From positions 1-44,445 of IMG/VR virus record IMGVR_UViG_3300044611_002685: 44,445 bases of DNA. One strand, given 5' to 3'. The notes beneath the pieces were generated by a model that saw only the letters and a list, made by a program, of their open reading frames with translations, was not told the DNA's origin and ran no database searches. The position numbers and the translations under genes were made by a program. This document shows, in pieces, positions 1 to 44,445 of this stretch. This DNA is from a virus. Numbering within the stretch: position 1 is the stretch's first letter; each line of letters opens with the position of its first letter.

Positions 1-127
1 ATTTCCGGATCGCGAAGATCAGAAGTCTGCCATTCGAACTCTTTCTGGTTGGTGGGCTTGCCACCGGTTAACCCACCGATCATGGAAAGCAGCGGGGTGT
101 CAGCGGGTGTTATATTAAATAACTGAC
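1..127. repeat. 127-bp direct terminal repeat (copy 1), circular-assembly overlap
   Basis: Bases 1-127 are identical to 44319-44445. The repeat lies inside one coding sequence, and the reading frame is restored exactly when one copy is removed. A length of 127 is a common maximum k-mer in short-read assemblers, so this is most simply an assembly overlap showing a circular or circularly permuted molecule, not a biological terminal repeat. Confidence 0.9.
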
Positions 128-179
128 CCGTATAATTCGGGAGATTAAAAGTTGTCCCTTGTCCGGTAATACCAGGCAT
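1..179 (-). CDS. Major capsid protein, N-terminal part (gene crosses the contig join)
   Basis: This is the first part of the major capsid gene. The ATG is at 179-177, behind a good ribosome site (AAAGGTGA, about 7 bases upstream). The frame is open to base 1 and continues at 44318 down to a stop at 43508, because bases 1-127 equal 44319-44445. Joined, the protein has 329 residues and begins MPGITGQGTTFNLPNY. The opening and the GGLTGG and EFEWQT segments are typical of the SU10-type capsid family (DUF5309), an HK97-fold shell protein. The gene lies directly downstream of scaffold (216-863), the usual order. The only oddity is the artificial break: the gene is intact in the circular molecule. 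Confidence 0.85.
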   Translation of the reverse strand, partial: MPGITGQGTTFNLPNYTGQLFNITPADTPLLSMIGGLTGGKPTNQKEFEWQTSDLRDPE

Positions 180-215
180 AATTTTATCACCTTTTTAGTA
201 AATTTTTTCTACCGG

Positions 216-863
216 TTAGCCGGTAGTCTTCGCAGCATAAGCCGCTTCGCGTTGTAATGAAATCGCGGTTACGTGGTCGCCATTCTTGGTGGCTTCGGCA
301 ATTCGGGTTTGTATATCAACGTCCCCGCCACCGGTGTTTGATCCACCAGATCCGCCCCACGCGCCTTGTCCGGCGCCAGCACCGGCATTTGATCCGGCAG
401 CGCCTTGTCCAGCACCTTTGTTATCACCGGAGCCCGCTCCGCCCGCGGTACCAGATCCTGCGGGATTGAAAAATTCGGGAATACCAAGCTCGGGATCTTT
501 TAATTTCCCAATGGTTGCCGTCGCTTTTTCGGGTGTGCTGAAGTCAGCATCGTCCCCCAGGTGCAGGATCGCCTTATCAATTCGATTTGGCTTTACTCCC
601 GCCTTTATCAATTCGCGATATGCAATTGACGTCTTCTCCGCTTTCCCAGCCGATTCTTTCAAAGTGGCATTTTCCCCGGTAAGGGAAGTTTTTACCGCCA
701 CCAGATCATCGTTGGTTTTCTTCAACGTTTCGAGTTCACCTTTTAGACCGGTTACTTCGCGCGTGTACTTTGCGTCGGCAGCCGATTCGGCAGCTTCACG
801 TGCCGCTTTCATATCGGCATTCCAATCTTCCAAAGAATACTCGTCGTTCTTTTTATATGGCAT
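216..863 (-). CDS. Capsid scaffolding protein
   Basis: A 215-residue protein directly upstream of the major capsid gene, the standard place for the scaffold that guides procapsid assembly and is later lost. Residues 10-80 are charged and helical (coiled-coil-like, rich in A, E, K). About residues 130-185 are a flexible Gly/Ala/Ser linker. The last 30 residues form a short amphipathic helix, as in scaffolds that bind the capsid through their C-terminus. The start ATG at 863 is preceded by a weak ribosome site (GGAGCC). No protease gene is seen nearby, so removal of the scaffold by a phage protease is not indicated. The role rests on context and architecture. Confidence 0.75.
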   Translation of the reverse strand: MPYKKNDEYSLEDWNADMKAAREAAESAADAKYTREVTGLKGELETLKKTNDDLVAVKTSLTGENATLKESAGKAEKTSIAYRELIKAGVKPNRIDKAILHLGDDADFSTPEKATATIGKLKDPELGIPEFFNPAGSGTAGGAGSGDNKGAGQGAAGSNAGAGAGQGAWGGSGGSNTGGGDVDIQTRIAEATKNGDHVTAISLQREAAYAAKTTG

Positions 864-979
864 TTTTGGCTCCAGTCCCCGTTTACCCGACGGGTGCGGT
901 TAAATTTGATTTAAGGTGCCTGGTAGACGCCCCGCTAATACCCCGGCGGGTTCGGGTTTGGCTCCTAAATCCTGCGGTT

Positions 980-1008
980 ATTTTACCACGTTTATTAGTT
1001 AAATTCAA
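980..1008 (-). promoter_or_regulatory. Putative late promoter for scaffold and capsid genes
   Basis: Read on the minus strand: TTGAAT (1008-1003), a 17-base spacer, then TAAAAT (985-980) preceded by TG at the extended -10 position. It lacks the ACC-N4-GGT operator found in the early promoters. The same TTGAAT -35 box occurs before the packaging genes (15698-15693). Confidence 0.55.
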
Positions 1009-1069
1009 AATATTAGCGCCCAGGCATGAATTAAAATATAAATTAAATAAAATTATTTTCACCAGCCGC

Positions 1070-1098
1070 TTGACAGTAACAACCGGTTGGTTTATACT
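1070..1098 (+). promoter_or_regulatory. Sigma70-type promoter with overlapping operator
   Basis: TTGACA (1070-1075), a 17-base spacer and TATACT (1093-1098). The spacer holds the most diverged copy of the shared operator, AACAACC-GGTT-GGTTTAT (1078-1095). An A+T-rich tract lies just upstream. It points at the gene starting at 1181 but first meets the hairpin at 1134-1164. Confidence 0.75.
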
Positions 1099-1133
1099 AA
1101 TGAAAATAAAATAATACCGCAGGGATTTAAATT

Positions 1134-1169
1134 AACACCGCTCAAGACCTGCCAGAGCGGTGTTTTCTT
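1134..1169 (+). terminator. Terminator-like hairpin or attenuator between promoter and gene
   Basis: AACACCGCT (1134-1142) pairs perfectly with AGCGGTGTT (1156-1164), with a 13-base loop. TTTTCTT follows, the form of an intrinsic terminator. It sits about 30 bases after the likely transcription start and before the ATG at 1181, so it would act as an attenuator or end a short RNA. Confidence 0.6.
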
Positions 1170-1180
1170 GCGTTCCCGGT

Positions 1181-1636
1181 ATGAAAAGGCGGCACAAATT
1201 GAAAAAAGAAGAAATAGAAGCCATAGTTAAAAAGCTGAACGAAACCGGCTTTGGTATGGAAATGTTCTGGGCGGACGGCTTCTACCAAGATCGCACCGGT
1301 AACCAAGCGCTGCTGCACGTTGCCCGGGTAGACGAAGGCTTGGAAATGGCGTGGATTACCTTGTTTGAGGTTGGTTACGATCAAGAATGGCGATGCGTTC
1401 ATTTTATCCACGCGGTTAAAGTAATGCCCCTGGGCGACACCGGCATAAGTATAGTAAACCCAAAAGGCACGCAGTTTGATTTTAAAGCGCTGGACGAAAC
1501 CGATATTTTAGCTATTGCTGATTGGAATATATGGCAGCAATACCGCCGCGATAATAAAAATCGCTTTGATAGTATAGACAATGAATATATTCAGCAAGGC
1601 ATAAAATACGCAATAAATTGGAAACCTAAAGAATAA
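1181..1636 (+). CDS. Hypothetical protein, lone plus-strand gene in the head module
   Basis: A protein of 151 residues from ATG 1181. A GTG at 1160 would add seven residues but lies inside the hairpin stem. No good ribosome site precedes either start. The N-terminus is basic and helical (KRRHKLKKEEIEAIVKKL), followed by an acidic, aromatic-rich body (FWADGFYQD, LADWN-like segments). I recognise no family. The gene has its own operator-controlled promoter and runs against the flanking virion genes; its stop is one base from the stop of the minor head protein gene. This is the arrangement of an inserted, separately regulated accessory gene. Function unknown; the coding call rests on a long open frame with phage-like composition. 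Confidence 0.6.
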   Translation: MKRRHKLKKEEIEAIVKKLNETGFGMEMFWADGFYQDRTGNQALLHVARVDEGLEMAWITLFEVGYDQEWRCVHFIHAVKVMPLGDTGISIVNPKGTQFDFKALDETDILAIADWNIWQQYRRDNKNRFDSIDNEYIQQGIKYAINWKPKE

Positions 1637-1637
1637 G

Positions 1638-4600
1638 TTACCTTCTGTCGGTCGGGCATTTTACAATATCCTTTACCCATCGCCCGTCCGGCAGTTTTTC
1701 TATTCCATACTTTTTAAATACTGCAATAATTTCTTCTTTTGCTTCTTGGCTGCTGGCTTTAATTTTATCGATATTATCTACCATAGAAACCGAATGTTTG
1801 AATATGGTTTCATTATGCCCCGCGTCCGCTGCGCAGTCATTCCACCCAGCATAATCGCTGCGCCGCTTACGGGTAACAAAGTCTTCTGTACAGCGTCCGA
1901 ACTCGTCGCCTTCGTATGAAATAGCGTCCATCCGCTTCAGTAATTTCTTTTTGAAATAAAACCCTTTTGAAGCTTCTGCTGGCATTCCGAACTTCCGGAT
2001 CCGGGTAAAGAAATAGCTGGCGCCGCCGGTACCGCAGTCTGGCACCGGCGACATACCGCCCACCGGCACCCCGATGCGCATTTTCTCAACGGTACTTACA
2101 AAGTTACCGTTGTTTTTCAAAATCATATCCACAAGCTCAGCCAGATCGCTTTCATCGGTTGCTGAGTGATATAATGAATAACCAGCCATTTCATAATCAA
2201 ATTGATCGTCGGGCATATCAAATCGTATAAATTCTCGGTGCCCACCACCCACACGTGGATCCAAATGCCCGTATTTATACTGCCCCGCGGGGTTATAATC
2301 GGGTAATTTAGTTACGTCCGCAACCCCTAATTTGCTATTCCAATACCCACGCATCTCGTCGATCATTTCGCTATTGGTGGCGCCGCGGGCTTCCAGGCGT
2401 GCCATCATTTGTACATAAGCGGTTTCAATATGATCCTTGGTTAAATAAGCCTGCTTATGCAAATATTGCAATTCCATATCTTCCATAGAAGCGTGCACCG
2501 CGGGGATTCCCATTTCGTCCATCTTCGCCAGCGCCTTTTGCATAATATCGTGCGATATTTCACCTTCAACACGCATTTCAAACTTACCGCTTAACGCATA
2601 CATACGGCTACGATCCATATTATCGGACACCCACGGTTTGTATACAACGGAAACCCCGTCCCCCATATCTATAGAATACTGCCAGCCTTCGGCTGCGCTT
2701 TCACCGCCGCTTGCGTGTCTTAGTATTTTTCGAATAGTTACGCCTTCCGTTTTTACATAACTTTGTCCGTTTTCTGATTTCTTTTCATCTAATGTAAACT
2801 TAGATTGTTTTACTTGATATCGCCCGCCGCCGCTATAAACTGCCCGTCCTTCATATTGAATAAAGTTTGGCATTCTATCTTTGCTGGCAATAGAAATCCG
2901 ATGGGAAAGTTCATCGATAACTTCCAAATATTCTTTTGCCATTTTTACTAAATTATCATCGCCAGGCAAGCCCGATCGAACGATCTGGGAAAGTGCGCTG
3001 CGGTGCCTGAATGCTTCGTCAAACCGGGTTGTATTAAATCTTTGCTCTTCCCGGTTTGCATTAAAGTGGCGCACAGCGTACATTATATCCTCATAAAATA
3101 CGTCCCCGGGCAATGCACCACCAGCGAACGTTTCACCAGCCATATTTCGCTGCATGAAATCCATTAATCCCCGATCATGATCCGGGCGTATTTTCAGATC
3201 GAACACCGTTGTGGGCTTTCGCGTGCGTGCGGTGCCTTTTGTGAATTCGGTATAAATTAATAGATCCTGATCCTCAACCACATTGGTATCAAATGGGATC
3301 GACTTACCTTGCGATCCCAATTTCTTAATATCGCTTATATATGGATCCCATATATTGTCCGGCGCCGCCTTCGCCACCTTCGCAGTTTTTACTTTTTTCA
3401 AGCTTTCAAAGGTAAAGTCCTCATCATTTAAAACGTCCTTATAAAACTTTTCAAAATCGGTGCGTAAACCATTTTTACGATCCAGCGCTTGTTCATAAAA
3501 TGTATTAAGTTCCGAGCCGCTTCTATACTTACTTTTTGCAAAATCTGAAATTAAATTTAAATACTGCTCGTCACTAACCGCTTCGATCTTTTCTATTGCC
3601 TTTAACGTTTCAAGCGGATCCACCTTTATCGTGCCCCGCTTTACCGCAGCGAATAATTCATTGTGCAGCGTCTGTGAATGATTTGCCCGATAAGTTATAT
3701 CCAATTTATCATTTGGAAAAAATTTAAAAGTCTGCGCCAGATCGATCTCTACCACGCGCCCGTTTGCCATACGCAGAAAGTTCCCCGCGTGCCCGTCATG
3801 GTTGGAAATTAGCCAATCCACCACATGGTGCTGCTGGATTTGTTTTATTTCTTCAACTGGGATATCAGCCAGATCAATATCATAATAATTTATTTTATCC
3901 TTCAAGCCCATCTTCATTCGCTGGATAGACCCCAATTTACCGCCCAGGGTTATTTCGCGAATTTCTACCGCGTCCGGATCAAGCAGGCGGCTTACTTTAT
4001 ACGTCATCTCGTCGGCAAGCGATAAGAAATCACGATCCACCGGCTTGAATAACCACCGGTCGCCGTTGATATCGGAATAAATATATTTTTCGTGCGCTCC
4101 ACCAAGGCTCCGGGCGTCCCCTACCAGATCAAACCAATCGTCGGGGTTGGGTTTTACATTAGCGATCCACGCTTCGTCCAGCGCCTTAAAATCGGCGACG
4201 GTAGATGATAATACCGCGGACGTCGGTGTCGGTACAACGGGCGTGTAACCGGGCACGTTTATAGAAATAACCGGGTTGGGATCCACCGATACATTTACAG
4301 GCGCCGCGGCGGTTTTGGCTTTCGCAGCCGCCTTCGCATTATCGGAATAACCCGCCACCTTCGCCGCCAGCCCGTTTGTTACCGTTTCAATTTTAGCCGG
4401 ATCCGTTTCTGACATTAACGTAATCAGGTCGTCTTTCGAAGCGAAAGCCCAGTTCTTTATTTGATTATCCTTGGCAAATTTCTTAAGATCGGTAACTTTC
4501 ATCGCCGATAACTTCGCCTGGTAAGCGGCTTTTTTATTTAATAATAAATTAGAAAAATCCCCAAGCTGCTCGGAAGTTAAGTGAATTGAATTATTTAATA

Positions 4601-6572
4601 TGGCATTACTGGATTCTTTAAAACTATCCAATAGTAATTTATACTGCCCGTAATTATTTGTATATTCCAAAAGGTCAATTATTGTCTCAAATTTTGTTAT
4701 AGTAGAATTTACCGCGTGAAGCGCCGCAGTATTAGCCGCAGCAATTGCCGCTTCTTCTGCTGCCTTAGCCGCCGCTTGCGTTGCTGCCGCCGCGTGCTTG
4801 GCATTGCTGGCATAACCCGCCACTTTAGCCGCCAGCGCTTCAGCCACATTATCTAAGGTTACAGGTGAAACCTCAGACATCAGCGTAATTAAATCGTTCT
4901 TTGACGCGAATGCCCAGTTTTTTATTTTCTTTTCTTTTGCGATCGCTTTCAGATCCGACATTTTCATGCCTTCAAGCTGGCTCTTGAATGCCATTTTTTG
5001 ATCGAATAAATTCTTAACCGCAGCTTGGTATTCATCGCTGGACGGGTGCAGGTTATTTTCCATCGCCTTTTTCGCAGCCAGGTAAGATTCCTTAAACGAC
5101 ATATAATCGCTTGCCGGTACCAACGGCACCGCGGGTATTACGGGCGCAGCGGGCACGTGTGGCGTCGGTGGCGGCAAAGTGGGCGGGTGGTACCCACCGG
5201 GTGGCAAATCGCCGTTTAAATAGGGATTTCGGTTAAGTACTACACCGCCACCGGGCTTCTTAGCCGCGTCGGTTATCGCCCGTTGCTGCGTGGGCGTTAC
5301 CGCGGTGCGTTGCTTCAGGTAATTCGGGGTTGCCATAAACTTGCGGGTTTGCACGTCCATCGCTTGGTTGTAAGGCAAATTCGGATCCGCCAGCATTTTT
5401 TCAGTTGCTGCCAGGCGCCGTTTTTCTATCCCGGCATAACGAAAGTTGCTGCCACGCAGATCCTTTAGCGGTACCGGGTTACCTTCGGGATCCTTTGCCG
5501 TCTTTTTAAAGCGCTCCCATTCTGCCTCTTTGGAAAACCCCTGCCGGGAAGCCTGCGCAAGTTCGGGGTGGTTATCACGCATCCACGCATATCGATCCCG
5601 ATCCGACATATTGATCTCGGCTTTTGTTAAAGTTGGGTATGAATCCCCAGGCGCCAATATTTCTAAAATTGCCGGGCTTATGCTGTGCATACAATGTGGG
5701 TGGAACGGAACGTCCCGGTTTAACCGCGGATATCCTTTGGCTTCGCCTTCGGTATCAAATGCAAAGACTTTGCCTTCATACATTTTACAAATAAAACACA
5801 AGGTTCCGTGGCTGCTTACTTTGTAAACGTGCTGCCCACATTGCATTAATTTGTTAGCGCTGCCTTCATTTATAGATCGCATCATACCGGTCTGGGCAGC
5901 CATTCTACCATATCGGTGCAAACTCCATTCCCGTCCGGATCGATCTACCATTCCCAGCGCCTTATCCACGCCCGCAGCCATTTGTTGCAACGGCTGCCCA
6001 CCACGTAACCTTTCTATTGCCCCGGTTCGCATTGCCCGGGCGACTTCATCGGATCCTAATCCCAACCCCAACCCGCGGGCGACTTCCTTACCGCCCAGGA
6101 CGCGAAGGTAATCATCGGCTTGGCGAAGTATTGACGTCTTGCCGTCCGGTGTAGGAATGATCCCCAGGAATTGTGCGTGCAGCCCGGCGATATCGGAAGC
6201 AAGCGCGTCTATCGCTTCTTTATTAATTCGGTTCCAGGTATTATTATCGCCTTGCTGTATATGGTAGGTGCCCGCCTGCGCCTTTAGTTCTGCCTGGGCG
6301 TTATCACCGCCCCATTGCGCAGCCAGCGGCAGCGTGGCGCCTTCCCAGGTTTGGAAGTGCACCTGTAAATCGGTAAGTTTGCTTTCTACCTGCGCCAGAA
6401 GATTTGCGGAGCGGCGTAAATTCCAATTCCCCGCTATTGCTTCCTGGGTGGCTCCCATAAGTTGCTGGCGAAGTTCTGCGTCAAGGTCAAGGTAGATCTG
6501 CGACATTGCCTTGGCTTTCTGCTCCACCCCAAATGGTGAAGGCGGGATATTTGGTAAGGTTGGTGCAGGCAT
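1638..6572 (-). CDS. Minor head (MuF/GP2-like) protein fused to a kinase-like domain and a large C-terminal region
   Basis: A 1,644-residue protein from ATG 6572; the frame is open further upstream but that part looks non-coding. Residues 1-330 resemble phage minor capsid proteins of the MuF/GP2 group, with a metal-site-like cluster (CFICKMYEGK near 257, FHPHCMHS near 291). A Pro-rich linker follows. Two SAP/HeH-like helical repeats (LK.IAK..KIKNWAFASK) lie near 535-565 and 690-720, separated by an Ala-rich stretch. About residues 820-1000 look like a HipA/PI4-kinase-like fold: GGAHEKYIY, WLFKP (lysine), catalytic-loop-like NHDGHAGNF near 925 and EIDLAQTF near 944. The last 500 residues (with GTGGASYFFTR near 1513) are unassigned. 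MuF proteins enter the capsid and can be ejected, so the kinase-like part may reach the host; that is inference. Confidence 0.75.
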   Translation of the reverse strand: MPAPTLPNIPPSPFGVEQKAKAMSQIYLDLDAELRQQLMGATQEAIAGNWNLRRSANLLAQVESKLTDLQVHFQTWEGATLPLAAQWGGDNAQAELKAQAGTYHIQQGDNNTWNRINKEAIDALASDIAGLHAQFLGIIPTPDGKTSILRQADDYLRVLGGKEVARGLGLGLGSDEVARAMRTGAIERLRGGQPLQQMAAGVDKALGMVDRSGREWSLHRYGRMAAQTGMMRSINEGSANKLMQCGQHVYKVSSHGTLCFICKMYEGKVFAFDTEGEAKGYPRLNRDVPFHPHCMHSISPAILEILAPGDSYPTLTKAEINMSDRDRYAWMRDNHPELAQASRQGFSKEAEWERFKKTAKDPEGNPVPLKDLRGSNFRYAGIEKRRLAATEKMLADPNLPYNQAMDVQTRKFMATPNYLKQRTAVTPTQQRAITDAAKKPGGGVVLNRNPYLNGDLPPGGYHPPTLPPPTPHVPAAPVIPAVPLVPASDYMSFKESYLAAKKAMENNLHPSSDEYQAAVKNLFDQKMAFKSQLEGMKMSDLKAIAKEKKIKNWAFASKNDLITLMSEVSPVTLDNVAEALAAKVAGYASNAKHAAAATQAAAKAAEEAAIAAANTAALHAVNSTITKFETIIDLLEYTNNYGQYKLLLDSFKESSNAILNNSIHLTSEQLGDFSNLLLNKKAAYQAKLSAMKVTDLKKFAKDNQIKNWAFASKDDLITLMSETDPAKIETVTNGLAAKVAGYSDNAKAAAKAKTAAAPVNVSVDPNPVISINVPGYTPVVPTPTSAVLSSTVADFKALDEAWIANVKPNPDDWFDLVGDARSLGGAHEKYIYSDINGDRWLFKPVDRDFLSLADEMTYKVSRLLDPDAVEIREITLGGKLGSIQRMKMGLKDKINYYDIDLADIPVEEIKQIQQHHVVDWLISNHDGHAGNFLRMANGRVVEIDLAQTFKFFPNDKLDITYRANHSQTLHNELFAAVKRGTIKVDPLETLKAIEKIEAVSDEQYLNLISDFAKSKYRSGSELNTFYEQALDRKNGLRTDFEKFYKDVLNDEDFTFESLKKVKTAKVAKAAPDNIWDPYISDIKKLGSQGKSIPFDTNVVEDQDLLIYTEFTKGTARTRKPTTVFDLKIRPDHDRGLMDFMQRNMAGETFAGGALPGDVFYEDIMYAVRHFNANREEQRFNTTRFDEAFRHRSALSQIVRSGLPGDDNLVKMAKEYLEVIDELSHRISIASKDRMPNFIQYEGRAVYSGGGRYQVKQSKFTLDEKKSENGQSYVKTEGVTIRKILRHASGGESAAEGWQYSIDMGDGVSVVYKPWVSDNMDRSRMYALSGKFEMRVEGEISHDIMQKALAKMDEMGIPAVHASMEDMELQYLHKQAYLTKDHIETAYVQMMARLEARGATNSEMIDEMRGYWNSKLGVADVTKLPDYNPAGQYKYGHLDPRVGGGHREFIRFDMPDDQFDYEMAGYSLYHSATDESDLAELVDMILKNNGNFVSTVEKMRIGVPVGGMSPVPDCGTGGASYFFTRIRKFGMPAEASKGFYFKKKLLKRMDAISYEGDEFGRCTEDFVTRKRRSDYAGWNDCAADAGHNETIFKHSVSMVDNIDKIKASSQEAKEEIIAVFKKYGIEKLPDGRWVKDIVKCPTDRR

Positions 6573-6578
6573 GGTTCT

Positions 6579-6584
6579 ATTATA
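6579..6584 (-). promoter_or_regulatory. Possible -10 box placing the transcript start at the minor-head-protein ATG
   Basis: TATAAT on the minus strand ends 6 bases before the ATG at 6572, and no ribosome site precedes that ATG. If used, the mRNA would be leaderless. The region 17 bases upstream (GGCATA) is a poor -35 box, so this is tentative. Confidence 0.3.
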
Positions 6585-6652
6585 CAATATCGGCGCTAAT
6601 TTATGCCAGAAAAATAAATTAAACTTTTTTTTAAAATAGTTGAAAATACCGC

Positions 6653-6681
6653 TTGACAGCATACACCGCCCGGTGTATACT
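6653..6681 (+). promoter_or_regulatory. Sigma70-type promoter with operator for the plus-strand accessory genes
   Basis: TTGACA (6653-6658), 17 bases, TATACT (6676-6681). The spacer and -10 hold ATACACCGCCCGGTGTAT (6661-6678), two 8-base arms around CC. The identical 18-mer occurs at 23068-23085. A T/A-rich tract upstream (6615-6650) may be an UP element. Confidence 0.85.
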
Positions 6682-6716
6682 ACGTTCAGCATAAAGAAAA
6701 AAGGGGAGCCAATACA

Positions 6717-6881
6717 ATGAGAGCACCGAATACAACAGTATGTAAAACTTGCGGAACACGATTTTATATTCGTAACTGCGGCACCAAAGTAGAAGGCGGA
6801 TATATATGTATGAACTGTATGCATAAAGAATTTTTAAAATTCCAAGCCATAATCGACGCAGAAAAAACGAAAAATAACTAA
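6717..6881 (+). CDS. Small zinc-ribbon protein
   Basis: 54 residues, first gene after the operator promoter. ATG 6717 lies behind AAGGGGAG. Two CxxC pairs (C9/C12 and C31/C34, with C21 between) are spaced as in a zinc ribbon, and a short charged helix ends the protein. Small zinc-ribbon proteins in early phage operons often bind nucleic acid or a host protein; no partner can be named. Too short to be found with a typical length cut-off, but the start signal and Cys pattern are convincing. Confidence 0.75.
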   Translation: MRAPNTTVCKTCGTRFYIRNCGTKVEGGYICMNCMHKEFLKFQAIIDAEKTKNN

Positions 6882-6892
6882 AATAAAAAGCA

Positions 6893-6911
6893 CCCCGGTG
6901 AAAGCCCGGGG
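6893..6911 (+). promoter_or_regulatory. Hairpin directly before the ribosome site of the next gene
   Basis: CCCCGG (6893-6898) pairs with CCGGGG (6906-6911) over a 7-base loop, followed at once by AAAGGAG and the ATG at 6925. The same element occurs at 9395-9415. There is no T-run, so it is not a terminator; it may control mRNA stability or translation. Confidence 0.5.
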
Positions 6912-6924
6912 AAAGGAGCCCGCA

Positions 6925-7107
6925 ATGGCAAACACACAAATTTTTGAAAATGCCCGCATTGAAGAATTAAAAGCAATTCTTACTAAAATGAAAGCCGAAT
7001 TGAAAAATGCCCGCGCAGCCAAGGACACCCTTATGGTAGAAATACTTACAGAAGGCATTGAAGAATTCGAAGACGAACTTGCCGAACTTGGCGAAGAGGT
7101 CAACTAA
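6925..7107 (+). CDS. Small helical acidic protein
   Basis: 60 residues from ATG 6925, behind AAAGGAG. The frame continues upstream, but that part overlaps the hairpin. The sequence is a charged heptad-like helix with an acidic end (EEFEDELAELGEE). The stop overlaps the next start (TAATGA). No family recognised. Likely expressed with its neighbours from the promoter at 6653; function unknown. Confidence 0.6.
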   Translation: MANTQIFENARIEELKAILTKMKAELKNARAAKDTLMVEILTEGIEEFEDELAELGEEVN

Positions 7108-7301
7108 TGAAAGCACGAACTTTGAAACCTTGGGTAAAGCACGCGATTCGCGAAATTTTGCAAACCCTTTGTATTTTACTTTTAGCGCTTGCCACCATAG
7201 TAAGCACTTACTTCGAATTTTTGTGGAGCGGTTACTGCTTCTCCATGCTAATAATACCCAGTATCGGGGTTATTCTTATAGACAAAATTTTTAATAAATA
7301 A
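7107..7301 (+). CDS. Small membrane protein with two transmembrane segments
   Basis: 64 residues, translationally coupled to the previous gene (TAATGA). A basic N-terminus (KARTLKPWVKHAIRE) is followed by two hydrophobic segments (about residues 18-36 and 44-59) and a basic end. The pattern suggests an inner-membrane protein with both ends in the cytoplasm. In an early accessory operon this could affect the host envelope or exclude other phages, but nothing in the sequence decides that. It is not next to the lysis genes, so a holin role is less likely. Confidence 0.6.
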   Translation: MKARTLKPWVKHAIREILQTLCILLLALATIVSTYFEFLWSGYCFSMLIIPSIGVILIDKIFNK

Positions 7302-7315
7302 AAAGGAGCCCGACG

Positions 7316-7849
7316 ATGTGTTACCACGAGCCAGCAACGAATAAGCAAAAAAATTTTATTGACCACCTTCTTGGTTGGAAGGCAATCCCCGCGGATTTCA
7401 TTGAATACAACGCCGCCACCGCCAGCCGAATGGAAGCTTCGAAGGTTATCGACACCCTTCTGAAAATGCCAAACAAAAGCCAAGCCGAAGTGGCGCCACC
7501 GGAAGCCCCGGTCACCATAGTTATCCCCAACGGGCGTTATGCCATTACCGGGGAAGACGGCACCACCGACTTTTACAAGGTAAGCAATGGCAAACCTAAT
7601 TCGAAATGGGAAGGCGTTATATTTCTTGATTTACTTACCGGAGCCCCGGGCGGCTTCGCGGAGACCCCTATAATATCCCGAGTATGCAAAAAGGTTATAC
7701 TTGGTAAAATTGCGCAGGACGTTGAGGGAGCCTGCCGCCGGTTTGGAATAGAAGTGGGCGTGTGCGGCATTTGCGGGAGCCCGCTTACTAATCCCGAAAG
7801 CATCGCTTATGGTATCGGCGCCAAGTGCCGAGAAAAGGTGGGATTCTAA
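7316..7849 (+). CDS. DUF6011-like zinc-binding protein
   Basis: 177 residues from ATG 7316, behind AAAGGAG. The N-terminus (ATNKQKNFIDHLLGWK) resembles a small helical domain common in phage DNA-metabolism proteins. The C-terminus has C150xxC153, then LTNPESIAYGIGAKC171, the pattern of DUF6011, a small zinc-binding domain found in phage and bacterial proteins of unknown role. The middle (residues 67-130) looks like a beta-rich domain. It overlaps the next gene by one base (TAATGA). A nucleic-acid-related role is plausible but not shown. Confidence 0.65.
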   Translation: MCYHEPATNKQKNFIDHLLGWKAIPADFIEYNAATASRMEASKVIDTLLKMPNKSQAEVAPPEAPVTIVIPNGRYAITGEDGTTDFYKVSNGKPNSKWEGVIFLDLLTGAPGGFAETPIISRVCKKVILGKIAQDVEGACRRFGIEVGVCGICGSPLTNPESIAYGIGAKCREKVGF

Positions 7850-8049
7850 TGAAAAACACAAACAAAAAGCCGGTCTGCAAATTGACCGGTCAAAATGGTA
7901 ACATTTTTAACCTTGTTGGAATCGCTGCCCGCGCTTTAAAAGAAGCCGGGCAGGACGATAAAGCTAAAGAGCTTAAAGAAAAGTTATTCACTTGCGCAAA
8001 CTATGAAGCAGCGCTTAATTTAATAGCAGACTACGTTGAGGTGAAGTAA
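7849..8049 (+). CDS. Small conserved phage protein (CKLTGQNGNIF family)
   Basis: 66 residues, started at ATG 7849, which overlaps the previous stop. The opening (CKLTGQNGNIFNLVGIAARALKEAG) followed by a helix and a YVEV ending matches a small protein family seen widely in phages (usual form LTG.DGNAF..L....ALK.AG...). No function is established for the family. It overlaps the next gene by one base, so it is cotranslated with both neighbours. Confidence 0.65.
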   Translation: MKNTNKKPVCKLTGQNGNIFNLVGIAARALKEAGQDDKAKELKEKLFTCANYEAALNLIADYVEVK

Positions 8050-8390
8050 TGACTAAAAAAATAACGCACCCGGCAATACGGAGCCGCCACGAAAAATTGG
8101 TGCATGAAATGGAAGGTATTTTAATTGATATTAGCCAGGCAAGGTTCGGCACCACCATAGACAAAAATACCATAGACCGATCCGTTGCCAAAATGCAAGA
8201 GCTTTTAAACGAGCTGCGGGTAGAAAATCAAAAGTTATACGACGTGGCAGCGGACGTCCCGCAATTGCGCACCACGATTTCAGATCTGCGCAGCGAACGC
8301 GACGCGGCGGTAATTCTTAAATCCAAAATAACATTAGACCTGCGAAAAGAAATTGCCGAATTGAAACGCAGGCAAGGATCCTTACTATGA
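8049..8390 (+). CDS. Coiled-coil protein of unknown function
   Basis: 113 residues, almost entirely helical and charged, with heptad-like spacing in residues 40-110 (ELLNELRVENQKLYD, LRKEIAELKRR). ATG 8049 overlaps the previous stop, and the end overlaps the next gene (ATGA at 8387). No signal peptide or membrane segment. Probably an oligomer-forming accessory protein; no family recognised. Confidence 0.6.
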   Translation: MTKKITHPAIRSRHEKLVHEMEGILIDISQARFGTTIDKNTIDRSVAKMQELLNELRVENQKLYDVAADVPQLRTTISDLRSERDAAVILKSKITLDLRKEIAELKRRQGSLL

Positions 8391-8608
8391 AATATTCAAA
8401 ATCCCAGGAGCGGCTTCTTGCCCAGCTCCGCAAAAATTATCCCGACTTAACTATAGAAGGCGCCACCCCGCAAGGTTTAATCGTTACCGGGCAGCGTGGC
8501 GCCAACGTGACGCGCTTCTGCCTGGGCAAGGGTGGCAAGCGCACCATACTTTCATTACTATTTAACCAGCCGCTTAAAGAAACGGCAAAGGAGCCAACCA
8601 ATGTTTAG
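8387..8608 (+). CDS. Small basic protein of unknown function
   Basis: 73 residues, net basic (lysines and arginines in SKSQERLLAQLRKNYP and LGKGGKRT). It overlaps the preceding gene by four bases (ATGA). The composition would fit a nucleic-acid-binding accessory protein, but no motif decides. Its end carries the ribosome site of the next gene (AAAGGAG), which starts at 8601. Confidence 0.55.
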   Translation: MKYSKSQERLLAQLRKNYPDLTIEGATPQGLIVTGQRGANVTRFCLGKGGKRTILSLLFNQPLKETAKEPTNV

Positions 8609-9008
8609 TAATTGGGATCTGAAAATGCCGGATCCGGAACTTTTCAAAGAACTGGGCATGGAAGACCCTTATTGGATAACGATCCCATTTCCATTCCCGT
8701 CGCGTCCGCCTTCCGTTGCTGCCATACAGCAGCGCTGGTCGGCTGCCCGTATAAAGTGCGATAAATACAACGCGGATCCAACGGAGCGCACGTATTATTT
8801 CTTTAGCGGGCTGCTTGAAGGTCAGTACTGGTTTATTATGCAACCTTCAAAACCCACAACAAACAGCCGGGCGGCGGCGCTAAGTATAAACGATATTGAA
8901 GGCTTATTTTTGCGGGCGTTCACATATATGGATATTACTTCCGTTTATAATTACATGATATATATGGAATTAATCGCCGCGTCTTATAATGGTGAACTGC
9001 CGGGATAA
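8601..9008 (+). CDS. Hypothetical protein, last gene of the first accessory operon
   Basis: 135 residues from ATG 8601, behind AAAGGAG; the open frame extends upstream but lacks a better start. Aromatic-rich, with a Pro-rich stretch (FPFPSRPPS) near residue 30 and a probable helical C-terminal half (LFLRAFTYMDITSVYN). No family recognised. The stop codon overlaps the first base of a perfect 38-bp A+T palindrome (9008-9045). Confidence 0.55.
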   Translation: MFSNWDLKMPDPELFKELGMEDPYWITIPFPFPSRPPSVAAIQQRWSAARIKCDKYNADPTERTYYFFSGLLEGQYWFIMQPSKPTTNSRAAALSINDIEGLFLRAFTYMDITSVYNYMIYMELIAASYNGELPG

Positions 9009-9045
9009 ATATTTTAAAAATAATTTAAATTATTTTTAAAATATT
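9008..9045. repeat. Perfect 38-bp A+T palindrome
   Basis: The 16-base arm AATATTTTAAAAATAA (9008-9023) is the exact reverse complement of 9030-9045, and the 6-base centre TTTAAA is itself a palindrome. All 38 bases are A or T. It lies between a stop codon and an operator promoter (-35 at 9058). It could be an UP element, a protein site or a cruciform. Confidence 0.9.
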
Positions 9046-9057
9046 GCATAAAATAGG

Positions 9058-9085
9058 TTTACATATACACCGGAAGGTGTATACT
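9058..9085 (+). promoter_or_regulatory. Promoter with operator for the DGYN-repeat genes
   Basis: TTTACA (9058-9063), a 16-base spacer, TATACT (9080-9085). The operator ATACACC-GGAA-GGTGTAT (9065-9082) is a perfect inverted repeat of 7-base arms. The A+T palindrome lies immediately upstream. Confidence 0.8.
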
Positions 9086-9136
9086 ATACTTACCGGCGCA
9101 GACAACGCCCGGGAATAAAAAAACGGAGACATGAAA

Positions 9137-9379
9137 ATGGCGATTTTAGTAAACGAAAAAGAAAACCTGAGCTGCGAAGTAAGCGTTGGATTTTTCCAGT
9201 ATAAAATGCAAGCGAACGCAAAACTCCAAGGCATGATAGACGGTTACAACCAAGCCCCACAAAAAGACGATTACTACAAATCCCGCGGGCTTGGGTACTT
9301 ATACGCTAAGGGTTACGAGCAGGGAGCCGCTGAATTAGCAACAAGCCGCGCCACCAAGCACCTACGAAAGCAAAATTAA
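9137..9379 (+). CDS. Small DGYN/GYEQG-repeat protein
   Basis: 80 residues from ATG 9137, spaced 8 bases from GGAG; the ATG at 9131 is only 2 bases from it. The protein opens with NEKENLSCEVSVG and has a domain with G..DGYN then LGYLYAKGYEQGA. The same opening and domain occur in the next gene. No published family recognised. It lies alone behind an operator promoter and is probably cytoplasmic. Confidence 0.65.
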   Translation: MAILVNEKENLSCEVSVGFFQYKMQANAKLQGMIDGYNQAPQKDDYYKSRGLGYLYAKGYEQGAAELATSRATKHLRKQN

Positions 9380-9394
9380 ATTTTCACTTACCGT

Positions 9395-9415
9395 CCCCGG
9401 CGGGTTATACCGGGG
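9395..9415 (+). promoter_or_regulatory. Hairpin directly before the ribosome site, second copy
   Basis: CCCCGG (9395-9400) and CCGGGG (9410-9415) enclose a 9-base loop, followed directly by AAAGGA and the ATG at 9429. Same design as 6893-6911. No T-run follows. Confidence 0.5.
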
Positions 9416-9428
9416 AAAGGACACCCCA

Positions 9429-9938
9429 ATGATTACCTTAAAAAACGAAAAAGAAAACCTTACCGTTGAAATTTCTATAGGAACTTTCAACACCCGAGCC
9501 GAACTTGATGCTTTTACGCAAGGCGCCAGCGACGGTTACAACGAAGTAAAAGACGGGTATGAAGCAGATCAAAACGGGCTGGGCAGCCTTTACATTAAAG
9601 GACACGAGCAAGGCACCAACCTTCTTAAGTACAGCCGCGAAAGACGCATTTTTGACAACCCGCCTGCGCCAGGTACCCACCACTTGCAGCCCGTAAGCCA
9701 GCGCCTGATTAACCACGCGAAGCGCGTTATGGTAGACTTGGAATTACCCGAGCGTGGGCTCGCACCTGAAGATATCCGCCCGTATTTATACGGTGCCCGC
9801 GACGGCTTCGATAATATACAGCCACGCGCTGAACTTGCTATAACCAGCGACGGTAACCCAAATCCCCCTTACTGCGAAGGTTACGAAAAAGGCGCCCAGC
9901 TTCTTTGCGAAGCCATCGCCGCGAAAAACGAACGCTAA
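9429..9938 (+). CDS. Two-domain DGYN/GYEQG-repeat protein, paralogue of the 9137 gene
   Basis: 169 residues from ATG 9429. Residues 1-75 repeat the neighbouring 80-residue protein (NEKENLTVEISIG, QGASDGYN, LGSLYIKGHEQG). The second half has another diverged copy (YGARDGFDN, then YCEGYEKGAQLL). Together the two genes hold three copies of one domain, so the family grew by duplication. The linker between copies is Pro/His-rich. Function unknown. A terminator follows at 9954-9980. Confidence 0.65.
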   Translation: MITLKNEKENLTVEISIGTFNTRAELDAFTQGASDGYNEVKDGYEADQNGLGSLYIKGHEQGTNLLKYSRERRIFDNPPAPGTHHLQPVSQRLINHAKRVMVDLELPERGLAPEDIRPYLYGARDGFDNIQPRAELAITSDGNPNPPYCEGYEKGAQLLCEAIAAKNER

Positions 9939-9953
9939 TACTGAAAATAACGC

Positions 9954-9980
9954 GGGGTGGTGAATAACCACCCCATTTTT
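9954..9980 (+). terminator. Intrinsic terminator
   Basis: GGGGTGGT (9954-9961) pairs with ACCACCCC (9967-9974), followed by ATTTTT. It ends the transcript of the two DGYN-repeat genes. The next gene starts only 18 bases later with its own ribosome site, so it probably relies on read-through. Confidence 0.75.
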
Positions 9981-9997
9981 ACGTGAGGAGTAAAAAC

Positions 9998-10354
9998 ATG
10001 AATAGACAAGAATGGGTAAGCCTTACCGCTTACCAACCAACCGATGAAGAATGGGAAATTATACACAAAGTGTATACTTTCCACCCGGCAATCCCGGACG
10101 TGAACGGTAAGAAAGTTATCGCCAGCCTTTTCAGCACCGGCGGGATGGGTATTATAACCGATATGCTGCCCGCGGCGGATTTAGGTTTAGACCACAACGA
10201 TATTATCGCCGGTATTAAACGCGAAATTGAAGCGCAGCAAGCGTGCCTTGAGAATGCTATAATTGCCGAGCGTAAATTTAAGTCTAAATACAAACCGCTT
10301 GTAACCTGTAAAATGCCCGCGGGCATGAAAGGAGACGATGAAAATGGGAAATAA
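9998..10354 (+). CDS. Hypothetical protein
   Basis: 118 residues from ATG 9998, behind GAGGAG. The start lies 18 bases after a terminator with no clear promoter between, suggesting read-through or an unseen start. The N-terminus (LTAYQPTDEEWEIIHKVYTFHP) is helical, and residues 70-105 form a Lys/Glu-rich helix. It overlaps the next gene. No family recognised. Confidence 0.55.
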   Translation: MNRQEWVSLTAYQPTDEEWEIIHKVYTFHPAIPDVNGKKVIASLFSTGGMGIITDMLPAADLGLDHNDIIAGIKREIEAQQACLENAIIAERKFKSKYKPLVTCKMPAGMKGDDENGK

Positions 10355-10808
10355 TGAAAGGATCGGCTTTCGCTTAAATATCGATCAAGAAAAGTTCAAA
10401 GAAACTATTGCCAAGTTAGACGCGCTGGCGCACAAAATACGTGCGGGCATTGAACTATCGCAAAATATAAAGCAGGCGCTGGTTCATGGCTGGGAACTGA
10501 AATATAATCCATACACGCCCGGCTTTCAACTTTTCCATCCATTATTAAACTATGTTTGCTGGGGTGAGACCTTAGAATTGTGCGTTCGCGAATATGAAGA
10601 AAAGGTAAAAATTACAATGACACAAAATATCGAAAAAATGAAGAAAAACCCGCTGGGGTTACGGCTTGAAAAAGCCACCGACATTATTAAGTGTAACCAT
10701 TGCCAGGCAAAAATACAAGCCGGGGAGTATTACTACAAAGAAGGCGAAACCGGGCTCAACCAATGTGAAGAATGCTTCCATAATTACGCTGAGCGCCGCG
10801 AAGAGTAA
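10344..10808 (+). CDS. Protein with C-terminal zinc ribbon
   Basis: 154 residues from ATG 10344; the ATG at 10338 is too close to the GGAG. Residues 1-60 form helices. The C-terminal 40 residues hold C117xxC120 and C141xxC144, spaced as a zinc ribbon, with a KIQAGEYYYK hairpin between them. Probably a DNA- or protein-binding accessory factor. Last gene of the plus-strand block; a two-way terminator follows. Confidence 0.6.
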   Translation: MGNNERIGFRLNIDQEKFKETIAKLDALAHKIRAGIELSQNIKQALVHGWELKYNPYTPGFQLFHPLLNYVCWGETLELCVREYEEKVKITMTQNIEKMKKNPLGLRLEKATDIIKCNHCQAKIQAGEYYYKEGETGLNQCEECFHNYAERREE

Positions 10809-10819
10809 AATTAAAAGGC

Positions 10820-10857
10820 AAAAAAGCAGCCAGGTAGAAATGCCTGGCTGCTTTTTT
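10820..10857. terminator. Bidirectional terminator between accessory block and portal gene
   Basis: GCAGCCAGG (10826-10834) pairs with CCTGGCTGC (10843-10851), flanked by A6 on one side and T6 on the other, so it works on both strands. It separates the convergent plus-strand block (ends 10808) and portal gene (ends 10892). Confidence 0.9.
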
Positions 10858-10891
10858 CGTTGTTTTATAGGTTCACAAGGTCTAACAAGGT

Positions 10892-12466
10892 CTAAGGTGG
10901 AAATGCCCCTGCCCCAGCCTGCGCCATTTGCGTGGCAAGTTCTTCTTCTTGCTTCTTTTTAATTCTTCCCAGCTCCGCCTGGATCTGCTCTTCATTCCAA
11001 TCCTGCCTTATATCGCGAAGGTATTGCTCATCGCTTACCATACCGTCCCGCTTCATTGTGCTGCAATTCGATATTACGGTTTCAAGCGCAGGCGGGATCG
11101 CCGGTGGAAAATCGGTGGTAATTTCCGTTTCCCCGGATCCTTCTGTCGGCGCCGTCCCCAGCCCGTTCTTACCGGCATTTAAAAAGGCATCCATACTGCG
11201 GGCGCAGCCAATGATCCATTCGAAAAAGTCTTTATATGGCTGCCGCTTCTGGTTTATAGCGACTTCTGCCGGGTACAGCGCCAGTTTACGGGCTTCCCCG
11301 GACGTTGCTGCCCCATCCATACCTTCAAGGCTGGGCGTGATCGGTGTTAAGGCATAAAAGCGCTGATCAAGGATCTTTATATTTTCAGCAGAAAGGTCAA
11401 GGTTCCCATCCCAATCGGTAATAGTAACCGGCACCTTGTTTTGCCCGTAATCGATCTCCACTTGCATTTGCTCTCGGCGCAGCTTGCCGGACGCCTTGTC
11501 TATGAAACGATCCGGTACCGCAGCGTGGGGAAATCCCACAAAGTTTATAGTACCGCGGCGCCCAGCAGTTAATTCGTTTAATTCGGCTTGCATATACAAA
11601 AGCGAGATCGTATAATCGCTTTCCCCGCGGTTTTTACCAGCCGCATCTACGTTCTGCAGCCGGTACCCGGGAAGATAAGGTGTGACCCACACGTCCGCTG
11701 CGGGCACCGATCCGTCCGGGAATACTTGTGAGATCGGAACTTGCCCGCCCACGTCGTTCATGCTGCCGATAACATTTACTGAAAAGGCGTCCACCGTTAT
11801 AAGTACAATTTGATCGGTTGGCGCCGACTTTGTCTTGATCGCTTCGATCTGGGCATTTATTTCTGCCACACGTGCCGCTAAGACGCCCGGCTTCAATGCT
11901 GCTGTAGATAACCGGTCAGCTATTTCCCGGGCATTTCCCCGTTCATACCGCTCGCACACGCGGTAGTGCATTAAATCGCCATTTGAAGCCGATGCCTTTT
12001 CAGTTTTCCAAAATTGCACCGCTATAGGTTCGGCATCGTCACCAGGTAAATATTCCCAATAAGTGAATTCGCCTTCTTCAACACCCCAGATCTTTAGCTG
12101 CGGGCTCCCGGCGGCTTTGGAAAAATACATTTTGATCGAAGCGTGCCCGGCATAACTCACAACGTTTGGAATTGACGTTACAAGGGTGTCCAGGCGCAGC
12201 CGCTGCACTATATTATCGATCAATTTTTGATCGCTTGCCACAGCGGTTTTTATGCTGGGCATGAAAGGCATTACAAAAGACGAAAATTTGCGTGTATAAC
12301 GCTCGCCCAGCCAGTTTACATCGGTGGGCACGTGCATAAGCCCCTCTACCCGCTCCCCGGCTTTATTAGAAATCAACACCTTGTGCTGACCCATAAATAC
12401 GGATCGCAGAAATTCATGCCGCTGCTTCATTTCTTTGTGCCGATCCGTCCACGTTGCTGTTGCCAT
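10892..12466 (-). CDS. Portal protein
   Basis: 524 residues from ATG 12466, behind AAGGCGG; the longer frame to 12535 overlaps the terminase end. The portal is the dodecameric channel at the capsid vertex through which the terminase pumps DNA. The call rests on position directly after the large terminase, the length, and the overall composition: a charged N-terminus, a mixed alpha/beta body, and a C-terminal helical region rich in E, Q and K (EEQIQAELGRIKKKQEEE) ending in a low-complexity tail. I cannot assign it to a named portal subfamily by eye. Confidence 0.75.
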   Translation of the reverse strand: MATATWTDRHKEMKQRHEFLRSVFMGQHKVLISNKAGERVEGLMHVPTDVNWLGERYTRKFSSFVMPFMPSIKTAVASDQKLIDNIVQRLRLDTLVTSIPNVVSYAGHASIKMYFSKAAGSPQLKIWGVEEGEFTYWEYLPGDDAEPIAVQFWKTEKASASNGDLMHYRVCERYERGNAREIADRLSTAALKPGVLAARVAEINAQIEAIKTKSAPTDQIVLITVDAFSVNVIGSMNDVGGQVPISQVFPDGSVPAADVWVTPYLPGYRLQNVDAAGKNRGESDYTISLLYMQAELNELTAGRRGTINFVGFPHAAVPDRFIDKASGKLRREQMQVEIDYGQNKVPVTITDWDGNLDLSAENIKILDQRFYALTPITPSLEGMDGAATSGEARKLALYPAEVAINQKRQPYKDFFEWIIGCARSMDAFLNAGKNGLGTAPTEGSGETEITTDFPPAIPPALETVISNCSTMKRDGMVSDEQYLRDIRQDWNEEQIQAELGRIKKKQEEELATQMAQAGAGAFPP

Positions 12467-12482
12467 ATTTAAACCGCCTTTA

Positions 12483-13919
12483 TTATTCTGCCCAGCCCGG
12501 GCGGGTGTATGAAATTCCCGGCGTATATTCATCAATGCCGAGTTCGTTATAAGGTAAAACTGCGCTGTCTTCGCCTTCGCGTGGTACCAGGACGGTGTGG
12601 ATCGGGTACCGGATCGCGTCTAAGGCGTGATCATTTTCTTTGATCGGCTTGTCTTCGCCACATTTCTTTGCCCACTTTACGTCCCAAGAATACCCGGGGA
12701 ATTCTTGTATTAACATTTTACACCGTTCATGCACGTGCAGCAAACCTTCGCTTAATAATGAAGAAACGGTGCGGATCCCGTCTACCACGTCGTTAATCGC
12801 GGGCACAACGGGTACAAAGCCCGCTTGTTCTATCGCCAAGCGAAACGAAGCGGCGCTGGGATCTATAAACGCGCCTACCACCCTGGGCCGCCAGACCTGC
12901 CGCATGTTAGCGGGTTGCAGCGATCGCAGTTGTTTAAACCAGCGTTCAATACACCTTTTGAAATCTTCCACGTATTCTCGATCGGTAAGTTGGCGCTGGG
13001 CCTTTTTTGAATCGTAGTAATATTCGTGAAGGATATCCCAGCGGGAGCCTTCCCCGGCTGGTGCCCTGCCGATCAGGTAGATCGCGGTGGGATTCCCGGT
13101 GGCATAGTCGGCCCCGAAGTAATAATTCGTATACGCCAGCTCCCCGTATTTATTGCGTGGCAAGGTCTTATCGCTTATAAGGTGCGTCGCTTCATCCCAC
13201 TGGTCGTAAATAGCGCCCTCAGCGGCCACCCACAGCCCCAGGATCATCCGTTTGTACCATAAGCCGGTAAACATTCGCTTATAGCGATCCTTGGTGCGCT
13301 GCGGCAGCGTGAGGTTGTCGTCCAGGGTAAAGAAAAGGTGCAGAATTTTCTTATCTTCTGCCCTGTCTATATACTCCGTCTTTATCGGGTGGTAAGGCGT
13401 CTCAGGATTGCAGTTCATCCAAATGCGCGCGCGTTCGTGGCTGCAGCGGCCAATTGCCTGCTCCCGAAAGTCATCGTGGCACAGGGCAGCCTCATCAAGA
13501 AAGGCCCCTGCGGCGGTTAAGCCTTGCAAGTAGTCCTGGCTGGCTTCGTTATCGGCGCCAAATAGGTAATAAGTGTTCGGGTAATCCCCGATCCCGCTTA
13601 GTATGAAATTTGATGATCGGTTATAAGTATACGGGATATTATAGAAAGCGAAAATTTGCAGCATATTTGCAATAACGTTTCTTTTTAAGGCGCCCATCGA
13701 TTTCCCGGCAAGGATAAAGTTTTGACCTTGGAATTGGCTGGTAGACCACAGTATAAAGGACGCGATAAAGGCGATCGTCTTTCCCGATCGTATGGATCCG
13801 TCACCGATCACCATATCATATTCATAATAAGGCGATTCGGGAAGCCACCAGGTCATTACCCTTTTTTGTTGATCTGAAAATGGCTGCATATTGAAGCGGG
13901 CGATCATTGGTTTAGCCAT
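12483..13919 (-). CDS. terL: Terminase large subunit
   Basis: 478 residues from ATG 13919, which overlaps the small terminase stop; a GTG at 13943 is less likely. This ATPase-nuclease motor packages DNA. The Walker A-like loop GDGSIRSGKT is at 39-48 and Walker B FLDEA at 140-144, followed by the coupling-motif region (MNCNPETPYHP). The C-terminal nuclease part has acidic residues (GADYATGNP, GAFIDPSAASF, ENDHALDAIRY). The pattern fits the PBSX/T4-like terminase group. It lies between small terminase and portal. Confidence 0.92.
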   Translation of the reverse strand: MAKPMIARFNMQPFSDQQKRVMTWWLPESPYYEYDMVIGDGSIRSGKTIAFIASFILWSTSQFQGQNFILAGKSMGALKRNVIANMLQIFAFYNIPYTYNRSSNFILSGIGDYPNTYYLFGADNEASQDYLQGLTAAGAFLDEAALCHDDFREQAIGRCSHERARIWMNCNPETPYHPIKTEYIDRAEDKKILHLFFTLDDNLTLPQRTKDRYKRMFTGLWYKRMILGLWVAAEGAIYDQWDEATHLISDKTLPRNKYGELAYTNYYFGADYATGNPTAIYLIGRAPAGEGSRWDILHEYYYDSKKAQRQLTDREYVEDFKRCIERWFKQLRSLQPANMRQVWRPRVVGAFIDPSAASFRLAIEQAGFVPVVPAINDVVDGIRTVSSLLSEGLLHVHERCKMLIQEFPGYSWDVKWAKKCGEDKPIKENDHALDAIRYPIHTVLVPREGEDSAVLPYNELGIDEYTPGISYTRPGWAE

Positions 13920-14409
13920 TACTACCGTCCCCACCTTCGCCACGTGTGCCCGTTTCTGGCTGATCTGCCGGGCTGGCGCTCCCGTTTATCAACGGCGCTT
14001 TCCATACGTCGGCAGCGGCGCCTTTTAGCGCGTCTATAAATATTGCAACGCTGGCTTCTTGAAGTTTTTCTTTTTCGTTTTCCCCATAAGGTCGCACCAC
14101 CTGCTCTTCTATCATGCCCGACATTTTCAGTAGTAATTCTGCGTGCTTGAAGGAGCCTGCCTTGGCTTGTTTTACGCAGGCATTTATAACGGGCGCCACC
14201 GCTTGCTTTGTTATATTGTAACTTTCTTCTTTGTATTCTTTAAGGAAAATTTCATTATGAAAGGCTTTATAGTATGCCTTGCGGTCTATACACAAATCCT
14301 TGCATATTTGCACGACGGATTTGAAACGGTTGTCCGCGTCCAGCAGGTGATTTAACAGCCGTTTTTCGATAATAGTTAAGCCTTTTTTTACTGTTGGTTT
14401 TCTGCCCAT
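13912..14409 (-). CDS. terS: Terminase small subunit, phBC6A51-like
   Basis: 165 residues from ATG 14409, behind AAAGGAT. It recognises phage DNA and loads the large subunit. Residues 10-60 form a helix-turn-helix (LLDADNRFKSVVQICKDLCIDRKAYYKAFHN), as in phBC6A51-type small terminases. The C-terminus is disordered and Gly-rich. Its last codons overlap the start of terL, so the two are coupled. Confidence 0.8.
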   Translation of the reverse strand: MGRKPTVKKGLTIIEKRLLNHLLDADNRFKSVVQICKDLCIDRKAYYKAFHNEIFLKEYKEESYNITKQAVAPVINACVKQAKAGSFKHAELLLKMSGMIEEQVVRPYGENEKEKLQEASVAIFIDALKGAAADVWKAPLINGSASPADQPETGTRGEGGDGSNG

Positions 14410-14411
14410 CG

Positions 14412-14816
14412 TTATCCTTTTAAAATATCTGGTACATTTGCCCCGGGTTCTGCCCAGGAAAAATCAACTCCGGCGGCGGTTATTACTTGGTAAAAGTCTT
14501 TCATATCGTGATCCACTAATTTATCGCCCAGCGCCGGTATATGCAGCAGTTCGTGCAGCATAAGTAGTGCTAATTGTTGCGGGGATAGTGCTTCGGTTTT
14601 CGCTTGGTAAAATACTATTGCGAAGGCGTGATTAGTATAAAATTTAATAGGGTGTCCGGCAAGTGAATAGCATCTGCCGAGCGCCGATCCTTTAATTTCT
14701 TGTATTTCCCATAAGAAAAGAACTCGCTCTGCGTCTACGTGCCCCACTTCTGGTCGGGCATTTATAACGTTTATTGCGAGTTCTTTTAAATCGTCGGCTT
14801 TTTCCCATGTTGGCAT
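14412..14816 (-). CDS. Putative phage metallopeptidase (HELLH)
   Basis: 134 residues with HExxH (H88-E89-L-L-H92) and a later H103 that could be the third zinc ligand, the pattern of the small phage metallopeptidase family. The N-terminus and spacing fit known members. The gene lies just before the small terminase, two bases away. Members are often found near packaging or head genes, but their substrate is not known. No scaffold protease was found elsewhere, so a role in head maturation is possible but unproven. Confidence 0.7.
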   Translation of the reverse strand: MPTWEKADDLKELAINVINARPEVGHVDAERVLFLWEIQEIKGSALGRCYSLAGHPIKFYTNHAFAIVFYQAKTEALSPQQLALLMLHELLHIPALGDKLVDHDMKDFYQVITAAGVDFSWAEPGANVPDILKG

Positions 14817-14847
14817 TTTGGCTTATATATCCCCTTGTTGTTTTGCC

Positions 14848-14853
14848 ATTATA
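14848..14853 (-). promoter_or_regulatory. Possible extended -10 promoter before the packaging genes
   Basis: TGGTATAAT on the minus strand fits an extended -10 box about 30 bases before the start at 14816. No -35 box is visible (CATTCA at the expected place). Weak evidence. Confidence 0.25.
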
Positions 14854-14859
14854 CCATAT

Positions 14860-15312
14860 TTACTGATCGCTGAATGGTTCGGGTGCGGTAGAAATAACCC
14901 ATTGGTAGAGGTCTGCTTTTTCGCCTTCTCCGGTACCGGGGAGTTCATAGTTGCGCACCGCTTCGTCTGTCATGGCTGCGACGGCTTCTTTCAGGTAGTG
15001 TTCGGGTATATTTTGCATTGCCCAGCGGTGGACGGCATTGAAGCGTTCTTTTAGTTCTTCAATAGTTTTTTGCGATTTGGGGTTCTTTTGCAAATTGGTA
15101 ATTACCTGGGCGGTTCGTTTTCGCAGCCAGGCGTAATATGTGGGCTCGACTTGGCGGTACCACGTGCTTTGTATATAAAGATCGCGGATCTTGGTAATGC
15201 CGGGAAAGTAGTCATCCATATCCCAGGCGTCGAGCGTTGGCGAAACGTACAGGCATTCTGCTTGTTGCGCAAACGGGTGTGTTGGCTGTGTTGGTTGGCT
15301 TTGTTGTGTCAT
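14860..15312 (-). CDS. Hypothetical protein in the packaging block
   Basis: 150 residues from ATG 15312, behind GGAGGAG. Gln/Thr/Pro-rich N-terminus (TQQSQPTQPTHPF), then a mainly helical body with several Trp residues. No motif recognised. It begins one base after the preceding stop, so it is cotranslated with the wHTH gene upstream and belongs to the packaging transcript. Confidence 0.6.
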   Translation of the reverse strand: MTQQSQPTQPTHPFAQQAECLYVSPTLDAWDMDDYFPGITKIRDLYIQSTWYRQVEPTYYAWLRKRTAQVITNLQKNPKSQKTIEELKERFNAVHRWAMQNIPEHYLKEAVAAMTDEAVRNYELPGTGEGEKADLYQWVISTAPEPFSDQ

Positions 15313-15313
15313 T

Positions 15314-15622
15314 TTATATCTCCTCCAGGTTTATATTTTCGGGGTTCATTTGAATTTCATTAAATGAAATCCCGCGTCGTATTTTACCGGTGCCGGTAAT
15401 TTTCTTATTAATACCGCGGCGGGTTAGTTCTAATCCGAAGGCGGTGTTTGTAACCGGGCATTCGCCTTCAATATTTGTATTACGGCTTTCGTTATACCAT
15501 TTTACAAATTCGTTGTATAAGCAGGCGGCGGGTATGGATCCTTGTATATCGGGGTGGCATTTAGATCGCAGGAAGTTTCCAACGATTAGTGCTCTTTGAA
15601 AATTAGTAATTTTGTATACCAT
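15314..15622 (-). CDS. Stand-alone primase C-terminal-like winged-helix protein
   Basis: 102 residues from ATG 15622, behind AAAGGGACGG. The segment LYNEFVKWYNESRN...VTNTAFGLELTRRGINKKITGTGKIRRGI has the same layout as the end of the phage primase-helicase (LYDAYKKWAETSGE...GTYFGRELGKRGYNKK...FYYGI). That C-terminal module is a winged-helix domain in D5/P4-type primases. Here it is a separate gene next to the repeat-rich region 15734-15965, so it may bind DNA there or regulate the packaging genes it heads. Inference from similarity within this genome. Confidence 0.65.
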   Translation of the reverse strand: MVYKITNFQRALIVGNFLRSKCHPDIQGSIPAACLYNEFVKWYNESRNTNIEGECPVTNTAFGLELTRRGINKKITGTGKIRRGISFNEIQMNPENINLEEI

Positions 15623-15669
15623 AAATTACACCGTCCCTTTTTATATTGGCGAACTATCCGCCGCTTTCT

Positions 15670-15698
15670 ATTATACTATAAATAGACCGGTTATTCAA
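15670..15698 (-). promoter_or_regulatory. Promoter for the packaging block
   Basis: On the minus strand TTGAAT (15698-15693), 17 bases, TATAAT (15675-15670). Transcription would start near 15663, about 40 bases before the gene at 15622. Same -35 box as the scaffold promoter and no ACC-N4-GGT operator. Confidence 0.65.
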
Positions 15699-15733
15699 GT
15701 ATAAATTGCTGTATAATTCCAATTATTATCAAT

Positions 15734-15965
15734 GCTGATGGGTTTGACGGGTTGACGGGTATTTCCCTGTAAGTTTTCTACACGAGCGATATTCAATAGA
15801 AAGTTACGCAGAAACTGCCGTCAACCCATCATTTCACGTATGAAAACCCATCAGCGAAAAATTGCTATTGCAAACCCGTCATTGAAAAAACTGCAAAATT
15901 GGCGATAATTCTGCAGTTTTTCGTAAAATTCCAATGACGGGTTTGAATTTAAATGACGGGTTTGC
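15734..15965. other. Candidate replication origin with TGACGGGTT repeats
   Basis: No gene fits here. TGAYGGGTT-type units occur at 15736-15745, 15745-15753 and 15753-15760 (direct), 15818-15831 and 15844-15855 (inverted), 15871-15884 (inverted), 15932-15945 and 15952-15964 (direct). CAAACCCGTCATTG (15871-15884) is the exact reverse complement of 15932-15945, and between them AAAAACTGCA and TGCAGTTTTT pair again, giving a long interrupted stem. Iteron-like repeats, A+T-rich patches and the adjacent primase-helicase gene suggest an origin. Confidence 0.6.
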
Positions 15966-18266
15966 TTACAGCTCGGATAAAATATCCCGCGGCTCCGGCT
16001 CGGGCTGGGCAATATAATCGCTTTCATCGATCGTGCTTATTCCATAGTAAAAGGTGCCGCTGGCGGTGTGCTTTTTATTATATCCGCGCTTTCCTAATTC
16101 GCGTCCGAAATACGTGCCGCTTAATACATTTTCTCCGGACGTTTCTGCCCACTTTTTATAAGCGTCGTACAGGCTGCCTGCCCGGCACGAGTAGTATTCT
16201 GCACACTTGCATTTTTCCATTATGAAAGCCGCCAGTAGATCCATTTCGTCTTTGAAGCCGGTTGTTGCTGCTAAAACAGAATCCGGTGTTGTAAGGTGAC
16301 CTGCTTGAAGCCAATCTTGGCAGCCTTGCGCAGCCCACTTTAAAATCCCGGGCAGCTCGGGTACCAGGTACTGTTCGCGAAAATGCTGCTGGCGTTCGGC
16401 TTCGGGAATAGTGACGTTAAATGGGATTAAGCGGATCCTGCGCCAGATCCCGGTATCGGTGTCCCGGATCGTTGGTTTGTTGTTGCCAAATATCCATAGT
16501 TTGTGCGTCGGACGGAAATTGAACTCCGGGCAAAAAAGGCGCCGGGCTTTTATCGTGTCGCCGCCGGTTAGATCTTTAATTTTGCTTTCTGAAAACCTGC
16601 GCCCGCTGTCGAGTTCGCTGGCTGTAACCATTCGGCACGCCTGAAGCGAAGCCACGTCCGGGCTTGCGTCGCCGCCACGCCCAGGATTCTTTGTTGCCAT
16701 AAGAAGCTCGGCGCTTGTTTTATAGTGATAATCGCCCATCAGATCCGCGACGGTTTCTATGAAGGTGCTTTTACCGTTGGCGCCGGTACCATGTAAGAAG
16801 AATAAGCATTGGCTGCCCACGTCCCCGGTAAGTGAATATCCCAGCGCTTGCTGTATGAAAGTTATTAAGTCGGTGTCGCCGTCAAATATTTTATTCAGAA
16901 ATTCCAACCAATATTTTGGGGTTGGTGCTTCTGGATCATAGTTTACTGGCGCCAGCTTTCTGCAGTATTTTTCCCGATCGTGCGGTTCTAATGCCCCGGT
17001 GCGCAGGTTTAGTATTCCATTTGCGCAGTTTAAGGCGAAGGGATCGCCGTCAAATTTGTGTTGGGGAACGGTTAAATATGATTCTGCCTGGTCTATCATT
17101 GCCCGGGTGCGCGATATACTTTCCGAATTTCTTGCCCACTTAATGATATCTTCGCGTTGGCTTTTATCGCTGGTCTCCGCGGCTTCGCGAAGTATAAGGC
17201 GTGCGGTGTGGTGTGCATACTTGCGAACTTCGGAAGATTCGTCTTGGCGCCAATGTTTGCCGTTCCAGATTTGCCAGCCTCCGTGGGCAGCGCAGAAGCA
17301 TACATTATTTTGATGGTTGGCTTTGAAGCGCTCCGCGTTGCCCAGGTCGGTGAGCGGCTTGGTGGCGTTGCCTTTATCATAGCGATTAATTACGGAAACG
17401 ACGATCTTGGTAACTTCGGCTTCTTCAAGCGCCGGGTTACACGCGTGTTGGTTTAGCGTCTGCGCCAGCTCTTCTATAGCGCTGTCCGGAACGCCACGTG
17501 CCTGCCAGGCGCTGATCTCCTTGAATAATAGATCATTGCGGGCTCCCTCTACGTACCCGGCGCCCACGTTGGCAATTAGCGGTGGCAGGCGTTTACCTTT
17601 TTCTTTAGTTTTCGTTTGCAATATCAATTCTAAAAGCCAAAGTGGCATTTTAGCAATTGGTGCGCCGGGGTTGTCCCATTTATAGCGGTTACCGCTGGCG
17701 TGCATGGATGGGCTGCATACTACGTAACCGCCGTCCACTTTCACGTCTATCCCGGGTGCCACCGCGTTGGCGCTGTTGCGGATTTCTTTTTCTTGGCTTT
17801 CGTCTAATTCAGGATATTCAAAAAGGATATGTTTACCGCCTGAGCCGGTGGTTTCCATAAGTGTCTCGGGCAGCGCTCCGTTCTTTTCTTGTAATTCGGA
17901 AAGCGAAACGTCGCCACCATGCCTGGGATCGATATCCACCACTATAAATCCGGATTCTTTACCGGCTAAGATCGCCACGCCCGCATATTGCCATTGTGAA
18001 AACCAGGTGCGTATTGTTTGTGGATTTGTAGATGCGGATTTCAAGCCGTGTGCTAAATTTTCGGGGTGGTACCTGGGGTGTTTACCTTTGCTGTCGCAGG
18101 CTTCGCCATTTTTACACGAGCAGGATGGTAATACAATTACGCCTTCGTCTTTAGATCTGGCGCTTTGGGTAAAGGTCACGTGGTGTAATGGGATAACGGG
18201 GATCCCTTGATCTGCGTATTGAAGAGCGGCTTCTAATACATTTGTTGCTGTAAATGCTGTCGACAT
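15966..18266 (-). CDS. Primase-polymerase fused to D5/P4-type helicase
   Basis: 766 residues from ATG 18266, behind GGAGG. Residues 10-220 form a primase-polymerase (PrimPol) domain with a Cys/His cluster (C49, C51, C57, H63) and the metal-binding D111-I-D113. A superfamily 3 helicase follows: Walker A GTGANGKST near 495, then SELDSGRRF and WIFGNNKP, as in P4/D5 helicases. The C-terminus is a winged helix. It should prime and unwind DNA at the origin. The repeat-rich region begins directly after the stop codon. A stand-alone copy of the last domain is encoded at 15314-15622. Confidence 0.9.
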   Translation of the reverse strand: MSTAFTATNVLEAALQYADQGIPVIPLHHVTFTQSARSKDEGVIVLPSCSCKNGEACDSKGKHPRYHPENLAHGLKSASTNPQTIRTWFSQWQYAGVAILAGKESGFIVVDIDPRHGGDVSLSELQEKNGALPETLMETTGSGGKHILFEYPELDESQEKEIRNSANAVAPGIDVKVDGGYVVCSPSMHASGNRYKWDNPGAPIAKMPLWLLELILQTKTKEKGKRLPPLIANVGAGYVEGARNDLLFKEISAWQARGVPDSAIEELAQTLNQHACNPALEEAEVTKIVVSVINRYDKGNATKPLTDLGNAERFKANHQNNVCFCAAHGGWQIWNGKHWRQDESSEVRKYAHHTARLILREAAETSDKSQREDIIKWARNSESISRTRAMIDQAESYLTVPQHKFDGDPFALNCANGILNLRTGALEPHDREKYCRKLAPVNYDPEAPTPKYWLEFLNKIFDGDTDLITFIQQALGYSLTGDVGSQCLFFLHGTGANGKSTFIETVADLMGDYHYKTSAELLMATKNPGRGGDASPDVASLQACRMVTASELDSGRRFSESKIKDLTGGDTIKARRLFCPEFNFRPTHKLWIFGNNKPTIRDTDTGIWRRIRLIPFNVTIPEAERQQHFREQYLVPELPGILKWAAQGCQDWLQAGHLTTPDSVLAATTGFKDEMDLLAAFIMEKCKCAEYYSCRAGSLYDAYKKWAETSGENVLSGTYFGRELGKRGYNKKHTASGTFYYGISTIDESDYIAQPEPEPRDILSEL

Positions 18267-18390
18267 AAAACCTCCAAAAGTTTATTTGTTGCGGGTAAAG
18301 TTGGCAAACAACCCGCCCGATTGTTGGAAGCCGCCCAGGGTGTCGCCGGATAACAAAACGAAAATCAAGCGGGCTGGGCAGCGAAAGTTA
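18267..18390 (-). other. Structured leader upstream of the primase gene
   Basis: 124 bases between two minus-strand genes. It contains short inverted repeats (GCCCAG with CTGGGC; CGGG with CCCG around GTTTGCCAAC) and a possible -10 TATAAT at 18395-18390 without a clear -35 box. It ends with TTTGGAGG, the primase ribosome site. It may fold into a regulatory leader; no tRNA or known riboswitch is apparent. Confidence 0.35.
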
Positions 18391-19092
18391 TTATACTATT
18401 AAAGCCGGATCCGGTGTAGGGATATTATCGGCAATTTCTGAAAATAGTGTTTTTTGCTCTTGGTGCAGCCGAAGCCGGGTGGTTGCGGATTCGAAATATT
18501 CTTTGTCTATTTCGCAAGCGGTAAGATCGAATCCCATATCGTGGCACGCGATGGCGATGGATCCGCTGCCCAGGTGGGTGTCCAGGATCCGCTGCCCCGG
18601 TTTTGCATATTTCGCCAGCAGCCATTTATAAAGCTGGACGGGCTTCTGATTTATATGTATAACCTTGGCGCCACGTTCGCTTTCTTTGGCTGCGCCGCAC
18701 CACAGGTGCTTCCATATACGCAGCGTGCCTTTTATGCTGCAATACGCGGCTTCACCGTCGGCAAATAGGGTGTCGCCGTTTTGCTTATCCCATATAATCA
18801 GCGATGAAAACGCGGGCAGTTTGTCTGCGAAATATTGCATTCCCCATATAATCTGGTGTTTGGAAACGCGAAAAAGCTCATCGAAAAATTCCTGGGAAGG
18901 CGGCTCCACGTCCCAGACCTGGGATTTTGAGCATTGGCGAATTCGAACACTATCGATGCTTAATTTCCCCAAAACGGGAAAGCTTTTACTATTCTGGATC
19001 CCATAAGGCGGATCGATAATGGCAAGGTGAAAATGGTTGTCCGGATATCGCTTCATCATTTCCAAATTGTCTTCATTCGTTATTGTTATCAT
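18391..19092 (-). CDS. DNA methyltransferase (DPPY, beta-type order)
   Basis: 233 residues from ATG 19092, behind GGAGGAGG. Catalytic DPPY at 27-30 and the S-adenosylmethionine-binding DTHLGSGS at 171-178, with the target-recognition part between: the order of the beta class of N6-adenine or N4-cytosine methyltransferases. No restriction enzyme is encoded beside it, so it most likely protects phage DNA from host restriction or marks it. The last 20 bases of its coding start overlap the small Cys-rich gene upstream. Confidence 0.88.
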   Translation of the reverse strand: MITITNEDNLEMMKRYPDNHFHLAIIDPPYGIQNSKSFPVLGKLSIDSVRIRQCSKSQVWDVEPPSQEFFDELFRVSKHQIIWGMQYFADKLPAFSSLIIWDKQNGDTLFADGEAAYCSIKGTLRIWKHLWCGAAKESERGAKVIHINQKPVQLYKWLLAKYAKPGQRILDTHLGSGSIAIACHDMGFDLTACEIDKEYFESATTRLRLHQEQKTLFSEIADNIPTPDPALIV

Positions 19093-19303
19093 TTTTACAA
19101 CCTCCTCCGGTTATACTAAATCTGGACGGGCAGCTCGGTGGCAATACCTGCTTACAATGGCATTTTACGCAAACGGGCACGCCTTTTGTCCCGAAAGGAT
19201 ATTTATAGGTGCGATAATATTGATCACCGCGGGCAATTATCCCGCAGCAATCAACACAAATGTGGGCTTGACCCGCTATTATTTCAAAAGCGGTGTAATT
19301 CAT
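19073..19303 (-). CDS. Small Cys-rich, probably zinc-binding protein
   Basis: 76 residues from ATG 19303 (ATGA overlap with the HD gene). C16xxC19-C20 and C45xxC48-x-C50 suggest a zinc ribbon, with further Cys residues at the end (PPSCPSRF, GGGCKNDNNNE). It overlaps the methyltransferase start by 20 bases. The residues after about 55 may be dispensable, being the part in the overlap. Possibly a nucleic-acid-binding helper; no family named. Confidence 0.6.
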   Translation of the reverse strand: MNYTAFEIIAGQAHICVDCCGIIARGDQYYRTYKYPFGTKGVPVCVKCHCKQVLPPSCPSRFSITGGGCKNDNNNE

Positions 19304-19908
19304 ATACGCCCGACTTTTTTATATTTAGCGTCGGCTTTTTGATATGTGGGGTGGTTCATATCTAACATTATCCCCATCCAACGTTGCAAAAATAACTTTT
19401 CTGCCGTCTCGGGAAGCCACGGATCGATCCGGATATCATACGGGGTGCCGCTTGGGATCCACGCGCTCCGGTCTGGCTTCATTAGTTGCTGCCATTCGGT
19501 AACTAACATTTTAGCGTCGGCTTCTTTAACCGCCGCGGGCATTTCTGGCTGCAATTGATATTTACGCAGTATGCAATTCATAATTAACTTTTCGTTTTCC
19601 ATATAGTTATCCATACCGCCCATCTTTTTAACCGGGCTGGGGATATCCATTAAATAAGCTTCGCTGGCGTCGTGTAGTAATCCCCATAAGGCGTCCGCTT
19701 CTGGTACCCGCTGCGAAACCAAAACGGAATGCTGCGCGACGCTGTAGAATTTGCGGGTGTGCCCGTTAAAGCGTGGCATACAGCTCAAGGCGTGCGCAAT
19801 ATCTTCAATACAAATCTCGGAAGTTACCGGTGCCTGCGGGTGGAAATCGATCCCGGAGTAAGTTTGTATAAACCCGCTCGCGGTTTCTGAAATCGTTCTA
19901 TTATTCAT
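19300..19908 (-). CDS. HD-domain phosphohydrolase, YfbR-like
   Basis: 202 residues with H60 (YSVAQHSV), H79-D80 (LLHDASEAY) and the following helix MDIPSPVKK, the HD metal-site pattern of 5'-deoxyribonucleotidases such as YfbR. Such enzymes remove phosphate from dNMPs and shape the nucleotide pool. ATG 19908 lies behind GGAGG and overlaps the upstream methyltransferase by 8 bases. Context (two methyltransferases, replication genes) fits a role in nucleotide metabolism. Confidence 0.8.
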   Translation of the reverse strand: MNNRTISETASGFIQTYSGIDFHPQAPVTSEICIEDIAHALSCMPRFNGHTRKFYSVAQHSVLVSQRVPEADALWGLLHDASEAYLMDIPSPVKKMGGMDNYMENEKLIMNCILRKYQLQPEMPAAVKEADAKMLVTEWQQLMKPDRSAWIPSGTPYDIRIDPWLPETAEKLFLQRWMGIMLDMNHPTYQKADAKYKKVGRI

Positions 19909-20710
19909 AATTTAAACCTCCAGCGGCAAAGTGAAAGTCCGCTTGTTCTTTGTTGAAATCGTCTATATCAAAAAGTGGCATTGGTTTAGCGTGCAGCGTG
20001 CCGTATATTCTATCGCTGGCGATTTTAAAGTATTTAGGATCCATCTCCATTCCGTAAAAGTTCCGGTTGGTATTTACGCACGCCACCCCGGTGGTACCGG
20101 ATCCCATAGTATTATCCAGCACCCATTCTCCGGGGTTGGTATAAGTTCGAATTAGATATTCGCATAATAAAACGGGCTTTTGCGTGGGGTGCACGTTATT
20201 TTGCTCAACAGCGAATTCTAAAACGGTGGTGGGGAAATATTCGCATGATATAGATTCGGCTAAATGCTGCACGTTTCTGCGGTATATTTCGGTTGTAATG
20301 GCTCCGTTACCGCCGTTTTTATGCACGTTACCTTTGCGCATTTGCGGGTTATACGTTGGCTGCGAAGCATAAAATACGCTTATATATTCATTCGCCAGCA
20401 GCGGACGTCGGTTTGCGTCTAAAAAGCGCGTGTAACAATTTTTGTACCATATCCAATCATACCTAAATTCTTTGGGGTTGGAAGCCACCAATGTAGACGT
20501 GAACGGGTTTATGCCAAAAAGGCAAATCGCGCCGTTCGGTTTAATAACCCGGTGGTACATTTCCCATAATTCGGTTATAGGAATTATAGTGTCCCAGGCG
20601 CACGCGGTAGTGCCGTAAGGCAAATCGCAAAGTATTAAATCCACGCTTTTGTCCGGGATTTCGGAGATTGTATTTCTACAATCCCCTTCCCACAGTTTAA
20701 TTTCAGACAT
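19901..20710 (-). CDS. DNA methyltransferase (DLPYG, beta-type order)
   Basis: 269 residues from ATG 20710. Motif IV is DLPYG (29-33), a DPPY variant, and motif I DNTMGSGTTG lies at 199-208, so motif order is of the beta class. HPTQKPV (174-180) is typical of phage DNA adenine or cytosine-N4 methyltransferases. It overlaps the helicase gene by 8 bases. It differs clearly from the second methyltransferase (18391-19092), so the phage probably modifies two sequences. Confidence 0.88.
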   Translation of the reverse strand: MSEIKLWEGDCRNTISEIPDKSVDLILCDLPYGTTACAWDTIIPITELWEMYHRVIKPNGAICLFGINPFTSTLVASNPKEFRYDWIWYKNCYTRFLDANRRPLLANEYISVFYASQPTYNPQMRKGNVHKNGGNGAITTEIYRRNVQHLAESISCEYFPTTVLEFAVEQNNVHPTQKPVLLCEYLIRTYTNPGEWVLDNTMGSGTTGVACVNTNRNFYGMEMDPKYFKIASDRIYGTLHAKPMPLFDIDDFNKEQADFHFAAGGLNYE

Positions 20711-23033
20711 TGATGTCCTCCAACTTTTTATTTATTATAGCGGCTTTTACCGCTTCAGGAAATACGCAATCGTCAAATATACTTAGCCAGGTGCGGCGAT
20801 CGTTTACAACGGTGTTCGCTGCGGCTCTTCGCATACCCAGGCGATTTCCCAGCAATATAGCGCTTACCCGGGCTCGAGTAACCGCGGTATAAAGTAGGTT
20901 CCGGTGCAGCATATAGCTGTGGGTGCTATGAATAACGGAAATTATAACCGGGCATTCGGATCCTTGCATTTTATGGACGGTGGCTGCGTAAGCAAGCGTG
21001 ACGTCTTTTTTGTTATCGCCGTTTGCTTTTATCCAAACAAGCTCGCCGTCAAAGTCTATACAAATGCCGGGTGCATATTCACTATCGCCTTCATCGTCTA
21101 TAAATTCGTGCATACCGATCTCGTCTATCAATCCAACGGTGCCGTTCATAATACCGCTTTGTCCAAGTTTGTAATTGTTGCGCAATTGCATAACTTTATC
21201 GCCTTTGAAAAAGGTAACTTTATCGCTATCGGGTATACAAGTATTGTATACAAGGCGTTGTATTAGCGCCTGGAGCCGCTTGTTCATTTCTAAAACCCCA
21301 AGAGCGCCTTTATTATACGGTGTAAGTACCTGAAGGTCTTTTATAGGATCCACGCCCATCGGTATAAGGCGGCTTTCGATAAGCGTTTCTAAGGTTCCGA
21401 TAAGGGAGCCCGCTTCTTCTTGTCCGTCTATAATATACCAAGGACGCAATACGCCCGGCTCCCCGGGTGCGGTTGGTGCGATATTTCCATGAAGGATCGC
21501 TGTACTATTTTCTTTTAAAAGCCCGGCTTGGCGCACCACCTGGGTAAGGCGTGTCACCGGTATGAAATCATTAGTAAGCAAATCCCGGAGAATATTCCCG
21601 GCGCCCACCGGTGGTAATTGCTGCGCGTCGCCCACCAGTATTACTTGGCTTTTATTCCAGTTTATGGCTTTGAAAAAATGCCACGCCAGCGTAATATCTA
21701 CCATAGAAAACTCGTCAATTATTATAACGTCGTATAATAAATTATTGTCTTCGTTATAGTTGAAGCCTTCGCCTGGGCAGTATTGAAGCAAGCGGTGTAT
21801 GGTAGACGCCTGCCCGCCCGTCATCTGCTCCATCCGCTTCGCGGCTTTCCCGGTTGGCGCTGCCATTGCCACCGATAAACCCATATTTAGGAAGGTCTCG
21901 CGGATGGCATTTACGGTGAATGTTTTGCCGGTACCGGCTTCTCCGGTCATTAACGAAATCCGGTGGGTTATACCATTTTTAAGCGCTTCTGCCTGGGCGT
22001 CTTTTATACTTGGGAATTTTTCTTTTACATAAGAATCAATATCGGCAATATTATCGCGTTCGACTTTTGCGTGTGCGATTTTCTGAAATAAGGCGCCCAG
22101 GTAATATTCTTTTTCAAATATGCTTTTATCCGCCACCCGTATACTGGTTGTCATTTGCGAATCTATCGCGATAATTTCATCGTTGGAAATAAGCCCGCCC
22201 AGCTCGTCAGTTATAATTTGCGCAGCGGAGAAAGAATCCAGCGCCAGGATCGCTATAGATTGCCTTATAAGTTCGGTTTCATCAATCCAACAATGCCCAC
22301 CGTCGTCAGCCATATTGCGCACCATATCGAGCAGGCAGGCTTGAATACGCCCGGGGTGGTCTTTTGCCACGCCCATCTTTAAAGCGATGCCGTCGGTGCG
22401 GGCAAACCCGAATCCGTCTATTTGCCGACACAATAAATATGGATTTTCTTGTAAGACGAACTTTGCAGAATTTCCATATTTATCCCATATTTTCTTTATT
22501 TGATTTGGGGTTAAATCGAAGGACGCCAGCCATATTGCGAGATTGTTTTCTTCTGCCCGGACGATCCAGCTTTCTTTAATTGCTAAAATTTGATCTATAG
22601 AAAGCCCGGCAGCCACCGCTATTTTATCGGGATATTCGCGAATCGCGGTGTCGAAATCGTCGCCAAATTGATCGGCGATAATTTTAGCTTTTACTGCGCC
22701 GATACCTTTAAAGGCTTTATCATTAGCCAGGTAATTTCGCAAGCCTTCGCGGGATATGTTAGTCTCCAGCACAATTTGCGTGGCGGTAAATTGCCTGCCG
22801 TATTTAGGATCATCTACCCAAAAGCCCGTTAATGTAAGGTATTCCTGCTCCTTTACCATACCTTTAATAGAGAATGATATCGCGCCGGAGTTGCCAGCGC
22901 CGTCCGGGATAAGTTTACCCGCTGAGAAGGTTTCCGAAGTATAAAACAGCCGGGAAATTTTACCGGTTATTTTATCGGTTTCTGCCTTCGCTGCGGGTAT
23001 CGGCTTTTTGTAAGGTTTTTTGTTGAATACCAT
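20703..23033 (-). CDS. RecD2-like SF1 DNA helicase
   Basis: 776 residues from ATG 23033, behind GGAGGTG; a GTG at 23042 lies inside that site. Residues 20-330 are the RecD2-type N-terminal region with helix-hairpin-helix repeats (FKGIGAVKAKIIADQFG). The helicase core has Walker A GEAGTGKTF near 366, IIIDEFSMVD, GDAQQLPPVG, LTQVVRQ and a C-terminal YAATVHKMQGSE and TAVTRAR, the superfamily 1B motifs. It unwinds DNA 5' to 3' in replication or recombination. Its promoter lies inside the end of the nuclease gene upstream. Confidence 0.9.
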   Translation of the reverse strand: MVFNKKPYKKPIPAAKAETDKITGKISRLFYTSETFSAGKLIPDGAGNSGAISFSIKGMVKEQEYLTLTGFWVDDPKYGRQFTATQIVLETNISREGLRNYLANDKAFKGIGAVKAKIIADQFGDDFDTAIREYPDKIAVAAGLSIDQILAIKESWIVRAEENNLAIWLASFDLTPNQIKKIWDKYGNSAKFVLQENPYLLCRQIDGFGFARTDGIALKMGVAKDHPGRIQACLLDMVRNMADDGGHCWIDETELIRQSIAILALDSFSAAQIITDELGGLISNDEIIAIDSQMTTSIRVADKSIFEKEYYLGALFQKIAHAKVERDNIADIDSYVKEKFPSIKDAQAEALKNGITHRISLMTGEAGTGKTFTVNAIRETFLNMGLSVAMAAPTGKAAKRMEQMTGGQASTIHRLLQYCPGEGFNYNEDNNLLYDVIIIDEFSMVDITLAWHFFKAINWNKSQVILVGDAQQLPPVGAGNILRDLLTNDFIPVTRLTQVVRQAGLLKENSTAILHGNIAPTAPGEPGVLRPWYIIDGQEEAGSLIGTLETLIESRLIPMGVDPIKDLQVLTPYNKGALGVLEMNKRLQALIQRLVYNTCIPDSDKVTFFKGDKVMQLRNNYKLGQSGIMNGTVGLIDEIGMHEFIDDEGDSEYAPGICIDFDGELVWIKANGDNKKDVTLAYAATVHKMQGSECPVIISVIHSTHSYMLHRNLLYTAVTRARVSAILLGNRLGMRRAAANTVVNDRRTWLSIFDDCVFPEAVKAAIINKKLEDINV

Positions 23034-23064
23034 TGTACCCACCTCCGTTTTTTATTCTGAAATT

Positions 23065-23094
23065 ATTATACACCGCCCGGTGTATGGTTGTCAA
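23065..23094 (-). promoter_or_regulatory. Promoter with operator for the helicase-methyltransferase genes
   Basis: On the minus strand TTGACA (23094-23089), 18 bases, TATAAT (23070-23065). The operator at 23068-23085 reads ATACACCGCCCGGTGTAT on the plus strand, identical to 6661-6678. It overlaps the last codons of the ERCC4 nuclease gene (stop at 23066). Confidence 0.85.
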
Positions 23095-23545
23095 GCGAAC
23101 TTTCTAATTTCTTTGCAGCGTATTTTAAAAGCGTTTGTGTCATCTCGCGCCCGCCTGCACGATCCTTGCAGAAGAATATAGGAATACAGCAATCCAGCGA
23201 TAATGAAGCCACACGCGCCAACACCGCTTGAGGGTGGGCACGCGAACGGTACCGCCCGAGCGCTATATCTTCAACTGATGCTTCCACTACAATGGCAAAA
23301 TAGAAAAGGCTGCCGGATCTATAAACTTCCCGGGCAAACCGATCATTTGCATGAATTATCGTGCTCACGAAATCTTCAAGCGATTTACGTTCGATCGCAA
23401 TTTTGTCTTCCAACCCCAAAATTGAATAATCGCCGGTTTTAAGGGTGCCCCGGATGGATCCCCACCGCTCCCCGGTTTCGAATTCGTACGGCTTCTGCTC
23501 CCGCCGGTCTATAACTATAGTATAGAAGTCTAATAATTTTCCCAT
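23066..23545 (-). CDS. ERCC4-family nuclease
   Basis: 159 residues from ATG 23545. It has the XPF/ERCC4 catalytic set: D13-RRE near the start, TGDYSI (37-42), and I51-E52-R53-K54-x3-D58, that is the GD(x)n-ERKx3D motif. Stand-alone phage members are thought to cut branched or flapped DNA in recombination and replication. The last residues (HTPGGV) are encoded within the operator-promoter of the next gene. Terminator upstream (23561-23593). Confidence 0.85.
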   Translation of the reverse strand: MGKLLDFYTIVIDRREQKPYEFETGERWGSIRGTLKTGDYSILGLEDKIAIERKSLEDFVSTIIHANDRFAREVYRSGSLFYFAIVVEASVEDIALGRYRSRAHPQAVLARVASLSLDCCIPIFFCKDRAGGREMTQTLLKYAAKKLESSLDNHTPGGV

Positions 23546-23560
23546 TATGAAATCCCCTTA

Positions 23561-23593
23561 TAAAAACACCCCGGAGTAATGGCTCCGGGGTGT
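23561..23593 (-). terminator. Intrinsic terminator after the ssDNA-binding gene
   Basis: ACACCCCGGAG (23566-23576) pairs perfectly with CTCCGGGGTGT (23583-23593) over a 6-base loop, and on the minus strand TTTTTA follows. It lies between the DUF669 gene (ends 23615) and the ERCC4 gene (starts 23545), so it would lower expression of the latter. Confidence 0.8.
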
Positions 23594-23614
23594 GTCGCGC
23601 TGGCTGCTTTTTAT

Positions 23615-24157
23615 TTAGAAAGCTTGCAGCGATTCTTCTCCGGACGTCCCCATATCGGCGGCGTCCACGTCTTTAAATTTACCGCGGGCGTCGTCCGGTA
23701 TTGGCGCTTCTACCCGTTTATTCATATAGATATTGTGGTTGTTTTTCGTCTTGTCATCTTTGCGTGGCGTATTACGAACGGTGCCGTCTATTACCACGTC
23801 CAGCATATCGGGCAAGCGCCCAGGCAGCTCAGAAAGCTTTGTTATTTGGATTCCCAGACAATCCAGGTCTGCTTTTGTAAACTTCATACTTTCGCCTGCG
23901 AAAAAGCAGGATTTGAAATCCACGCGGCTTCTGAAATTCGCGGGTTCAATAACGCGAAGCTGAAGGTTCAGGTAAGGCTGCGCAGGCTTGCCGGTGGTGG
24001 CGTTGCCTTTAGTCTGCTTCAATTCGGCACGCTCAACAAAGAAGCGGTAATTGCCGTTCGGCAGCTCGTCCAGGCTTTGTGGCTTGGCAGCTTCGGTAGT
24101 GGCGAAATCGTCGTCGTAAGCGGCGAGATCGATGGGCTGGTTAAGTTCTTCTGTCAT
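23615..24157 (-). CDS. DUF669-family ssDNA-binding protein
   Basis: 180 residues. The body (LPNGNYRFFVERAELKQTKGN, YLNLQLRVIEP) resembles DUF669 phage proteins, predicted OB-fold-like single-strand binding proteins placed next to Sak4-type ATPases. The C-terminus is acidic (KDVDAADMGTSGEESLQAF), like the protein-interaction tail of SSB. It starts two bases after the ATPase stop and ends before a strong terminator. It should coat single strands during replication and recombination. Confidence 0.75.
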   Translation of the reverse strand: MTEELNQPIDLAAYDDDFATTEAAKPQSLDELPNGNYRFFVERAELKQTKGNATTGKPAQPYLNLQLRVIEPANFRSRVDFKSCFFAGESMKFTKADLDCLGIQITKLSELPGRLPDMLDVVIDGTVRNTPRKDDKTKNNHNIYMNKRVEAPIPDDARGKFKDVDAADMGTSGEESLQAF

Positions 24158-24159
24158 GG

Positions 24160-24966
24160 TTATTTTTTCTCCTTGGTAGTATTAGCTTCAGCGGTGTAAG
24201 CCACTTTGTAAGCGTTCAAAAAGGTGGTATAAGAAATACCGGGGTTTTCAATATCATTTGGAATATGGATTACTGGCGGCAGTTTTCCCATACGTCCACC
24301 CGCTTCGTAATGTTTGCCATTGCGGGTAAATATCGCACGAAATTCTTGCTTTTTGCGTCCTTCGCCTGGGCTTTCTACAGTAACCGCGTCGGTTCCGAAG
24401 TATAAAATCGCGTCTACCATTCCCGAAAGCACCGGACGTATCTTATCGCTTACGGACGGCAAGGTAACCGTATATTCCCCGTTTGCGTCGTCGCGTTTTT
24501 CAGTTCGCGTGTGGCTGGTTATGCCATAAGAAACGTTGGAAAGCCCGATGCGCAGTAAATATTCGCGGACGCGATTGTTTACTATGGTTTCACCAACACC
24601 CCAGGAAAGCTTACCTTCCTTAGTATGGTTGGCGCCGTATTCTGCGCACACCGCCCGCTCCGCAAGGTAATAAGCGTTGTCTATGGTATCAATACAGATG
24701 CGCTTGGCTCCTGCGTGGATTACTTCCCGGGTGGCTTCTTCAAGTTCAGCCCACGATTTTACTACATAACGGAAAGTTCCGTCTGGCAATTTATCGTTGC
24801 TTTCCCAGCGGGTGGCTGGGATAGAGTTTAAGCCCGCTTCGGTTGCGATAAAAACAGTGTTTGGCATCGCAGCGAAAAACGAGCTTTTTCCCCATTTCGG
24901 GGATCCGTACACAAACAAATTCTTGCGTTCAATATCAAGGATCGGTTCGCTTGTTCTGATTGGCAT
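24160..24966 (-). CDS. RecA-like ATPase, Sak4-type
   Basis: 268 residues from ATG 24966, behind GGAGGTGC; the frame upstream to 25041 has no ribosome site. Walker A GSPKWGKSS at 21-29, a Walker-B-like RICIDTIDNAYY near 110, and the compact RecA-core length fit phage Sak4 ATPases, which act with an SSB in single-strand annealing. The SSB-like gene follows directly. Driven by the operator promoter at 25033-25061. Confidence 0.8.
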   Translation of the reverse strand: MPIRTSEPILDIERKNLFVYGSPKWGKSSFFAAMPNTVFIATEAGLNSIPATRWESNDKLPDGTFRYVVKSWAELEEATREVIHAGAKRICIDTIDNAYYLAERAVCAEYGANHTKEGKLSWGVGETIVNNRVREYLLRIGLSNVSYGITSHTRTEKRDDANGEYTVTLPSVSDKIRPVLSGMVDAILYFGTDAVTVESPGEGRKKQEFRAIFTRNGKHYEAGGRMGKLPPVIHIPNDIENPGISYTTFLNAYKVAYTAEANTTKEKK

Positions 24967-25032
24967 TTCTGCACCTCCGTTTTTTTTATTGCAGCCCGGG
25001 GAAATTTTCAAGGTTGCCGGGCTGCTGTATTT

Positions 25033-25061
25033 AATATACACCAGCGGGTGTATGCTGTCAA
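25033..25061 (-). promoter_or_regulatory. Promoter with operator for the ATPase-SSB genes
   Basis: On the minus strand TTGACA (25061-25056), 17 bases, TATATT (25038-25033). The operator ATACACC-AGCG-GGTGTAT lies at 25036-25053 with perfect 7-base arms. It stands between the Cas4-like gene (ends 25090) and the ATPase gene. Confidence 0.8.
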
Positions 25062-25089
25062 GGGGTTTTGAAAACTTTTTTTATTTATT

Positions 25090-26247
25090 TTAGAATGCTT
25101 CTAAAACGTCCAGATCGTTTTCAATTTCATTACCAAGCGAAAGCTCCGCGTGGGATCCCTTTTCATGATAATAATTTGCGATAATGTGCTCGGCGTCGCC
25201 GCTTCGGCACACCTGTAGATACGGGCATGGTTTGCCATAGAAGGCATAACACTGCCCGGTGTTGCGTAAGTACAGCCCGGTCTTGCGTGCTTTATGCATC
25301 GCTGCGATCCAATGCCACATTTCTACCGTTAAGGTTTCGCGTTGGAAAGTTTCCATTGGTATAATTTCGCGATGTAAAGACATCGGCTCGTGCATTTTTT
25401 CAAGCAGGCGCTCGGCGTATTCTTCATCGGTCTCCGCCACTTTCATTCGCAGCCGATTTGGGTTTTTACCTTCAGCAATGGCTGCTTCTTTTCGCAATTC
25501 GAACTCGTCTAAGGTTTCGCCTTCGCGTTGTCTTAGCAGCGGCTTCACCGCGATATCGTATAAAACACCCGCGATTTTAATGCCCAGGATCTGCTCGATC
25601 CAGATAGAATAAAGGCAAATTTGCGAATCGCTCCACAATTTATCAAGGTAACCTTGATCTATGGAAGACGCGGTTTTGTGCTCAAGGATATAATAGAAGC
25701 CGGTGGCTTTTTCCCATATAATCCCGTCCACTTTGCCGCCCACCGCGAAATGGCGATTTTTGCAGCGCGTCTTTGAAAATGGATTATAAATCTCGCCCAG
25801 GAATTGGTATTCAAGCGCCACCGGTATATAAGGCGATTCTTCTATTGGGTACTTTTCTGCGTAAGCCTTCATTATACTGCAAGCCAGGTGGTACATTTTC
25901 TTTTTATCAGCCACTATATTTTCAAGGTTAAACTTATCGGGATCGATCGTGCTATTCCCATCGGTTAATTTTTTGCCGATACTTATTAAAATGCTGTACA
26001 ACGGCACACCACTAAAGTATGCTTCCCAGGCTTCGTGCATTAGCGTGCCGAAGCGCAACGCGGTATCGTCTTCTTGGTTGGGTACTATATTAAGGTTGTT
26101 ACGATAATAGTCCACCCGGGCACAATTGCGAAATGCAGACAGCCGGGAAAAAGTTATTAATTCCCGATTGCCCAGATCGCATGGTTTCGCTTTTTGCAGC
26201 ATGGTTTCCAGGTCTAATGGAAGCACGCCAGAATTTTCTGATTTCAT
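25090..26247 (-). CDS. Cas4/RecB-like PD-(D/E)XK nuclease with Fe-S cluster
   Basis: 385 residues from ATG 26247, behind GGAGGAG. An N-terminal Cys (FRNC42) and three C-terminal Cys (C333, C341 and C347 in GQCYAFYGKPCPYLQVC) form the four-Cys Fe-S signature of Cas4/AddB-type nucleases. The catalytic core shows HEAW, GGKVDGI and YYILEHKTAS (D, E-x-K). No cas genes are present, so it is a phage recombination or replication exonuclease rather than part of a CRISPR system. It is cotranscribed with the HTH gene 25 bases upstream. Confidence 0.85.
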   Translation of the reverse strand: MKSENSGVLPLDLETMLQKAKPCDLGNRELITFSRLSAFRNCARVDYYRNNLNIVPNQEDDTALRFGTLMHEAWEAYFSGVPLYSILISIGKKLTDGNSTIDPDKFNLENIVADKKKMYHLACSIMKAYAEKYPIEESPYIPVALEYQFLGEIYNPFSKTRCKNRHFAVGGKVDGIIWEKATGFYYILEHKTASSIDQGYLDKLWSDSQICLYSIWIEQILGIKIAGVLYDIAVKPLLRQREGETLDEFELRKEAAIAEGKNPNRLRMKVAETDEEYAERLLEKMHEPMSLHREIIPMETFQRETLTVEMWHWIAAMHKARKTGLYLRNTGQCYAFYGKPCPYLQVCRSGDAEHIIANYYHEKGSHAELSLGNEIENDLDVLEAF

Positions 26248-26272
26248 AGTTCTCCTCCGTTTTTAGCCGGGC

Positions 26273-26536
26273 TTATAATCCCGGGGTTCTGCGTCGCAGC
26301 CAAGCGTTAACAAGGGTGCTGTTGCGCCCGGTATTATAAGCGGTTACGCTTTCCCGGGTTAATAGTGGTCGGTCTGGGTAAAACCAGACTTTGGAATCCG
26401 CCTTTAGTAATACGCCCCGCCACACGAGACCTTTTACTGTAGACTTTTTAATTCCTAAATATTCAGCGGCTTGATCGTAAGTTAGCGCCGATTCTGAAAT
26501 ATCGGTTGCTTTCTTAGATGATCTGGCATTTGCCAT
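26273..26536 (-). CDS. Small helix-turn-helix DNA-binding protein
   Basis: 87 residues from ATG 26536, behind GGGGAGGA; the frame upstream is leader sequence. Residues 18-66 match the excisionase/MerR-like HTH_17 layout: YDQAAEYLGIKKSTVKGLV followed by a wing (KADSKVWFYPDRPLLTRESV). The C-terminus is basic (WLRRRTPGL). It is the first gene behind one of the operator promoters and so is a candidate for the regulator of the shared operator, by autoregulation. With no integrase present, an excisionase role is unlikely. Which protein binds the operator is not shown by sequence. Confidence 0.7.
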   Translation of the reverse strand: MANARSSKKATDISESALTYDQAAEYLGIKKSTVKGLVWRGVLLKADSKVWFYPDRPLLTRESVTAYNTGRNSTLVNAWLRRRTPGL

Positions 26537-26537
26537 A

Positions 26538-26566
26538 TTGTTGTCCTCCCCGTTATATGGTATAAT
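26538..26566 (+). promoter_or_regulatory. Possible promoter for a short antisense RNA
   Basis: TTGTTG (26538-26543), 17 bases, TATAAT (26561-26566) with TG at the extended -10 position. It points away from the HTH gene, towards a terminator at 26610-26645. Confidence 0.45.
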
Positions 26567-26572
26567 ATTAGC

Positions 26573-26645
26573 GGCACGCACACACACCTCCAACGGGCTT
26601 ATTCTGGAGAAAGGCATCCCATGGCAAACGGGGTGCCTTTTTCAA
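26573..26645 (+). ncRNA. Candidate ~70-nt antisense RNA in the control region
   Basis: Between the putative start near 26573 and a terminator at 26610-26645 there is no plus-strand gene. The RNA would contain CTCCA...TGGAG (a small hairpin near 26588-26609) and an exposed ACACCTCC, which resembles the anti-Shine-Dalgarno sequence. It is fully complementary to the leader of the HTH-Cas4 transcript. Predicted from sequence only. Confidence 0.35.
26610..26645 (+). terminator. Intrinsic terminator (plus) and leader hairpin (minus)
   Basis: AAAGGCATCCC (26610-26620) pairs with GGGGTGCCTTT (26630-26640) with one G-T pair and a 9-base loop, followed by TT on the plus strand, giving a T5 run. On the minus strand the same hairpin lies in the HTH gene leader and could attenuate it. 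Confidence 0.7.
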
Positions 26646-26659
26646 TTCTCCATTTTCAT
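26642..26659 (-). CDS. Possible 5-residue leader peptide (MKMEN)
   Basis: On the minus strand GGAGGTG (26674-26668) stands 8 bases before ATG 26659, which opens MKMEN and a TGA stop at 26642, directly before the hairpin at 26640-26610. A strong ribosome site leading to a stop at a hairpin suggests a leader-peptide control. A TTG start just upstream would instead give a frame of 31 residues through the hairpin. Confidence 0.3.
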   Translation of the reverse strand: MKMEN

Positions 26660-26696
26660 TCAATTTACACCTCCACTTTTTTTAGTAACCGCGGTC

Positions 26697-26725
26697 ATTA
26701 TACACCGCCGGGTTTATACTGTCAA
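26697..26725 (-). promoter_or_regulatory. Leftward promoter with operator for HTH and Cas4-like genes
   Basis: On the minus strand TTGACA (26725-26720), 17 bases, TATAAT (26702-26697). Operator ATACACC-GCCG-GGTTTAT (26700-26717). It lies back to back with the rightward promoter at 26749-26778. Confidence 0.85.
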
Positions 26726-26748
26726 GCGAATAATAAAAATAAATTAGC

Positions 26749-26778
26749 TTGACACTATAAACCGATGGGTGGTATACT
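26749..26778 (+). promoter_or_regulatory. Rightward promoter with operator for the sliding clamp
   Basis: TTGACA (26749-26754), 18 bases, TATACT (26773-26778). Operator variant ATAAACC-GATG-GGTGGTAT (26757-26775), one base longer in the right arm than the others. The clamp gene starts 55 bases after the -10 box. Confidence 0.8.
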
Positions 26779-26832
26779 ATCGGAAATAAAAACCCAGGTA
26801 TAAGCCGGGTAAAAATGTGAGGTGTAAAAATT

Positions 26833-27963
26833 ATGCAGTTCCTATGTAAGAAGGCAGACTTTGCCGCTGCGCTTCGAATCGTGTCCAGATCGGTTGCCAC
26901 CCGATCTACCATGCCAATATTAACGCACGTGTTAATAGAAGTTGACGAAGATCGTGGCACGCTTACCGGTACCGATGGCGAAATGGTATCAAAGCACACT
27001 TTCCAAATGGCTGGTCTAATGCAGACCGGTGGATCCTTAGCGGTACCCGCAAAAATGCTGGGAAGTATTATCGGTGCAATGCCAGAAGGCGATATCGACT
27101 TCTCTACCGCCGCGAACGGGCAGTTCATTTGCCAGCAAGGTAAAATTCGCCAAGGTATAAATTCTATTGCTGGCGATAATTTTCCAGCTAATGCTTTTGA
27201 TTTTAAAGCGGACAGCCAATTTGAAATTGATATTGCCGAATTACAGCGCTTACTGAAATTTAGCATTTACTCCGCGTCCAGCGACGCCAGCCGCCCGATT
27301 CTGGACGGTATAAATTTCCAGGTATCGGGAAACACTATCGCTGCAGCCGCCACCGATACCCACCGGCTTGCCGTTTCCCAAGGCGAAATTAAATCCATAT
27401 CCGACAATATAACAAATATGGATTTTACCATGCCCCGACGCCTGGGCGATGAAATTCTACAAATATCGCTTACCGGTACCGCGACGGTTTTAATTAACGA
27501 TCGCGTTATACAAATTATCGCCGGGAATACCGAGTTAACCGCCCGCCTTAATGATGGGAAATATCCACCATATAAGCGCCTGCTGCCCGATCTAACTAAT
27601 ATGAATACGTCCTGGGCAATAAACGTGGACGACTTTTCTGCGGCGCTGCGCCGGGCGGATATTATTTCTTCAACACTAAATAACAAGGTTGGGTTGCGAA
27701 TAACCGAAGACGGATCCGGGCTTGTTATCCATACTTCATCGCATGAATTCGGATATTCTGAAGAAGAAATACCGGTTACGTCCACCGGGCTTTCAATGGC
27801 AGTATATGCAAACGCGAAATTCTTCTTGGATATTTTAACTTGCTATAATGGTGGGGAAGTTAAAATTTCACTAAACGCGCCTTTGCAGCCGCTTATATTA
27901 ACCTTTCCCGGGGTGGACGGTAATATAAACTTGATTTCTCCGATGGATTCAACCGGCGTATAA
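26833..27963 (+). CDS. dnaN: Sliding clamp (DNA polymerase III beta subunit)
   Basis: 376 residues from ATG 26833, behind GAGGTG. Full-length relative of the bacterial beta clamp, with three repeated domains: KADFAAALRIVSRSVATRST...LTHVLIEV at the start, ASSDASRPILDGI at about 153-165, DTHRLAVSQGEI near 180, and the C-terminal FLDILTCYNGGEVKI and NLISPMDST. It forms the ring that holds polymerase on DNA. No DNA polymerase gene is visible in the genome, so it probably serves a host polymerase or the PrimPol. Expressed rightward from the operator promoter. Confidence 0.92.
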   Translation: MQFLCKKADFAAALRIVSRSVATRSTMPILTHVLIEVDEDRGTLTGTDGEMVSKHTFQMAGLMQTGGSLAVPAKMLGSIIGAMPEGDIDFSTAANGQFICQQGKIRQGINSIAGDNFPANAFDFKADSQFEIDIAELQRLLKFSIYSASSDASRPILDGINFQVSGNTIAAAATDTHRLAVSQGEIKSISDNITNMDFTMPRRLGDEILQISLTGTATVLINDRVIQIIAGNTELTARLNDGKYPPYKRLLPDLTNMNTSWAINVDDFSAALRRADIISSTLNNKVGLRITEDGSGLVIHTSSHEFGYSEEEIPVTSTGLSMAVYANAKFFLDILTCYNGGEVKISLNAPLQPLILTFPGVDGNINLISPMDSTGV

Positions 27964-28032
27964 AAGCGACAATTTAATAATAAGCCGCGGGGATCGGATT
28001 TCCCCAAAATCTAAATAAAAAGAAGGTATGAA

Positions 28033-28455
28033 ATGCAAGTTGCATCTTTTCTGGCAGATCATGGAGTAAATATCATCAATACTATATTGATGATCGCAGG
28101 CTTCCTTATTGGTAAAGGTTACATTAAAGACAAAACCATAGAGAAAGTCTACGAATTAGCCGTTGCCGTCGCAGAGCAATGGAAAAAGAATAAGTTAAAG
28201 CCCGGGCAAGTGGTGCCTTTAAATACCGACGTAAAGCAAATCGCTATTGATTATTTAAAGCGAAATTTACCCGCCGGTGTAGAAATTGATAACGATAAAT
28301 TAGAAGGTATGGTTTATAAGGTAACTAAAACACCCGTTGTTGCCCCGGCACCGCCAGCGGTTGGTGAAGTTGGGTACAAACCGGGCTGGGTAGAAAATGA
28401 AGCGCCAATAAAGCCTGCTGAACGAAAACGCGACGCAACGGGAAAGTATATATAA
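28033..28455 (+). CDS. Holin-like membrane protein (LL-H family type)
   Basis: 140 residues from ATG 28033. One N-terminal membrane segment (residues 13-31, NIINTILMIAGFLIGKG), then an amphipathic helix (KTIEKVYELAVAVAEQWKKNK) and a Pro-rich basic tail. This matches the phage LL-H holin layout. It follows the clamp gene by 69 bases on the same strand and converges on the endolysin. A second membrane protein lies upstream of the endolysin (28922), so it is unclear which is the holin. Confidence 0.55.
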   Translation: MQVASFLADHGVNIINTILMIAGFLIGKGYIKDKTIEKVYELAVAVAEQWKKNKLKPGQVVPLNTDVKQIAIDYLKRNLPAGVEIDNDKLEGMVYKVTKTPVVAPAPPAVGEVGYKPGWVENEAPIKPAERKRDATGKYI

Positions 28456-28477
28456 TATAAATTCCCGTCCCCACCAT

Positions 28478-28523
28478 AAAAAAGCCATTGCTAATTATTT
28501 TCAATATAAGCGATGGCTTTTTT
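28478..28523. terminator. Bidirectional terminator between holin-like gene and endolysin
   Basis: A6-GCCATTGCT (28478-28492) pairs with AGCGATGGC-T6 (28509-28523), one G-T pair, 16-base loop. It serves both convergent transcripts; the endolysin stop codon (28491) lies within it. Confidence 0.88.
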
Positions 28524-28925
28524 GACGTCTTTATGTTGAAATAGTCCATGATATTCAAAATGCCACGTTTCCCAGCACGTTCGTACAAATCCGAACTCCG
28601 CCAGGAACTTTTCAGATTTCGCTTGCGATCCGGTTAAGGCGTTTAAATGCCCCATATCCACGTCCAGCGCTGCGCCCGCTTCATGGAATGATTTACCGGG
28701 GTGGGCTGCTAATTTTGGCTTAGCTGCAAATAGATTAACTTGCTGCTGGTGCGTGCGCCCGGCGTCGGTAACAATAAGTGGTGCGCCAAAGCGGCGCAGG
28801 CATTCGTTGCGGGCTTTTTCTGCTTGCTTCGCAGCGTTTCGTTCAAGCCAAAACGTGACGATTTTCCATTCGCCTTTTTTGTCTTTTTGCGGGTACCTGA
28901 AATCTATATTAGAAGTGTTTATCAT
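28491..28925 (-). CDS. Endolysin, M15-family D,D- or L,D-peptidase
   Basis: 144 residues. It carries the VanY/M15 zinc-site pattern: SFHEAGAALDVD (H81, D88), E119 and ETWHFEY (H122). It should cut peptidoglycan stem-peptide bonds at the end of infection. No signal peptide, so export depends on a holin. ATG 28925 overlaps the preceding membrane-protein gene (ATGA), so both are cotranslated. Last gene of the late transcript; it ends inside a terminator. Confidence 0.88.
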   Translation of the reverse strand: MINTSNIDFRYPQKDKKGEWKIVTFWLERNAAKQAEKARNECLRRFGAPLIVTDAGRTHQQQVNLFAAKPKLAAHPGKSFHEAGAALDVDMGHLNALTGSQAKSEKFLAEFGFVRTCWETWHFEYHGLFQHKDVKKAIAYIENN

Positions 28926-29272
28926 GGTGTTACTCCGCCTTTTAATTTCGCAATTATACCGATGGCAATGCCAACAAGAGCAATTAAAATATTAATGATC
29001 CATTGTGCGACTTTGCCGCCGCCGGTCATCTGCGCTTTTGTTAACTCAATATCGGACACCCGCGATTCCACTAATTTCATTCGTTCTTCTATAGCGGCTG
29101 CAAATTGAACTTTTGTGCAATGCCGCGGATCCGGGTGTTTTAGTGTTGCTGTTAATTCAGCATTTGATTTTATTAATTCATTTAGCGCCGCCCAGACCCG
29201 CTCTTCGAATTTATCAATTCGTTGATTTAAGGCATAATATGGTGTGGCGTCGTTCGGATTTCCAAGTGACAT
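28922..29272 (-). CDS. XhlA-like membrane protein of the lysis pair
   Basis: 116 residues. Residues 15-80 are a coiled coil (QRIDKFEERVWAALNELI, RMKLVESRVSDIEL), then one membrane segment near the C-terminus (residues 88-110, VAQWIINILIALVGIAIGII) and a basic end. This is the layout of XhlA-type lysis proteins, which act with holin and endolysin. It overlaps the endolysin by four bases. A -10-like TATAAT lies upstream near 29305. Confidence 0.7.
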   Translation of the reverse strand: MSLGNPNDATPYYALNQRIDKFEERVWAALNELIKSNAELTATLKHPDPRHCTKVQFAAAIEERMKLVESRVSDIELTKAQMTGGGKVAQWIINILIALVGIAIGIIAKLKGGVTP

Positions 29273-29331
29273 TATTGTCCCCTTATTTCAGCATTGCCCG
29301 ATTATACATAAAAATATAATTTTAGTATATA

Positions 29332-29520
29332 TTATTCGGGAGCTTTTTCAGTATCGGGTGGCGGTGTTAACCCTATTTTACCCAACGCGTCTATAATTAG
29401 ACGGTGGTCTGCCATTTTAGCGTTAATTTCTTCACCAAGGCTTTTAATACCCGCTGCGCTGTCCGCCAGTAATGTTTGCAGCTCTTCGCGGGTTTTGCCT
29501 TCTAATTCTACAGAATTCAT
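29332..29520 (-). CDS. Small coiled-coil protein
   Basis: 62 residues from ATG 29520, behind AAGGAG. Helical and charged (KTREELQTLLADSAAGIK), with a Pro-rich end. It lies between tail fibre and lysis genes; small helical proteins in this position may be fibre chaperones, but nothing here proves it. No family recognised. Confidence 0.55.
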   Translation of the reverse strand: MNSVELEGKTREELQTLLADSAAGIKSLGEEINAKMADHRLIIDALGKIGLTPPPDTEKAPE

Positions 29521-29532
29521 AATTTCTCCTTT

Positions 29533-31797
29533 TTAAAGTGAACGCACCGGTAAGCAATAAACCGGTGAATATGGTGCCGACATTGATGAGTTTTGGGGAG
29601 CGCCGTCGGTTGCGGATATCGCCCAGGCATATCCCCCATAATTGGCATAAGCGGTGCTTGTCCAATAGACGCTTTGTAAGTTGGTGGCATAAGCCGAACT
29701 TATCATTGCCCCGGTTAATGAATAATCCATCAGCGCGATAAGTTCGTATAAATTTGGCATTCGCCAATCTGAAAACCCACCATAATTCAAATCGTTACAT
29801 AATGAAATAAATTCATACCAATTATAAGAAGCCGGGGTGGTTATATAATACCCGTCCGCCAGCCAAGGCGTGGGGATCCATTTGTCCGTCCAGGCGGCTC
29901 CCCAATATGGCTCGGTGGATCCACCGGACGTATGGGAGCTTATGCAAATAACCGCTTTCGGGAGCCGCTTCCAATAAATCTGCCAATCGGCGCCCGCTAT
30001 TGGTTCATTGCTGCTGTCTGCGGTATGATCATAAATGCATTCGAAGTTATCATACGATGTGCCGTTATAGCGCGACACGCGGTTCCCCACGACGTAATTT
30101 GTATATGAAGACCAATTCTGGACGCTTATATTTTCCCAAAAAGTCTGCCAATCGTAAGCCATACCGGGATAATGGTTAGAAGATCGGTGATCCGCGGTGC
30201 AAATATAAAAATTATAATCGGGAGCGTACACGACGTCGTCGGTTATAAAATCAATTTCATTTTGCCACGTTATTGTAGTAATAATTTCTTCCCAAGCGGT
30301 TGTCCAATCCATCGACATACCGGGTTCATAATTTGACGAATAGTGCGCCGATTTACAGCGATAAATTCTATAATGATCGTATAACCACATGGAAGCTAAA
30401 TCGCCTATTGTATAATTAGTGCTACCTTGCCAACTGGTCATAACTTCCCAATAAGTCTGCCAATTACCGCCCGTTTCCGGTTCGTCGTTTGTTGTTGAAG
30501 TGTGCGCCAAAATACATTTATACGCGTTTCCCGTCCAATAATTATTTACCGCGTCGCCCGCAACAAATGCAATACCTGGATTCCAATAACCTGTAATGTA
30601 ATCCCACTTATCTTCCCAATACATAGAATAAAGTGGCATATAATTATCGGCAGTGTGTGCCAAAATACAATTATATAATTTTCCGTTATGGCTTGCTTTA
30701 TCATTAACTAAAAAATTAATATAATTACTCCACGAAATAGATGGGTATAAATCCCAAACGTCCTCCCATTCCGATCCGGTAAGACCAGGCTGGTGTTCCG
30801 ATGAAAAGTGCGCCAATTTACATTTATAACGTCCCGATCCGCTCGGCGACACCATATCATTCAATAAGTAATCGGTATCTTGCTGCCAATAAACACCGCC
30901 GGATCCAACGTCGGCATTTGCCACCGCACCGCGGCTGTAATCGTGCGCTGCGCCGTCCCACGCGGCTCCGCCGGTAAGCGTCCCGCTATTTTCGCCTGGG
31001 AAAATTTGACACACGTCTTTCGGAAACATTATCCCCACGCCCGCCGCCGATACTATATTACCCAGCACCGAGAAGCCTTTAGCGGCTCCCATTTGTAGAT
31101 CGCCGTCATCACCGTCCACCACCGACGTGGTTTGCCCGGTAACCGGTAATAAGTTACCGCCGCCGCCACCACCCGGATCATTTGTCCAGCTTACGGTACA
31201 AAACATCTGGCTGCATTTATGCAACGTATTTATAAAGAATTTTATACCAATTTGCAACGCGATAATATCGGCGATCGTCCAGGCTGCATTTGTGAAAGGA
31301 TTTTCAGCCCAGGACGCGGTAAAATCCGCAAAGGACGTGCCGGTTGCGTGCGGGGTGCCTTCGTAAATAGTGCCGCCCGTTTTCAGTATTATCGCTTCGG
31401 CATTAGCAGCCGGTGTAGAATCCGCCGTTCGTGCAGTAATTTCAATACCGCTTATTATGGATCCGGTGGGGATCGCAGCCCCGGTTATTGTATATAAATC
31501 CCAGCGAGTTATTCCCGAATTATCGAATATGTAAGTGGTATCATTTGGGGTTGATTCATTAAGTAAATTCCAATGTGAGCTGGTGGGGTTGGCGATTTGT
31601 TTTATAACGTCGCTTGCCGGACGGAATATGGTGCTGTTACCGCCGCCACCGCCGCCCGTTTCAATACTATCTATTAACGCGGCATAATCGCGAAAAGGCG
31701 TCCCGACGGGAACGTCCACGCCTTTACCTTCTATCGCATCATGAATGGCGACTTTCGTGCCTTCCAAATATACTAATTTCTGCGCTGTCGTTCCCAT
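29533..31797 (-). CDS. Tail fibre/adhesin with CBM-like repeats and Lcl/DUF1566-type tip
   Basis: 754 residues from ATG 31797 (TAATG overlap with the gene upstream). Residues 1-290 look like a fibre shaft and attachment region (Gly-rich). About 300-635 hold six tandem modules and one partial, each with W...Y..GD.V....Y.C...H.S......W...W, similar to carbohydrate-binding modules of the CBM5/12 type. The C-terminal 110 residues (LNYGGFSDWRMPNLYELI, SVYWTSTAYANYGGYAWAI, VYCLPVRSL) match the Lcl/DUF1566 domain. The protein should bind cell-surface glycans and set host range. Confidence 0.8.
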   Translation of the reverse strand: MGTTAQKLVYLEGTKVAIHDAIEGKGVDVPVGTPFRDYAALIDSIETGGGGGGNSTIFRPASDVIKQIANPTSSHWNLLNESTPNDTTYIFDNSGITRWDLYTITGAAIPTGSIISGIEITARTADSTPAANAEAIILKTGGTIYEGTPHATGTSFADFTASWAENPFTNAAWTIADIIALQIGIKFFINTLHKCSQMFCTVSWTNDPGGGGGGNLLPVTGQTTSVVDGDDGDLQMGAAKGFSVLGNIVSAAGVGIMFPKDVCQIFPGENSGTLTGGAAWDGAAHDYSRGAVANADVGSGGVYWQQDTDYLLNDMVSPSGSGRYKCKLAHFSSEHQPGLTGSEWEDVWDLYPSISWSNYINFLVNDKASHNGKLYNCILAHTADNYMPLYSMYWEDKWDYITGYWNPGIAFVAGDAVNNYWTGNAYKCILAHTSTTNDEPETGGNWQTYWEVMTSWQGSTNYTIGDLASMWLYDHYRIYRCKSAHYSSNYEPGMSMDWTTAWEEIITTITWQNEIDFITDDVVYAPDYNFYICTADHRSSNHYPGMAYDWQTFWENISVQNWSSYTNYVVGNRVSRYNGTSYDNFECIYDHTADSSNEPIAGADWQIYWKRLPKAVICISSHTSGGSTEPYWGAAWTDKWIPTPWLADGYYITTPASYNWYEFISLCNDLNYGGFSDWRMPNLYELIALMDYSLTGAMISSAYATNLQSVYWTSTAYANYGGYAWAISATDGAPQNSSMSAPYSPVYCLPVRSL

Positions 31798-33317
31798 TAT
31801 ATAACGTCTCCATTAATTAAATCGATCGCGTCGTTAATAGCGCCAATTAAATCGGTAACAAAAGTTTGTGTTGCTATAACCGAAGTATCCACCGCGATTT
31901 CGTTTGTAACTATTGTGATCCCGGTACCTGCGGTGTATGGATCCGGCATTACAATATCATCTATCGCGTCGCTTACAAATTGCTGCGTGGCAATAACGTC
32001 GGTATCAACAGCAATTTCGTTTAACAAATCAATTGTTATACCGGTGCCCGCGGTGTATTCAATACCACCGTCCGGTAAAGCATGAAAACCCAAATTACCA
32101 CCGGCGTCTTTTCCAAAATATGTGCTCGCGGTTGCCAACGAAGCGCCGACAACCTCCAAAGCATTGCCCGCGGGTACAATACCGATCGACGTGCCGTCTA
32201 TATCGGCTTTCATACCGGTGGCGCTTATTACCAGCCCCGAAGCGGTATCAAGAATTACTGAAATGGTAATCTCGTCCACGTCCGGGGTGTCATCACTAAC
32301 TAAAATTGCGTCCGATCCAAAGACGGCGCCCACAACGGTACCAGCGCCACCGGTTGGCTTATTGATCCACCCTTTTACACCTTGATCGTCCGTTCCGTAT
32401 ATTTTATCGGCGCCTGGGGTGGCTTCATCATTTACCAGCGAAATCCCCGCGGTTAATATTGTAATACTATTGGCGCCTTTCGCTTTTAAAACATTTACTG
32501 AAACCTCCAGCCCGTCGCCAATAGAAGTAAAACCGCCCGGGATAACATTGTCTAATCTTACCCACACCGCGGCTCCGGCTGCTGAATTTATCATAAACCA
32601 TAGTTCGCGTGGCGTGGCATTTGCAACGATCCATTGCGATCCCAGGCTGTACCCGGCGTTTATATCATCAGTAACAAGTGGGCGCCGGGTACCCGCATAA
32701 TTTGCCAATGGTACCGCCACCAGCTTGATCCATTCTATCCCGCCGTTGATCGTATAATATAAATTCCCGTCGCCATTATCGCGTTTTATACCAGCTCGGT
32801 TACCCGCAACCCCAATACCGCCACCGTTCGCGGTTAAGGCGTCGGAGTTTTCAAGCCATAAAATCGCGTCGCCGTAACTTGTAATATCGCCAACGCTCTG
32901 CTCAAGGGATCGGGTATTCCATTGCAGCGCCAGCGTAAGATCCATTAAAATCCCGCCAGTAACTTTTCCCCGGGCGACAACAGCGCTGCCCGCGTCCCGG
33001 GTTGGCGCCGCCCAGTTATCGCCGATATCATTTACCAATAGATAAAATTCGCCTTCAATACCGACGCAATTCCACGTGCAGTCTCCGGTTATTCGCTTGC
33101 CATTGATAAGGCAATCTATCCCGTTCCCGGTTACTGTAGGAAAGCCGGTGGCATTTATAGACGGGGTTCCCAAAAAGCCGGTAAAAGCCTGGGAACGCTT
33201 TACAAATTCAGCCTGCGGGCGATCTATTCCCCGATCATTTATAGTGGACGTGGGTAATACCGCGCTAACATATCGATCGGAATCTGGTATAAATTTAGTT
33301 ACTAACAAAGCGGGCAT
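31797..33317 (-). CDS. Tail fibre/baseplate protein
   Basis: 506 residues from ATG 33317. The N-terminal 200 residues are beta-rich. The C-terminal 80 residues contain two related units (AGTGITI..NEIAVDT.VIATQ.FV.D), typical of trimeric fibre shafts. It is coupled by a one-base overlap to the CBM-repeat fibre gene, so it may form the proximal fibre to which that protein attaches. No enzymatic motif. Confidence 0.6.
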   Translation of the reverse strand: MPALLVTKFIPDSDRYVSAVLPTSTINDRGIDRPQAEFVKRSQAFTGFLGTPSINATGFPTVTGNGIDCLINGKRITGDCTWNCVGIEGEFYLLVNDIGDNWAAPTRDAGSAVVARGKVTGGILMDLTLALQWNTRSLEQSVGDITSYGDAILWLENSDALTANGGGIGVAGNRAGIKRDNGDGNLYYTINGGIEWIKLVAVPLANYAGTRRPLVTDDINAGYSLGSQWIVANATPRELWFMINSAAGAAVWVRLDNVIPGGFTSIGDGLEVSVNVLKAKGANSITILTAGISLVNDEATPGADKIYGTDDQGVKGWINKPTGGAGTVVGAVFGSDAILVSDDTPDVDEITISVILDTASGLVISATGMKADIDGTSIGIVPAGNALEVVGASLATASTYFGKDAGGNLGFHALPDGGIEYTAGTGITIDLLNEIAVDTDVIATQQFVSDAIDDIVMPDPYTAGTGITIVTNEIAVDTSVIATQTFVTDLIGAINDAIDLINGDVI

Positions 33318-33354
33318 ATTTTTACTTTCCTTTTCGGTTTTATTTTACCACATT

Positions 33355-35715
33355 TTACCAAGGTGCGAGTATATCGGATCCATCTAATTCGGAAACGTCC
33401 AGCGTAAACCATGTGGTGGGTATCGGATCGCCCGGGGTTATACTGCTGGGAATGCCACCGCCACGATCCGGCTTCGGGATCAATTGGTTGATCGCGTCGC
33501 GGATAATTTCCTGCAGCGGATCCGGGTTGGTTCCCCGCCACAAATCGCCCGGGGAAAGCACCTCCTCCGCGGTAAGCGTGGCGCTCAGTACCATTGGCTT
33601 TATATCCACCTCAACCGATAAAATTCGATAATAAAGCCCACCATAAGCCGAATAAGCATCATCTAAAAATATAAGCTGCCGGGGAAAGCGATCCCATAAT
33701 CCCGCCAGCGGCGACGTGATCTGAATTTTACGCCTGCCGCCCACTTTTAATGATTCAAAAGCCCGGTTCAAAGCGTCCACGCATTGTTCCTGTGTGGATA
33801 ACTTTTCATCGCGGATCCACCGGATCGCCGGGTAACCTTTAAAACCTGGTGTTCCTGGCGCCAAATTTACCGACGCCCAGTCTATACTTTTAGCGTATAT
33901 ATAAAGCCCGTCCCGGCTTTTGCCTTCTACAACGATCCCGTTCGGTTTATCGGTAATATCGGACGTGCCCGTAAGGTCTTTAATTGTCACCGTATTAGCG
34001 GCGCCTTCTTCTGTAGTATATGATTCTACCAGCGTGCTGCTGTCCTTAAGGCGAATAACGAATTGTCCGGACGGATTAAACTCCGCCACCATATTGAAAA
34101 GTTTACAAACGTTATTTATAAATTCGCCAGCCCGGCTTCCTATCGGCATCCATGTAAGGCTTTCATATTCAAAGCCCGCCGCCGCTAACAACTTGTCTGG
34201 GTTCGTTGAGGTGCCACGTGTGCCCCACCACGCGCCATTTTCTACCGTTCGCGGGGATAACGCGATATCCACATAAATATCGTCCGGGTGGACGCCACCA
34301 TACTCCGCCGCCAGCGCGACGGCTTCTTCAGGCGGATATAAAATAAAGTTAGGTGGAAAAGTAAGCTCGGTATCATTTAGCTGGCAATATCGATCGTTAA
34401 TAGTAAGCGTATACTGCTGATTATTAGTTGTTGCTTTCAGATTCTGCTCGCGGATCTGCGCGATCCCGGTAAGACGGGGAATAGTTACGCTGCCGGACGG
34501 GTGTAAATTGTACCCGGTAGAATATCGCAGCGCAAATTGACCCTCTATAAAATCGCCCAGGTTGTCTAAATACGCACGAAATTTACCGCCGGTGTCATTA
34601 AAATCCGCCACCAGGCTCCTTGCCGGAGCGTCGGCGCCCAGGCTTTCACGCCCGCCTTTGAAATAATCATCGCTTATTTTTGTCCACGTACCCACTTTGT
34701 CTTCGAAGCGGCGCCGGTAAATTACCTGCCACGACATTACGTAAGGCGAATGATCGCCGCCGCTGTCCGCGTTCAAAGTTACCTTGTAGGATTTCTTATT
34801 TCCATTGGTAGAATTTATCGCAATATTTACCGACGTGCCTTGATCCGCAGGCGGATATGTGGCGATCTTGTCCGGATCCCCAGCATATTCGGCAAGGTGA
34901 TCTATTTCGTCAGTTATGAAATAACCGCTTGAATTGAAAATGGGCTTTTGTATCATTACTGCGTAAGGACACGAAGCCTGGCAGCCAAAAGTAACCGGTG
35001 CCGCAGGCATATTTCCAAGATCGTGTATGATCCAAACCCGGGAAAGTGAAGAGCAAAGTATATATAAATCGCCCGCAACAGACCAGATTTCCCATTTCAT
35101 ACTTGTATCGAAATAATATTGCTTCTTTTCGTTCTGCTCAACGGTATAAGTAGAAATGATCCGGCTGCCGTCCGTATCAATGATCTTCGGATCCTTCATG
35201 CCACCAAAATATAAAGTATACCCGCCGCCCAGCGTAATATAAAATATCGCTTCGTTTATATTTGGTGGTGGTACAGCATATCGCAAAAATGAAACAACAA
35301 GGCTGGGCGCTTGGGGAAAGTTAGCGCTGGATTGTACCGATGAAACACCCGCAGTATCGTCCGTTATGGCTTGGTGTAAATATTTTATATTTTTAGCACG
35401 CCCGAACGGATCCGACTCATGCCAGCTCCCGCCCGACGTGACCCAATCGCTGATCACCATTGAACTCGGAGAAAGCGTAAATTCAAGCATCGCCGACTTC
35501 CATTCTTTACTAAGTAAGACCCCGCTTTTGTTGCCATAAGCGTCCCAGCGAAGCACGTGCGTGGTATTCAATGAATCTACCTGCCGCTTTTTATCGTCCT
35601 TCGCCACAACGTCAAATCCCGCGAAGCCCATCTGCTCCCCGTCTACGTACCCGAAGACCGACATTGGTGCGATTTCCATATTGCAAATCGTATTTAGTGT
35701 GTTTAAGGATACCAA
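33355..35715 (-). CDS. Tail-tip protein (baseplate hub or Dit/Tal-like)
   Basis: 786 residues from TTG 35715, set 5 bases after AGGGGG; an ATG 12 codons in is the alternative. Position after tape measure and before the fibres, size and beta-rich composition fit a tail-tip protein. Segments such as YVDGEQMGFAGFDVVAKDDKKRQ and YEYRILSVEVDIKP-like sequence near the end are of the type seen in tail-tip proteins, but I cannot name a domain. It overlaps the preceding small gene by 13 bases. Confidence 0.6.
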   Translation of the reverse strand: MVSLNTLNTICNMEIAPMSVFGYVDGEQMGFAGFDVVAKDDKKRQVDSLNTTHVLRWDAYGNKSGVLLSKEWKSAMLEFTLSPSSMVISDWVTSGGSWHESDPFGRAKNIKYLHQAITDDTAGVSSVQSSANFPQAPSLVVSFLRYAVPPPNINEAIFYITLGGGYTLYFGGMKDPKIIDTDGSRIISTYTVEQNEKKQYYFDTSMKWEIWSVAGDLYILCSSLSRVWIIHDLGNMPAAPVTFGCQASCPYAVMIQKPIFNSSGYFITDEIDHLAEYAGDPDKIATYPPADQGTSVNIAINSTNGNKKSYKVTLNADSGGDHSPYVMSWQVIYRRRFEDKVGTWTKISDDYFKGGRESLGADAPARSLVADFNDTGGKFRAYLDNLGDFIEGQFALRYSTGYNLHPSGSVTIPRLTGIAQIREQNLKATTNNQQYTLTINDRYCQLNDTELTFPPNFILYPPEEAVALAAEYGGVHPDDIYVDIALSPRTVENGAWWGTRGTSTNPDKLLAAAGFEYESLTWMPIGSRAGEFINNVCKLFNMVAEFNPSGQFVIRLKDSSTLVESYTTEEGAANTVTIKDLTGTSDITDKPNGIVVEGKSRDGLYIYAKSIDWASVNLAPGTPGFKGYPAIRWIRDEKLSTQEQCVDALNRAFESLKVGGRRKIQITSPLAGLWDRFPRQLIFLDDAYSAYGGLYYRILSVEVDIKPMVLSATLTAEEVLSPGDLWRGTNPDPLQEIIRDAINQLIPKPDRGGGIPSSITPGDPIPTTWFTLDVSELDGSDILAPW

Positions 35716-35960
35716 TTAGTCCCCCTATTATCGCTGTGTAAATTAACGGTGGCGCCCGCGGTAGTATAAACCATCTGCCATTGTCCCCAAGGCTGCTCGT
35801 ACAAAGTTATACTATTTGGCTCGCCGGTCGGTGTAAAATAGCTAACAATTACACCGCTGACTTTCGTAATAACCTGCCAGCGGTTTAAATTTGTATCAAA
35901 ATATGAATACGCCTGAACTTCATTACCCAGCCAGGTATTCATTGCCCCAGATGCTGCCAT
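35703..35960 (-). CDS. Small tail protein
   Basis: 85 residues, beta-rich and aromatic (YSYFDTNLNRWQVITKV, YEQPWGQWQMVYTT). It sits between tape measure (stop 35964) and tail-tip gene, overlapping the latter. Position suggests a small tail-tip component. No family recognised. Confidence 0.55.
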   Translation of the reverse strand: MAASGAMNTWLGNEVQAYSYFDTNLNRWQVITKVSGVIVSYFTPTGEPNSITLYEQPWGQWQMVYTTAGATVNLHSDNRGTNWYP

Positions 35961-35963
35961 ATT

Positions 35964-38900
35964 TTATCCCCACAATTTACCGCGACGGTTTATAGTTTGG
36001 AATGCCACGTTTAAGTTTTCAGGAGCCGCTCCCGCCACTTTCGCTTCGACACCTTCGGGTAAAGTTATAACAATATTTAGATTTCCCTGCGGCGCTGCTC
36101 CCGCAGCAACGGCTTGTGGCGCCACCAGGTTTTGCATACTTTTACCAAAGTCCGCGATCGCCTGCGGTAGTGCGCCGAACACGTTCTGGATCATAGATCC
36201 CAATTGCTTTATAGTATCATTTAACCCGCCCGCAACGTCACCCATAATTGGCGCAGCGCCCGCGGATATCGCCGCCAGCGGCGTCCCTTGGAATTGCTGC
36301 AGTATATTTGCCATACCGGTGTTGTTTTGCCCACCAAGCGGCGCCTGCGCGGTTGTTTGTTGCTGCGACATTAATGATCCAACCGGGGTGGCGTAAGTTT
36401 TGCGCAGCGCTGCATACAAATCCCCACCTTGTGGGCTTCCCAGCGCCAGCGCGGTACTTTGCGCTTCAATGCCACGTTTGTACCCTTCCGAATAATCGGT
36501 GCCTTTGATCGGGTATAAATTGGTAAAATCCATTAGCTGCTGCTTCGCGTCTTCCATCGAACTTTTGTTTATTTCAATTTGGAATTGCAATTTCACCTTG
36601 TGCTCTTCGTTGGTAAGCTTGTCCAAGGTCATCTGCTTGTTTAGTTCGATATTCTGAATTACATATTTCGAAGCGCCAGCCATTCTGGATTCATTTATTT
36701 GTTTTTCAAAATCAAGCGTGGTTTCTGCCCGCTGCCGTTGGATATCGCCCAGGGATTGCTCAAGCGTAATTTGGCTTTGAATTTTCGCAGCGTATGATCC
36801 ACCCACCTGATCGGCGATCTGCTGCATTCTACCGAAGCGCTGCATTTGCGCAAGGTCTGCCGCTGCAAACTGCGCTTGAATACCGCTCATCGCCTTGGTA
36901 TATTTCAAGCCCGATAATTCTTGGTATTGCTGCGCCCACTTCGCCATTGATCCTTGATAAATATTCAGCTTACTTTCAGCAGTAGAAATTGCGTCCGCTA
37001 ATTCATACCACCGGGTGTTCTCCGGGCTTAACTTCGCCTGCTCAATTTTCAGATCGGCGAGTTGATCGTTTAGATCCTTGACACCTTTCGCCATTAGTTC
37101 AAGCCCGATCTTGCCGGTTTCCAACCCGCTTATAATTGGCAGCATGGAAATCCGCTGGGTGTCGCGCTGTATAACGTCTTTGATTTCTTTTAGCGTCTGC
37201 AGCTTGTCATCGATCGCTTTAACCTCCGGGCTTGCAGTGGCGCCGGTGCGTTTTATGGTAAGCGACTTTTGATTTTCAGCCTGGGCGATCTTTTCGTTTA
37301 ACCAATCAAGGTTAAAGCCGTCTTTCGGTGGCTTTATTACTACGTGCTGGGATTTTTGTGAAGCGCCTTTCTTGTCTTTACCAGCGTCCCCCATATCCGC
37401 CTTCACCACCGGCTTGTCTTCGACACCGCCCCTTAATGTATTGATACGTTTTTCGATATCGGATAAATATTGCTGATTTTCACTAATCGCTGCCCGGGTG
37501 CGTTCAAAGGCGATCGTTTCTTTCGGGGTGGTTATAAGCGAACGTTCCGATCTTTTTATCTGATTTCTAAGTACCTGGGCGGCACCGCTCAATTCATTTA
37601 TATCGTCCGGATTTATAGCACCGCGGCGTATTTTTGCGTAAGTTTGACCTTCAGCAACACGCGCAGCGCGTTGTGCAGGGGTGGATTTTCGTATTTCTTC
37701 CCGGATCCCAGCATACCGTTTCTCAATATGGTTAGCACCAAGCTTTTGCTCAGCTTCGGCAAGTTTTTCTAATGCCCGCCGGGTTTCATTCGCCTGATCA
37801 AAAATTGTATACAATTCATACCCGATCAACGCAAGACCTGCCACAATTAGCGGCAGCCCGAGATGGGTTCCGATAAAAGTACCCATCGCCATAGTTGCAT
37901 TCGAAAGCCCCTGGGAAACACCCATCAAGCCGGTTTTTATTGTACCAATTTTAGCGGCTGCGGCTGCTGCGGCTGCTGCGGTGCGTCCTTCGGCAAGCGC
38001 CAGTTCGTTTTGTAATAAAATAGCGTTCGCTGTTGCTAAATTCCCCTCCGCAAGTAACAAGGTCGCACGTGCTCTGGCGGTTGCATTTACACCCGCCGCT
38101 CGCGCTGCCACAAGATCGGCTTCTGCCGTTCGCACCGCTGCCGCTGCCGCTGCTGAATTTGCGGTTGCTTCTTCAAATAAAGCCGATGCTTGCGCCACCG
38201 TCATTTGCGTCCGCGACGTGCCTGCCATAACGCTCCGCAGTTGTGCTTCGGTTCTAATTTCTTCTGCCCGGGCTGCAAGTAGTGACGATTGTGAAACCTC
38301 AACATTTCCCCGGGCTGCCCGGATCGCTTCCCCGGCAGCAATTCGCTGGGTAAATATGTTTTTAATTTGCGCATCTGAATACCGGTTGGTGGCGAACGTT
38401 GCCTGCATTGCTGCTGCCGACGACGTAAGGTTGGCTTGTGCCGTTCTATTTGCTGCCGCAGCCGCACGAATAGCAGCGCCGTCCGAAGCCGCAGCAGCGC
38501 CACCAGCGCCACCAACCGGTGTCACCGGAGTAATGGCTGCAAAAGTACCCGCAGAAGTTAACCGAATCGGCTGCGCCAAAGCCGTCCTGGTAGATGAATA
38601 TTCAATTGCCAAATTTCGCAGGCTTGTTAAAGCCATAGCTACAAAGCCGCCCACCGGTGCCATCGCCATTTTTAAACCAATAAAAGCGGCAGAAATTCCA
38701 ATCAGCTTTGTACCCAGGTCGGTTGTTGAAAAAGACGCCAGCTTCCCCGCCAGTATGGAAAGCATATTAACAACCGGTACCACCGCGTCAAATAACTTAC
38801 CAAACGCGGTGATGATCGGGGTTAACGTGGGTAATATGTTATTTGTAACCGATCCGATAACTTTAGATTTAACCGCGTTCTTTTCAACTTCGTATTGATT

Positions 38901-39908
38901 TAGCGGCGATTTCATTTGCTCTTGGTAAGTTTTGTTTGCTGCGCCCGCCACCTTTGTTGCGTCCGCAATATCGCGCAGATTTTCTGAAAACTTCGCTGCA
39001 TTTCTACCGGTCAACCCTAATACGCCAGCAAATGCCTGAACGTCCGGGAAAAATTTCCTTAACTCCGCGACATTACCGCCCACCGACTTTTCTAAAATAT
39101 TCATACTACCCGCCAGCCCGTTGGCTTTAAGGAAAGCAAATCCAGAAGCATATCCCGCTTTTTTAAGGTATTTTTCAAGGTCGGCAGAAGGTGCGAGAAT
39201 TTTGTTTATAACATTTTGTAAATTTGTCATAGATTCGGCTGCGGGCGTGCCGTTTGCCGTAAGCGTGGCGATCGCAGCGCCAAGTTCCCCAAGTGAAACG
39301 TCAGAAGCCGCCGCGGGAGCCATAATATTACCCAGCCCCTGGGCGAGCTGTTCGAAATTAATTACACCTTTGTTTACGGTTTGGAATAAAACGTCCGTTA
39401 CTTTACCGCTGTCTTTAGCCTTCAATTGGTAAGCATTTAACGCGCCGGTGATTACTTTAGCCGCCGTTGCCGTTGTTGTCATACCCGCGGTGGCGCTCAT
39501 AGCGGCGTCTTCAAGCACCTTTAACCCATCCGCACCTTGAAAACCTGAAGAAGCGATATCATACAGCCCGTTCGCAAGCAGCTCCGGGCTTTGGGTAGAT
39601 CGCATATTTAATACCTGGGCGTTTAAATTGCGAAGCCCGGCTTCCGTAAGCCCGGTTATGGAATTCACATTTCGCATCGCCCGCTCAAATGTAAGCGCGT
39701 CCCGGACAGCCAAGCCGCCAGCCGTTGCTATGGATAACCCTAACATTGCCCCGGTGGCTGCTTTTATCGCGTCCGTAATGCCACCAAAACCGCGAGCCAT
39801 ATCTTGACCCGCGGTTCTGGTTCTTTGTTGGCTCCTTGCGAGAGCGTTATCAAATTGACTTGTATTTAAATTTAATCGGGCGACAACCGATCCGGCATCA
39901 AACGACAT
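35964..39908 (-). CDS. Tail tape measure protein
   Basis: 1,314 residues, the second longest gene. It starts with the typical tape-measure core (GSVVARLNLNTSQFDNALARSQQ; LTFERAMRNVNSITGLTEAGL; GLYDIASSGFQGA), similar to the TP901 core domain. The middle is Ala-rich coiled coil, with a hydrophobic segment near 690 (PLIVAGLALIGYELY) that may enter the host membrane. At about 0.15 nm per residue it would give a tail near 200 nm. It follows the frameshifted chaperone pair, as expected for long-tailed phages. Confidence 0.9.
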   Translation of the reverse strand: MSFDAGSVVARLNLNTSQFDNALARSQQRTRTAGQDMARGFGGITDAIKAATGAMLGLSIATAGGLAVRDALTFERAMRNVNSITGLTEAGLRNLNAQVLNMRSTQSPELLANGLYDIASSGFQGADGLKVLEDAAMSATAGMTTTATAAKVITGALNAYQLKAKDSGKVTDVLFQTVNKGVINFEQLAQGLGNIMAPAAASDVSLGELGAAIATLTANGTPAAESMTNLQNVINKILAPSADLEKYLKKAGYASGFAFLKANGLAGSMNILEKSVGGNVAELRKFFPDVQAFAGVLGLTGRNAAKFSENLRDIADATKVAGAANKTYQEQMKSPLNQYEVEKNAVKSKVIGSVTNNILPTLTPIITAFGKLFDAVVPVVNMLSILAGKLASFSTTDLGTKLIGISAAFIGLKMAMAPVGGFVAMALTSLRNLAIEYSSTRTALAQPIRLTSAGTFAAITPVTPVGGAGGAAAASDGAAIRAAAAANRTAQANLTSSAAAMQATFATNRYSDAQIKNIFTQRIAAGEAIRAARGNVEVSQSSLLAARAEEIRTEAQLRSVMAGTSRTQMTVAQASALFEEATANSAAAAAAVRTAEADLVAARAAGVNATARARATLLLAEGNLATANAILLQNELALAEGRTAAAAAAAAAKIGTIKTGLMGVSQGLSNATMAMGTFIGTHLGLPLIVAGLALIGYELYTIFDQANETRRALEKLAEAEQKLGANHIEKRYAGIREEIRKSTPAQRAARVAEGQTYAKIRRGAINPDDINELSGAAQVLRNQIKRSERSLITTPKETIAFERTRAAISENQQYLSDIEKRINTLRGGVEDKPVVKADMGDAGKDKKGASQKSQHVVIKPPKDGFNLDWLNEKIAQAENQKSLTIKRTGATASPEVKAIDDKLQTLKEIKDVIQRDTQRISMLPIISGLETGKIGLELMAKGVKDLNDQLADLKIEQAKLSPENTRWYELADAISTAESKLNIYQGSMAKWAQQYQELSGLKYTKAMSGIQAQFAAADLAQMQRFGRMQQIADQVGGSYAAKIQSQITLEQSLGDIQRQRAETTLDFEKQINESRMAGASKYVIQNIELNKQMTLDKLTNEEHKVKLQFQIEINKSSMEDAKQQLMDFTNLYPIKGTDYSEGYKRGIEAQSTALALGSPQGGDLYAALRKTYATPVGSLMSQQQTTAQAPLGGQNNTGMANILQQFQGTPLAAISAGAAPIMGDVAGGLNDTIKQLGSMIQNVFGALPQAIADFGKSMQNLVAPQAVAAGAAPQGNLNIVITLPEGVEAKVAGAAPENLNVAFQTINRRGKLWG

Positions 39909-39923
39909 AATAGTACCCTCAAT

Positions 39924-40687
39924 TTATTTCTTACCAGCGCCAAATATAGATGAAAAGTAGGATCCGGCGTCGACATATTCACCACCGTTCGCATCTATTA
40001 TACCACCTTCGCTGGTACCTGGGGAGCCACCCTTGCCGTTTTCGAGTTTCATTCGCCAAAGCACGCCTTCTACCATATCAAGAAGCACGTTTGGTGATAA
40101 ATCCATCCATTCGTGCTCGTGGCGAAACCCGCAAATCCCATAAGCTAATCTTTTAAAATATCGCCAATCCCAAGGGTTTTCCTTAGATTCTCCTCCTGGA
40201 GTTGGCGAATCAGGTTTTTTCTTGAAGCATTCTCAGCGTCAATTTCAGTAAATAATTTCGGAAATGCCTTACGCAGCAATTTTTCCACTTTGTTACTTAC
40301 ATTATCAAATTCATCTAATGGAATTCGGTCGGCAATTTCATCAACGGTTGGCAGCGCCGCGTCTTTCGGGAAAGTATGCAACACGCACGCCCAGATTACG
40401 GTATTAATTACTTCAAAGTCCATACCGCCCACGCCTTGTAGAATACCGGGGAAGGTGATCTTTAATTCGTGCTGGGTAAGCGCCACCGACTTGAATGTTA
40501 ATTTCAATTCGACGTCATCAATACCGCTGCCGTCTTCGCGTTTTAGCGGTATAGAAATAATTTCATTGTCCGGCACGTCCGCCAGATCCTTTAAATTAAA
40601 TTTCGGATCTTCGGTTGCCGGTAAAGTCTTTTTAACGTTTTCGTCCGCTGCTATTTCAGCACCGGGGATAATTTTTCTATTTGCCAT
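39924..40687 (-). CDS. Tail assembly chaperone, frameshifted GT-type fusion
   Basis: This is the long product of the chaperone gene. Reading starts at 40687 and shifts by -1 at TTTAAAA (40157-40151), then continues to the stop at 39924. The product has 254 residues: 179 shared with the short form plus 75 new ones (RLAYGICGFRHEHEWMDL...). The downstream frame has an ATG at 40106 but no ribosome site there. In lambda and related phages the G and GT proteins chaperone the tape measure during tail assembly and are absent from the virion. Confidence 0.82.
40145..40687 (-). CDS. Tail assembly chaperone, G-type short form
   Basis: 180 residues from ATG 40687, behind GGAGG. The fold looks like phage tail chaperones (LKLTFKSVALTQHELKITFPGI; VWACVLHTF), with a helical C-terminal half. 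The end overlaps the slippery heptamer two codons before the stop. Upstream lies a weak terminator (40711-40748) that would reduce chaperone levels compared with the tail-tube proteins. Confidence 0.8.
   Translation of the reverse strand: MANRKIIPGAEIAADENVKKTLPATEDPKFNLKDLADVPDNEIISIPLKREDGSGIDDVELKLTFKSVALTQHELKITFPGILQGVGGMDFEVINTVIWACVLHTFPKDAALPTVDEIADRIPLDEFDNVSNKVEKLLRKAFPKLFTEIDAENASRKNLIRQLQEENLRKTLGIGDILKD
40151..40157 (-). promoter_or_regulatory. Programmed -1 frameshift site T TTA AAA
   Basis: The minus strand reads ATT TTA AAA GAT TAG in the chaperone frame. The heptamer T-TTA-AAA (40157-40151) has the X-XXY-YYZ form in the correct frame. Slipping by -1 leads into an open frame of 75 codons between chaperone and tape measure. 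The zero-frame stop follows after one codon. Confidence 0.88.
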
Positions 40688-40710
40688 TTTAAAACTCCTC
40701 CGTTTTAATA

Positions 40711-40748
40711 AAAAGCCGGGAGCGGTGAACTTACTCCGCCCCGGGCTT
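40711..40748 (-). terminator. Terminator-like hairpin between tail tube and chaperone genes
   Basis: An imperfect stem (AGCC..GGG..GCGG type, two bulges, about 11 pairs) followed on the minus strand by TTTTTATT. It lies inside the late transcript and probably causes partial termination, giving more tail-tube than downstream proteins. Confidence 0.6.
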
Positions 40749-40768
40749 AGTTTAGAATGATCGTATTA

Positions 40769-41155
40769 CTACGAAATCGCGCCGGTAACTTCCAGCGTGC
40801 ATTGCCATGTGGCGCCATCGGTAAGTCCGCCACCAAACAATTTAACCTCAGCGGTTGCATTGAAGGTGTAAGTATTACCGCCCGCGATAATTGAATAAGC
40901 GGCTTCGGCTGCGGATCCAACCGCCTGGGCGACAACGTTAACGGCTGCCTGTCCGGTATCGGATGGGTTTGCAAGCCCCTGAAGTACGAAAGTGTCACCG
41001 CGAAAAATCACGATGCTTTCTTTACGCCCGCCGGTGCTTGAAAAAGTTGTCATATCGGCGCGTTCCGTTGACGGGTTGTGCTCGATCGAACGAAGGTGGT
41101 TGATAACTGTGGATCCCTTTTTCACCACGATATCTTTTGCTAAAAATTTAGCCAT
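40769..41155 (-). CDS. Major tail (tube) protein, copy 2
   Basis: 128 residues from ATG 41155, behind AAGGGG. Clearly paralogous to the next gene upstream: both share MxKFLAK, HNPST.R.D.T.F, FRGDTFVLQG, TAEVKLFGGGLTDGATWQ and TLEV.G. Position before the chaperones and compact beta-rich form fit a siphophage tail-tube subunit. It ends the strongly expressed part of the tail operon. Confidence 0.75.
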   Translation of the reverse strand: MAKFLAKDIVVKKGSTVINHLRSIEHNPSTERADMTTFSSTGGRKESIVIFRGDTFVLQGLANPSDTGQAAVNVVAQAVGSAAEAAYSIIAGGNTYTFNATAEVKLFGGGLTDGATWQCTLEVTGAIS

Positions 41156-41159
41156 TTAA

Positions 41160-41219
41160 ATATCCCCTTATAAAAAGAGTAGACACCGGGGAAAATCCCC
41201 GCCACCGGTTTATTGCTTA
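41160..41219 (-). promoter_or_regulatory. Hairpin-rich spacer between the two tail-tube genes
   Basis: About 60 bases with GGGGA...TCCCC and ACC...GGT pairs on the minus strand, followed by CTCTTTTTATAAGGGG. The hairpin could be a partial terminator or an mRNA-stability element; the last bases form the ribosome site of copy 2. Confidence 0.4.
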
Positions 41220-41639
41220 TTAAACAACATTACCCGGGGTTATAACACCGCTTACTTCCAAAGTTGCCTGCCATGTGGCACCGTCGGTTAAGCCGCCACC
41301 GAAAAGTTTTACTTCTGCGGTTGCTGAGAAATTGTAGGTTTTGCCGCCCGCTGTAATCTGATAAGCAGCCTCAGCGTCGTCCCCTTGTAAAGCCGCGACG
41401 GCATTTACTGCAATTTGTCCGTCGTCTTCCGGTTCTGCCTTACCTTGTAATACGAAAGTGTCGCCGCGAAATACAACGGTATTTTCTTTGCGTCCACCTT
41501 CGCTATTAAAATCGGTAAGGTCTACCCGATCGGTCGATGGGTTGTGTTCGACGGAAGTAAGCTCTTTAACTTCGGCAAGCGTGCCGAGCCCGTCGGTATC
41601 AATTTCCACCTTGATTTCTTTTGCCAGAAATTTTGGCAT
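41220..41639 (-). CDS. Major tail (tube) protein, copy 1
   Basis: 139 residues from ATG 41639, behind AGGGGAGGG; a GTG at 41681 has no ribosome site. Paralogue of 40769-41155, with an extra loop near residue 15 (DTDGLGTLAEVKEL). The two may form one tube together, or one may be a tube decoration. The duplicate arrangement is adjacent and in the same orientation, so a tandem duplication is likely. Confidence 0.75.
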   Translation of the reverse strand: MPKFLAKEIKVEIDTDGLGTLAEVKELTSVEHNPSTDRVDLTDFNSEGGRKENTVVFRGDTFVLQGKAEPEDDGQIAVNAVAALQGDDAEAAYQITAGGKTYNFSATAEVKLFGGGLTDGATWQATLEVSGVITPGNVV

Positions 41640-41704
41640 TGGGTAACCCTCCCCTTGTAAAATTGCCCCGGTAAAAGGCACCTTTTAAATTCTAATTTCC
41701 CGTT

Positions 41705-42145
41705 TTACCGCCGGGAAAACAAGCCAAGATTAACGTTTAATCTCACGCAATATAGTACCCCATCCGGAGCGCTTTGACAAGATAACGTTTCACCCAGCGC
41801 CACCGGTAAACCTTGTGGCATAATAGTGCGGGCTTTCCAATCGGTAAGCTCCCAAGGCGCCGCCGAGAATGATTCGTCAGCCATATCTGAAAATCCCGCG
41901 AAAGCCACCTGGGCAGCCACCCGGGCAGCATATTCCGTATTATAATAATATGCAAATTGCACGTCGTACTTATGCAAAATAGTGGGGATATCATTTAAAT
42001 TCATACTCAAGCCGTCCGATATACAAATGAACTCGCCGCTGGGCTTCTCCGGGCGACGTCCGATATGAACGGTTTTATTTCCATGATAATTAAGCGTTTT
42101 GAAAGCCGCAGCCACCGCTTCAATTGGTAAAAGTACCGTTGGCAT
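41705..42145 (-). CDS. Tail terminator or completion protein
   Basis: 146 residues from ATG 42145, overlapping the preceding stop by one base. It lies where the tail terminator stands in siphophages, between the gp10-like protein and the tail tube. The sequence is a mixed alpha/beta protein (DVQFAYYYNTEYAARVAAQV). No family recognised by sequence; the role is from position. Confidence 0.55.
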   Translation of the reverse strand: MPTVLLPIEAVAAAFKTLNYHGNKTVHIGRRPEKPSGEFICISDGLSMNLNDIPTILHKYDVQFAYYYNTEYAARVAAQVAFAGFSDMADESFSAAPWELTDWKARTIMPQGLPVALGETLSCQSAPDGVLYCVRLNVNLGLFSRR

Positions 42146-42531
42146 TACACCCCTCCTAAATTCGAATTTATCATATTTAATAAATTGGCTGCTATTACCT
42201 GCGGCATTTGCCCCACCCCGATCGTTGCGATCGGATCTGAAATATAGTGCGCCTTGCCCACGTCGTGGTGGTAATCCAGCCGTTCGTGTTGGATCGCGGC
42301 GTATTCCTGCGGATCAAAAATTATAAAGCTGCAATGCCCGTCGGCTTCCCATTGTATGTTAGCTTTCAGAAGCCCGGTCTTGCCCACCGGGGTTTGCTCT
42401 TTCGCCATTTCTACGATCGCTAATACTAAGGTTTGCATAAGCGCGTGCGCGATCTGGGGATAAGCGATCGCCAGCTTTGATACTTGCTTATTAAAATCGC
42501 TGGTATTAATTTCTAAAACATTGTCTGCCAT
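42145..42531 (-). CDS. HK97 gp10-like head-tail connection protein
   Basis: 128 residues from ATG 42531, overlapping the stop of the preceding gene by one base; a GTG at 42543 is less likely. The body (AIVEMAKEQTPVGKTGLLKANIQWEADG) is the typical helix-then-TPV.TG.L pattern of HK97 gp10-like neck proteins. It lies in the connector block. Confidence 0.75.
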   Translation of the reverse strand: MADNVLEINTSDFNKQVSKLAIAYPQIAHALMQTLVLAIVEMAKEQTPVGKTGLLKANIQWEADGHCSFIIFDPQEYAAIQHERLDYHHDVGKAHYISDPIATIGVGQMPQVIAANLLNMINSNLGGV

Positions 42532-42845
42532 TATTCCATCCACACCGTTTTTATTTCAATATCCCCGGTTAAATTTCGCGTTTCTTCAACTAACTTAACA
42601 ATATATTTATTGCCATTATCGGCTGTAATTGCGTCGCCCACTACGATATCGGTGTCCTCCACCATCATACGGGCGGTGGAGATCCATAAGGATCCGTCGG
42701 GTAATTTCTTTTCTTTTTGCTGCTGGGTAAGCCTGCAGGCGATCCCCGTTATGGTGGCGCCCGCGGCACGTCCGTACATCCCGTCCGATTGTCCATAACG
42801 GGTGCGGCTGCAAGTCTGTAATAAGAAACCCGATGCTATTCCCAT
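42531..42845 (-). CDS. Head closure/connector protein
   Basis: 104 residues from ATG 42845. Small beta-rich protein (LWISTARMMVEDTDIVVGDAI; DNGNKYIVKLVEET) of the size and position of head-tail stoppers. No family can be named from the sequence. Coupled to the next gene by a one-base overlap. Confidence 0.6.
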   Translation of the reverse strand: MGIASGFLLQTCSRTRYGQSDGMYGRAAGATITGIACRLTQQQKEKKLPDGSLWISTARMMVEDTDIVVGDAITADNGNKYIVKLVEETRNLTGDIEIKTVWME

Positions 42846-42858
42846 TTAAAATCTGCCT

Positions 42859-43419
42859 TTAGTATGGATTTACCATAGCGCCATTTTGTGCGCCGTCTAA
42901 TCGCAGCGGATATTCGTAACCTTCGTTTATCGCACCGCGTAAAAATTCCTGTAAATATCCCCACGCCCGCTCCGATTGGATTCCATTATTCCCATACGTC
43001 TGCGGTTCGGAATACTTGACGGTTATTTCGCCAATTTTAACGTCGTTCTGCCCCTGGGCAAGCCGCACGTCCATAGTCTTGGCGCCTTTGTCCGCGTCTA
43101 ACTTTAAAATCATTAGCGCTTCTTCGCATTGTGCTGCTTTTAGTTCTATTGGATAAATATTGCACGCATAAAGCCCGCCGGTTGCGTCGTACAACCCGGT
43201 GCGGGGAAATTGCAGCGGCTGTCCTATAGTTGTTGCCAACCCGTTAAAGGTGTGCCGTTCTATTCGTGCGCACGCTTCCCGTAAACTCGCGTCTAATTTC
43301 AGATCCGGAGCCGTCGCGGTAACTTCTGCGCCGAGTATTTTTGACCAGTAAATTTTCGCGTCAACTAATGAAATATAAGAATCGGTTCCTACAGTAAGAT
43401 TGGAAGTATACTCGGGCAT
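42859..43419 (-). CDS. Head-tail adaptor (DnaT-like family)
   Basis: 186 residues from ATG 43419, behind AAGGGG. The start (SYISLVDAKIYWSKILGAEV), followed by LREACARIERHTFNG and QPLQFPRTGLYD, matches the so-called DnaT-like phage family (Y..L.EAD.Y...; QPLQWPR.G), which in phages is the adaptor ring next to the portal. The gene follows the major capsid gene. Confidence 0.75.
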   Translation of the reverse strand: MPEYTSNLTVGTDSYISLVDAKIYWSKILGAEVTATAPDLKLDASLREACARIERHTFNGLATTIGQPLQFPRTGLYDATGGLYACNIYPIELKAAQCEEALMILKLDADKGAKTMDVRLAQGQNDVKIGEITVKYSEPQTYGNNGIQSERAWGYLQEFLRGAINEGYEYPLRLDGAQNGAMVNPY

Positions 43420-43443
43420 AATAGCGTCCCCTTTTATATAGAT

Positions 43444-43505
43444 GCCGGGCGGTAAAAACGGAGGTGTTTAAAACCCGCCCGGCGGTATTAACGGCAAGCC
43501 GTTAA
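43444..43505 (-). promoter_or_regulatory. Two strong hairpins after the capsid gene
   Basis: TTAACGGC-AA-GCCGTTAA (43488-43505) and a 9-base stem GCCGGGCGG (43444-43452) with CCGCCCGGC (43475-43483). Neither has a T-run on the minus strand, so they are more likely mRNA 3'-end protection or processing elements for the capsid message than terminators. Confidence 0.5.
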
Positions 43506-43507
43506 AC

Positions 43508-44445
43508 TTAGTCTCCAACACCCACAACGGTGTCGTATTTAATACCGGTTATTTTTGCGTGCTGGGTTTCAGCACCATATTCCAAGCCGATCTCGCCGTA
43601 AAGCTGAACAGCATCGGAAGCGCCGGTCTTTGCCAAAGGCTCTTCAAAGAAGAAACCCTTGCCCGGGATGTAAAGAATAACCGGCGCCAGCACATTTGCA
43701 GAAACAACGGCTAAGGTGTCCTTCGGCATTGCACGATCCAGCATGATATTAACCTTGCCAAAATCGGTCTCAATGGTTTGCAGATTTACGCCGCCCACGT
43801 TGCGTGTGTCCTCAGTATAATCTTTGTCAGTTACAAAGATCTTGGTAAGCTGGCGCTTTATACCACCGTTGCAAACTAAGGTCGCGGTTTCGCTTTCTTG
43901 CAGTCCACCATTTTCCCAGGCGAGCTGCATTATATCGAGCACCATTAGTTCGGTTAAATACTGCGCCACCGGGGTTTCGTCATCGGAAAGTGCGGAAATG
44001 TGGTTTGTAACAATGGCTTCTAACAAACCGCGGGTTTTTCGTGCGGTACCATTATCGGCAGGCTTCGCATAAGCGCCGCGAATGAAAGTGTAATTCACGT
44101 CGCGTGCCAGTTGCTTCAGCTCCTGCACAATTTGCCAGCTCATTTCGTTCCCCACCGGGTTAGCGGCGGCTGTTGCCAATCCATCGCGCTGTCCAACAGC
44201 GGCTTGCTTCGTATAAGAAACTTCGACTTTCTTTTGGAAAATCTGCACGATGTTAGTAACATTCGAGCGGGTGCGAGCCTGAGCGGTTGGTGCGTTGGCG
44301 CCTTCCAAAACGGCAGGAATTTCCGGATCGCGAAGATCAGAAGTCTGCCATTCGAACTCTTTCTGGTTGGTGGGCTTGCCACCGGTTAACCCACCGATCA
44401 TGGAAAGCAGCGGGGTGTCAGCGGGTGTTATATTAAATAACTGAC
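43508..44445 (-). CDS. Major capsid protein, SU10/DUF5309 type (5' end lies at 179 across the join)
   Basis: Main part of the 329-residue capsid gene; the frame runs in from the contig end, and bases 44319-44445 duplicate 1-127. Full sequence: 179 to 1, then 44318 to 43508. Conserved features include DLRDPEIPAVLEGANAPT, VTNIVQIFQKKVEVSYTKQA, AVGQRDG and ARDVNYTFIRGAY, characteristic of the DUF5309/SU10-like capsid family with the HK97 fold. It forms the icosahedral shell on the scaffold encoded upstream. The stop (43508) is followed by two hairpins. Confidence 0.88.
   Translation of the reverse strand, partial: QLFNITPADTPLLSMIGGLTGGKPTNQKEFEWQTSDLRDPEIPAVLEGANAPTAQARTRSNVTNIVQIFQKKVEVSYTKQAAVGQRDGLATAAANPVGNEMSWQIVQELKQLARDVNYTFIRGAYAKPADNGTARKTRGLLEAIVTNHISALSDDETPVAQYLTELMVLDIMQLAWENGGLQESETATLVCNGGIKRQLTKIFVTDKDYTEDTRNVGGVNLQTIETDFGKVNIMLDRAMPKDTLAVVSANVLAPVILYIPGKGFFFEEPLAKTGASDAVQLYGEIGLEYGAETQHAKITGIKYDTVVGVGD
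44319..44445. repeat. 127-bp direct terminal repeat (copy 2)
   Basis: Identical to bases 1-127. See copy 1: an assembly overlap inside the capsid gene showing circularity. Confidence 0.9.

What the first reader, a model, noticed from the sequence alone, without database searches (positions are those of the whole stretch)
1638..6572. Minor head protein fused to a kinase-like domain and SAP-like repeats
A MuF/GP2-like N-terminus is joined to two SAP/HeH-like repeats, a HipA/PI4-kinase-like region (WLFKP, NHDGHAGNF, EIDLAQTF) and about 500 unassigned residues. Proteins of this type are carried in the capsid and can be ejected with DNA. A virion-borne kinase acting at the start of infection would be unusual and may be an undescribed effector.
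Basis: partly seen in the sequence, partly recalled or inferred. Interest (0 to 1): 0.8.

Follow-up and report, generated by a model that had tools for sequence, protein, structure and literature searches.

The report
Phage head protein with kinase–ART-like module
This virus of bacteria carries, as part of a protein that probably sits inside its head, a real kinase-fold enzyme domain that across many unrelated viruses is almost always followed by an ADP-ribosylating (or similar-looking) enzyme domain, which suggests a previously undescribed two-enzyme package delivered into the bacterium with the viral DNA.

Summary
The gene is real: complement(1638..6572), 1644 aa. Its phage genome is complete (127-bp direct terminal repeat), and the gene follows terminase and portal and precedes scaffold/major capsid genes. 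AlphaFold (pLDDT 88.5) plus Foldseek gives a kinase fold (CtkA, RIO1, PI3K; probability 1.00). Lys, alpha-C acid, catalytic Asp and metal Asp are conserved in 37-38 of 38 divergent relatives. New here: (1) the kinase is almost always paired with an ADP-ribosyltransferase: classic ADPrib_exo_Tox in many relatives, and in the window's group a domain whose nearest solved fold is DarT (moderate evidence). (2) On actinobacterial plasmids kinase and DarT-like domain are separate neighbouring genes. (3) Each C-terminal type has its own small partner-gene family downstream (25/31 and 10/17 non-redundant loci, no cross-pairing); the window's partner is ORF 1181-1636(+), convergent, behind a near-consensus promoter. 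(4) The cassette sits in phages with unrelated head genes. Best reading: a MuF-type virion-delivered kinase plus ART effector with cognate partner. Activity and virion location are untested. New variant of a known kind; interest 0.74.

The parts
1638..6572 (-). MuF/kinase/ART-like effector gene, 1644 aa (start ATG at 6572, stop 1638-1640)
   Evidence: ORF and translation; relatives about 36% identical over the C-terminal 1100 aa
5472..6509 (-). MuF/GP2-like minor head domain (core Phage_min_cap2 at 5628-5951)
   Evidence: Pfam E 4.6e-11; PHROG 4611 E 3.7e-25
4887..4979 (-). Rho_N/HeH/SAP-like repeat 1
   Evidence: Pfam Rho_N, 2 stretches, E 7.7e-9
4404..4520 (-). Rho_N/HeH/SAP-like repeat 2
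   Evidence: second Rho_N stretch, weak SAP and PHROG 3281 hits
3420..4157 (-). HipA/PI3-PI4K-like kinase domain (mature residues about 806-1051): Lys843, acid 854, Asp926-x-His928, Asp944, Arg1032
   Evidence: AF2 pLDDT 88.5; Foldseek kinase hits prob 1.00; conservation in 38 relatives
2625..3377 (-). middle region that co-occurs with the C-terminal domain; no known family
   Evidence: alignment A5, AF2 model, no Pfam family
1641..2210 (-). ART-like, DarT-nearest C-terminal domain; candidate His1469-Tyr1520-Glu1588
   Evidence: AF2 model; Foldseek DarT 7omy is the only listed PDB hit with probability above 0.5; profile score above all decoys; column conservation
1181..1636 (+). partner (immunity-like) gene, 151 aa, convergent with the effector gene
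   Evidence: profile built without it finds it at E 1.5e-11; BLAST E 1.7e-10; alignment
1070..1098 (+). near-consensus sigma-70 promoter TTGACA-17-TATACT before the partner gene
   Evidence: 0.01 expected in the whole window
1134..1164 (+). strong hairpin followed by TTTTCTT between promoter and partner gene (attenuator- or terminator-like)
   Evidence: 10-bp stem, -15.9 kcal/mol; sequence
6653..6681 (+). second promoter of the same consensus just upstream of the effector gene, reading away from it into the accessory genes
10892..12535 (-). portal protein
   Evidence: PHROG 64, E 4.9e-8
12483..13943 (-). terminase large subunit
   Evidence: PHROG 2, E 2.7e-45
43508..44445 (-). major head protein, continuing across the terminal repeat
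   Evidence: PHROG 1328, E 2.5e-98; DTR 1-127 = 44319-44445

Best explanation
The protein is a MuF-type minor head protein that carries a two-enzyme effector. Inferred course: the N-terminal domain docks it to the portal inside the procapsid (known for SPP1 gp7), the HeH/SAP-like repeats contact the packaged DNA, and it enters the cell with the DNA. There an atypical HipA/PI3-PI4K-like kinase domain and a C-terminal ADP-ribosyltransferase-like domain act together: the kinase phosphorylates either a host target or its own ART, and the ART modifies a host macromolecule, to favour take-over or disable a defence or competitor. The small convergent gene 1181-1636 makes a cognate partner that most likely keeps the newly made effector inactive in the producing cell. 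Shown by computation: domain order, predicted kinase fold and intact catalytic residues, constant pairing with an ART or ART-like domain, type-specific partner gene, head-gene location. Inferred: packaging, ejection, both enzyme activities, targets, partner's role.
For: Kinase fold: AF2 pLDDT 88.5, Foldseek 386 PDB hits at E<=1e-3, the listed ones being kinases: RIO1, CtkA (TM 0.50), PI3K. Lys, Asp, His, Asp, Arg invariant and alpha-C acid 37/38 over 38 relatives at 25-46% identity. Pairing: 162 ORFs kinase+C-terminal unit and 25 kinase+ADPrib_exo_Tox (redundant counts); several of the unpaired kinase ORFs are truncated contigs; Pfam confirms ADPrib_exo_Tox with MuF or VG15; Phrappuccino gp195 shows three R-S-E-like ART motifs. 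Split pair on Streptomyces, Mycolicibacterium and Euzebya plasmids. Partner specificity 25/31 and 10/17 loci, zero cross-pairs. C-terminal type exchanged at least 4 times on the kinase tree. NUDIX in relative L063 fits ADP-ribose biology.
Against: No activity, virion or ejection data. The window protein alone misses Pfam cut-offs for HipA_C and PI3_PI4_kinase. The metal-binding Asn of HipA is Asn or Gln in the family. ART assignment of the window's own C-terminus is moderate: Foldseek DarT E 0.087, probability 0.60; hhalign probability only 4%; no Pfam ART hit in 43 members. No integrase, resolvase or HTH_3 repressor found in the window, so an immunity role in a lysogen is unsupported here. 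Some exo-type loci lack the recognised partner family.
Confidence: 0.6

Rival explanations
1. The kinase-fold domain is mainly a regulator of the attached ART (autophosphorylation, or a non-canonical transfer such as AMPylation or glutamylation, in the way SidJ is known to control SidE ARTs) rather than an effector acting on host targets.
For: Near-constant pairing with two different ART types, fused or as adjacent genes; Gln/Asn variation at the usual Mg-binding Asn.
Against: Lys, alpha-C acid and both Asp are conserved as in active kinases; stand-alone single-domain copies exist in Patescibacteria genomes without a recognised ART in the protein.
Confidence: 0.2
2. The C-terminal domain is not an ART but a different enzyme or binding domain; only the ADPrib_exo_Tox relatives are kinase-ART proteins.
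For: Only weak DarT similarity; no ART family found by HMM in any of 43 members.
Against: It replaces a genuine ART at the same place in sister proteins; conserved His, Tyr and Glu on or next to predicted strands in ART order; DarT profile score above all 60 decoys while the exo ART profile gives none.
Confidence: 0.3
3. The protein is only structural: the kinase-like and C-terminal domains are degenerate or serve head assembly, and the small gene is an assembly chaperone.
For: Gene lies among head genes; the partner gene follows within 300 bp, often overlapping by 4 bp, in most relatives.
Against: Catalytic residues are invariant over very diverse proteins; module occurs without recognised head genes on plasmids; cassette moves between phages with unrelated head proteins; partner type follows the C-terminal enzyme.
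Confidence: 0.07

Closest known systems
MuF polymorphic toxins of phages (Jamet 2017 PMC5576092; Apk2, PMC12226406)
   Same: MuF-type minor head N-terminus, C-terminal effector enzyme, cognate small gene next to it
   Different: Those papers describe nucleases, peptidases, ARTs and alarmone synthetases, no kinase-fold domain between MuF and ART in the passages found; they tie the toxins to temperate phages, and no integrase was found here
Mycobacteriophage 'minor capsid and ADP-ribosyltransferase domain fusion' proteins (McProf gp54, prophiFSQJ01-1 gp54) and Onyinye gp16
   Same: Same kinase domain (27-32% identity) and downstream ART; the deposited annotation names only the ART
   Different: VG15 or other N-terminus; ADPrib_exo_Tox instead of the DarT-like domain; different partner gene; the kinase was not annotated
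HipA / CtkA and PI3/PI4K-type atypical kinases
   Same: Fold, catalytic N-H-D-x-H and I-D motifs
   Different: Below HipA_C and PI3_PI4_kinase cut-offs; no HipA_N found by Pfam; embedded in a head protein rather than a HipBA operon
Polyvalent-protein kinases of phages (Iyer 2017 PMC5512222)
   Same: Kinase in a large, probably injected, phage protein
   Different: Those are Ser/Thr/Tyr-superfamily domains that lost the C-terminal subdomain; here C-lobe helices are present and the family is HipA/PI3-4K-like
T4 Alt and DarT
   Same: Alt: virion-packaged ART ejected with DNA; DarT: nearest solved fold of the C-terminal domain
   Different: Alt is R-S-E type without this kinase; DarT is a toxin paired with DarG that ADP-ribosylates DNA in phage defence

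Membership tests
MuF polymorphic toxin | MuF-type minor head domain at the N-terminus, gene among head genes | tested here: met
MuF polymorphic toxin | variable C-terminal effector domain | tested here: met
   C-terminal type switches between ADPrib_exo_Tox and DarT-like behind the same kinase
MuF polymorphic toxin | toxicity neutralised by adjacent immunity gene | not testable with these tools
   adjacent type-specific partner gene found; its function untested
MuF polymorphic toxin | carried by temperate phage | tested here: inconclusive
   no PF00589, PF00239 or HTH_3 hit in the window; relatives lie in bacterial genomes
HipA family (PF07804) | HipA_C above curated cut-off | tested here: not met
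   12.3-19.1 bits against 30.5
HipA family (PF07804) | kinase fold with catalytic Asp, metal Asp, ATP Lys | tested here: met
PI3/PI4 kinase (PF00454) | Pfam model above cut-off | tested here: not met
   12.8-15.5 bits against 27.1
Active kinase | phosphotransfer activity | not testable with these tools
   needs an assay
DarT (PF14487) | Pfam DarT match | tested here: not met
   no hit even at E 10
DarT (PF14487) | DarT-like ART fold | tested here: inconclusive
   Foldseek probability 0.60; profile z about 4.7 over 60 decoys
Polyvalent-protein kinases | loss of the C-terminal kinase subdomain | tested here: not met
   model has helices 184-262 after the I-D motif, pLDDT about 97
Virion-delivered effector | present in virions and ejected | not testable with these tools
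   needs mass spectrometry and ejection assay

The most novel reading that the evidence does not exclude
A widespread, previously undescribed phage-delivered kinase-ART effector module with dedicated neutralising partners: a HipA-like kinase and a DarT-like ART work as one machine inside the virion, and the same machine exists as a split pair on actinobacterial plasmids. A DarT-like enzyme known from anti-phage defence would then have been turned into a phage weapon.
Probability: 0.35. Interest if true: 0.9.

Novelty: new variant of a known kind. Interest (0 to 1): 0.74.

Why it matters
Phage-injected proteins decide the first minutes of infection, but apart from T4 Alt and a few others their enzymes are poorly known. 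A kinase carried in the head and constantly coupled to an ART would be a new combination of two macromolecule-modifying activities, present in well over a hundred phage contigs and in cultivable mycobacteriophages where it is annotated only as an ART. The small partner genes and the split plasmid version make the function directly testable.

Tried and rejected
Single-sequence PDB search (none) and single-sequence IMG/VR scan (none) were too insensitive; profiles worked. A2 (two-row alignment) gave no loci. hhalign of the C-terminal domain to ADPrib_exo_Tox gave no signal, so the two ART types are not shown to be related. No DarT family hit or macrodomain (DarG-like) in the window. Rfam: nothing. 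Partner proteins: no Pfam family above cut-off, and no homologue next to the plasmid pairs or in phage Pan1. Window terminase, portal, scaffold, capsid and tape-measure proteins have no relatives in the flanks of the other loci (one search is the positive-controlled run). My first translation of the partner gene was out of frame; one search is the correct one, and the E-value comes from the full ORF list and is not affected. Considered and rejected: simple HipA toxin-antitoxin unit (fusion to a head protein, below HipA cut-off).

Full report
OBSERVATION. The gene lies on the minus strand, complement(1638..6572), 1644 aa; the ORF formally starts at 6824 but the upstream 84 residues look non-coding. 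Residue numbers below are of the 1644-aa protein unless P0001 (+84) is named. The window is a virus record with a 127-bp direct terminal repeat, so it is most likely a complete, circularly permuted genome of 44,318 bp. Read on the minus strand the order is terminase small (13912-14409), terminase large (12483-13943), portal (10892-12535), a block of plus-strand accessory genes, this gene, a 215-aa scaffold-like gene (216-863, inferred from position), and the major head protein across the repeat. That is the classic place of a MuF protein.

DOMAINS. N-terminus: Phage_min_cap2 E 4.6e-11 and PHROG minor head protein E 3.7e-25. Two Rho_N (HeH/SAP-like) repeats. Then sub-threshold HipA_C/PI3_PI4_kinase. 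PHROG 6577, unknown function, covers P0001 760-1571 (E 1.6e-33), so the architecture exists in known phage proteins without a function.

KINASE. Tblastn in 50,697 phage genomes found the region in mycobacteriophages McProf, four related prophages, Onyinye, Leopard, Aikoy, Phrappuccino and Settecandela. A profile scan of IMG/VR gave 93 relatives and GTDB genomes 47, many in Desulfobacterota. In 38 diverse sequences G40, K58, D141, H143, I158, D159, Q162 and R247 (alignment numbering; the catalytic ones are K843, D926, H928, D944, R1032 in the protein) are invariant, and the acid at 854 is D/E in 37. AlphaFold2 with this alignment gave pLDDT 88.5 (about 95-98 over most of the core), and Foldseek against the PDB gave 386 hits at E<=1e-3, those listed being kinases or complexes that hold one: RIO1, CtkA of the HipA family, PI3Ks, Ser/Thr kinases. 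Scanned one by one against Pfam, 30 of 38 hit HipA_C, 13 PI3_PI4_kinase, 11 Fam20C, 5 ABC1. The region is therefore a kinase-fold domain with an apparently intact active site.

WHAT FOLLOWS THE KINASE. In the mycobacteriophage proteins and many relatives the C-terminus is Pfam ADPrib_exo_Tox, E down to 1e-24, and the N-terminus often Phage_Mu_F or VG15. Phrappuccino gp195, which lacks these Pfam hits, has three R-S-E-like ART motifs, read by eye. In the window and its closer relatives the C-terminal 580 residues are another conserved unit (174 IMG/VR relatives). Almost every protein with this unit also has the kinase. Its AF2 model (pLDDT 88.4) has, in the last 190 residues, an ART-like order of strands with conserved His1469, Tyr1520 and Glu1588 (42, 41 and 42 of 43). 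Against the PDB only DarT (7omy) among the listed hits reached a probability above 0.5 (0.60, E 0.087); against viral models small uncharacterised giant-virus proteins reached 1.00 and 0.98. A profile comparison with 14 DarT sequences scored 22.6 against 13.0 +/- 2.0 (maximum 18.7) for 60 column-shuffled decoys and 13.8 for the reversed profile, while the ADPrib_exo_Tox profile scored like its decoys; the formal hhalign probability is only 4%. I take this as moderate evidence for a DarT-like (H-Y-E) ART. It could still be another fold.

SPLIT GENES. On Streptomyces, Kitasatospora and Euzebya plasmids the kinase is at the end of a 900-950 aa protein and the next gene encodes the C-terminal unit as a separate protein; a Mycolicibacterium fortuitum plasmid has the same pair with one small gene between. 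Four of these plasmids were read gene by gene; the others rest on tblastn positions. Fusion in phages and adjacency on plasmids are independent signs of a functional link. Pseudanabaena phage Pan1 has the C-terminal unit on a MuF protein without the kinase. A kinase tree needs at least four changes between DarT-like, exo and split types, so the second enzyme has been exchanged while pairing was kept.

PARTNER GENE. In most relatives a gene of 156-198 aa follows the kinase/DarT-like gene, often overlapping by 4 bp. The window has its homologue at 1181-1636 on the opposite strand, convergent (BLAST E 1.7e-10; profile built without it, E 1.5e-11; alignment). It has a TTGACA-17-TATACT promoter at 1070-1098, of which the window has two and chance gives 0.01, and a strong hairpin with T-run lies between promoter and ATG. 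Among non-redundant loci with room downstream, 25 of 31 DarT-like loci have this partner and 10 of 17 exo loci have a different small family; no locus has the wrong one. This enzyme-specific pairing is what immunity proteins show in MuF toxin systems such as Apk2/IapK (PMC12226406). No Pfam family above cut-off matches either partner.

MOBILITY. Window terminase, portal, capsid, scaffold and tape-measure proteins have no relatives in the flanks of the other loci, while the C-terminal 1100 aa are about 36% identical: the module moves between unrelated phages. Flanks are limited to 10 kb and often to short contigs, so this is a statement about what is held.

MECHANISM. Most likely the protein is packaged at the portal, as SPP1 gp7 (PMC5576092), is ejected with DNA, and the kinase and ART modify host targets, the kinase possibly licensing the ART. 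The partner restrains it in the producing cell; its own promoter would let it be made independently of the late genes. No integrase, resolvase or HTH_3 repressor was found, so protection of a lysogen is not supported for this phage.

NOVELTY. MuF-ART fusions (PMC9503650), MuF toxins (PMC5576092) and a different, C-lobe-less kinase in polyvalent proteins (PMC5512222) are described; in the passages and papers I could search, a HipA/PI3-4K-like kinase between MuF and ART, the DarT-like alternative, the split plasmid pair and the partner families are not. Subscription literature was not searchable. I file it as a new variant of virion-delivered MuF effectors.

Noticed in passing
window 1070-1098 and 6653-6681: Two TTGACA-17-TATACT promoters bracket the effector gene, both reading rightward, each with a palindrome-like core between the hexamers (AACCGGTT; ACACCGCCCGGTGT), as if operator-controlled.
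   Followed up: partly
window 6572-6590: TATAAT lies only about 7 bases before the effector ATG, without an evident Shine-Dalgarno site; possibly a leaderless start.
   Followed up: no
window 26833-27963 (+): Phage-encoded DNA polymerase III beta clamp (relatives annotated so in Rhizobium phages).
   Followed up: partly
window 29533-31797 (-): Tail-fibre-like protein with repeated W..Y..GD-V...Y.C...H motifs resembling carbohydrate-binding modules.
   Followed up: no
L004 5929-12021 (Phrappuccino gp195): Kinase domain followed by at least three tandem R-S-E-like ART motifs in one 2030-aa protein annotated as hypothetical.
   Followed up: partly
L204, L206, L207 (Magasanikbacteria, Uhrbacteria): Stand-alone 300-350 aa versions of the same kinase in Patescibacteria genomes; origin unclear.
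   Followed up: partly
L063 4112-12127: 2672-aa relative with a NUDIX domain ahead of the kinase and C-terminal unit.
   Followed up: no
L209-L212: Conserved plasmid neighbourhood: DUF4417 or Gp37/Gp68-like gene, small gene, kinase gene, C-terminal-unit gene on giant actinobacterial plasmids.
   Followed up: partly
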